Source of the DNA: Enterococcus faecalis 13-SD-W-01
GTDB taxonomy: Bacteria; Bacillota; Bacilli; Lactobacillales; Enterococcaceae
NCBI GenBank assembly: GCA_000415185.1
Contig: KE351686.1
Coordinates: forward strand, 170,251 to 207,824
Reading direction: 5' to 3'
Length of the DNA stretch: 37,574 nt
Shown piece by piece: positions 1-37,574 of this stretch; positions within the stretch are counted from its first letter, which is position 1; the number at the start of each line of letters is the position of its first letter. The notes beneath the pieces were generated by a model. The model saw only the letters and a program-made list of their open reading frames with translations. It had not been told where the DNA came from and ran no database searches. The translations under genes were made by a program, and so were the position numbers.

Positions 1-1
1 T

Positions 2-1003
2 AAAGTAGGTATTAATGGTTTTGGACGTATCGGACGTTTAGCTTTCCGACGCATCAAAGAAGTTTCAGACGATATCGAAGTGGTAGCAATCAATGATTTG
101 ACAAGTCCAACAATGCTGGCACAATTATTGCAATTCGACTCCACACACGGTACGTATCCAGGAAGCATCACTGCAACTGAAAACTCAATTGTTGTAGATG
201 GCGAAGAAACACGTGTTTACGCCGAACCAGACGCAAGCAAAATCCCCTGGGCTAAAGAAAATGGCGTAGATATCGTCTTAGAATGTACAGGTTTTTACAC
301 TTCCGAAGAAAAAGCGAAAGCTCATTTGGATGCTGGTGTAAAACGTGTCGTTATCTCTGCTCCAGCCGGCGCTATGAAAACAATCGTTTACAATGTAAAT
401 GATGATACTTTAGATTCAAATGACCAAATCATCTCCGCTGGTTCTTGCACAACCAACTGTTTAGCACCAATGGCTTACTTCTTGAATAAAGAATTTGGTA
501 TCGAAGTTGGAACAATGACAACGATCCATGCGTACACTTCAACACAAATGTTATTAGATGGTCCAGTGAGAGGCGGAAATCTTCGTGCTGCGCGTTCTGC
601 TGCAGACAATACGATTCCTCACTCAACAGGGGCTGCAAAAGCAATTGGTTTAGTTATCCCTGAATTGAACGGAAAACTTCAAGGCCATGCGCAACGTGTA
701 CCAGTTGTTGATGGTTCATTGACAGAGCTTGTTTCTATCTTGAAAACAAAAGTAACCGCAGAACAAGTCAACGAAGCAATCAAAAAATATACAGTGGATA
801 ACCCATCATTCGGTTATGATGATCGCGAAATCGTTTCTAGTGATGTTATCGGTACAACACAAGGTTCGATTTTTGACCCTACTCAAACAGAAATCACTTC
901 TGCCGGCGACTATCAATTAGTAAAAACTGTCGCTTGGTACGACAACGAATATGGCTTCACTTGCCAAATGATTCGTTTGTTGGAAAAATTTGCTAACTTA
1001 TAA
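2..1003 (+). CDS. gap: Glyceraldehyde-3-phosphate dehydrogenase, 5' end cut by window
   Basis: Converts glyceraldehyde-3-phosphate, NAD and phosphate to 1,3-bisphosphoglycerate in cytosolic glycolysis. The reading frame is open from base 2, starting [12 protein letters not shown], so only the first two or three codons lie outside the window; the visible 333 codons match the normal family length. Visible motifs are the NAD-binding GINGFGRIG, an Asp after the second strand (AINDL) that favours NAD over NADP, the catalytic SCTTNCLAP, and [12 protein letters not shown]. The C-terminus [12 protein letters not shown] is intact. The gene ends at a strong terminator and no pgk, tpi or eno follows, so this is not the usual glycolytic operon arrangement. 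It could be a second GAPDH, as enterococci can carry two. Codon use is strongly biased, as in highly expressed genes. Family call is near certain; the paralogue assignment is inference. Confidence 0.97.
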
Positions 1004-1055
1004 AAAAACACTTAAACTTGATTCCGTAACGATTCACTCTTGGATATCTGGTTTG

Positions 1056-1099
1056 ACGCGCATCAGCAGCGAGCATTCGTTTGCTGATGCGCGTTTTTT
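1056..1099 (+). terminator. Rho-independent terminator of gap
   Basis: A perfect 13-bp stem (ACGCGCATCAGCA at 1056-1068, complement at 1082-1094) with a 13-base loop is followed by six T. It lies about 50 bases after the gap stop. Confidence 0.9.
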
Positions 1100-1126
1100 G
1101 CGTGGAAGTTTCTATGATAAGTACGC

Positions 1127-1156
1127 AAAAAACGCCGCAGATTTAAACTGCGGCGT
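1127..1156 (-). terminator. Terminator of the alpha/beta hydrolase gene
   Basis: A 9-bp stem (ACGCCGCAG / CTGCGGCGT) with a 7-base loop has six A on its left side, giving a U-run on the minus-strand transcript. It is about 10 bases past the stop of the hydrolase gene. Confidence 0.85.
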
Positions 1157-1166
1157 GCTTGTTCCA

Positions 1167-2105
1167 CTAATTTTTGACATATTTTTCCAAGAAGTTTTGG
1201 ACGGTTTCCTTGTATTTTTTTTCATCCGCACGAAAGGCTTTTGCATGTTCTGCGCCATGTACGACATATTTCTCTTTAGGTGCATCTGTCGCATTATAGA
1301 CTTTTTCCAACATCGAAAAAGGAACAAAAGTATCTGCATCACCATGGATAAAAAGCATTGGCGTTTTATTTTTGTGTAATTGTTTCACCGCATCTGCTTC
1401 ACCAAAGAAATAACCAGCTTTGAGTTTGGTAATCAGACTTGTCATAGGAATCAATGGAAAGGCAGGTAGATTGAACATATCTCCTAATTGATACGTCAGT
1501 TCATCTGTGACAGAGCTGTAGCCGCAATCTTCAACGATGGCTTTCACATTTGTCGGCAATTTTTCGCCGCTGGTCATCATCACTGTTGCAGCTCCCATGC
1601 TGACACCATATAATACGATTTTTTCTGAGGAGCCGTTTTTTGCCAATACTTGATCGATCCAGCGAACATAATCTTTTCGTTCATGCCAGCCGAAGCCGAT
1701 ATAGTCTCCTTCGCTTTTCCCATGTCCCCGTGCATCCGGTACTAAAACATTGTAACCCATGTCATGGAACATCTTGGCATATGAACTCATCGTCTCTGCA
1801 TTTCCCATATAACCATGAGCAACGATTGCTGTTTGATGTGTCTCTTTTTCTGCAGGAAGATAAATAGCAGAAAGGTTTAATTGATCATCGGAAGTCTGCG
1901 TCCAGTAACTCCGATTTTTTTCATTGGTAAACCATTGCTTTTCTTCAGAGGAATCCGCCTCTTGATGTGTGCCTGGTGTATCATTTTCGAGAAAGTCTTT
2001 TTTGGAAGGAACGACGGCATAATTATAAAAATAATTCCCTGCCCAAATCAGCCCTATACTTAGAATAATGACTAAACCAATCACAATTTTCATCCAAATT
2101 TTCAC
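1167..2105 (-). CDS. Membrane-anchored alpha/beta hydrolase
   Basis: Serine hydrolase of the alpha/beta fold (YqkD/FrsA-like group); the substrate cannot be read from sequence. An N-terminal hydrophobic stretch (IVIGLVIILSIGLIWAG) should anchor it with the catalytic domain outside. Visible elements are the oxyanion region HGYMGNAE, the nucleophile elbow GVSMG, the acid in HGDADTFVP and the catalytic His in HGAEHAKA, so the triad is complete. Start choice: an AGGTGA SD lies 4 bases before a GTG at 2105; the next in-frame ATG at 2093 would be 16 bases from that SD, so the GTG (312 aa) is preferred, although the ATG is possible. It has its own promoter and terminator, separate from the NUDIX gene upstream. 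Confidence 0.88.
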   Translation of the reverse strand: MKIWMKIVIGLVIILSIGLIWAGNYFYNYAVVPSKKDFLENDTPGTHQEADSSEEKQWFTNEKNRSYWTQTSDDQLNLSAIYLPAEKETHQTAIVAHGYMGNAETMSSYAKMFHDMGYNVLVPDARGHGKSEGDYIGFGWHERKDYVRWIDQVLAKNGSSEKIVLYGVSMGAATVMMTSGEKLPTNVKAIVEDCGYSSVTDELTYQLGDMFNLPAFPLIPMTSLITKLKAGYFFGEADAVKQLHKNKTPMLFIHGDADTFVPFSMLEKVYNATDAPKEKYVVHGAEHAKAFRADEKKYKETVQNFLEKYVKN

Positions 2106-2136
2106 ATATTCACCTGTTTTTCTTGATTTAACTAGC

Positions 2137-2165
2137 AGTATAATAAAAATACAGCAGTTTCGCAA
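2137..2165 (-). promoter_or_regulatory. Promoter of the alpha/beta hydrolase gene
   Basis: On the minus strand TTGCGA (2160-2165), a 17-base spacer and TATACT (2137-2142) lie upstream of the SD, between the NUDIX stop and the hydrolase start. Confidence 0.65.
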
Positions 2166-2176
2166 CAAGGCGAATC

Positions 2177-2800
2177 TCAATCACACCAAACGGCTTGCGG
2201 ATTTTTGTGATCATCAAAGATCATTTGGATGTCTTCTTTTGTATTTCTTGGTAAAGAAAGCTTTAATTCATTGATCTCTTTTTGCGTGAAAAAAGCAGCT
2301 GTCTCTGTTTCGACCCCTGATTGAAGATCCCCTTCTAACCATCGGCAAGCGATAAAAAATTTATACACATAGACCGCACTTGGCGGATAAGGATGTTTCG
2401 ACTTATCTTTGACCGCCAGCAAGCGAGCTGCTTTGACAACGATCCCCGCCTCTTCTTCCGTTTCTTTTTCCGCAATCTCAAACGGTGAAAAACCAATATC
2501 AGCCCAACCGCCTGGAAGACTCCATAAATGGTCTTTTTTCTCCTGAACAAGAAGCAATCGATCTTGTTCATCAAAAACCACTGCACGGATATCGACTTTT
2601 GGTGTCGCATATCCTTCATCTTTTTCGGTCAGGATTTTTATCTTTTCATCAGGCAGATTCGTTGTTATTTTTAAAAGATCCTTTGCGATTTCTTGAAGTT
2701 CTTGATATCTTTCCTTATCATAAACATCTTTTCCATAAGTCAAACCCGTTTGAGCAATTCCTTGGATTCGTGCAATCTGTTCCATTAATTCCTTTTCCAT
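2177..2800 (-). CDS. NUDIX hydrolase with N-terminal extension domain
   Basis: A 207-aa protein with an N-terminal helical region (about 1-65, like the Nudix_N_2 domain of ADP-ribose/nucleotide pyrophosphatases) and a NUDIX domain from about 70. Members hydrolyse nucleoside diphosphates linked to another group; the substrate here is unknown. The Nudix box is GGWADIGFSPFEIAEKETEE then EAGI. The metal-binding EEEAG end is kept, but the early Glu of the consensus is Phe and the REU Arg is Lys, as in several members of this subgroup. Start: ATG at 2800 with SD AAAGGAGA 6 bases away; the longer frame upstream has no SD. A hairpin ends just before the SD, and no clear promoter of its own is seen, so expression may come partly from read-through of the DUF871 gene. 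Confidence 0.9.
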   Translation of the reverse strand: MEKELMEQIARIQGIAQTGLTYGKDVYDKERYQELQEIAKDLLKITTNLPDEKIKILTEKDEGYATPKVDIRAVVFDEQDRLLLVQEKKDHLWSLPGGWADIGFSPFEIAEKETEEEAGIVVKAARLLAVKDKSKHPYPPSAVYVYKFFIACRWLEGDLQSGVETETAAFFTQKEINELKLSLPRNTKEDIQMIFDDHKNPQAVWCD

Positions 2801-2825
2801 GAAATCTCTCCTTTTAAAAAACTGA

Positions 2826-2852
2826 GAGGCTGGGATTAGATCCTCCAGCCTC
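2826..2852. terminator. Hairpin between the DUF871 and NUDIX genes
   Basis: An 8-bp stem (GAGGCTGG / CCAGCCTC) with an 11-base loop. On the minus strand it is followed after four bases by six T, so it could end the DUF871 transcript or attenuate entry into the NUDIX gene. A T-run of four also follows on the plus strand. Confidence 0.6.
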
Positions 2853-2894
2853 TTTTGCAAACAACAGACAAACAAATGATTCGTCTATTGAAGT

Positions 2895-3992
2895 TTATTT
2901 AGATTTGTTTTCAATCAATTTGAAATTTGACCAAGGCTTGATGAAGTCCAGCAAGAAAAGTTCGTCATCGCTGATTCTTCCTACCACGTTTACTCGTCCG
3001 TCATTTTTCATTTCTTTCAATGCAATCTGTGTTTCGCCTTTGTATTGGCCATATCCGGCATTATCGATCAAAACATCTCCATGTGTCATATCACGTGTAT
3101 TATGCGGAGGAAATTTTTTGTCTTTATAATAAATGCGGGTCATTGTTGAACGTAAAATATACTCTGAACGATCGCCTCGGTAGCTGTGCAGATTGTCAAA
3201 CAGACAAATGCGCTCATCCTCCGTGATATCCGGCTCTACATCCACTTTCAACGTTGGGAAGTCCGAATTGAAAGCTTCAGCCATTGCTTTCAATTCTTCT
3301 TCGCTGGCATAAGCGTTTCCAATAGAGATATCATCAATCAAGCCTGTCAGCATAAAATGTTTGACTTGTGTGGCAATCTCTAATGTCCGATGATCTTCCA
3401 AAGTACATAAGCCGTCTTGTGTTGGCCATGGACCAAAGTCAGCGGTTTGCGAATTGACAAAAGCCATCGTATTCAAGTTATATTTTCTGAACTTTTCAGA
3501 ACAATAGATAAAATGGTCATAGCTTAGTCCAGAATAACGGTGTGGATAAAAATTGTGTGAACCAAGCAGATTATTGGTATTTGGTGAATAACTCATGATG
3601 TTGTCGACATAATTCGTGCCTGAGCTCATGTTGATCTCGATTTTGATGCCGTAAGGGTTTCGTGTCATTTTCGCTTCTTCTGCTCCAGTAAATCCGATAT
3701 CCAAACGAATACCATAAGCACCCATTTTGTCAAAGAACGACAAGTCATCGTAAGAGATCTCAAGTTGTTCAAATAACGCTGGATTGATATCTACCATTAC
3801 TTCCATGCCCAAACTGTTCGCATAATCAACGACTTGTTTGAATTCAGCTAATACTTTTTCTTTATCATCATTGATTTGAAGCAAGCTGGTAAACACTCTT
3901 TTAAAACCGTATTTATGTGCCAAATCAAGATACTCTTTGTCCTTCTCAAACGTTGAACGTTCTGGATAAATCGATATGCCTAATTTTCCCAT
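2895..3992 (-). CDS. mupG: DUF871/MupG-like 6-phospho-N-acetylmuramidase
   Basis: A 365-aa TIM-barrel protein (PF05913 region, formerly DUF871 or 'outer surface protein'). In Staphylococcus aureus the family member MupG is a cytosolic 6-phospho-muramidase that splits MurNAc-6P-GlcNAc during cell-wall recycling. Family marks seen here: start GKLGISIYPE, KRVFTSLL, VMVDINPALF, IRLDIGF, and the conserved HNFYPHRYSGL strand. No signal peptide is present, consistent with a cytosolic enzyme. Start: ATG at 3992 with AGGAGG 10 bases before it; the longer frame adds 13 unlikely residues. It is not beside murQ or a PTS gene, so the substrate is inferred from the family only. A dre-like operator covers its -35 region, which fits amino-sugar control. 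The gene symbol is tentative because several DUF871 subgroups exist. Confidence 0.75.
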   Translation of the reverse strand: MGKLGISIYPERSTFEKDKEYLDLAHKYGFKRVFTSLLQINDDKEKVLAEFKQVVDYANSLGMEVMVDINPALFEQLEISYDDLSFFDKMGAYGIRLDIGFTGAEEAKMTRNPYGIKIEINMSSGTNYVDNIMSYSPNTNNLLGSHNFYPHRYSGLSYDHFIYCSEKFRKYNLNTMAFVNSQTADFGPWPTQDGLCTLEDHRTLEIATQVKHFMLTGLIDDISIGNAYASEEELKAMAEAFNSDFPTLKVDVEPDITEDERICLFDNLHSYRGDRSEYILRSTMTRIYYKDKKFPPHNTRDMTHGDVLIDNAGYGQYKGETQIALKEMKNDGRVNVVGRISDDELFLLDFIKPWSNFKLIENKSK

Positions 3993-4035
3993 GATCCAAA
4001 TTCCTCCTACATTCCTACATTTTGTATCCACTTAC

Positions 4036-4069
4036 ATTATAACAAAAAGAGAAAAAGTGGTCTACACCT
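4036..4069 (-). promoter_or_regulatory. Promoter of the MupG-like gene with overlapping dre-like operator
   Basis: Minus-strand TAGACC (4059-4064), a 17-base spacer and a perfect TATAAT (4036-4041). The -35 lies inside AGTGGTCTACACCT (4056-4069, plus strand), an imperfect palindrome that closely resembles the dre/NagR-type site (AGTGGTCTAGACCACT) bound by GntR/HutC regulators of GlcNAc use. Binding would block the promoter. Confidence 0.55.
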
Positions 4070-4133
4070 TTTCGTTCTTTCTAAAAAATAACATGTGAAT
4101 TCCAAAGTTTCTATAGGTATTTAGTTTAAGATT

Positions 4134-4142
4134 TGCTATGAT
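4134..4142 (+). promoter_or_regulatory. Extended -10 promoter of the cyclophilin gene
   Basis: TGC-TATGAT, an extended -10 element, without a good -35. It implies a transcript start near 4150 and a leader of about 146 bases before the ATG. Confidence 0.4.
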
Positions 4143-4149
4143 AAAATAG

Positions 4150-4295
4150 AGGTTGTGAACTTAGCGTTTTGACTTAAGTATTAAGCTGAGTGGACACCGT
4201 TTAGCAGAGGTTGCAACTACCATTTACTAGAGGTATAAAAAAAACATTCTGCCTTGAAGAAAAGAAAATCCCATTTAAAAAGAAAGGAAACAACT
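4150..4295 (+). promoter_or_regulatory. Long, possibly structured 5' leader of the cyclophilin gene
   Basis: This fills most of the 300-base gap between the two divergent genes. It holds AGAGGTTGTGAACT near 4148 and AGAGGTTGCAACT near 4205, a third AGAGGT near 4230, and a nested hairpin CTTAG...CTTAA-GTA-TTAAG-CTGAG at about 4160-4190. It does not match a riboswitch class I can name. The SD AAAGGAAA precedes the ATG. Confidence 0.3.
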
Positions 4296-5039
4296 ATGAA
4301 AAAAAATAAATTGATTTTAAGTTTAGGGCTTGCTTCTGCGTTATTATTCGCGGCAGGCTGTTCCGCATCTGACCAAACATCATCTTCTACTTCCGATTCT
4401 GCAACAGCAGAGACAGCAACTTCTGATTCTGTCGATTTGAATGCTTTAGAACTTCCCCAGTTGGACAAAGAAGTGGCAGATAACGAAGCGCTGGTAGAAA
4501 TGACGACCGATAAAGGCGCAATCAAAATAAAACTTTTCCCTGAAGTCGCTCCGAAAGCTGTCGAAAATTTTATGACGCATGCAAAAGACGGCTATTATAA
4601 CGGCTTGACTTTCCACCGAGTGATCAAAGACTTTATGATCCAGGGCGGCGATCCAAATGGTGACGGAACTGGCGGCGAAAGCATTTGGGGCGAAGGATTC
4701 GAAACAGAAGCTTCCAATCAGCTTTATAATATCCGCGGTGCGCTTTCGATGGCGCGTGCTCAAGATCCAAACAGCAACGGCAGCCAATTCTTTATCGTCC
4801 AAAACAGCGCTGATATGCACGATGGACTTTTGAACACTGTTTATCCGCAAAAAATAATCGATGCTTACAAAGATGGCGGCTACCCAAGCTTAGATGGCGA
4901 CTATACTGTATTTGGTCAAGTTGTCGAAGGAATGGATGTCGTGGATAAAATCGCTGATGTTGAAACAGACGACAATGACAAACCAAAAGAAGATGTGAAG
5001 ATCGAAAAAATAACTGTTCTTCAAGAAGCAAAAAAATAA
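4296..5039 (+). CDS. Cyclophilin-type peptidyl-prolyl isomerase lipoprotein
   Basis: A 247-aa secreted lipoprotein that should help fold exported proteins on the outer face of the membrane. The signal sequence MKKNKLILSLGLASALLFAAGC ends in a lipobox-like AAGC (Cys22), followed by a Ser/Thr/Asp-rich linker (23-60). The cyclophilin domain (about 68-245) shows the catalytic FHRV Arg, FMIQGGDPNGDGTGG, the GALSMARA segment and NGSQFFI, so the active site is complete. Start: ATG at 4296 with SD AAAGGAAA; the frame extends upstream but lacks an SD and would destroy the signal peptide. It stands alone with its own extended -10 promoter and a strong terminator. Confidence 0.93.
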   Translation: MKKNKLILSLGLASALLFAAGCSASDQTSSSTSDSATAETATSDSVDLNALELPQLDKEVADNEALVEMTTDKGAIKIKLFPEVAPKAVENFMTHAKDGYYNGLTFHRVIKDFMIQGGDPNGDGTGGESIWGEGFETEASNQLYNIRGALSMARAQDPNSNGSQFFIVQNSADMHDGLLNTVYPQKIIDAYKDGGYPSLDGDYTVFGQVVEGMDVVDKIADVETDDNDKPKEDVKIEKITVLQEAKK

Positions 5040-5052
5040 GTTTTCCTTAAGC

Positions 5053-5084
5053 AAAAAACCTTCCGCAGCTGCGGAAGGTTTTTT
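5053..5084. terminator. Bidirectional terminator after the cyclophilin gene
   Basis: A 32-base perfect palindrome (AAAAAACCTTCCGCAG and its complement) gives a GC-rich hairpin with T-runs on both strands. It serves the plus-strand cyclophilin gene and possibly the facing fabZ-like gene. Confidence 0.92.
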
Positions 5085-5176
5085 GACATGCTGTTATAAT
5101 CTTTTTCCAAACCAGGAAAAAATAGTTTTTTAGAAAAAGCAGCCGCTATCTCTCTGCTTCCCCCAAAGTGCTTCTT

Positions 5177-5617
5177 TTATGCGTCTTGGTTGACGATAAA
5201 CGTAAATTCGCATTCGCAGACTTTTTCGTCTCCTACGTATGCTTCAGAAAGCGCAGTTCCTACCGCACCCTTCATTTTTGTGATTTCAAAGTGACATTTC
5301 ATCACGTCACCTGGTACGACTTTTCGACGGAATTTTGCTTTGTTGATGCCGCCGATGTATGCGCGTTTTCCTAAAAATTCTTCTGATTTCAAAATCAAGA
5401 TCGAACCCGCTTGTGCCAATGTTTCTAAGATCAATGCGCCTGGCATTACTGGGTTATCGGGAAAATGGCCTTGGAAAAAATCTTCATTGATCGTTACATT
5501 TTTTGTAGCGATGATTTTTTTCCCTGGCTCTAAAGAATCTACATAATCAATATAACAAATCGGATAGCGATTAGGGATCAATTCCATTACTTCTGTTGCT
5601 GATAAGACGTACGACAT
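5177..5617 (-). CDS. fabZ: 3-hydroxyacyl-ACP dehydratase, FabZ/FabN type
   Basis: A 146-aa hot-dog-fold enzyme that removes water from 3-hydroxyacyl-ACP in type II fatty acid synthesis in the cytosol. The catalytic His51 in GHFPDNPVMPG and Glu65 in ALILETLAQAG are present, as is the usual start with NRYPICYID. It faces away from fabI across two FabT-type boxes. In E. faecalis the dehydratase next to fabI is FabN, which also isomerises trans-2 to cis-3-decenoyl-ACP to start unsaturated fatty acids. By position this protein may be FabN, but no fabO/fabF is next to it, and FabZ and FabN cannot be told apart by motif. SD AAGGAG lies 6 bases from the ATG. Confidence 0.93.
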   Translation of the reverse strand: MSYVLSATEVMELIPNRYPICYIDYVDSLEPGKKIIATKNVTINEDFFQGHFPDNPVMPGALILETLAQAGSILILKSEEFLGKRAYIGGINKAKFRRKVVPGDVMKCHFEITKMKGAVGTALSEAYVGDEKVCECEFTFIVNQDA

Positions 5618-5659
5618 AATTTGCTCCTTCTTTCAGGCAATTGCCATCATTCATTTATT

Positions 5660-5674
5660 GTTTGATTATCAAAG
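5660..5674. promoter_or_regulatory. FabT-type operator 1 (fabZ/fabN side)
   Basis: GTTTGATTATCAAAG contains a perfect TTTGA-TTA-TCAAA palindrome. It matches the site of FabT, the MarR-family regulator of fatty acid genes in streptococci and enterococci. It lies 43 bases before the fabZ-like start, beside a possible minus-strand promoter (TTGCCA, 17, TACTTT). Confidence 0.75.
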
Positions 5675-5724
5675 TATCATATTCTTTTTTATTTGGCAAT
5701 CTTTTTTTTATACCGAAAAAAATA

Positions 5725-5755
5725 GTTTGACAATCAAACAATTTTAGCTAATAAT
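5725..5755 (+). promoter_or_regulatory. fabI promoter with overlapping FabT-type operator 2
   Basis: GTTTGACAATCAAAC (5725-5739) is a perfect GTTTGA-CAA-TCAAAC palindrome of FabT type. The -35 TTGACA (5727-5732) lies inside it; the -10 is AATAAT (5750-5755, 17-base spacer) or TAATAA one base earlier. A bound FabT would cover the -35. The fabI leader is about 80 bases. Confidence 0.75.
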
Positions 5756-5843
5756 ATGAAGTCAAAGAAGTATTTTCTTTAAGCAATTATTTATTAGTTT
5801 TCCAATTCAATAAAGTTACTTTTAGGACTAAAGGAGTGTCAAT

Positions 5844-6599
5844 ATGTCATTTTTAGACGGAAAAAAAATCGTCATCATGGGTGTTGCCAATAAAAAGAGC
5901 ATTGCCTGGGGATGTGCGGAAGCGATGCAAAAACAAGGCGCTGAAATCATCTACACTTATCAAAACGAACGCATGAAAAAGTCATTAACGAGATTAGTCG
6001 GCGAAGATGCATTCACTGTAGAATGTGATGTAGCCAGCGATGAAAGTATCGAAAAAGCTTTTTCAGCAATCAAAGAATATGCAGGAGAAATCCATGGTTT
6101 GGTCCATGCGATCGCTTATGCCAACAAAGAAGAATTATCTGGCAACGTGTCTGATATCTCAAGAGACGGCTACCAATTAGCACAAGATATCAGCAGCTAC
6201 TCATTGATCGCTGTTGCAAAATATGCCCAAGAAATCATGGCACCAAACAGCGGAATCGTCAGCATGTCTTACCTTGGTTCTGAACGTGCGATCCCTAACT
6301 ACAACATGATGGGAATCGCTAAAGCAGCGCTTGAAGCAGCAATCCGCTACTTGGCTGCTGAATTTTCACCAAAAGGAATCCGTGTCAATGGTATTTCTGC
6401 TGGAGCAATCAAAACACTTGCTGTAACTGGCGTTAAAGATTATCAAAAATTGATCCAATTATCTGAAGACCGTACACCAGATCACCAAGGTGTAACGATC
6501 GAAGAAGTCGGCAATACTTGTGCCTTCTTAGTGAGCCCTCTTTCAAGCGGGATCATCGGGGACATCATCTATGTTGATAAAGGTGTTCATCTTTCTTAA
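5844..6599 (+). CDS. fabI: Enoyl-ACP reductase (NADH), FabI
   Basis: A 251-aa SDR-type enzyme that reduces trans-2-enoyl-ACP, the last step of each fatty acid elongation cycle. Motifs: cofactor-binding GVANKKSIAWG near residue 13, Tyr143, and the catalytic pair Tyr153-x6-Lys160 in YNMMGIAK, which is the FabI spacing. The C-terminus GDIIYVDKGVHL is typical. Length is normal. SD AAAGGAG lies 8 bases before the ATG. The promoter contains a FabT-type box and a bidirectional terminator follows. FabI is the target of triclosan and related inhibitors in bacteria that depend on it. Confidence 0.97.
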   Translation: MSFLDGKKIVIMGVANKKSIAWGCAEAMQKQGAEIIYTYQNERMKKSLTRLVGEDAFTVECDVASDESIEKAFSAIKEYAGEIHGLVHAIAYANKEELSGNVSDISRDGYQLAQDISSYSLIAVAKYAQEIMAPNSGIVSMSYLGSERAIPNYNMMGIAKAALEAAIRYLAAEFSPKGIRVNGISAGAIKTLAVTGVKDYQKLIQLSEDRTPDHQGVTIEEVGNTCAFLVSPLSSGIIGDIIYVDKGVHLS

Positions 6600-6610
6600 T
6601 CAGAAAAAAC

Positions 6611-6645
6611 AAAAAGGACCGCAGCGAATCGCTGAGGTCCTTTTT
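6611..6645. terminator. Bidirectional terminator between fabI and ilvE
   Basis: Stem AAAAAGGACC / GGTCCTTTTT is capped by CAGCG-AAT-CGCTG, with A and T tracts on both sides. It serves the converging fabI and ilvE genes. Confidence 0.92.
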
Positions 6646-6662
6646 AGTATCTTAAAAAACTT

Positions 6663-7673
6663 TTAAACGACTTCGATCCAACCTTCTGGCGCTTCTACAT
6701 CACCGAACTGGATACCTGTCAATTCGTCATACAAACGTTTTGTCATTGGTCCCACTTCTGTTTCGCTGTAAAAGACATGAAGATCATTTTTATAATAGAT
6801 GCCGCCGATTGGAGAAATAACAGCTGCAGTCCCACATGCGCCTGCTTCAGCGAATTCATCCATTTTATCGATATAGATATCCCCTTCGATCGTTTCCAAT
6901 CCTAAACGTTCTTCTGCTAATTGCAGTAAAGAATATTTTGTGATACTTGGCAAGATCGATGGCGACTGCGGTGTGATGAATTTTCCATCTTTGGTGATTC
7001 CGAAAAAGTTTGCTGCGCCCACTTCTTCGATTTTTGTATGTGTTGCCGGGTCAAGATAAACACAATCAGAATAATCAAGTTCTTTTGCTTCATTTCCGGG
7101 CATCAAACTTGCAGCGTAGTTTCCGCCGACTTTCGCAGCTCCTGTCCCTTTTGGCGCAGCACGATCGTAATCCGAAACGATAAAGTTCGTTGGTTTCAAA
7201 CCGCCTTTGAAGTATGCACCAACTGGCGTACAAAAGACAACAAATAAATATTCAGAGGCTGGATGAACCCCGATGTTTTCTCCTACCCCGATCAATAGAG
7301 GTCTTAAATACAATGTTGCCCCTGTTCCATAAGGCGGTACAAACGCTTCATTTGCTTTTACAACTTGTTTGACTGCATCGATAAACATTGGCTCTGGGAC
7401 CATCGGCATCAATAGTCTGCGCGCACTTTGATTCAAACGGCGGCTGTTTTGATCTGGACGGAACAAATTGATTTCTCCGTCTTTTCTTCGGTAAGCTTTC
7501 AATCCTTCAAAACATTGCTGTCCGTAATGAAGGGCTGGAGAGCCTTCGTGGATCGTCAAATAGTTGTCTTCTGTCAACTGTCCTTCTTCCCATTGTCCAT
7601 CTTTCCAGCGTGCAATATAGCGGAAAGGTGTTTTGATATATGAAAAACCAAGATTATTCCAATCGATTTGCAT
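6663..7673 (-). CDS. ilvE: Branched-chain amino acid aminotransferase
   Basis: A 336-aa PLP enzyme of fold type IV that exchanges the amino group between Leu/Ile/Val and 2-oxoglutarate. The PLP lysine is Lys181 in [11 protein letters not shown]. Other marks are the [14 protein letters not shown] segment, the ACGTAAVI phosphate-binding turn, and the C-terminal [15 protein letters not shown]. Length fits BCAT class IIIa. SD GGGAG precedes the ATG by about 8 bases. It is a single gene with no other ilv/leu genes nearby, so it may serve amino-acid breakdown or last-step synthesis. A 12-bp perfect palindrome covers the promoter -35. Confidence 0.96.
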
Positions 7674-7708
7674 AACGTTACTCCCTCTTCATTAAGTACT
7701 TTCTGCAT

Positions 7709-7742
7709 ATTTTATCACTTCGAAAAATATTTGTCATGACAA
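7709..7742 (-). promoter_or_regulatory. ilvE promoter with TTGTCATGACAA palindrome
   Basis: Minus-strand ATGACA (7732-7737), a 17-base spacer and TAAAAT (7709-7714). The -35 is inside the perfect palindrome TTGTCATGACAA (7731-7742), a likely operator for an unidentified dimeric regulator. It does not fit the CodY consensus. Confidence 0.45.
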
Positions 7743-7810
7743 TTTTCGTATTTATCTAGAAAATATACCAATTCTTCATCCATTTCTCTATTTTCATTTT
7801 TTGCCAGTTC

Positions 7811-7820
7811 TTGTTACAAT
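7811..7820 (+). promoter_or_regulatory. Extended -10 promoter of the MscS-type gene
   Basis: TGT-TACAAT with a weak upstream TTTTCA about 18 bases before it. The transcript would start about 25 bases before the ATG at 7853. Confidence 0.45.
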
Positions 7821-7852
7821 AGGACTATCATTTTTTTAAAGAAGGGAATTAT

Positions 7853-8770
7853 ATGTTTTTTATGATTTTAACGGCACAAACAACGACTTCTACAGATGAA
7901 TCATTAACTGATCAAGCGGTTCATAAAGTCAACGCGTTCCAACGTTTTTGGAATAACATCAACTGGGATGATCTGCTTGCTTCTGCTATTGAAAAAGCAC
8001 TTTATCTTGTATTCCTGATCCTCCTGTTCAGTATTTTGAATCGTGTAGGAAAATATCTGATGGAAAAATCCTTTAAGCAATATTCAAAAAAATCAGCGCT
8101 GCACGGTACACGATCAAAAACCTTGCACAGCTTATTGAATACCATCTTCAATTATACATTAGGCTTTTTCTTCATTTATTCCATTCTTTCTGTGATCGGT
8201 GTACCAATTGGTTCTCTGCTAGCCGGAGCTGGGATTGCTGGGGTAGCCATTGGTTTAGGGGCTCAAGGATTCATGAGCGATGTGATTACTGGCTTTTTCA
8301 TTATCATGGAACAACAGATGGATGTAGGCGACTATGTCAAATTAACGGCGCTATCGATCGAAGGCACAGTAGTTTCTGTTGGGATTCGCACGCTGCAGCT
8401 GAAAGCAACCGATGGAACGATCCATTTTATACCTAACAGAAATATCACAACGATCAGTAATCTTTCCCGAGCAAATATGCAAATCTTACTTGATATTCGA
8501 ATCATCCCTGAAGAAGGATACGACCAAATCTATCAGATCATTGATTCAGTCAATCAAGAGCTTGGCGAAAAATACCAAGAAGAATTACAAACAGAGCCAT
8601 CTATTTTCGGTATCGTAGATTTAGGGAACAGCAATTTTGCGATCCGTACAGTATGTTATGCACTGAATGGCAAACAATACGCATTAAAGGAAGAATTTTT
8701 AAGCAGGTATGTCAAAGAATTGACGAAAGCTGGCTTTTCTATTCCAAATACACCGATTGCACGCATCTGA
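7853..8770 (+). CDS. Small-conductance mechanosensitive channel (MscS/YkuT type)
   Basis: A 305-aa membrane protein that should open under membrane tension and release solutes on osmotic downshock. Three hydrophobic segments are visible: about residues 46-64, 95-115, and the pore helix 116-135 with the Gly/Ala-rich GSLLAGAGIAGVAIGLGAQG pattern typical of MscS TM3. The beta domain then follows (MDVGDYVKL, then GTVVSVGIRTLQLKATDGTIHFIPN). It ends with the alpha/beta vestibule. SD AAGGGA lies 7 bases before the ATG; a second in-frame ATG 9 bases later is possible. It converges on the c-di-AMP-binding CBS gene, sharing a terminator with it. Confidence 0.93.
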   Translation: MFFMILTAQTTTSTDESLTDQAVHKVNAFQRFWNNINWDDLLASAIEKALYLVFLILLFSILNRVGKYLMEKSFKQYSKKSALHGTRSKTLHSLLNTIFNYTLGFFFIYSILSVIGVPIGSLLAGAGIAGVAIGLGAQGFMSDVITGFFIIMEQQMDVGDYVKLTALSIEGTVVSVGIRTLQLKATDGTIHFIPNRNITTISNLSRANMQILLDIRIIPEEGYDQIYQIIDSVNQELGEKYQEELQTEPSIFGIVDLGNSNFAIRTVCYALNGKQYALKEEFLSRYVKELTKAGFSIPNTPIARI

Positions 8771-8780
8771 TATAAAATAT

Positions 8781-8813
8781 AAAAGAGAAGGCAGGAATCC
8801 TGCCTTCTCTTTT
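8781..8813. terminator. Bidirectional terminator between the MscS gene and cbpB
   Basis: Perfect 16-bp arms AAAAGAGAAGGCAGGA and complement with a one-base centre; GC-rich core with A and T tracts on both sides. Confidence 0.92.
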
Positions 8814-8820
8814 ATTCAAA

Positions 8821-9324
8821 TCAGCCTAATAATTCGACTTTACTTTTCATTTCTTCGACGTTGCGCGGTGTCAATATGTTGCGCCGCTCCAATTCATGGA
8901 CCATGAAATTCACTGCTTTCAGCAATTCTTTTCTTGTGATGATCCCTTTAAAAACTTGATTATCATCTACTACTGGCAAGAATGATGCATCGACCAGCAA
9001 ATGAAGTACATCTTCTAGTTCCCAGCTCTCGTTGATGGTTGGTACTTCTGTTTCCATCACATCAGCTACAGTCAATCCTTCAAGAGGTTCCATGCTGATC
9101 TCATTTAGATCCATCATTTTATTGACAATTCCTGATAAACCTACCAGACCAACAAAATGATCTTGTTTATCCAAGACTGGGATCTTTGTATAGCCGACTT
9201 TCGACAAGACAAGCAAGCCGTGGGACAAAGGATGCCGGTGCATGACATTCGCCACGTTTTCCGCTGGCACCAGGAATGTTTCCTGATTTTCCAGTAATAA
9301 TTCACTAATTGCAGGTCCAATCAT
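8821..9324 (-). CDS. cbpB: Tandem-CBS protein, cyclic-di-AMP-binding CbpB/DarB type
   Basis: A 167-aa cytosolic protein made of two CBS domains (about 15-70 and 85-145) with a C-terminal helix. It resembles the YkuL family, known as DarB in Bacillus subtilis and CbpB in Listeria, which binds c-di-AMP. In those species the ligand-free protein stimulates the (p)ppGpp synthase Rel and, in B. subtilis, pyruvate carboxylase. SD GGAGG lies 7 bases from the ATG. A possible promoter is TACAAT at 9361-9366 (minus strand). Its neighbour is an MscS channel, fitting the c-di-AMP/osmotic theme. The nucleotide specificity is inferred from family likeness. Confidence 0.8.
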   Translation of the reverse strand: MIGPAISELLLENQETFLVPAENVANVMHRHPLSHGLLVLSKVGYTKIPVLDKQDHFVGLVGLSGIVNKMMDLNEISMEPLEGLTVADVMETEVPTINESWELEDVLHLLVDASFLPVVDDNQVFKGIITRKELLKAVNFMVHELERRNILTPRNVEEMKSKVELLG

Positions 9325-9390
9325 TTGATTGCCTCCATTTCTGTTTTGTTCGCTGGTTCTATTGTACCGAAATACAAAGAAGTTTACAGA

Positions 9391-9412
9391 AAAAAATTAT
9401 TGCTTTTAGCAA
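9391..9412 (-). terminator. Weak terminator of the murI-rph/rdgB-yfcE operon
   Basis: On the minus strand the hairpin TTGCT-AAA-AGCAA is followed by an AT stretch with seven T. The stem is short, so termination may be partial and reach cbpB. Confidence 0.5.
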
Positions 9413-9428
9413 AATTTAGATTCTTTTT

Positions 9429-9947
9429 TTACTTGTTGCGTGAAAAAGTAAATTCCAGCTCTTCTACAGGCTGATGTGCCCGATTATAATATTGGACATG
9501 GATTTCTTCTTCTCCGCTGTCAATCAGCGCATAGGATGGGATACGGATCGGTCCTCTTGGCTGAGAGATACTTCCCGGGTTCAAGAATAGCCGATTTTGA
9601 TCCACCTCGCAACTGATTTGATGTGTGTGACCAAAGAAAATCATATTGGCGCCTTTTTCTTCTGCTTCTAGGGACAACTGTGTCAAACCAAAGCGGACGT
9701 TGGAAAGATGTCCGTGAGAAAGATAGATTTTATCTTGGCCTGTATCGATCAACCGATTTTTTTCAAATCCTGGACCAAAATCGCAATTGCCTTTAACGAC
9801 TTGGAACACAGACCATAATTCATCTGTCGCTTCTAATTCAGAATCGCCGCAATGAAAAAAGTAATCGACCTGTTCTTTATACTTTTCGGCAAGATCCTCT
9901 AAAATCTGACGGTCTCCGTGGTTATCGCTTACGACTAGATATTTCAT
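9429..9947 (-). CDS. YfcE/MJ0936-type metallophosphoesterase
   Basis: A 172-aa calcineurin-like phosphodiesterase with a di-metal site. Motifs in order: VSDNHGD (DxH), HCGDSE (GDxx), KGNCD (GNxD), SHGH and GHTHQ. The true substrate is not known for this family. Start: ATG at 9947, whose ATGA overlaps the stop of the rph/rdgB gene; the SD AAGGAGAAGGA lies inside that gene. A longer frame from 9977 is not supported. It is the last gene of the murI operon, an arrangement common in Firmicutes (rph-rdgB-yfcE-like). The MutT-independent nucleotide clean-up suggested by its partner RdgB is only context. Confidence 0.92.
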
Positions 9948-11302
9948 TTTCCTTCTCCTTCCAGCCATGTTTCCCAAACGTCGGCTAATTTTTTCAATGC
10001 TTGTCCGCGGTGGCTTTGCTCATTTTTTTCCTCATTTGAAAGTTCTGCTGCGGACTGGCTGCTGGTTTCAGGGATAAAGAGCGGATCATATCCAAAGCCG
10101 TTTTCTCCTTGCGGTATTCTGGCGATTTTTCCAGGCCATTCCGCTTCTACGACCAAACTGTCTTTTCCTGGTTCAGCAAACACAAGTGTGCAGTGGAATT
10201 GTGCTGTTCGTTTTTCGTCTGGGACCCCAGTCAATTCATGCAGAAGCTTCGCATTGTTTGCAGCATCACTTTTATGCTCGCCGGCAAAACGTGCGGAATA
10301 GACTCCTGGCATGCCGCCTAACGCATCTACTTTCAATCCTGAGTCATCTGCTAAGACAGGCTGTTTCAAGATCCCTGCAATCGTTTCTGCTTTCAAACGC
10401 GCATTTTCTTCAAAAGTCGTACCCGTTTCTTCTACATCTGGCAATTCAGGATAATCTAACAATGTTTTGACTTGGTAACCATTCTTGCCAAACATTTCTG
10501 CAAATTCACGTGCTTTTCCTGGATTGCGAGTCGCGATGACTACGGTTTTATTCTCAGGAACAGCTGTTGATCCTTCGGTGTATTCAGCAAGCAGCGCTGT
10601 TTTTTGTTCAGCAATCAAGGCTTCGATTCCGTTTTTTCCGTACATCAGCAGTTCATTTAATTGTTCGCCGTCAAAAGTCGCTTCTTCTCCGGTTCCTTGG
10701 ATCTCCACAAACTTTCCAGACTCCGTCATAACGAGGTTCATATCTACTAATGCAGCAGAATCTTCTGCATAATCCAAATCCGTCACACAGGTATTATCAG
10801 GTAAGATACCAACGCTGACAGCTGCTAGGTGTTCTTTGATCGGGTCTTCTGATAATTGTTGTTCCCGCAGCAATTTTTCCACAGCGAGTCTCAAAGCAAT
10901 AAATGCACCCGTAATACTTGCTGTTCTTGTGCCCCCATCTGCTTGCACAACATCGCAATCGACGATGATGCTGCGTTCGCCTAGTTTTTCCAAATCAATG
11001 ACCGCTCGCAAAGAACGCCCAATCAGCCGCTGGATTTCCATCGTTCTGCCAGTAAGTTTCCCTTTGCTGCTTTCTCGGCGGTTTCTTGAAGCTGTTGCTC
11101 TAGGCAGCATGCTGTATTCTGCTGTGACCCATCCTGTACCAGAGTCGCGTAAAAAAGGCGGAACCGATTCTTCCACCGTGGCAGAACAGATGACTTCTGT
11201 ATCGCCGAATCGGATCACAACCGAACCTTCCGGATATTTGAATACATTCGTACGAATCTCGATTGCCCGCAGGTCTTGCGGTGCTCTTCCATCATGGCGC
11301 AT
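9944..11302 (-). CDS. rph: Fused ribonuclease PH / ITP-XTP pyrophosphatase (Rph-RdgB)
   Basis: A 452-aa two-domain enzyme. Residues 1 to about 240 are RNase PH, the phosphate-dependent 3' exonuclease that trims tRNA ends: [11 protein letters not shown] start, [34 protein letters not shown] and [19 protein letters not shown]. From about 253 it is RdgB/HAM1, which removes dITP, ITP and XTP from the pool: [31 protein letters not shown] and NGFGYDPLF. Both domains look complete. Such fusions are known in lactic acid bacteria; in Bacillus the two are separate adjacent genes. Start: ATG at 11302, 9 bases after AGGAGG, sharing a base with the murI stop (TGATG); a TTG one codon earlier is less likely. 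Confidence 0.95.
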
Positions 11303-12117
11303 CAATTTTTTCCTCCTAATTCGATATGCTGGACATCCATCTCATTCAATTCCAGCCATTCTTCTGCAATTTCTTGGAACATTTTTGGGGAACCAGTCGT
11401 ATAAAACATACGTGATTTTGTCGAATTTTTTGGTGTATTGGCAATTTCAAAATAATCCAGCAGCATCGATACTTCCCCGACTGTTTCTGCGCCAGAATCA
11501 ATCAATGTGACGTTTTCTCCCATCACGTTTTTGATAATTGGCCGCAGCAATGGATAGTGGGTACAGCCCAAGATCAACGTATCCAAGTTTTGTTTCAATA
11601 AAGGCGCAAGCGTTTCAGCAACGACTTTTTTCGCTACCGATGAATGAGCCTGATTGCTTTCTACAAGAGGCGCAAATTTTGGACAAGCAAGGCTGTCTAC
11701 AACTAATTCTGGTGCTTTTTCTTTTAAGAAGTTTTCGTATGCTCCGCTTTTGACTGTTCCTGCTGTGCCGATCACGCCCACTCGATTATTTCTGGTTGCT
11801 TTCACAGCTGCTCTTGTACCCGGCATGATTACGCCGACTACAGGGATATCGACATTTTTTTTGATTTCTTCTAAGGCAACAGAGGTGGCCGTATTACATG
11901 CGATCACTAGCATCTTGATTCCTTTTTCAATCAAAAAATTCGTCATTTCCCATGTGTATTGGATCACTTGTTCTGCAGGTCTTGGACCATATGGGCAGCG
12001 CGCTGTGTCTCCGAGGTATAAAATATTTTCGTTCGGTAGTTGTTTTAATGCTTCTTTTACGACAGTCAAACCGCCGACGCCCGAATCGATAAAGCCAATT
12101 GGCCGATTATCTGACAA
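11302..12117 (-). CDS. murI: Glutamate racemase
   Basis: Supplies D-glutamate for peptidoglycan; 271 aa. Catalytic residues are visible: Asp11 in FIDSGVGG, Cys74 in IACNTAT and Cys185 in LGCTHYPL. First gene of an overlapping operon with rph/rdgB and the YfcE-type gene. Start: the first ATG (12126) has the AAAAAAGGA stretch directly against it, leaving no spacing. A TTG at 12117 has that SD 8 bases away and gives the start [13 protein letters not shown], so TTG is preferred; the ATG form is 3 residues longer. A promoter lies at 12156-12184. Confidence 0.96.
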
Positions 12118-12155
12118 TGTGATCATCCTTTTTTCTAATAGTTTTCGCTTCCCTT

Positions 12156-12184
12156 ATTGTGTACTTTTTAGCCGATTTTTTCAA
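12156..12184 (-). promoter_or_regulatory. murI operon promoter
   Basis: Minus-strand TTGAAA (12179-12184), a 17-base spacer and CACAAT (12156-12161). Just upstream, AAGCGTTT occurs twice exactly 21 bp apart (12183 and 12204). Confidence 0.5.
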
Positions 12185-12277
12185 GCGTTTCTACCGTTTC
12201 GGAAAGCGTTTTATTTTATTATTTACATTTGTTTCGTTATGCTTGGATTATCTATTATACACAAAGGAGGTGCCGAT

Positions 12278-12499
12278 ATGCCAAAAGATGACTTTTTAGA
12301 CAAATTAGCAAAGGAAAAAGATTTAGGAGAAGACTTCAAGAAAATCGATGAATTAGCAGAAAAAGAAGGGCTAGACATGCCGAAAAAAGAGGATTCTGAC
12401 GGACCTGAGAACACAGTAACCGACATCGAAAAAAAACTAGACGACCTGACAAAAGATCTGCCGCCAAGATTTCCAAGCGACCGCAACCATTCTGTTTAA
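12278..12499 (+). CDS. Small acidic hypothetical protein (73 aa)
   Basis: A 73-aa, highly charged protein (MPKDDFLDKLAKEKDLGEDF...) rich in Asp, Glu and Lys, with no membrane segment, no Cys, and a predicted helical or disordered character. I do not recognise a family. It is supported as a gene by a near-perfect SD (AAAGGAGGTG, 7 bases before the ATG), a -10-like TATTAT at 12253-12258 with TTGTTT 18 bases upstream, and its own strong terminator. The likely transcript start is very close to the SD. It lies between murI and the gln operon, diverging from murI. Confidence 0.8.
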   Translation: MPKDDFLDKLAKEKDLGEDFKKIDELAEKEGLDMPKKEDSDGPENTVTDIEKKLDDLTKDLPPRFPSDRNHSV

Positions 12500-12520
12500 A
12501 AAAGCAGCTGCTCAAAAATA

Positions 12521-12553
12521 AAAAAGGAGCTGGACAAAACCAGGCTCCTTTTT
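12521..12553. terminator. Bidirectional terminator between the 73-aa gene and glnP
   Basis: AAAAAGGAGC-TGG...CCA-G-GCTCCTTTTT hairpin with one bulge and T-runs on both strands, serving two converging units. Confidence 0.88.
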
Positions 12554-12570
12554 CTTCTGCAAGATTATTA

Positions 12571-13227
12571 TTAATAGCTGTAATTTCTTTTTTCCAAAAA
12601 GCGTGAAAAGACAGACAAGATATAACAGATTACAAAGTACATCAATGTCATTGCTACGAACATCGGCAAAACATAATTCGTATTTTGTCCATAAACGATT
12701 CGCGCATGATGGGTCAATTCCGGTAAAGAAATAATGACTGCCAATGACGTATCTTTGATCAATGAGATCAATTGGCTGACGATCGCTGGGATCATCGACT
12801 TGAAAGCTTGAGGAAAAATGATGATCCTCATCGTGTCTACATAAGACAATCCTGTTGAAAGTCCGGCCTCCATCTGCCCTTTTGGTACGGCATTCAATCC
12901 TGCACGGAAAATCTCTGAAAGCATTGCAGATTCAAAAATCGCCAACGCTGCAATTGCTGACCAGAAAATATCTAATTTTATCCCGATTTGCGGTAAAGCG
13001 AAATAAGTGAAGAAAATAATCAGCAGCAGCGGAAGATTCCGAATAATGTCAATAATGACCCCAATTACCTTAGAAAGCACTGGGATATCCGCAAAACGAA
13101 GCACCCCTGTCAGACCGCCAAAAAAGAGACTCAAAATCATTGAAATAGCAGAAACTTCAACAGTTACTCTTAACCCGTCTAGTAAAAAGCGGATATTCAT
13201 CCATGAAAAAGCACCAGCAAAATCCAT
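12571..13227 (-). CDS. glnP: Amino-acid ABC transporter permease (GlnP type)
   Basis: A 218-aa inner-membrane permease of the polar amino acid (HisMQ) family. Hydrophobic segments lie near residues 18-40, 53-75, 80-100 and 185-205. The EAA loop that contacts the ATPase is seen as EAGLSTGLSYVDTMRIIIFPQAF. Last gene of the glnQHMP-type operon, 15 bases after the previous stop, with SD AAGGAGGAAAATA. It should form a heterodimer with the permease encoded just upstream. Substrate is probably glutamine or glutamate by family and operon order. Confidence 0.9.
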   Translation of the reverse strand: MDFAGAFSWMNIRFLLDGLRVTVEVSAISMILSLFFGGLTGVLRFADIPVLSKVIGVIIDIIRNLPLLLIIFFTYFALPQIGIKLDIFWSAIAALAIFESAMLSEIFRAGLNAVPKGQMEAGLSTGLSYVDTMRIIIFPQAFKSMIPAIVSQLISLIKDTSLAVIISLPELTHHARIVYGQNTNYVLPMFVAMTLMYFVICYILSVFSRFLEKRNYSY

Positions 13228-13242
13228 CTATTTTCCTCCTTT

Positions 13243-13890
13243 CTAAGAACGTACTGCCCATTTTTTTTCAAGATAGACCATCAAATAAGATAATGGCAAT
13301 GTCAGTATCAAATAAAATAATCCAACAACGATATACGTATCAAATGTATTGAATGTTTCACTTGCGATCAAGTCTCCTTGATACATCAGATCCAAACCCG
13401 CTACCATCGCCAAGATCGATGAATTCTTGATCAAGTTGATGAATTGGTTTCCTAGCGGCGGGATCACGATTTTAAATGCTTGCGGCAAAATGATATAACG
13501 CATTGTTTCAGAATACGTAAATCCTGCTGAAAGCCCTGCTTCCATCTGCCCTTTTGGTACTGTTTGGATACCAGAACGCACTGTTTCTGCAATAAACGCA
13601 GAAGTGTAGATCGTCAAGCCGATCGTCCCTGCTTGGAAGCCGTCAAAACTGATCCAATAAATCGGTACGACTACATAGAAAAACATAACGATGATCAAAA
13701 GCGGTATGTTTCTGAAAAATTCAACATACGCTTTTGCTAATCCTTTGATCACTTTGTTTGTTGACAGTTGGAAAATCGCCATCAATGTTCCGATGACCAA
13801 ACTGAAAAAGAGCGCTAAAAGACTAGATAAAATCGTATACTTAAAACCTTCCAAAAAGGCCGATCCGTATGTTTGTATTAATCCGCTCAT
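13243..13890 (-). CDS. glnM: Amino-acid ABC transporter permease (GlnM type)
   Basis: A 215-aa HisMQ-family permease, paralogous to the next gene. Transmembrane stretches occur near 15-40, 52-75, 80-100 and 180-205; the EAA loop is EAGLSAGFTYSETMRYIILPQAF. It lies 12 bases after glnH with SD AGGAGGAAAT. Together with GlnP it forms the channel of the importer. The gene order ATPase, binding protein, permease, permease equals glnQHMP of Bacillus subtilis; the symbol rests on that order. Confidence 0.88.
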   Translation of the reverse strand: MSGLIQTYGSAFLEGFKYTILSSLLALFFSLVIGTLMAIFQLSTNKVIKGLAKAYVEFFRNIPLLIIVMFFYVVVPIYWISFDGFQAGTIGLTIYTSAFIAETVRSGIQTVPKGQMEAGLSAGFTYSETMRYIILPQAFKIVIPPLGNQFINLIKNSSILAMVAGLDLMYQGDLIASETFNTFDTYIVVGLFYLILTLPLSYLMVYLEKKWAVRS

Positions 13891-13902
13891 CCTATTTCCT
13901 CC

Positions 13903-14718
13903 CTACTCGACCTTGCCGTCTTCTGTTTCTGGGAACCATTTTTGATAGATTTTATCGTATGTCCCGTCTGTCAGCATTTCTTCAAGCGCTTTGTTGACAG
14001 CTTTCAGAAACGGCTCTTGCCCCTTATTGATCGCGATGCCATAAGGTTCATTGGTAAATGTTCCGCCAACTAGTGTGTAGTCAGGATTTTCATCTGCCAT
14101 TCCTAAAAGGATCGCATTGTCGGTCGTCATTGCTTGTCCTTGGCCAGACTGCAATGCCGTGAACGCTTCAGCATAGTTCTCAAGTTCAAGGATTCTTGCA
14201 TCTGGTGCATGTTCGCGGATGTTTGCAGCAGAAGTTGAGCCTTTGACCGCTAATACTGTTGTAGAAGCATCTAGATCTTCTACACTTTTGATTGGGCTGC
14301 CTTTTTTCACAAGCAGCGACTGTCCTGCATCAAAATAGACGTCTGAAAAATCGACTTGTTTCTTTCGTTCGTCGGTAATCGTCATTGTCGCGATGATAGC
14401 ATCGATATTTCCGTTTTTTAATAAAGGAATTCTTGTCTTAGACGTTACTTCGACAAATTCAGCATGGCCATCTCTGCCAAGGATTTTTTCAGTTACCGCT
14501 TTCGCAATATCGATATCAAAACCTTTGACTTCTCTTGATTTGATATCCATCATTCCAAATAGACGGGTATCGTATTTTACACCCCAAGTGATGACATCAT
14601 TCTTTTTCGCCTGCTCCAATACATCTTGGTTCGCAGCGCTTTTTGCTCCACATCCTGCTAAAGCTGCCAACACGATGCCCAAAAGAAAAAAAAGACGAAA
14701 GTTTTTAAGTGTTTTCAT
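13903..14718 (-). CDS. glnH: Amino-acid-binding lipoprotein (GlnH type)
   Basis: A 271-aa substrate-binding lipoprotein (SBP family 3). The signal peptide ends in the lipobox LAGC (Cys23). The binding core shows GFDIDIAKAV, TSKTRIPLLKNGNIDAIIATM with the ligand-binding Arg, DFSDVYFDAGQSLLVKKGS, and a hinge region AVKGSTSAAN. SD AGGAGG lies 6 bases before the ATG. The ligand is likely glutamine or glutamate, but aspartate cannot be excluded from sequence alone. Second gene of the operon. Confidence 0.92.
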   Translation of the reverse strand: MKTLKNFRLFFLLGIVLAALAGCGAKSAANQDVLEQAKKNDVITWGVKYDTRLFGMMDIKSREVKGFDIDIAKAVTEKILGRDGHAEFVEVTSKTRIPLLKNGNIDAIIATMTITDERKKQVDFSDVYFDAGQSLLVKKGSPIKSVEDLDASTTVLAVKGSTSAANIREHAPDARILELENYAEAFTALQSGQGQAMTTDNAILLGMADENPDYTLVGGTFTNEPYGIAINKGQEPFLKAVNKALEEMLTDGTYDKIYQKWFPETEDGKVE

Positions 14719-14728
14719 TCTGTTCCTC

Positions 14729-15466
14729 CTAGTGGTTGATTACCTTGCTGATGAATTGTTTTGCTCGTTCCTCTTTTGGCTGTTCAAAGAATTCTTTCAC
14801 ATTACGGCTGTCTTCTAGAACTTCACCATCCGCCATAAAGATGACACGGTCTGCTACTTCCTTTGCAAAGCCCATTTCGTGGGTCACGACGATCATCGAC
14901 ATACCGTCATGTGCTAATTTTTTCATAACATCTAATACATCCCCAATCATTTCTGGGTCCAATGCAGAAGTCGGCTCATCAAATAACAGCATCTCCGGAT
15001 TCATCGCTAAACCGCGTGCGATTGCTACCCGTTGCTGCTGTCCGCCTGAAAGCATAGATGGATATGAATCTTTTTTATCGTACATATTTACTGTCTTCAA
15101 GAATTTCTCAGCGTTCTTCACTGCACTTCCTTGATCTTGTTTCAAGACTTTGATTGGTGCTAACGTGATATTTTCCAAAACAGTTTTATTTGGATAAAGA
15201 TTGAAATGCTGGAATACCATCCCAATATTTTTTCGGATCTCTGTCAATTTGGTATTTTTATCTTGAAGATTCTTGCCGTTGATCAGCAATTCTCCAGAAG
15301 AGGTTGTTTCTAAACCATTGATACAGCGAAGCATCGTACTTTTACCTGAGCCGGATGGTCCGATGACAACGACAACTTCCCCCTTTTCAAATTCAAGGTT
15401 GATATTTTTCAACGCGTGAAATTTGCCATAGTACTTTTCTACGTTCTTGAATTCTATCATTGCCAT
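14729..15466 (-). CDS. glnQ: Amino-acid ABC transporter ATP-binding protein (GlnQ type)
   Basis: A 245-aa ABC ATPase that powers the importer. Walker [10 protein letters not shown] (about 36-44), Q-loop VFQHFNLYP, signature LSGGQQQR, Walker [13 protein letters not shown] and the H-loop VVTHEMGF are all present. The GlnQ/HisP family fits the polar amino acid permeases downstream. First gene of the operon, with SD GGGAG 8 bases before the ATG; a second in-frame ATG two codons later is also possible. A good promoter lies about 70 bases upstream. Confidence 0.95.
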
Positions 15467-15533
15467 ATATTACACTCCCATTATTATTTAGTAAGAACAT
15501 CTTTAATCTATTTATAAATTTGTAATGAAACAC

Positions 15534-15563
15534 ATTATATAGGAAAAAGTTATCAGTTGTAAA
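15534..15563 (-). promoter_or_regulatory. glnQHMP promoter
   Basis: Minus-strand TTTACA (15558-15563), an 18-base spacer and TATAAT (15534-15539). I see no CodY box or T-box in the roughly 60-base leader. Confidence 0.65.
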
Positions 15564-15650
15564 GTTTAAAAAAAGTTATAACATAACATTTTTATTTCTG
15601 GGACATTTTCCAGTATTTTCAAATAAAGACGCAGTTTTCTGTTTGAACAG

Positions 15651-15679
15651 TTGTTTCTTTAAAAAAAAAACGGTAAGAT
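15651..15679 (+). promoter_or_regulatory. trpS promoter
   Basis: TTGTTT (15651-15656), a 17-base A-rich spacer and TAAGAT (15674-15679). No T-box motif (AGGGTGGNACCGCG) occurs between here and the start. Confidence 0.55.
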
Positions 15680-15724
15680 GGTAGATGCCAAGAATTGAAA
15701 AATTGTAACCAAAGAGGTGTTTTT

Positions 15725-16735
15725 TTGAAAAATATTATCTTGACCGGCGACCGCCCAACTGGCAAACTTCACTTGGGCCACTATGTTGGATCACTAAAAA
15801 AACGTGTAGAAATGCAAGCGGACGAAACGAATCGTTTGTTCGTAATGATAGCTGACATGCAGGCGTTAACAGACAACGCAAAAAATCCCGAAAAAGTTTC
15901 TTCTAATGTATTAGAAGTAGCTTTGGACTATCTTTCTGTAGGATTAGATCCTGCAAAATCTACTTTGTTCATCCAATCGCAAATCCCTGAACTAGCAGAA
16001 TTGACGATGTATTATCTGAACTTGGTCAGCGTAGGCCGCGTTAGAAGAAACCCAACAGTCAAAACAGAGATCGAACAAAAGAAATTCGGCGAAAGTGTCC
16101 CAGCAGGCTTCTTCATCTACCCTGTTTCGCAAGCAGCCGATATTACTGCATTTAAAGCAAACCTTGTCCCAGTTGGCGAAGATCAAAAACCAATGCTGGA
16201 ACAAACACAAGAAATCGTCCAAAGTTTCAATCACACTTACGGCGATGTGTTAGTTGAACCAAAAGGCGTTTTCCCTCCAAAAGGTATGGGTCGTCTTCCT
16301 GGTATCGACGGAAACGGCAAAATGAGCAAATCATTAAATAACGGAATCTACATCTCAGATCCTGCTGATATCTTACAGAAGAAAGTCATGAGCATGTATA
16401 CAGACCCGAATCATATCCATGTTGCTGACCCAGGACAAGTGGAAGGAAATATGGTTTTCACTTACTTAGACGTCTTCGGCACAGACAAAGAAGCAATTGA
16501 AGAGATGAAAGACCACTATCGCCGCGGCGGACTTGGCGATGTCAAGATCAAACGTTATTTGATCGATGTACTGGAAGCAGAATTTGGTCCGATCCGTGCA
16601 CGTCGCGAAGAATTGGCAAAAGATCCAGGAGCTGTCATGGAAATGTTGCAAAAAGGCAGCCAAGAAGCGCAAAAAGCTGCGGCAGCTACATTAGCCGAAG
16701 TGAAAAAAGCAATGGGTATCAGCTACTTCAGCTAA
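15725..16735 (+). CDS. trpS: Tryptophanyl-tRNA synthetase
   Basis: Charges tRNA-Trp; a 336-aa class I synthetase. The HIGH motif is HLGH (residues 16-19, in [17 protein letters not shown]) and the KMSKS motif is exact ([11 protein letters not shown]). The sequence belongs to the divergent TrpRS type found in streptococci and enterococci ([11 protein letters not shown]) rather than the Bacillus type (SGIQPSG). Start: TTG at 15725 with SD AGAGG 7 bases before it; an in-frame TTG at 15695 has no SD. It is a single gene without a visible T-box, unlike pheST nearby. Confidence 0.96.
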
Positions 16736-16747
16736 TCAACACAAAAC

Positions 16748-16790
16748 AAAACCGTACTTGCTCGATTTCGATCGAACAAGTACGGTTTTT
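16748..16790. terminator. Bidirectional terminator between trpS and pheT
   Basis: Stem AAAACCGTACTTG / CAAGTACGGTTTT followed by T-runs on the plus strand and a weaker one on the minus strand. An additional minus-strand hairpin (TGTTTG...CAAACA, about 16806-16836) follows pheT. Confidence 0.88.
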
Positions 16791-16871
16791 TGTTTTATAT
16801 CAGATATGTTTGTGACAAAAACTTGTCTCCGCAAACACTTCTGTCTTGATTTTCTGACAATAGTTCACTGA

Positions 16872-19289
16872 TTATCGGATTACTGCGCCGAGATGTTCAG
16901 ACAAGGCAGCAGTTGTTTTTTCGATTGCTTTGTTGATTTCTTCATCCGTCAATGTTGCTTCAGGGTTCATGAATGTTAAGCTGTAAGCCATTGATTTCTT
17001 CCCTGTTTCGATATTTTCACCTTGATAAACATCGAATAAGCGGCTTCCTGTAAAGAATTTACCAGCAGAAGCTTTGATGACATCTGCAATTTGCTGATTT
17101 GTTACAGACTCAGAAACTAACATCGCCATGTCGCGGCTGACAGTTGGGAATTTTGTCACTGCTTGATAATGGATACCTTCTTGTGCTTCTTCGAACAATA
17201 CCTGAAGATCGATTTCAGCTGCATATGTTTCTGGGATTTCATATTCTTTCGCAATGGTTGGATGAATCTGTCCTACGAATCCAAGTTTTTTCTCACCAAC
17301 ATAGATCTCCGCTGTACGTCCTGGATGCATTTCCGGTATCGATACTGCTTGATAGCTGATTTTTTCTGTTAGAGAGAATTGTGCAAACAAGTTTTCTAAA
17401 AGACCTTTAACAGTGAAAAAGTCGACTGTTTCGCCTTTTGTTTGCCAGTCTTTTTCTTGCCAGATACCAGAAACAGCTAGTCCCAAATGCTTCATTTCTT
17501 GCGGTAAATGTGTCAATGGATCATTTTCTTGGTAGAAAACACGACCAATCTCATATAACGCTACTTGGTTGTTCTTGCGTGCTGTATTGTAGGCTACACT
17601 ATCAAGAAGTCCGCTGATCAAGTTCATGCGCAATACAGAACGATCTTCGCTCATCGGCCAGCTTAAACGTGTGATATTGCTGTCTTTTGTCGTGAACTGA
17701 CGAGATTTTTCTTCTGTAATCAATGCATAATTGATTGTTTCAGTTAAGCCGCTGCCTTCTAAGACTGTACGGATTTTACGTGTTGCTGCTTGTTCTTTTG
17801 TCAGGCTTCCAGCAACTGTTTCGCCTTTTGGAAGTGTTGACGGCAAGCGGTCATAGCCGTAGATTCGAGCAACTTCTTCGATAATATCCGCTTCGATATG
17901 GATGTCCCAACGTCTTGACGGTACACTGACTGTATAAATATCGTTTTCTTTACGGCTGGCAAACCCTAATGTATCAAAGATTTCTTCTACTTCTTCTGAG
18001 GACAGTTCTGTTCCCAAATAACGGTTGATGCGGTCTAATGTAATGGATACTTCCGCGTTTTCTACTGCGACTTCTGTTCCTTTGACTGCACCTTTCAGCA
18101 CTTCTCCGCCTGCTAATGAAGCAATCATTGCTGCTGCAACTTCCGCTGCTTCATCTACTGTCCCTTGATTGATCCCTTTTTCAAAGCGAGAAGAAGATTC
18201 ACTTCTCAAATTGAATTGTTTTGATGTTTTGCGGATCGATAGCGGATCGAACAATGCAGCTTCTAGCGCAACAGTGACTGTTGTTTCTGTTATCTCAGAA
18301 TCCAAACCGCCCATTACCCCAGCAAGTGCTACCGGTTCTTTTCCGTTGGTAATCACTAGATTTTCTTCTGTTAGGTTTCGTTCTTCGCCATCCAGCGTAG
18401 TTAATGTTTCTTGTTCTTTTGCATAACGTACAACGATTTCTTCTGATTGAAGTTTGTCATAATCGAATGCATGAAGCGGTTGTCCAAATAGTAATAAAAT
18501 ATAATTGGTTACGTCAACCACATTGTTGATTGGACGGATACCTGCATTCATTAAAATATTTTGGATCCACTGCGGACTTGGTGCGATCTTGACATTTTCA
18601 ATGATTCGGATTTGATAAGCAGGTGCTGCCGTTTTATCTTCTACTGTAACTTTGATTTTTTCAGCAGCAGGACGATCTGTTTCAACAAGCGGTTCATCGT
18701 TGAAAACAGGTTTTTTACGGTAAATTGCTCCTACTTCATAGGCAACGCCGCGCATAGATAGTGCATCTGCTCGGTTTGGTGTGATAGAAAGTTCAATAAT
18801 ACTGTCATCCATGTCTAAATATGAAAAGACTGGTTCGCCGTTTACTGCATCTTGCGGCATGTAGTAAATACCTTCTGCATATTCTTTCGGCACAACGCTG
18901 TCAGAATAACCGATTTCTTGCAACGCACAGATCATACCATTAGAAACTTGGCCGCGCATCTTGCCTTTTTTGATTTTGACATTGCCGGCGATGCGAGAGT
19001 TTGGCAATGCTACGATTACTTTGATGCCTGCTTTGACATTTGGTGCACCGCAAACGATTTGTGACAGTTCGTCTTCGCCGATGTCTACTTGGCAGATCGA
19101 TAGATGATCAGAGTCAGGATGCGGAATACATTCTTTGACTTCGCCGACAACGATCTTTTTCAATCCTTCTTCTGGAACAGTGATCCCTTCTACTTCGATC
19201 CCAGTAACAGACATTTTATCCGCAAGTTCTTTTGCGGTGATTCCTGATAAATCAACATACTGATTCAACCATTTGTATGAAACTAACAT
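16872..19289 (-). CDS. pheT: Phenylalanyl-tRNA synthetase beta subunit
   Basis: An 805-aa beta chain of the alpha2-beta2 enzyme that charges tRNA-Phe. Domains in order: N-terminal tRNA-binding OB domain (about 40-150, with [13 protein letters not shown] and QIVCGAPNV), B3/B4 editing region (about 210-390, with EKGINQG), B5 (about 405-475), catalytic-like core (480-690) and C-terminal ferredoxin-like anticodon domain (about 712-805, FPTVSRDMA). Length is normal. It begins 4 bases after the pheS stop, with an SD (AGGGGAG) at the end of pheS. Regulated with pheS by the upstream T-box. Confidence 0.97.
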
Positions 19290-19293
19290 TTTT

Positions 19294-20337
19294 TTACTCC
19301 CCTTTGAATTGACTTAAGAAACGTAGATCATTTTGATAGAAATGACGAATATCATTGACACCATAGCGCAGCATAGCTACGCGGTCAGGTCCGATCCCGA
19401 AAGCAAAACCTGAGTATTCTTTTGGATCGATCCCAGACATTTCTAAGACGTGAGGATGAACCATGCCGGCTCCTAAAATCTCGATCCAACCAGTGTATTT
19501 GCAGACATTACAGCCTTTGCCGCCGCATTTGAAGCAGCTGACATCTACTTCTACAGAAGGTTCAGTAAATGGGAAATAGCTTGGACGCAAACGAATGTTG
19601 CGTTCTTCGCCAAACATTTTTTTCATAACAACTTCTAATGTCCCTTTCAAATCGCCCATCGTGATATTTTTATCAACGACTAATCCTTCGATTTGATGGA
19701 ATTGGTGGCTATGTGTGGCATCATCAGTATCCCGGCGGAACACTTTTCCTGGAGAAATCATACGAAGCGCACCTTTAGAGAAATCATGTTTTTCCATTGT
19801 GCGTGCTTGAACAGGAGATGTATGTGTTCGGATCAAAATATCGTCAGAAATATAGAAAGTATCTTGCATATCTCTTGCAGGGTGATCTTTTGGCAAATTC
19901 ATTCGTTCAAAGTTGTAATGATCAGATTCGACTTCATAGCCTTCAACGACTTGATAACCCATTCCGATAAAGATATCCTCGATTTCTTCCATGATTTGAG
20001 TCAAGATATGACGTGTGCCTTGACGTACTTCTTGTCCTGGCAAAGTCACATCAATTGTTTCTTTTTCTAACGCTTCATTCAAAGCTGCTTCTTCCAGCAG
20101 TTGTTTTTTTCGGTCGATTTCTTGCGATAAAAGATCACGGATCTCATTAGCGAAACTACCCACTTTTGGACGTTCTTCTGGAGATAAATCTTTCATTCCT
20201 CGAAGAACTTCTGTAATTGGTCCTTTTTTCCCTAATGTTTCTACACGAATCTGATTCAGCGTTTGCAGATCTTGTGCAGCAGAGATTTTTACGATCGTTT
20301 CATCTTTTAAATTTTCTAATTGTGTCTGTAACGACAT
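19294..20337 (-). CDS. pheS: Phenylalanyl-tRNA synthetase alpha subunit
   Basis: A 347-aa catalytic subunit, class II. The N-terminal coiled coil (1-80) is followed by the class II core: motif 1 region near [12 protein letters not shown], motif 2 in [17 protein letters not shown], and motif 3 with [14 protein letters not shown]. The [12 protein letters not shown] insert is normal for bacterial PheS. Start: ATG at 20337 with SD AAGGAGG 9 bases upstream; the longer frame runs into the T-box terminator and is not coding. First gene of pheST. Confidence 0.97.
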
Positions 20338-20360
20338 TGCTGATTTCCTCCTTTTCGAAT

Positions 20361-20590
20361 AAAAAAAGACCTCGTTTCCTGTAAAGGAACGAGGTCTTCG
20401 CGGTACCATCCTAATTTGCGAACCTATTGCGGGCCCGCACTCTTACTTACATAACGGCTATCTGCCGGCCTGATGAAATCCCAGGCGAACTCGGAAAGTG
20501 AACTTCATTTTTCGAACACAGGATCTGCTTTCAGTCACCGGCAGATCTCCCTGGACAGGTTCAACCAAACTACTCTTTTTCGTCATCGTT
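20361..20590 (-). promoter_or_regulatory. T-box leader of pheST (Phe-specific)
   Basis: The minus-strand RNA holds the T-box sequence AGGATGGTACCGCG (20399-20412). The terminator AGACCTCGTTCC...GGAAACGAGGTCT with seven T ends at 20361. Upstream is a long Stem I with an AGGGAGATCTGCCGG / CCGGCAGA region. A TTC within AATGAAGTTCACTTT is the likely specifier codon for Phe. Uncharged tRNA-Phe would stabilise the antiterminator and allow pheST expression. The specifier position is read by eye. Confidence 0.92.
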
Positions 20591-20594
20591 CTTT

Positions 20595-20623
20595 CATATA
20601 TCCAATTGCCTTTTAGTTTACAA
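20595..20623 (-). promoter_or_regulatory. Promoter of the pheST T-box transcript
   Basis: Minus-strand TTGTAA (20618-20623), 17-base spacer, TATATG (20595-20600), immediately after the stop of the HxlR-family gene. Confidence 0.55.
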
Positions 20624-20639
20624 GATTTCTTTGATGAAA

Positions 20640-20981
20640 TCAACTGCATTCTTCATCTCTGACCCATTTCTCGCCCCAAATCTGCAGCTGACGCATCGAA
20701 CTTTGCAAATCGGCTCCTTTTTCTGTCAATAGATATTCTGAACGATTGGATTCGCCGCAAGCAATATTTCTTGTGACGATTTTTTCTTTTTCCAATTCTT
20801 TCAAACGTTCTGCCAATACGCGATCACTGACCATCGGGATTTTCGCAGCTAGATCAACAAAGCGCTGCGGACCATTTTCCAACAATACGTCGATAATCAA
20901 TCCGTTCCACTTTTTGCCTAAAATCGAGAACGTCTTTTCAAATTTAGGACAAAGAGCAAACTCCGTCGTTACTTGCTCCAT
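20640..20981 (-). CDS. YodB-like HxlR/DUF24 redox-sensing regulator
   Basis: A 113-aa winged-helix DNA-binding protein of the HxlR (DUF24) family. The N-terminus CPKFEKTFSILGKKWNGLII closely resembles Bacillus subtilis YodB, whose Cys6 is the thiol sensor for quinones and diamide. Here that Cys is Cys11. A second Cys sits at the C-terminus (Cys112), where YodB has its disulfide partner; Cys75 is a third. The recognition region is near 48-66 (PMVSDRVLAERLKELE). SD GAGGTGA lies 4 bases before the ATG. Its own promoter carries a CTTAC-N5-GTAAG operator, and the nitroreductase gene at 30.3 kb has the same one. It lies directly after addA and before the pheST promoter. Target genes and signal are inferred. 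Confidence 0.88.
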   Translation of the reverse strand: MEQVTTEFALCPKFEKTFSILGKKWNGLIIDVLLENGPQRFVDLAAKIPMVSDRVLAERLKELEKEKIVTRNIACGESNRSEYLLTEKGADLQSSMRQLQIWGEKWVRDEECS

Positions 20982-21002
20982 TCTCTCACCTCTTTTTTTC
21001 TA

Positions 21003-21031
21003 AGTATACCACATTGCTTACAAAATGTAAG
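21003..21031 (-). promoter_or_regulatory. Promoter and operator of the YodB-like gene
   Basis: Minus-strand CTTACA (21026-21031), 17-base spacer, TATACT (21003-21008). The perfect inverted repeat CTTAC-AAAAT-GTAAG (21017-21031) covers the -35 and half the spacer, so the protein probably represses itself. Confidence 0.7.
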
Positions 21032-21046
21032 AGACTTTGTTTTTGT

Positions 21047-24000
21047 TTATAATTTCTTAGTAATATCGATGATTTTTCTTGCACTCAATAAGACAAGATA
21101 GCCTTTTGCCACTGGTTTATCTAAGGAATCTGCCAATGCTTGGCGGTAAAGACGTAATTGGCCAAGATATTTATCAACTGTCTGCTCTACTTCTTCTGGA
21201 TTTTCTGGATGCAAAATGAAATCTGTCTTGAAATCATAGAACCAGACTTCGTTTTCTAATTCAAGATATCCGTCAATGATTCCATGGATCAAAAGATCAT
21301 CTTCTTCTGCTGGATAATCAGCAAAAACAGAAGCAGCTGACACCAATGTTGAAAAAGGCTGTTCTCTTTTTACGGAAAGTTTATGGTCGATCAATTGCTG
21401 TCCGAGCTCTGTTCCAAAGAACCATATTATAGAAGCAATCGGGATTTTTTTCGCTGCGGAGGCATCGATCAATCGTTTTTTCACTAGTTCAGCAATCAGT
21501 TCTTTGATCGACTCTTCTGTTGGTGTTTCCAAAGGCAGCAGCTGTAAGAGATAATGCGTTGCTGTCCCCACTGCTGCGGCAGATACTTGTTTGCCTTTAT
21601 TCAAAAATCTTGGTTCAGCTAATTTGTCCTGTGTATAACGGAATCTTTGGTTGATTGCTTTTTTCTGGCTGCTTTCCCAAACAAGTTTTGTCGTCTGCGT
21701 TTCATCCGGATCTTCAAATAACCGTTTGATTTCCGATACAGATTGATAGCTGGTCGTTTGCGACGCCGCTTGGTAAGGATACACATATTCTAGTCTGCTT
21801 TTCAATTCTTTCGATAAAGAAGTGCCGTCTGAAACTTCTTCTTCCATGATTTCTTGCGTTGCCAAAGCTTGCCGTTTTTCTAATAACTCTTGCTGGTTCA
21901 TCCAAGTGATGGAAAAATCCCCCTTGGTTCTTTCTAAAGCGGCAGATTCATGTTCGGTCAAATATTCTTTCATTTTTTGATGTCGGAATAGACTGTAGCC
22001 GATCCAATTCATCAAACTGCTGCGGCTTTTCAAACGAAGCATTGGGTCTAAAACAAGATTTGTTTGGTTTCCTGCCTCTGACCACGTATCCAGTGTTTGT
22101 TCGCGGCTTTTATACGAACCAATGATAAATAATTTTTGTTCTGCTCGAGTCAGTCCGACATAAAGCTTCCGCATCTCTTCAGATAACAGCTTGTTTTGTT
22201 TTGCTGTTTTGATTGCTTGGTAGGGTAATGTATCATATAACACTCGTGTTTCGGGGTCAAGATAGCGGATACCGGCTCCTAATCGTTCTTCGAAAATATA
22301 CCGGCTTCTCAAATCTTGCAAATTGAATTCTTTTGTCATATCCAGTAAAAAGACCACTGGGAATTCCAATCCCTTACTGGCGTGAATCGTCATGACGCGA
22401 ACAGCATTATCTGCTGTTGCAATCACTGGTTCCGCCAAGTCTTTGTCTTTTTCCTGCATTTTTTCAATGAAGCGGACGAATTGATACAGCCCTCTGAATG
22501 AACTTTTTTCATAAGATTTTGCCCGGTCTGCTAAAGCATATAGGTTTGCTTGTCTTTGCTGTCCTGCGGGTAAACCGGCCACATATTTCAGATAACCTGT
22601 CGTTTCGTAGATGTCCCATAACAATTCTGTGATCGATTTTCTGCGAGCCATTTCCCGCCAGCGGTCCAGCAGCTGATGGAAAGATTCCATACGTTCGCTC
22701 AGTGCATCTTTTTTAGCTGCTTTATAGGTCAAGAACGCTTCATAGAATGTATGGCTTTTATCTGCTAATCGTATTTTCGCCATCTCTACTTCTTTGAACC
22801 CGGCAATCGGTGATCGCAACACAGCGGCTAATGGAATATCTTGATACGGATTGTCGATCAATTGAAGCAAAGAAATCATTGTCCGGATCTCAGTTGCTTG
22901 AAAATAATTTTGGGCATCGTTCATTTCTAATGGGATGTCCATCGTCTTGAAGACATCCAAGATCGACAAGTTGTTTTTCTTGGTAGGTGTCAATAAAACG
23001 ATATCGCGAAATTCAACAGGTCGTTCTTGTTTTTCTTTCTTATCATAAATCAAGAATTTTCCATCTACTAATTGTCTGATTTTCAACCCAGTCATAAAGA
23101 GTTCGCCTTCTGTTTTATCTTCTACCCAAAGATCTTCCGGCAATTCCGCTTCTGGCGTTTCCTGCTCTTTTTCGTAGATTAAAATTTCTGGTGCAAAGCC
23201 TTCCTTTTCTGGAAATTCTGGGAATCCAGTAATCAGTTTCGCAGCTTCATCATACTCGATTTGCCCGACAGCCGGGTCCATGATTTGTTCAAAAATCAGA
23301 TTCGTAAAGGAAAGAACTTCTTCTCTGGAACGGAAATTTTCGGCTAAAACAATTCGGCGTCCGCCGTCTTTTTCCGCAAAATCCTGATATTTTTTGATGA
23401 ACAAACTGGGATCTGCCAAACGGAAAGAATAAATCGATTGTTTCACATCTCCAACCATGAACATGTTTCCTTTTTTAGGATCAGGTTCTCTTACCCAATA
23501 AAGAATAGCTTCTTGCAGCTGATTGATATCTTGGTATTCATCTACCATTACTTCTTTGAATTTTTTCCGATAGTAAAGAGAAGCTTCAGTCGGCTGCCAT
23601 TCTTCCTCTGATTGATCCGTCAGTATTTTTAATGTCAGATGCTCCAAGTCATTGAAATCCAAAACTCCTTTTTCCCGTTTCTTTTCAGTAAAACCTTCCA
23701 TGAATCCTTTAGTCACTTGGATCATTTCAGTAACTAATGGAGCAGCTTTTGCCATGATCTCTTTCATTTTATCTGGCGAAAGCGGAAAATACGTCTTACT
23801 CAAGCCTTGGATGATTTTCTTTGCCTGATCGCGTAATGCTTTGATGGCGTTCGAAAGTTCTTTCAACTCTGCTTTGCGACTGCTCTTAAATGTAGAGAAA
23901 CGAAGCTGCCCTAACGCATCATAAGCTTCCTCCAGCTGATCTTGGACAAAAAAGCCGTACACATTATTGACGATTGCTGATTCTTCAGAAACTTGATCAT

Positions 24001-24766
24001 ATATTTTCACTAACCCTTCGTCTTGCTGGGCATAGCGGATCATTTCTTCATAAAGTGCGACACACTGTTGTAAATCTGCTAAAAGCAATGGTCGGATCTG
24101 TTCTTGATAAAGTGGTGAGCTGCCAAGATCTCCTGTTAATTGATAGGACTGGTCCAAACGTTCCAGCCACGCTTCTGGTGAAGGATTTGCTCGTGCAAAT
24201 TCATAGAGTGCAAAAATCAAGTTTGTCAGCCCTTCATCGGAACGGTCATTTGAAAAATTGCTGGTCAGCTGGAAAAATAGTGGATCATTTTTTTCATAAA
24301 GTGTTTCCCGCAGCTCTTCCCAAACGTCTTCTTTCATCAAAATCGTTTCTGTTTCATCTGTCAGCATGCGAAAAACCGGATCAATATCGATCAGGTAATA
24401 AAAACGGCGGATCACCGTTAAACAAAACGCATGGAGTGTAGAGATATTCGCTGTCGGCAACAATAAAAGCTGCTTAGTGAAATGCTGCAGTTTGTCTGGA
24501 TCGCTTTCACTGTTCACCGCTTCTTGCAGAGCTTCCTGAATACGCTCCTTCATTTCTCGTGCCGCAGCTTCTGTAAAAGTTACGATCAGCAATTCGTCAA
24601 TATTTTCACCCATTTTCAATTTTTCGATCACTCTGCGAACCAAAACAGTTGTTTTCCCGGAACCAGCAGAAGCTGAGACAAGCAGATTATCCCCTTGATC
24701 GAAAATCGCTTGCCATTGATCATCTGTAAAACGCTCATTTTGAGGTTTTAAAGGAATGTTGCTCAT
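21047..24766 (-). CDS. addA: AddA/RexA helicase-nuclease subunit
   Basis: A 1239-aa subunit of the AddAB (RexAB) double-strand-break resection enzyme, which loads RecA and degrades linear DNA. UvrD-type helicase motifs: Walker A SASAGSGKTT (31-40), Ia TFTEAAAREMKER, II VDEYQDINQLQ, III MFMVGDVKQSIYSFR, V/VI MTIHASKGLEFP and YVGLTRAEQKL. The C-terminal RecB-like nuclease domain shows LIHGIIDGYLE and the catalytic VWFYDFKTDF. Its ATG overlaps the addB stop by 4 bases (ATGA), so the two are co-translated. No terminator is obvious between it and the YodB-like gene. Confidence 0.96.
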   Translation of the reverse strand: MSNIPLKPQNERFTDDQWQAIFDQGDNLLVSASAGSGKTTVLVRRVIEKLKMGENIDELLIVTFTEAAAREMKERIQEALQEAVNSESDPDKLQHFTKQLLLLPTANISTLHAFCLTVIRRFYYLIDIDPVFRMLTDETETILMKEDVWEELRETLYEKNDPLFFQLTSNFSNDRSDEGLTNLIFALYEFARANPSPEAWLERLDQSYQLTGDLGSSPLYQEQIRPLLLADLQQCVALYEEMIRYAQQDEGLVKIYDQVSEESAIVNNVYGFFVQDQLEEAYDALGQLRFSTFKSSRKAELKELSNAIKALRDQAKKIIQGLSKTYFPLSPDKMKEIMAKAAPLVTEMIQVTKGFMEGFTEKKREKGVLDFNDLEHLTLKILTDQSEEEWQPTEASLYYRKKFKEVMVDEYQDINQLQEAILYWVREPDPKKGNMFMVGDVKQSIYSFRLADPSLFIKKYQDFAEKDGGRRIVLAENFRSREEVLSFTNLIFEQIMDPAVGQIEYDEAAKLITGFPEFPEKEGFAPEILIYEKEQETPEAELPEDLWVEDKTEGELFMTGLKIRQLVDGKFLIYDKKEKQERPVEFRDIVLLTPTKKNNLSILDVFKTMDIPLEMNDAQNYFQATEIRTMISLLQLIDNPYQDIPLAAVLRSPIAGFKEVEMAKIRLADKSHTFYEAFLTYKAAKKDALSERMESFHQLLDRWREMARRKSITELLWDIYETTGYLKYVAGLPAGQQRQANLYALADRAKSYEKSSFRGLYQFVRFIEKMQEKDKDLAEPVIATADNAVRVMTIHASKGLEFPVVFLLDMTKEFNLQDLRSRYIFEERLGAGIRYLDPETRVLYDTLPYQAIKTAKQNKLLSEEMRKLYVGLTRAEQKLFIIGSYKSREQTLDTWSEAGNQTNLVLDPMLRLKSRSSLMNWIGYSLFRHQKMKEYLTEHESAALERTKGDFSITWMNQQELLEKRQALATQEIMEEEVSDGTSLSKELKSRLEYVYPYQAASQTTSYQSVSEIKRLFEDPDETQTTKLVWESSQKKAINQRFRYTQDKLAEPRFLNKGKQVSAAAVGTATHYLLQLLPLETPTEESIKELIAELVKKRLIDASAAKKIPIASIIWFFGTELGQQLIDHKLSVKREQPFSTLVSAASVFADYPAEEDDLLIHGIIDGYLELENEVWFYDFKTDFILHPENPEEVEQTVDKYLGQLRLYRQALADSLDKPVAKGYLVLLSARKIIDITKKL

Positions 24767-27700
24767 TCCTCGTCACTTCCTTCCATCATTCTTCGCAAAG
24801 CTTCTTCTTTATTCAGCTTTTCCAGCCGTTGATAATTATTTTCTTTCAACATCACATCGAATGTGCAGACACTTCTAAATGGGCATGTTTGACACGCGAT
24901 TCGCTGTTTGTCTTTATAAGACGGGTTCAGTTTGATTTCTCCAGAAGTGATTGCATCACCGGCTAAGCGCATTTTTTTGCGGTTGTGCGCCATAAACATC
25001 TGCAATTCTTCTTCTGTAAAGAATTTTTCTTTGCTGTAGCTGCCTTTTTGGTATTGTTCTTTTGCATTTTTCTTCACTGGATAAATCAGCGAATTTTCTT
25101 TTGCTTCAAGTGAATGGTCAAGTACTTCCAATAAGCCTGGATCATCAACGAACAAGCCGTCATAACTGAATTTTTTCAATGTTTCTTTATCGACATTCTC
25201 TGCTTCGCTCAGTACAGGATTATGGACATGAAGATAATAAGATCCCGCAGGCTTGACCGCTGCTTGCCCTGTCAGATGTACAGCATCCATCAAAGCAACA
25301 TCTAAATATGTCAGCAGCTGCATCGCCATACCATAATAAGCTTCTGTGACATCAAAAGAACGGCCGCTTGACTTGTAGTCGACGACGCTTAACCATGTTT
25401 CGTCTTGGTCATTGGCGACATCTACCCGATCGATTTTCCCTCGCACATGGAGTTTCCCGCCATTTGACAATGGCAATTCTAAACCAGTGATCCCTTTTGC
25501 ACCTGCGATTTGTCCAAATAAGATTTCCGTTTGCAACGGATGCAGACCAGTATTCTTGCTTTGTCTTTGCAATGCCCAAACGACTTTTTGGATCGTTTGA
25601 CCTAATTGGTACCGGATATAGTTCATGCGGGCAGAACTGGCTAGGATCTCAAATTTCAATTCGCCAAAGACATCTTCTAGTACTTTTTCGGTGAAAGCTT
25701 CCCGCTGTTTATCCGTCATTTCCACTAATGAGACTTGATTTGAGAAAAGAAGCTTGAAAAATCGATCCAACGATTCATGATAAAAGTCCCCCGTTGCTGC
25801 TGGTGTCAGCCCATAAATCGAGCGTTCTTTTAATTTCAAACCAAATTGAACAAAATATTTGTATTCACAGTGATAAAAACTTTCCATACGTGAAATCGAT
25901 GTATAGATATCTTTTCCATATAATTCTTCGGCAAGCTCCGTTGGCAAAGCAACCGGAACATTCAAATGTGTCTGGCTCTCAAAAATCCTCAAAGCAAATT
26001 CTCGCCATTGGGAATGCAGTACCAGATCTTTCAGCTGCTGCCAAACGGTTGGGATAGCTTGTTTTTCGTCTGCCGCTATGCGGTAAACACGATTCAATTC
26101 GTCGATCAGATTCTTATATGTCCCTACATGTGCTTCTGGTTTGCTTTGTAATGTCAGATGTTCTTTTTTCTCTACCGGAACAGATAAATACTCACTGATC
26201 CTGCGCAAATATGGCGATATTTTTAATGAACGATCTGTGTCGTAACTTTGCGCATAACTCAAATACAAATGCTGAGAAGCGGAATTGAAGACAAGATAGG
26301 CACGGAAAGGTTCCATACTCATCGTCTCTTTCGCAGGATCAAACAGATATTTCCCTTCTTCCAATGTATCATTCAACAGTTGTCTTTCTTCACTGGAAAG
26401 CAGGCCTTTCGTCTCAGTCCTGTCAGGAAAAACTTGGTCATTTAAACCAACAGCAATCGTTACTTTTGCTTGATTTGCGCGGACAAGTTCCAAACGGTTG
26501 ATACGCACCTGGTCAATTGCTGTAGGGATTTTCCCGTAGCTGAGATTTTCAAGACCACTGGTAATGATTTCCTGGAAAGATGCCCAGTCAAACGGTTCTT
26601 CTTCATAGATGACAGCATATTCATCCAACAGGTCGATCAATGCGCCCCATGTTTGCTCGTGGTTTCTAGCCGCCGCAAGATCACCGCGTTCGATTTCTTG
26701 GTTGCGCCAAAAAATCAGCTGTTCTTGTACACCGCTTGTCACTAAAAATTGATAAAACACACTCGCTGCTTCTTGACCTGTTTTGCTCTTTTTGATTTTT
26801 TCAAAAAAGGCAGGAACCGTCTCTTGAAATTGACGGCGAATCAAATTCGCTTGCTGTTCAAGCATGCGAACATCTTCTAGTTTGTCTTCTTCAAAATCAT
26901 ACGCAATAAAACGCCATGCTTTGTCTTGCAGCCACTGATTTCCTTGGTAGTTATAAGCAAGCGCGGCATTTTCTGCTAAATCCAGCCGCTGACGGAAAAG
27001 ATCCCGCTGTTCCAGCCATTCTTCCAAAGACTGCGGATTTTCTGCTGGCGGCAAAAACAGTTCTGTTTTGAAAAAACGCATGATATCTCGCAAACGATAA
27101 TACGAACGGTCCATCGCAAACAAACTATTGATGAATTCTACCAGCGGATGGCTTTCCATCAACTGATCCTCATCGACGTAATAAGGAATCGCCATCTCTT
27201 CAAAAATAGGCTGGATCAAGTCGCTGTATAAGTCCATACTTTTGGTCAAGATCTGGATATCTCTATAGCGATAGCCTTCTTCACTGACTAAACGGCGAAT
27301 TTCAACTGCTGCTTGACGGATTTCTTCGGTAGGCGTTTCTGCTTCCCACAAACGAAGATCCTGTTGTTTGCCTAAAGAATGTTCCTGTCTTCTTTTTTGA
27401 CTAGATGTTTCTTCCCAGACTTCTTGAAGACTCGTTATCGCTTGTGCAAGTGGTTTATCTGGTGCGTGTTTGTCTAAATAAACAGGTATCCTTGCTTCTG
27501 CAGCTGCTTGTTTTAAGCGAAAATAAATCTGTCCCGTCGAATAAAAAAGATCCAATGGTTCCGGCGGTGCTGCCGGATAAGCCTTATCCAATAATAAGTC
27601 GACCGTCAAATGCCCTCTTTCCATCAGCACACGCAGCAGTTGATACTCTTGTGCGTTCAATTGTGAAAAACCGCTGACGATAAATTTGATATGAGAAAGA

Positions 27701-28293
27701 TCTTGCTGACTCAAGTAGTTTGCCAACAAGGTCATTTGATTTTCTGATTGGACGCCATGGATCAGCATTTCTTCTTCAAATGTATTGAAAATCAGCTGCA
27801 GATCCTGCATTTTCAGGCGCTGATCTTCTTGTTTTGGCGTCTCAATACCTTGAACAATCAGATCATCTGGTGTGATATTACCTGTTTGCAGTTCATTGTA
27901 AAGATCCTGCAGCTGCTTGATAAATCCTTTTTTATTGATTTCGCCGCGAAAAACAGTCAGTTCTTCTTGTCTCTTTGCCAATACTTGACGCAAAAGCATC
28001 GCAGAACCTGCTTCGGATAATTCACTGCCGCTTAAAAGTGTTGTTTGCTGCAAAAAATACCAAGCCAAACGATAGAAACTGAATACTTGGATCTTGGTTG
28101 TACTTAATGTCTTTTTTTGTTCCTTTGCTCGAACTGCAGCTAAAAATTCCTGCTCCTGTTCAAATTTGCTGTAGTTAGGGACAAGGAAAAATACCTCATG
28201 CTTTGGGTCTTCATCCATCCAAGCAAGTGTTTCATCAACTAAAGCTGTCTGATGGTCTTTTCTTCCGGTTCCTAAAATAAATTGTAAAGACAT
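24763..28293 (-). CDS. addB: AddB/RexB nuclease subunit
   Basis: A 1176-aa partner of AddA. The N-terminus (LQFILGTGRKDHQTALVDE) is the helicase-like fold, but the Walker A lysine-threonine pair is missing, as is usual in the RexB form of lactic acid bacteria, so AddA should be the only motor. The C-terminal nuclease has VDYKSSGR. An iron-sulfur staple is formed by a Cys in SFYHCEYKYF and three in CQTCPFRSVC near the C-terminus. Start: ATG at 28293 with SD AGGAGGAGG; the longer frame is unsupported. First gene of addBA, with an extended -10 TGTTATAAT at 28350-28357. Confidence 0.95.
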   Translation of the reverse strand: MSLQFILGTGRKDHQTALVDETLAWMDEDPKHEVFFLVPNYSKFEQEQEFLAAVRAKEQKKTLSTTKIQVFSFYRLAWYFLQQTTLLSGSELSEAGSAMLLRQVLAKRQEELTVFRGEINKKGFIKQLQDLYNELQTGNITPDDLIVQGIETPKQEDQRLKMQDLQLIFNTFEEEMLIHGVQSENQMTLLANYLSQQDLSHIKFIVSGFSQLNAQEYQLLRVLMERGHLTVDLLLDKAYPAAPPEPLDLFYSTGQIYFRLKQAAAEARIPVYLDKHAPDKPLAQAITSLQEVWEETSSQKRRQEHSLGKQQDLRLWEAETPTEEIRQAAVEIRRLVSEEGYRYRDIQILTKSMDLYSDLIQPIFEEMAIPYYVDEDQLMESHPLVEFINSLFAMDRSYYRLRDIMRFFKTELFLPPAENPQSLEEWLEQRDLFRQRLDLAENAALAYNYQGNQWLQDKAWRFIAYDFEEDKLEDVRMLEQQANLIRRQFQETVPAFFEKIKKSKTGQEAASVFYQFLVTSGVQEQLIFWRNQEIERGDLAAARNHEQTWGALIDLLDEYAVIYEEEPFDWASFQEIITSGLENLSYGKIPTAIDQVRINRLELVRANQAKVTIAVGLNDQVFPDRTETKGLLSSEERQLLNDTLEEGKYLFDPAKETMSMEPFRAYLVFNSASQHLYLSYAQSYDTDRSLKISPYLRRISEYLSVPVEKKEHLTLQSKPEAHVGTYKNLIDELNRVYRIAADEKQAIPTVWQQLKDLVLHSQWREFALRIFESQTHLNVPVALPTELAEELYGKDIYTSISRMESFYHCEYKYFVQFGLKLKERSIYGLTPAATGDFYHESLDRFFKLLFSNQVSLVEMTDKQREAFTEKVLEDVFGELKFEILASSARMNYIRYQLGQTIQKVVWALQRQSKNTGLHPLQTEILFGQIAGAKGITGLELPLSNGGKLHVRGKIDRVDVANDQDETWLSVVDYKSSGRSFDVTEAYYGMAMQLLTYLDVALMDAVHLTGQAAVKPAGSYYLHVHNPVLSEAENVDKETLKKFSYDGLFVDDPGLLEVLDHSLEAKENSLIYPVKKNAKEQYQKGSYSKEKFFTEEELQMFMAHNRKKMRLAGDAITSGEIKLNPSYKDKQRIACQTCPFRSVCTFDVMLKENNYQRLEKLNKEEALRRMMEGSDEE

Positions 28294-28349
28294 TTTTCCT
28301 CCTCCTTTATTTGTTGTGTTCAACAGTTATATCAATTTTCTTTCTTCCT

Positions 28350-28357
28350 ATTATAAC
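28350..28357 (-). promoter_or_regulatory. Extended -10 of the addBA promoter
   Basis: Minus-strand TGT-TATAAT (TATAAT at 28350-28355) about 57 bases before the addB ATG; no clear -35. Confidence 0.45.
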
Positions 28358-28410
28358 AAAACAACTGGAACATTTGTTCTTTATCTGTAAATTTACGGGT
28401 AAAACGACAA

Positions 28411-28444
28411 AAAAAGAAACTGGACCAATAGCCAGTTTCTTTTT
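28411..28444 (-). terminator. Terminator of the POT transporter gene
   Basis: AAAAAGAAACTGG / CCAGTTTCTTTTT, 13-bp stem with an 8-base loop and a seven-base T-run on the minus strand. Confidence 0.88.
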
Positions 28445-28490
28445 ATTTTTTCTTAACGTTCAATCACTATTTTTTATCGAAAGCTTATGC

Positions 28491-29957
28491 TTAATTTACG
28501 TTACCCATCATTTTTTTGATTGGTTCTTTCAGCAAGAATAGTAAGACACCGCCGATGATAGCTACGATACCTACGATTCCGAAATAAGCAGATTCTGTTG
28601 CTGGTGTGTAAAAACGAGCGATTTGCGCGTTGATAACTTGTGATGATGCATCAGCTAAGAACCAGATTGCTACTGTTTGTGATTCAAAAGCGCGCGGCGC
28701 AAGTCTTGTCGTTACAGATAGACCAACTGGAGACAAGCACAACTCTGCGATAACAACGATGAAGAAGCTTCCTAATAACCATAATGGGCTTACTTTTCCA
28801 TCTGTTCCAAACAAGACACCTGGCATCATCAATAACAAGAATGACAAGCCTGCGAACAATAAACCTAGAGAGAATTTAACAACAGTTGATGGTTGTCTTT
28901 TACCAAGTTTTGTCCACATTGTAACGAAAATCGGTGTCAACATGAAAATAAAGATTGGATTCAATGATTGGTACCAGCTTGGTTGGATCGTCATACCGAA
29001 CAATGTATTGTTTGTTCTTTCATCTGCAAACAATGCAAGAATGGATGAACCTTGTTCTTGTAAAGACCAGAAAACACTTGCAGCCAAGAACAATGGGATA
29101 TAAGCAATTACTTTTGGTTTTTCTTCTGGTGCAACATCTTTTGAAGTCAGCATTTTGATAAAGTAGAAAATCGGTAATACGATACCCAATACTGTTGTAA
29201 CATTCAAGAAGAATTCAAAAGTCAAGTAACCAGTAACTTGAGCGATACCGAAAATCGCCGCGATGATCACGACAGCAATCACTAAATTGCGGATCAATTT
29301 TTTACGTTCTTCAGATTCTAATGGATTTGGCGGTGTCATACCGATACCGTCTAACGTTTTACGGCCTTGGATCACATATTGCAGCAAACCGAAGAACATA
29401 CCAAAGGCAGCAAGAGAGAAACCTAAATGATAGTTGTATTCTTGACCTAATGTACCAACGATCAGCGGTGCCAACAACGCACCCAAGTTCACGCCCATAT
29501 AAAAGATCGAGAAGCCAGCATCACGGCGCAAGTCATCTTTAGAATATAAATGACCAACCATACCAGATACATTTGGTTTCAAGAACGCTGTACCTGTGAT
29601 GATCAATGCCATCGAAGTAAATAGAGCACCTACTCCAAACGGCGTTGCTAAAACGATGTGTCCAAACATGATGAAGACTCCACCAATAAACACTGTACGT
29701 TTTGCACCCAATACTCGGTCAGAGACCCATCCCCCAATGATACTTGTCATATATACTAAAGCACCATATAGCGACATAATCGACAATGCGGTTTGTTTTG
29801 GAAGTCCCAATCCGCCAGATGTTACTGCATCGTACATGTAATAAAGAAGCAGCGCACGCATACCATAATAGCTGAATCGTTCCCACATTTCTGTAAAGAA
29901 CAACGTGGATAGCCCTCGCGGCTGTCCGAAAAATCCTTTGTCTTGTTGTTTTTCCAT
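28491..29957 (-). CDS. dtpT: Proton-coupled di-/tripeptide transporter (POT family)
   Basis: A 488-aa major-facilitator protein of the PTR2/POT family that imports di- and tripeptides with protons. Family marks: the proton-coupling ExxERFSYYG (EMWERFSYYGMRALL), the PTR2 signature GGWVSDRVLGAKRT, and FYMGVNLGALLAP. About 14 hydrophobic segments are present, the normal number. SD AAGG lies close to the ATG, so translation initiation may be modest. A CodY-type box (29979-29993) lies 22 bases upstream, fitting repression when branched-chain amino acids and GTP are high. Single-gene unit with its own terminator. Confidence 0.93.
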   Translation of the reverse strand: MEKQQDKGFFGQPRGLSTLFFTEMWERFSYYGMRALLLYYMYDAVTSGGLGLPKQTALSIMSLYGALVYMTSIIGGWVSDRVLGAKRTVFIGGVFIMFGHIVLATPFGVGALFTSMALIITGTAFLKPNVSGMVGHLYSKDDLRRDAGFSIFYMGVNLGALLAPLIVGTLGQEYNYHLGFSLAAFGMFFGLLQYVIQGRKTLDGIGMTPPNPLESEERKKLIRNLVIAVVIIAAIFGIAQVTGYLTFEFFLNVTTVLGIVLPIFYFIKMLTSKDVAPEEKPKVIAYIPLFLAASVFWSLQEQGSSILALFADERTNNTLFGMTIQPSWYQSLNPIFIFMLTPIFVTMWTKLGKRQPSTVVKFSLGLLFAGLSFLLLMMPGVLFGTDGKVSPLWLLGSFFIVVIAELCLSPVGLSVTTRLAPRAFESQTVAIWFLADASSQVINAQIARFYTPATESAYFGIVGIVAIIGGVLLFLLKEPIKKMMGNVN

Positions 29958-29978
29958 AATCCTTACCCCAATTCTTTA

Positions 29979-29993
29979 AATTTTCAGAAAATA
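29979..29993 (-). promoter_or_regulatory. CodY box at the dtpT promoter
   Basis: AATTTTCAGAAAATA matches the CodY consensus AATTTTCWGAAAATT at 14 of 15 positions. On the minus strand it overlaps a -10-like TATTAT, so CodY binding would block transcription. The rest of the 346-base gap up to 30303 is very AT-rich, with the nitroreductase promoter at its far end and nothing else I can name. Confidence 0.75.
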
Positions 29994-30213
29994 ATACACA
30001 TATTTACCGAAAAATTTAACTAAAAAACTTATTTAAGAAATATAAACTTATTTTCTATAAAAATCCCAAAAAAATAATGACAAAACGATAAGAATAAATA
30101 TACATATATCTAATCAATATACTCTGATTTTTGACAAAAACCCAGCAAACAGCTCTAAATAACCAGAAAAAAACACCTTTTTAGATTTTTTTACAAATTG
30201 CGAAGCAAAATAG

Positions 30214-30242
30214 TTTACTTACTTTTTGTAAGGTGCTATACT
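30214..30242 (+). promoter_or_regulatory. Nitroreductase promoter with YodB-type operator
   Basis: TTTACT (30214-30219), 17-base spacer, TATACT (30237-30242). The perfect inverted repeat CTTAC-TTTTT-GTAAG (30218-30232) fills the spacer. It has the same half-sites and spacing as the site in front of the YodB-like gene at 21.0 kb. Confidence 0.7.
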
Positions 30243-30303
30243 TCATTTTGTAATCAACAACTGATACACAATCTAATCAATTATTTTAAAGGAGAATTAC
30301 ATT

Positions 30304-30900
30304 ATGACTACATTTACAGATACATTGAAAAACCGCCGCTCAATCTACGCTTTAGGACGTAACGTTTCTATGAGCGAACAAGAAATCGAAGAATTGATCA
30401 AAACAGCTGTAAAAGAAAGCCCAACAGCTTTTAACGCTCAATCAACACGTGCCGTTATCCTTTTCGGTGACGCTCACGAAAAATTATGGGGAATGACTGA
30501 AGAAGCTTTGAAACCATTGACACCAGCTGAAGCTTTCCCAAATACACAAGCTAAATTAGCAGGATTCAAAAACGGTTTTGGTACTGTTTTATTCTTCAAA
30601 GACACAGACATCATCAAAAACTTGCAAGAACAATTTGAATTGTATGCTGATAACTTCCCAGATTGGTCAGAACAATCTAACGGAATCGCTACAGCAAACA
30701 CATGGGTTGCTTTAGAAGATCAAGGCCTAGGTGCTAACTTGCAACATTACAACCCAGTAATCGACGAAGCTGTTGCAAAAGAATTCAACATCCCAGCAAA
30801 CTGGAAACTACGTTCACAATTAGTTTTCGGTTCAACTGAAGCTCCTGCTGGCGAAAAAGAATACATGAACGATGCAGATCGTTTCAAAGTTTTCCGCTAA
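30304..30900 (+). CDS. Nitroreductase family protein (Frm2/HBN1-like)
   Basis: A 198-aa FMN-dependent oxidoreductase of the nitroreductase fold. The N-terminal KNRRSIYALG supplies FMN-phosphate contacts, followed by ESPTAFNAQSTRAVILFG and the C-terminal NWKLRSQLVFG. It lacks the longer insertions of NfsA/NfsB. Likely substrates are quinones, nitroaromatics or other electrophiles, using NAD(P)H; the physiological one is unknown. SD AAAGGAG. Codon use is extremely biased, like gap, suggesting high expression when induced. The promoter carries the YodB-type operator, paralleling B. subtilis YodB control of the nitroreductase gene yodC. Confidence 0.92.
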   Translation: MTTFTDTLKNRRSIYALGRNVSMSEQEIEELIKTAVKESPTAFNAQSTRAVILFGDAHEKLWGMTEEALKPLTPAEAFPNTQAKLAGFKNGFGTVLFFKDTDIIKNLQEQFELYADNFPDWSEQSNGIATANTWVALEDQGLGANLQHYNPVIDEAVAKEFNIPANWKLRSQLVFGSTEAPAGEKEYMNDADRFKVFR

Positions 30901-30908
30901 GAAAAAAT

Positions 30909-30948
30909 AAAAAAGAGCTGTTGAGGATCCCCTCAACAGCTCTTTTTT
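30909..30948. terminator. Bidirectional terminator after the nitroreductase gene
   Basis: 18-bp stem AAAAAAGAGCTGTTGAGG / complement, 4-base loop, T-runs on both strands; also serves the facing membrane-protein gene. Confidence 0.93.
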
Positions 30949-30974
30949 ATTTTTTGGACAAAAGAACAGTTCTT

Positions 30975-31487
30975 TTATTCAGAGTCGACCATGATATCTA
31001 TTTCTGCATCATCTCTCATATGCGTAGACAAAAAAGCAACCAATTCTTCTAAAGGAACAGCAAATTTAAGTAATGGTCCTCTCCAGCCGTTTCTGAAAAA
31101 ATTCATTTTCACTTCTGTCGATCCTTCCGGCTGGTAAAGCACGACTTTTTCTATCTCAGAAAAAGGAACGCCTTTCTTATCAAAACTGTTCAATACCAAT
31201 CCGTTCTCTGTTATTCCACGCGAATCTAGTAAAAAACTCAAAAAAATCATCGCAGCTAAAATCCCTTTAAGCAGCTCGTCTAATGTCGGCTGATTCATCA
31301 AAGTGAAACCCACCGCAAAGACCGCCAACAGCGGAACAATCAGATAGATCCCTTTCTTACGGACAGCTTTATAAATGATTTCTCTGCGCACGATCCAGAG
31401 AAACAAAAACATAATAACTACAAATAAAAACAACAAAAGTGTAAATGTATCGACCATTTTAACTAAAACCAACCTTTCCGCGGCCAT
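30975..31487 (-). CDS. Small membrane protein, unknown function
   Basis: A 170-aa protein with two or three hydrophobic segments (about 11-33, 47-63 and 72-88) and a C-terminal soluble half (90-170) that may form a small beta-rich domain (LVLNSFDKKGVPFSEIEKVVLY). I do not recognise a family, though PH-like membrane proteins have this layout. The first ATG (31487) is only 14 bases from a TATAAT (31502-31507), which would leave almost no leader. The ATG ten codons later (31457, giving MVDTFTLLL) may be the real start, although its AAAGG is 15 bases away. Direct repeats 20 bp apart flank the -10. Confidence 0.75.
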   Translation of the reverse strand: MAAERLVLVKMVDTFTLLLFLFVVIMFLFLWIVRREIIYKAVRKKGIYLIVPLLAVFAVGFTLMNQPTLDELLKGILAAMIFLSFLLDSRGITENGLVLNSFDKKGVPFSEIEKVVLYQPEGSTEVKMNFFRNGWRGPLLKFAVPLEELVAFLSTHMRDDAEIDIMVDSE

Positions 31488-31614
31488 GTCAGAAACTTCC
31501 TATTATAAAGAGAAAGTTCCTGGCGCGTTTTTTCTCGTCTCCAACGCTTCTTGGAGATGACACCAAATGGACTCGCAACATTGGTCCTGCTGCGAGCCCA
31601 CTTATTATTGACGA
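31488..31614. other. Structured non-coding patch between two minus-strand genes
   Basis: Richer in G+C than its surroundings. It holds TCTCCAA-CGCTTC-TTGGAGA (31538-31557) and CTCGCA...TGCGAG (31572-31596). An alternative GGAC/GTCC pairing overlaps the second hairpin. Neither hairpin has a following T-run on either strand, so they are not ordinary terminators. GAAACTTCC (31492) and GAAAGTTCC (31512) repeat at exactly 20 bp around the TATAAT of the membrane-protein gene. Confidence 0.4.
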
Positions 31615-31812
31615 TTATTCGAATGTTTCATATTTTGCAACGACCATACTCGCCTTTTCTTCTAAGAGTTCTTGATCTTCCGCAGCACATTGGGAAACTT
31701 TGATCACGGCGCAATTCGTCATTTTAGAAACTACTTCACCGGTTACTTTTTTTGTAAAACCAATTGGCTTACATAAGTATCTTTCTCCTAATACAATCAT
31801 TTCTTCCGTCAT
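31615..31812 (-). CDS. Hypothetical protein, 65 aa
   Basis: A 65-aa soluble protein with three Cys (LCKP, TNCAV, SQCAA) and an acidic C-terminal helix. No family recognised. The gene is supported by a full AGGAGG 7 bases before the ATG. The Cys spacing does not form a standard zinc knuckle. The 454-base gap upstream (31813-32266) holds its probable promoter region and short inverted repeats, including CGTTTG...CAAACG near 31905-31925. Confidence 0.7.
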   Translation of the reverse strand: MTEEMIVLGERYLCKPIGFTKKVTGEVVSKMTNCAVIKVSQCAAEDQELLEEKASMVVAKYETFE

Positions 31813-32198
31813 CTGAAATCCTCCTGCCTACTGCTAATCCTGTTCTGACGAATACTTACCCGATAAAAAGCGTTTCTTGTTCTGTTTTGACGGGGAACAT
31901 AAAATTCGTTTGTGAAAATCAAACGCTTCGATGTAAGCTTCATTGCGAAATCAGGATCGTTGTTCTTTATACCGACAACCCTATCAATAGAACCTTATAG
32001 GCATTATATCGTACTGATTTCGGTTACACAATCAAAATAGTCAGATTCCTTAAAATAATTCGTGATTATTTAAAAATAGTACTGTTTATGTCCATTTTTT
32101 CTAAACATTTTGTTCTTTTTTAACAGTTGGAACACTTTAAAATACTCATTAAAATGAGAAAAAAGAGGGCTTCATTAAAAATGCCCCAGAGTAATTCC

Positions 32199-32228
32199 CT
32201 TACATTTTACGTTAGGTTTATGTATAAT
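32199..32228 (+). promoter_or_regulatory. Promoter of the C39-like gene
   Basis: CTTACA (32199-32204), 18-base spacer, perfect TATAAT (32223-32228). The rest of the gap 31813-32198 is AT-rich with small hairpins (CTCATTAAAATGAG near 32147 and GGGC...GCCC near 32167) and no supported gene. Confidence 0.5.
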
Positions 32229-32266
32229 AAACAAATATTTATAAATGAAATGGAGATTTACATATT

Positions 32267-33025
32267 ATGAAGCTGCATTCCAAAAAAAGGCTTTTCATCA
32301 TTGTCACCACCTGTTTGTTACTTATTCTGGGTATTCTTGCTTTTACCCGCGAAACAAAAAAATCAGCCCCAACGCACGTTTCTCCTGCTTCCACTGAAGA
32401 AACAAAATCAGAAAAAGATACGAAAGAAAACAAAAAAGTCCTCCTTGATGTTCCATTAGAGAACCAATTTGATGAACCTGCATTAGGAAATGGCTGTGAA
32501 GTCACCTCTCTTTCCATGCTGCTTAATTTTTATGGTTATCAAACAACGAAAAATCAGCTTGCTGATCAATTGACTTATGTGCCTGTCCTAAATCCTGACG
32601 GGACACATGGTGATCCTAACGATGGTTTTGTCGGTGAAATCAGCGGCGGCGAATGGGCAATGGGTGCTTATGTTCCTGTTGTCGCAGAACTTGCAGAGAA
32701 AATCGTACAGGACGATCATCAGGTAAACTCAAAAAAAGACGCTTCTCTCGAAGACGTCAAAAAAGCATTAGATAAAGGACAACCTGTTTGGGCATCCGTA
32801 ACGATCCAATTTGAAGTTCCAGATGACAGTGACTTTATGATTTGGACGACTCAAAATGGTCAAGTAAAAGTGACGCCGCTTAATCACGCTTGCATCGTCA
32901 CAGGCTATGACAAAAACACAATTTACGTCAATGATCCTTATGGTACCAAAGATCGTGCAGTCCCAATCAAAGACTTTGAAACGATTTTTACTGCGATGGG
33001 TGGTCAAATGTTGACTTTAGAATAA
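32267..33025 (+). CDS. Membrane-anchored C39-like cysteine peptidase
   Basis: A 252-aa protein with an N-terminal signal anchor (LFIIVTTCLLLILGILAF, about 8-26), a charged linker (27-60), and a C39_2-type papain-fold domain outside the cell. The catalytic Cys is in ALGNGCEVTSLSMLLNFYG, the His in PLNHACIVTGYD, and the Asp in YVNDPYG, so the triad is present. It is not fused to an ABC transporter, so it is not a bacteriocin exporter protease; the substrate is unknown. SD TGGAG lies 11 bases before the ATG. The TPR-like gene follows after 69 bases. Confidence 0.88.
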   Translation: MKLHSKKRLFIIVTTCLLLILGILAFTRETKKSAPTHVSPASTEETKSEKDTKENKKVLLDVPLENQFDEPALGNGCEVTSLSMLLNFYGYQTTKNQLADQLTYVPVLNPDGTHGDPNDGFVGEISGGEWAMGAYVPVVAELAEKIVQDDHQVNSKKDASLEDVKKALDKGQPVWASVTIQFEVPDDSDFMIWTTQNGQVKVTPLNHACIVTGYDKNTIYVNDPYGTKDRAVPIKDFETIFTAMGGQMLTLE

Positions 33026-33094
33026 TGTCTAGCTTTATTTATTAGAATATTTTATACTCTAGTTACAAACTCGATGGTCCAAGGGGGAAGGGCG

Positions 33095-33496
33095 ATGAAA
33101 AAATTTATTCAAAAGAAACCTCATCCGAATGAAATGCCAATCATCATTGTCCGCGACTCCGAAGGCAATGTAGAGAAAAAAGTTTCTGTCAACGAATGGA
33201 ACAAACGCTATCGCCCTGCCTCATTAAATGAACTTGAAATCAAATTATACCGTCAAGCTCTTACCTATTATGCAGAAAAAGACTATGGAAAAGCGATTGA
33301 TCTGCTGCACTTTTTGATTATCCATACAGAATACACACGCTATGAATATATCGAACGTTTAGCAAATCTTTACCACTTCCAAGGTGATTTAAAAAAAGAG
33401 CTGCAACTCATCCAGTCTGCTTTGGCTGTCGCCGAACTTGTCGGTCTTCCTCAGGCGCTGATCAAAAAACTTGAACAACGAAAAAGCAGATTATAA
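33095..33496 (+). CDS. Small TPR-like protein (133 aa)
   Basis: A cytosolic protein with a basic N-terminus (MKKFIQKKPHPNEMP) and about two helix-turn-helix TPR-like repeats between 45 and 130 (ALTYYAEKDYGKAIDLLHFL and ANLYHFQGDLKKELQLIQSAL). Such repeats mediate protein contacts; the partner is unknown. Start: ATG at 33095 with a strong AAGGGGG SD; the longer frame from 33074 runs through this SD. It may be co-transcribed with the C39-like gene, although a TATACT (33053-33058) lies between. A strong terminator follows. Confidence 0.82.
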   Translation: MKKFIQKKPHPNEMPIIIVRDSEGNVEKKVSVNEWNKRYRPASLNELEIKLYRQALTYYAEKDYGKAIDLLHFLIIHTEYTRYEYIERLANLYHFQGDLKKELQLIQSALAVAELVGLPQALIKKLEQRKSRL

Positions 33497-33544
33497 TAAG
33501 ATTTTTGTCTTTATATGCAACGACTTATTAATGGCTCAGCTGCA

Positions 33545-33583
33545 AAAAAACCTCAAACAGAATTTTTCTGTTTGAGGTTTTTT
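33545..33583. terminator. Bidirectional terminator after the TPR gene
   Basis: 18-bp stem AAAAAACCTCAAACAGAA / complement with a TTT loop and T-runs on both strands. It may also end the YxeA-like gene from the other side. Confidence 0.92.
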
Positions 33584-33660
33584 GTTACTATTTTATTGAC
33601 TCGTTTTTGGCTGTTTTTTATGCAGATTCAGCGAATACGAATAAATTTTTTTGAAATTTT

Positions 33661-34032
33661 TTATCCAATAATTGCTAATGCTTTTTCAGGCACTTCGCTT
33701 TTGTCGACTTCTTCGTACGTTTCGACATGTCCGCCCTTAGTATATAGTTTCAGGTAGCGCTCTTCTTTCAAAACAGAGATACCATTAAACCGGATTTCTC
33801 TGGCATTTCCATTTTCATCTGCCGCTTGTTGGATATATGTTGCTGTTCCATAATCATTTACTTCGTCCGGTTTTTTCGTTTTCACATAGCGTTCTCCTTT
33901 TGGTACCAACGGATTCACTTGATCGATCGTAGCAGCCAATTCTCCTGATTGCGACTCTGTGTACATCTTCAAGCCAAACAGAGCGATACCTCCCACAACT
34001 ACGATGGCTAACAACCCTTTTAAAAATTTCAT
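33661..34032 (-). CDS. YxeA-family (DUF1093) secreted protein
   Basis: A 123-aa protein with an N-terminal membrane or signal segment (LKGLLAIVVVGGIALFGLKMY) and the DUF1093 core: GERYVKTKKPDEVNDYGTATYIQ, GNAREIRFNG and RYLKLYTKGGHVETYEEV. This small beta-barrel family (OB-like fold) has no known biochemical role. SD AGGAGG lies 10 bases before the ATG. A short out-of-frame ATG-ATA-TGA lies between the SD and the start and could slightly reduce translation. Confidence 0.87.
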   Translation of the reverse strand: MKFLKGLLAIVVVGGIALFGLKMYTESQSGELAATIDQVNPLVPKGERYVKTKKPDEVNDYGTATYIQQAADENGNAREIRFNGISVLKEERYLKLYTKGGHVETYEEVDKSEVPEKALAIIG

Positions 34033-34180
34033 ATCATTTGTTCCTCCTGTTTTTTTATTGTGTTCTTCTTATATCCATCATATCGTGACACAAAACAAAA
34101 GAAATCGGACTGCAGCAGGATTTTATTCTCCGACCACAGTTAGGCTCCACAGCATAATCCGTGCGTGTTTTTTCCTCACC

Positions 34181-34207
34181 TGTTACAATTACTTCATATT
34201 AATGAAG
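34181..34207 (+). promoter_or_regulatory. Extended -10 and start-site hairpin of the 61-aa gene
   Basis: TGT-TACAAT (TACAAT at 34184-34189), followed by CTTCAT-ATTA-ATGAAG (34192-34207) across the expected transcript start. This could be an operator or a 5' stabilising hairpin. Confidence 0.45.
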
Positions 34208-34228
34208 CAAAAGAAAGCTGGGATAAAA

Positions 34229-34414
34229 ATGGATCAAAAAGAACTGATGGAAAAAGTAAAAGAATTGCTGAAAAATGGAAAAGTCGATGAAGCAAAACAG
34301 TTTGCTAATGATCACAAGGATGAACTCGGCGGTTATTTTGATACAGCAAAAGAAGCAATAAAAAACGTTGATTTGAATGGTATCACAGATAAGTTAAAAA
34401 ATTTCTTCAAATAA
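34229..34414 (+). CDS. Small helical protein, 61 aa
   Basis: A charged helical protein (MDQKELMEKVKELLKNGKVD...) with no membrane segment. Its N-terminal half resembles that of the 69-aa protein at 35.4-35.6 kb: both carry a KVKEL-x-K-x4-EAKQ pattern followed by a charged helix and a C-terminal LK-x-F. No family or function recognised. The SD is weak (a GGGA 6 bases away), but the extended -10 and strong terminator support a real gene. Confidence 0.75.
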   Translation: MDQKELMEKVKELLKNGKVDEAKQFANDHKDELGGYFDTAKEAIKNVDLNGITDKLKNFFK

Positions 34415-34428
34415 ACACTTGCGTAGAA

Positions 34429-34465
34429 CAAAAAGCTCGAGACGAAAATCGTCTCGAGCTTTTTG
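34429..34465. terminator. Bidirectional terminator between two small genes
   Basis: 16-bp stem CAAAAAGCTCGAGACG / complement, AAAAT loop, T-runs on both sides; serves the 61-aa and the facing 62-aa genes. Confidence 0.92.
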
Positions 34466-34478
34466 TTGAGAAATACTT

Positions 34479-34667
34479 CTAATACAATCGAGTCGGATCA
34501 TATCGATAGATGACATGACCGCCTAATTGTGCTTCTCCAACCACAAATTTTCGATCTTCGCGTTGGAGCCAGGCTTCGCGGAACAAGATCACATTTTCTC
34601 TCTTTACTTCGATTTGATCGATTTTTCCATCGACTAACTCTTGGATCGTTTCCACATAAGGATTCAT
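34479..34667 (-). CDS. Hypothetical protein, 62 aa
   Basis: A 62-aa soluble protein (MNPYVETIQELVDGKIDQIE...) with a helical N-terminus and a probable beta hairpin at the C-terminus (GGHVIYRYDPTRLY). No family recognised. SD AAGGGAAG is 9 bases from the ATG. Upstream, TTGACC (34716-34721, minus strand) lies on a GACCGGTC palindrome. It runs in the same direction as the 88-aa gene 50 bases upstream. Confidence 0.72.
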   Translation of the reverse strand: MNPYVETIQELVDGKIDQIEVKRENVILFREAWLQREDRKFVVGEAQLGGHVIYRYDPTRLY

Positions 34668-34711
34668 TTTTCAACTTCCCTTCAACCGGCAGAACTATTT
34701 CTTTTCTAAAC

Positions 34712-34719
34712 GACCGGTC
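34712..34719. promoter_or_regulatory. GACCGGTC palindrome, possible TetR-type operator
   Basis: TAAACGACCGGTCAATAT has a perfect 8-bp core, like sites of many TetR-family repressors. It overlaps both the stop of the 88-aa gene and the TTGACC -35-like element of the 62-aa gene. Confidence 0.35.
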
Positions 34720-34984
34720 AATATGTCGTAAAAATCGGTTCATGTAATGTTTTGGTATCTAGATCTTCACGGATGTTTACTGTCGTATAAATGATTTTTT
34801 CAATCGGTATGCTGTAATAGCTGCCTTTTCCGTCATTAAAACGATGGACATCTTTTTTCGCCAGCAGACCATTGATTTTATTTATCAATACCCTTCTTTC
34901 TACACTATTGCTGACAACATAATAGATGACTCGGATATTATTGACTAGATGCAAGTCCACTTCTAATATCATGTGATCCATCAT
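34718..34984 (-). CDS. Hypothetical protein, 88 aa
   Basis: An 88-aa soluble protein (MMDHMILEVDLHLVNNIRVIYY...) with alternating beta-like and helical stretches (VISNSVERRVLINKIN-type region) and a C-terminal SIPIEKIIYTTVNI strand. No family recognised. Start: first ATG at 34984 with SD AAAGGTGG 4-6 bases away; a second ATG follows directly. An extended -10 TGTTATACT is at about 35009-35017 on the minus strand. The longer Cys-rich frame upstream has no SD. Confidence 0.72.
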   Translation of the reverse strand: MMDHMILEVDLHLVNNIRVIYYVVSNSVERRVLINKINGLLAKKDVHRFNDGKGSYYSIPIEKIIYTTVNIREDLDTKTLHEPIFTTY

Positions 34985-35079
34985 TACACCACCTTTCTTT
35001 TCTAAAATAGTATAACAGTTACAAAAAAAACATTCAAAATACATTTTTATTTATCTGTCTAAAAATCACAAAAAACCGC

Positions 35080-35108
35080 TTGCTTCTCTTTCCACTCTAT
35101 GTTACTTT
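35080..35108 (+). promoter_or_regulatory. Promoter of the 85-aa membrane protein gene
   Basis: TTGCTT (35080-35085), 17-base spacer, TACTTT (35103-35108). Confidence 0.5.
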
Positions 35109-35143
35109 GTAGGTCGGAAGTTTATTTTACAGGAGGTATCTAT

Positions 35144-35401
35144 GTGATTTTATTTGGTGAACTTGTTTTCTATATCCCGTTTTTCATTATGCTTGCTATA
35201 CTTTTTTATTTTATCAAATGGACAAAAGCAAAAGTATCGGTGTTATTTTTAACATTCCCAGTGGCTTATTTTACTTTTCGCATTTTTACCTTCCGTCACT
35301 GGGAACCCGCTTCTGTATTGATGAAGCATATTACGGGACTCATGATTTCCATAACACTTTTGATTTTCTGGCTCTATTTTCTCTATCGAAAACAAAAGTA
35401 A
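35144..35401 (+). CDS. Small membrane protein, 85 aa
   Basis: A very hydrophobic protein with three predicted membrane segments (about 5-23, 30-46 and 60-80) and a basic C-terminus (YRKQK). Start: GTG at 35144, 7 bases after a full AGGAGG. An overlapping ATG two bases earlier is out of frame and meets a stop at once, so GTG is the only sensible start; the longer frame from 35099 has no SD. No family recognised. It converges on the 69-aa gene with only 10 bases between the stops. Confidence 0.72.
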   Translation: MILFGELVFYIPFFIMLAILFYFIKWTKAKVSVLFLTFPVAYFTFRIFTFRHWEPASVLMKHITGLMISITLLIFWLYFLYRKQK

Positions 35402-35411
35402 TTTTGATCCA

Positions 35412-35621
35412 TTAAATATGGTCTTCATTTTTTGATTGAAAATCAATAAAGTGTTTTAATCTCTTCACGAGCGAACTTTGTTTTAAATCGATATATTCAG
35501 AAGCAACTGTATATTTATCTTCAAGTGTTTCTTTATTCTTTTCAATCAATTGTTTTGCTTCTTCATACTCTTTTTCTTTACATAATTCTTTCACTTTTCT
35601 CAAAACCATTCCAGCATCCAT
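35412..35621 (-). CDS. Small helical protein, 69 aa (related to the 61-aa protein)
   Basis: A 69-aa charged helical protein (MDAGMVLRKVKELCKEKEYE...) sharing KVKEL-x-K-x4-EAKQ with the 61-aa protein 1 kb away and ending in a VKRLKHF helix. Function unknown. Start: ATG at 35621 with SD AAAGGAG 7 bases upstream; an ATG at 35645 lies before this SD. No terminator is evident between it and the converging 85-aa gene. The 215-base gap upstream (35646-35861) is AT-rich, with one terminator at its left end and no other gene. Confidence 0.75.
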   Translation of the reverse strand: MDAGMVLRKVKELCKEKEYEEAKQLIEKNKETLEDKYTVASEYIDLKQSSLVKRLKHFIDFQSKNEDHI

Positions 35622-35814
35622 CGAATCACTCCTTTTTTCTATCATAATAAAAATAAGAAGAACTTGCTAAAAACTTGTTTTGGTTTTTTAAAAGTAAAAA
35701 ACAGCTTTTCACTTTTCGGAATAAATAACATTTTTTTGATTTTTAAGCTTCATTTAAGCTCCCCGCTCTATTCTATATACATCCCAAACAACTTTTCATT
35801 TTTTCACTCCTAAT

Positions 35815-35858
35815 CAAAATGAGCCCTCGGCGATAGTATCGCATGAGAGCTCATTTTG
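35815..35858 (-). terminator. Terminator of the usp operon
   Basis: Outer stem CAAAATGAGC / GCTCATTTTG with an inner GCGATA-GTA-TCGC hairpin. The T-run is short on both strands. Confidence 0.65.
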
Positions 35859-35861
35859 TAT

Positions 35862-36158
35862 TTAGTCTTTTAAAAATTTTTCTAATCTTGACAGACTGCT
35901 TTCTTTCTCTAAGTAATCTTTGCTGTATGCTTCTGATAAATCATTTGGCAAAATAAACCAAGAAGCGTGGTAGCCGTTTGCAGTTACTGGAAATCCTTTG
36001 TCTGTTTCTTGTTCTCCATCCCAGCGAATCGCGATCGCTTTCTTGCCATTCCACGTGACAAATGCTGTTGAATAGCCTTTTTTCGTTTGTGTCCCATCTT
36101 CGATAATTGCAAGAAGTTCAAGTTTTTCCTTAGGTGCACGTACATCTTGAGGTTTCAC
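35862..36158 (-). CDS. Hypothetical protein in an operon with usp, 98 aa
   Basis: A 98-aa soluble protein (KPQDVRAPKEKLELLAIIED...) with beta-rich centre (STAFVTWNGKKAIAIRWDG), a conserved-looking FPVTANGYHASWFILP, and a charged C-terminal helix. No family recognised. Start: GTG at 36158 with SD GGAGGG 6 bases upstream. It begins 12 bases after the usp stop, so the two are co-transcribed and perhaps act together under stress. Confidence 0.78.
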   Translation of the reverse strand: MKPQDVRAPKEKLELLAIIEDGTQTKKGYSTAFVTWNGKKAIAIRWDGEQETDKGFPVTANGYHASWFILPNDLSEAYSKDYLEKESSLSRLEKFLKD

Positions 36159-36170
36159 TTTATTCCCTCC

Positions 36171-36602
36171 TTATTTGACGACTAGCACAGCGCAAGGTGC
36201 GTGATTAACGACATAAGACGCAGTCGAACCCACAAACGCTTGCTGCATGGCTCCTTTTCCTGTAGCTCCCATAACAATCAAATCAATCGTTTCTTGCTGC
36301 GGAATAAGTGATGAGATCCACTCTCTTGGTTCACCAGTCTCAACGATTGCTCGAATCGTTTCCACCCCTGCTTCTTTTGCATCATTGATTTTTTTCAGCA
36401 TTTCTATTTCGATTTTTTCTTTTTCTTCTGCATAAAGTTTTGAAAAAGCAAATGCACTATGTGTCAATTCTACTTTATTGATGATTGAAACGATGAATAG
36501 ATTCGCTTGATTATCTTTTGCAAGGTCCACCGCTTCAGTGAAAGCTTTCTCGGATTGTTTTGAACCGTCCACTGCGACAAGGATATTTTGATATCTGCTC
36601 AT
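36171..36602 (-). CDS. Universal stress protein, UspA family
   Basis: A 143-aa cytosolic UspA-fold protein. The nucleotide-binding motif G-x2-G-x9-G-(S/T) is present as GATGKGAMQQAFVGST, so it is of the ATP-binding (MJ0577-like) subtype. It starts with the usual ILVAVDGSKQSEKAF strand and ends HAPCAVLVVK. SD AAGGAGG (AAAAGGAGGCGGGTCGA before the ATG). Extended -10 TGA-TACAAT at 36625-36633. No long conserved leader was recognised upstream. Confidence 0.94.
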   Translation of the reverse strand: MSRYQNILVAVDGSKQSEKAFTEAVDLAKDNQANLFIVSIINKVELTHSAFAFSKLYAEEKEKIEIEMLKKINDAKEAGVETIRAIVETGEPREWISSLIPQQETIDLIVMGATGKGAMQQAFVGSTASYVVNHAPCAVLVVK

Positions 36603-36624
36603 TCGACCCGCCTCCTTTTCTTCT

Positions 36625-36633
36625 ATTGTATCA
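36625..36633 (-). promoter_or_regulatory. Extended -10 promoter of the usp operon
   Basis: Minus-strand TGA-TACAAT with no good -35. The rest of the 372-base gap to 36974 is AT-rich and holds TTTTGAA...TTCAAAA near 36757-36782 and the repeats described next. Confidence 0.45.
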
Positions 36634-36865
36634 TTTCTGTTACATTTTAAAAAAAAATACGCTGTTTCCTGTCATTTCCGTGTTTTTTTCCAGAAAAATA
36701 ATTTATTTAAAAAAAATCTACCTTTTTTAACAAAAATAGAACGTTATTTATCTTGGCTTTTGAAAAATTTATCTCTTCAAAAAACGTTGTTATTATAGGT
36801 TTTGTTTTGTTTTCAGAAAAGTTCATGTTCTTTTGCAACAAAATTATTACAAATAAATAGTTTTT

Positions 36866-36888
36866 TGTCATTAAGTGTCATCTGACAT
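36866..36888 (+). promoter_or_regulatory. Clustered TGTCAT repeats upstream of the LysM gene
   Basis: TGTCAT at 36866 and again at 36876, exactly 10 bp apart, followed by the inverted TGACAT at 36883. One-turn spacing is typical of response-regulator sites. No clear -35/-10 pair was found between here and the SD. Confidence 0.35.
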
Positions 36889-36974
36889 TCACCTATGAAA
36901 TATTTTCACATGGTAAAGTAGTCATCGTTGTAAGAAACAACAAACGAATCAAAAAGATTAAAAGGAGATCGTTC

Positions 36975-37574
36975 ATGAAATCACTTAAAACTTTACTATT
37001 AGGAACAACTTTGGCTGCTGGTGCGGCATTTATGTTAGGAACTTCTGCATTCGCTGATACAACTTATACAGTACAATCAGGCGATACATTATCTAAAATC
37101 TCAACTAAATTTGCTGGAAGCAACGAATTGATCCAACAAATCGCAGATAAAAATTCAATTCAAGATATCAATGTGATCTATGCAGGTCAACAATTGACAA
37201 TTCCTACAGGCGACACAGCTCAAGCAGCTCCTGCTCAAGCTCAAGCGCAAACACAACAAGCAGCACCTGTACAACAAACTGAAACAGTTCAAACGGAACA
37301 AGCGGCTCAACCAGCACAAACACAAACAACTGCAACAGAAACTGCATCTACTCCAAGCAGCACAAATGCAGCGAAAGAATGGATCGCACAAAAAGAATCA
37401 AGCGGTTCTTACACAGCAACTAACGGACGTTACATTGGACGTTACCAATTAGATTCTTCTTACCTAAATGGCGACTACTCTGCAGCGAACCAAGAACGTG
37501 TTGCTGAACAATATGTAGCTTCTCGTTACGGCTCTTGGGAAGCAGCGCAAGCTTTCTGGATGGCAAACGGCTGG
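36975..37574 (+). CDS. Secreted LysM protein with Apf/SceD-like C-terminal domain, 3' end cut
   Basis: The 200 visible codons run to the last base; by family the stop should follow within a few codons of MANGW. A signal peptide (about 1-27, cleaved after SAFA) precedes one LysM domain (TYTVQSGDTLSKIS to GQQLTIP, about 30-77) that binds peptidoglycan. A long Gln/Ala/Thr-rich spacer (about 78-130) follows. The C-terminal module (AAKEWIAQKESSGSY...YIGRYQLDSSYLNGDYS) resembles aggregation-promoting factors and IsaA/SceD-type transglycosylase-like domains; the Glu in QKESSG is the candidate catalytic residue. It is a likely cell-wall-associated muralytic protein. SD AAAGGAGATC is near perfect and codon use is strongly biased, so expression should be high. 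Confidence 0.9.
   Translation, partial: MKSLKTLLLGTTLAAGAAFMLGTSAFADTTYTVQSGDTLSKISTKFAGSNELIQQIADKNSIQDINVIYAGQQLTIPTGDTAQAAPAQAQAQTQQAAPVQQTETVQTEQAAQPAQTQTTATETASTPSSTNAAKEWIAQKESSGSYTATNGRYIGRYQLDSSYLNGDYSAANQERVAEQYVASRYGSWEAAQAFWMANGW

Follow-up and report, generated by a model that had tools for sequence, protein, structure and literature searches.

The regulator, the nitroreductase and their promoters

The window, by which we mean the whole 37,574-nucleotide stretch of Enterococcus DNA under analysis, carries a gene for a YodB-like HxlR/DUF24 regulator and, on the opposite strand, a gene for a CinD/Frm2-like nitroreductase (Table 1). A motif scan of the window located exactly two perfect copies of the palindrome CTTAC-N5-GTAAG, CTTACAAAATGTAAG beside the former gene and CTTACTTTTTGTAAG beside the latter; there was no copy with one mismatch within the window, and the ten matches at two mismatches or fewer compare with a chance mean of 10.1. 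Reading by eye, we assigned the regulator a putative minus-strand promoter CTTACA-17-TATACT and the nitroreductase a putative promoter TTTACT-17-TATACT, each overlapped by its palindrome in the -35 element and spacer. The first-pass annotation had described two inverted repeats with the same half-sites and 5-base spacing, lying in promoters and separated by addAB and dtpT; every part of this description was borne out, with profile matches placing addA, addB and dtpT between the two loci. The dtpT-type gene diverges from the nitroreductase gene, and the nitroreductase site is common to both.

Table 1 Features of the two loci and of the interval between them
Feature	Position	Strand	Basis and remarks
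YodB-like HxlR/DUF24 regulator, 113 aa	20640..20981	-	Pfam HxlR 1.2e-24
-10 of regulator, TATACT	21003..21008	-	Read by eye
Putative operator CTTACAAAATGTAAG	21017..21031		Motif scan; over regulator -35 (21026-21031) and spacer
addA	21047..24766	-	TIGR02785, 1454 bits; between the sites, outside the regulon
addB	24763..28323	-	TIGR02773 1.3e-241, 804.7 bits, cut-off of 903.7 not reached; start codon uncertain; between the sites, outside the regulon
dtpT-type peptide transporter	28491..29957	-	TIGR00924 7.3e-137; Pfam PTR2
-35 of nitroreductase, TTTACT	30214..30219	+	Read by eye
Putative operator CTTACTTTTTGTAAG	30218..30232		Motif scan; nitroreductase promoter, overlaps -35/spacer
-10 of nitroreductase, TATACT	30237..30242	+	Read by eye
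CinD/Frm2-like nitroreductase, 198 aa	30304..30900	+	Pfam Nitroreductase 6.6e-21

Among solved structures, the regulator is nearer to B. subtilis YodB (5hs7, 9.7e-27) and S. aureus QsrR of the same family (4hqm, 1.7e-14) than to other HxlR proteins, the next of which scored 3.9e-11. Its Cys11 aligns with YodB Cys6, upholding the earlier assignment of a YodB-type protein with the N-terminal cysteine that both share. The regulator also has Cys112 and Cys75, the latter absent from the first-pass annotation. All three cysteines were invariant in the 14 relatives (14/14) found by whole-protein search. The N-terminal cysteine was present in 80/80 named loci, one of the two patterns used to find them including that residue, and Cys112 in 56/59 Enterococcus loci and 12/21 others. 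Cys112 had been proposed as the partner for an intersubunit disulfide; the residue is there, but its position is not that of YodB Cys101, which aligns with Val107. The C-terminal partner in YodB is Cys101 or Cys108 according to the available part of PMC6798810. Our own genome encodes only two HxlR proteins, the second of which lacks an N-terminal cysteine as judged by eye.

The best matches of the nitroreductase were CinD (2wqf in the PDB, 2.5e-75) and SMU.260, placing it closest to CinD/Frm2-type enzymes. A second, different nitroreductase is present in the same genome, and its 3.5-kb locus contained no site at one mismatch or fewer. The parallel that had been drawn with B. subtilis yodC extends to a nitroreductase gene under a regulator-type site; because the nearest relatives are of the CinD/Frm2 type and the second nitroreductase is site-less, we treat the comparison as an analogy. 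YodC orthology received no support from these nearest matches, YodC itself lying outside the comparison.

Placement and co-occurrence of the palindrome

Exact sites were no commoner than matches to a reversed-pattern control, numbering 6 against 5 in our own genome and 97 against 98 in 15 genomes of the genus, so that it is placement alone that supports the motif. The stricter CTTACTTTTTGTAAG gave 134 matches against 3 for its control in 105 genomes. We examined all 97 genus sites and assigned 86 of them to eight orthologous promoters; the genome-wide scan suggested earlier was therefore uninformative as a raw number and informative as to position. By promoter, these sites divide into 15 at the thioredoxin-like gene, 15 at the second EF-Tu gene, 14 at the nitroreductase gene (14/15 genomes), 12 at the regulator gene, 12 at a VOC/dioxygenase-like gene, 8 at the lactate oxidase gene, 7 at a riboflavin-transporter-like gene and 3 at a CatE-like gene. 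The 11 unassigned sites comprise 7 inside open reading frames (ORFs) of at least 150 amino acids and 4 intergenic ones (L064, L070, L081 and L085). An ORF of at least 150 amino acids, taken here as a chance or run-on frame, reads across five of the assigned sites, four at the regulator gene and one at the nitroreductase gene.

At most of the eight promoters the spacing from the site to a -10-like hexamer is nearly fixed; at the nitroreductase the hexamer lies exactly 4 bp downstream in 14/14 genus genomes with the site. With one mismatch allowed, the regulator's own promoter carries the site in 57/59 named Enterococcus loci, where 0.3 would be expected, and in only 1/21 loci from elsewhere. 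Likewise, counting those of the 59 Enterococcus loci with the nitroreductase gene within the examined stretch, we found a site at this gene in 37/37.

Across the family, with genomes counted without correction for phylogeny, CTTACTTTTTGTAAG occurred in 63/96 regulator-bearing genomes and in 0/9 regulator-less ones; the exact 15-mer was absent from the other 33/96. One genome (G066) was classed as regulator-bearing on a 34% match, and in two (G016 and G048) the motif is present, yet the regulator match contains stops. Outside the genus, 60/79 CTTACTTTTTGTAAG sites were taken in, two of them 27 bp apart, and 11 of these 60 stretches yielded no target family.

Further predicted targets and the second tuf gene

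The earlier proposal that one operator links separate loci into a split regulon is well supported by these comparisons, except that two genes are too few. Beyond the window, our own genome has sites at the genes for thioredoxin, lactate oxidase and the second EF-Tu as well as at the VOC/dioxygenase-like gene; relatives add riboflavin-transporter-like, CatE-like, MhqD-like, luciferase-like monooxygenase and quinone-reductase genes. The matches for lactate oxidase and the MhqD-like and luciferase-like proteins fall below NCBIfam cut-offs, and that for WrbA above. The trxA name and the CatE/MhqO likeness are presumed, as is the name FMN reductase, for which there was no NCBIfam match. Lactate oxidase is a peroxide producer. 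An FMN riboswitch follows the site at the riboflavin-transporter-like gene in 3/3 loci tested, and these three matches were the only ones in an Rfam scan of eight sources. The trxA and riboflavin-gene sites lie upstream of the -35 element, where repression is less obvious. In one genus, the site at a MarR gene adjoins a near-copy of the MhqR operator.

By comparison of genomes, the palindrome is a candidate operator at quinone-detoxification genes. The QsrR operator spans 15 bp with N5 spacing. That of B. subtilis YodB is TACT-N7-AGTA in the available part of PMC8063818, that is, TAC-N9-GTA as against the TAC-N5-GTA contained in CTTAC-N5-GTAAG, and the regulator would accordingly not be YodB in the narrow sense of having the same operator. 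The YodB regulon likewise includes a nitroreductase, whereas thioredoxin, lactate oxidase and tuf, targets here, are unnamed for YodB in the part of PMC6798810 available. The same part gives dioxygenase, reductase, nitroreductase and monooxygenase as targets of QsrR, and the target types of the YodB, CatR, MhqR and QsrR regulons match those found here. MhqD-like and ring-cleavage-type targets are common to the MhqR quinone regulon and the predicted one, although MhqR belongs to another repressor family and is not thiol-based (PMC6798810, in part).

Sequences of the second tuf gene form a branch of their own in a tree of the matches listed (support 100/100), and the EF-Tu they encode is free of cysteine. 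The single cysteine of the other EF-Tu, Cys82, is a known oxidation target. Among the matches listed, a set of at least 60 loci that does not hold every copy of every genome, the palindrome stood at 26/32 cysteine-free tuf loci and at 0/28 Cys82 tuf loci; the other 6/32 cysteine-free genes had no site. Among the same matches, seven of the nine regulator-less genomes had Cys82 tuf only, one (G094) had a cysteine-free copy without the site and one (G063) gave no tuf match. A CtsR-like direct repeat seen by eye over promoter P1 of the second tuf was discarded, as it matched three places in the genome, two of them inside reading frames. Two diverged tuf genes, as seen here, were reportedly also described in enterococci by Ke et al. 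2000. Low-G+C Gram-positives are said to carry a single tuf in the available part of PMC6822514, in contrast to the two in our 15 genomes. A literature search returned no mention of a redox-type site or of cysteine absence in the second enterococcal tuf.

Competing readings and the proposed regulon

Raw counts that equal the control leave room for a chance match between the two window sites, but both are kept in place with steady spacing in most relatives, and on these grounds we rule chance out as scarcely credible. A terminator or RNA hairpin is also unlikely, since the palindrome overlaps the -35 element or spacer at several promoters. Could the palindrome belong to an unrelated, co-inherited regulator, the YodB-like protein having some other role? 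YodB's published site differs, and binding by the regulator is our inference; yet the self-promoter site stands in 57/59 named Enterococcus loci, the motif is lost together with the regulator, and a search of our own genome for another Cys-bearing DUF24 paralogue as the binder found none. We judge this reading very improbable. A signal other than quinone or thiol stress deserves slightly more weight and is still improbable. Copper comes to mind because the nitroreductase resembles CinD, its nearest solved relative, listed in the PDB as 'copper induced nitroreductase D' and copper-induced in Lactococcus lactis; here, by contrast, the gene stands under a YodB-type site, the regulator is nearest to YodB/QsrR with the same N-terminal cysteine, and the targets in relatives are of the quinone-detoxification type, including the MarR-gene site beside an MhqR-like operator.

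The most substantial of the alternatives, though unlikely, would limit the regulator to a detoxification core (itself, the nitroreductase, VOC genes and lactate oxidase) and assign trxA and the second tuf to another factor, such as Spx acting with RNA polymerase at trxA. Spx-activated promoters carry AGCA near -44. The trxA sites run from GTAAG into AGCA, reading GTAAGCA with the -10 element at 31 bp in 15/15 trxA sites of the genus; several genomes without the regulator still show AGCA ahead of trxA, as judged by eye, and the site interiors (TAAAG, TAAAT, TAATG and TTAAT) depart from the TTTTT of core sites. Against this, the same 10 half-site bases are kept at trxA while the interior varies, and the trxA palindrome was found in 25/35 genomes with the regulator but in 0/9 without. 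At the second tuf, 14/15 sites are the very 15-mer of the core sites on the opposite strand.

We therefore consider it probable, from comparison of sequences, that a YodB/QsrR-type thiol-sensing repressor runs a split regulon through CTTAC-N5-GTAAG, releasing detoxification genes, thioredoxin and a cysteine-free EF-Tu. A regulator dimer would bind the palindrome, which overlaps or adjoins the core promoter elements, and so repress its own gene and the nitroreductase gene 9 kb away, together with the VOC/dioxygenase-like, lactate oxidase, thioredoxin and second EF-Tu genes elsewhere in the genome; in relatives, repression would extend to the riboflavin-transporter-like gene and the other additional targets listed for them above. 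Quinones or disulfide stress may modify Cys11, as an adduct or through a disulfide with a C-terminal cysteine such as Cys112. The modified dimer would leave the DNA, detoxification enzymes, thioredoxin and the cysteine-free EF-Tu would be made, and the latter might sustain translation while the Cys82 EF-Tu is oxidized.

Our literature search found no description of a quinone/thiol stress regulon for Enterococcus; the present one, if correct, would sketch such a regulon and connect it with a central component of translation, with lactate oxidase and, in relatives, riboflavin supply placed under the same sensor. More tentatively, at somewhat less than even chances, we propose a redox-controlled exchange of EF-Tu, in which the repressor under thiol attack frees a long-separate cysteine-free tuf together with thioredoxin and quinone-detoxification enzymes. 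Elongation would then be independent of an EF-Tu with an oxidation-prone Cys82. The second, diverged tuf may thus encode a stress isoform that lacks the residue sensitive to oxidation, and its retention by so many enterococci would become directly testable.

Palindromes at the regulator and nitroreductase promoters

The two exact palindromes (CTTAC-N5-GTAAG) that the first-pass annotation had placed in the promoters of the YodB-like HxlR/DUF24 regulator gene (21017-21031) and the nitroreductase gene (30218-30232) were recovered both by reading the sequence and by a pattern scan. Read by eye, the regulator promoter on the minus strand is CTTACA-17-TATACT, with the palindrome spanning the -35 element and part of the spacer, and the nitroreductase promoter is TTTACT-17-TATACT. 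The two loci are indeed separated by addA, addB and dtpT. The proposed kinship of the regulator with YodB also held, as B. subtilis YodB is its nearest solved relative and S. aureus QsrR the second. Frm2-like enzymes, among them CinD of L. lactis, are the closest matches of the nitroreductase; the second PF00881 protein of the genome is of a different type (3ge6 and 3gbh matches), and its 3.5-kb locus has no site at up to one mismatch.

A contig scan for the regulator gave 379 loci, the best 80 of which comprised 59 from Enterococcus and 21 from Vagococcus, Lactiplantibacillus and others. Among these 80, the 150 bp preceding the regulator gene contain a palindrome with at most one mismatch in 57 of the 59 Enterococcus loci (33 exact; 0.3 expected from shuffles) and in just one of the other 21. 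The nitroreductase is found 7.4-9.7 kb from the regulator in 37/59 Enterococcus loci, and all 37 carry their own site (up to one mismatch). Cys11 is conserved in 80/80, yet one of the two search patterns includes Cys11; it is likewise conserved in an unbiased relative set (14/14). Cys112 is a cysteine in 56/59 Enterococcus loci and 12/21 others, and Cys75 in 44/59 and 10/21, respectively.

Placement of the palindrome across genomes

Raw abundance of the motif is no proof of function: the 2.93-Mb genome contains 6 exact palindromes versus 5 matches to the reversed pattern, and the 15 genus genomes (this one and 14 relatives) together contain 97 versus 98. The expectation that a genome-wide scan would set the motif apart thus failed for raw counts and held for placement, which shows more than chance. 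When all 97 sites (those of this genome and 91 from the relatives) were grouped by downstream gene, 86 fell at eight orthologous promoters, where the distance to a -10-like hexamer is steady. As judged from sequence, most of these positions would suit repressor action, the fit being less clear for trxA and the riboflavin gene.

Genes associated with the palindrome in the 15 genus genomes
Gene	Location in own genome	Genus genomes with palindrome	-10-like hexamer relative to palindrome	Remarks
Regulator	window 20640-20981, minus	12/15 (exact)	8 bp in 9/12; in other three the scan meets another hexamer first, at 0	113 aa, HxlR/DUF24 protein
Nitroreductase		14/15	4 bp 3' in 14/14	
Thioredoxin (trxA)		15/15	31 bp (-10) in 15/15	WCGPC, by eye
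Second EF-Tu gene (cysteine-free)	L266, G000:C93:83080-84264	15/15	-10 of its promoter P1 starts 21-22 bp before site, 15/15	palindrome after P1
Cys82 tuf	L289, G000:C53:259858-261042	0/15 within 500 bp		
VOC protein		12/15	19-23 bp before site in 11/12	324 aa; Pfam Glyoxalase 1.5e-13
L-lactate oxidase		8/15	5 bp downstream in 7/8	9rc7 2.1e-190
ECF S-component-like (riboflavin) gene		7/15	20-33 bp	
CatE-like VOC protein		3/15	3 bp in 3/3	293 aa

The nitroreductase site is missing from one genome (G008), and no nitroreductase was found in the stretch of E. ratti examined. Of the three genomes that lack the exact regulator site, two (E. lactis and E. ratti) have a one-mismatch version; the third is G003. 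Three nitroreductase loci (L056, L112 and L128) show by eye an imperfect second motif copy, ATTACAAAAAGTAAG, 3' of the -10. An FMN riboswitch after the site in 3/3 tested loci is our reason for reading the ECF S-component-like gene, which has no NCBIfam match above the cut-off, as a riboflavin transporter; in L062, L090 and L143 the palindrome lies about 65 bp (by strand) 5' of this riboswitch (RF00050). L-lactate oxidase is a peroxide producer, and its palindrome also occurs in 9 family stretches outside the genus.

The regulator is present in 96 of the 105 family genomes (E <=1e-15), including a 34% match in G066 and two genomes (G016 and G048) with stops in the matched frame. The stricter 15-mer CTTACTTTTTGTAAG occurs in 63 of these 96 versus none of the other nine (Fisher p 1.5e-4, kinship ignored), with 134 matches in total versus 3 for the reversed control. 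Outside the genus, 60 of 79 CTTACTTTTTGTAAG sites were read and all but 11 were given a target family: nitroreductase (10), lactate oxidase (9), luciferase-like monooxygenase (8), MhqD-like esterase (8; NF047577 1.6e-46, below cut-off), a MarR gene (4), FMN-reductase-like (4, in three promoters), CatE-like (3), WrbA (2, above cut-off) and second tuf (1). B. subtilis and S. aureus have such gene types in their quinone regulons, according to excerpts of PMC6798810. The MarR promoter (L171, L172, L175 and L177) also holds TATCTCGAATTCGAAATA, one base off the S. aureus MhqR operator given in the same excerpts, and cross-talk of two quinone sensors would be possible there.

The cysteine-free EF-Tu gene and trxA

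Each of the 15 genus genomes has two tuf genes among the matches listed. In one, which in the own genome sits behind an EF-G-like frame (by eye), Cys82 is the sole cysteine; the second encodes no cysteine (Ala82), and its start is preceded at 108-118 bp by an exact palindrome, in 15/15 genomes each. Another 28 family genomes contribute 30 loci, again among the matches listed; in the combined set a palindrome (up to one mismatch, 400 bp) accompanies 26/32 cysteine-free versus 0/28 Cys82 tuf genes (p 1.4e-11, kinship ignored; 0.016 expected per shuffled promoter). The copies lacking a site include one in G094, which has no regulator, and those of G096 and G101, which group with the Cys82 branch; all cysteine-free proteins but these last two (30 of 32) cluster on a single 100/100 branch. 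The absence of cysteine may be inherited from a gene donor instead of selected under palindrome-linked control, and a paper by Ke et al. from 2000 reportedly concerns, by its title, tuf gene transfer in enterococci. Oxidation of Cys82 is said to inactivate EF-Tu (PMC9545066, in part, citing Jimbo et al. 2018), and PMC8425097 lists Tuf Cys82 among the S-bacillithiolation sites of Bacillus and Staphylococcus. Thus, a thiol-switch-type site would precede an EF-Tu immune to that oxidation. Direct repeats (TTTGACC-N4-TTTGACG) overlap P1 in many genomes, as upstream of L266; their likeness to CtsR boxes gained no support from a genome pattern search.

At trxA, the palindrome of the 15/15 genus genomes recurs (up to one mismatch, 300 bp) in 10/20 further regulator-bearing family genomes versus 0/9 regulator-less ones (p 1.3e-4 with the genus counted in). 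All genus trxA sites read GTAAGCA (e.g. L001, 1501-1515), which with the -10 at 31 bp puts AGCA near -44, presumably the Spx position. A dual input of Spx activation and a YodB-like repressor is plausible.

Relation to known thiol-based regulators

In the open-licence literature we found no description of a YodB-type/HxlR quinone-nitroreductase regulon of Enterococcus or of a redox-controlled cysteine-free EF-Tu, and none of a palindrome regulon in work on Enterococcus Spx/trxA. The putative operator differs from that of B. subtilis YodB. By its domain, N-terminal Cys and target types, the regulator is assigned to the YodB/QsrR family; it would work like YodB and QsrR, with thiol sensing as the predicted mode.
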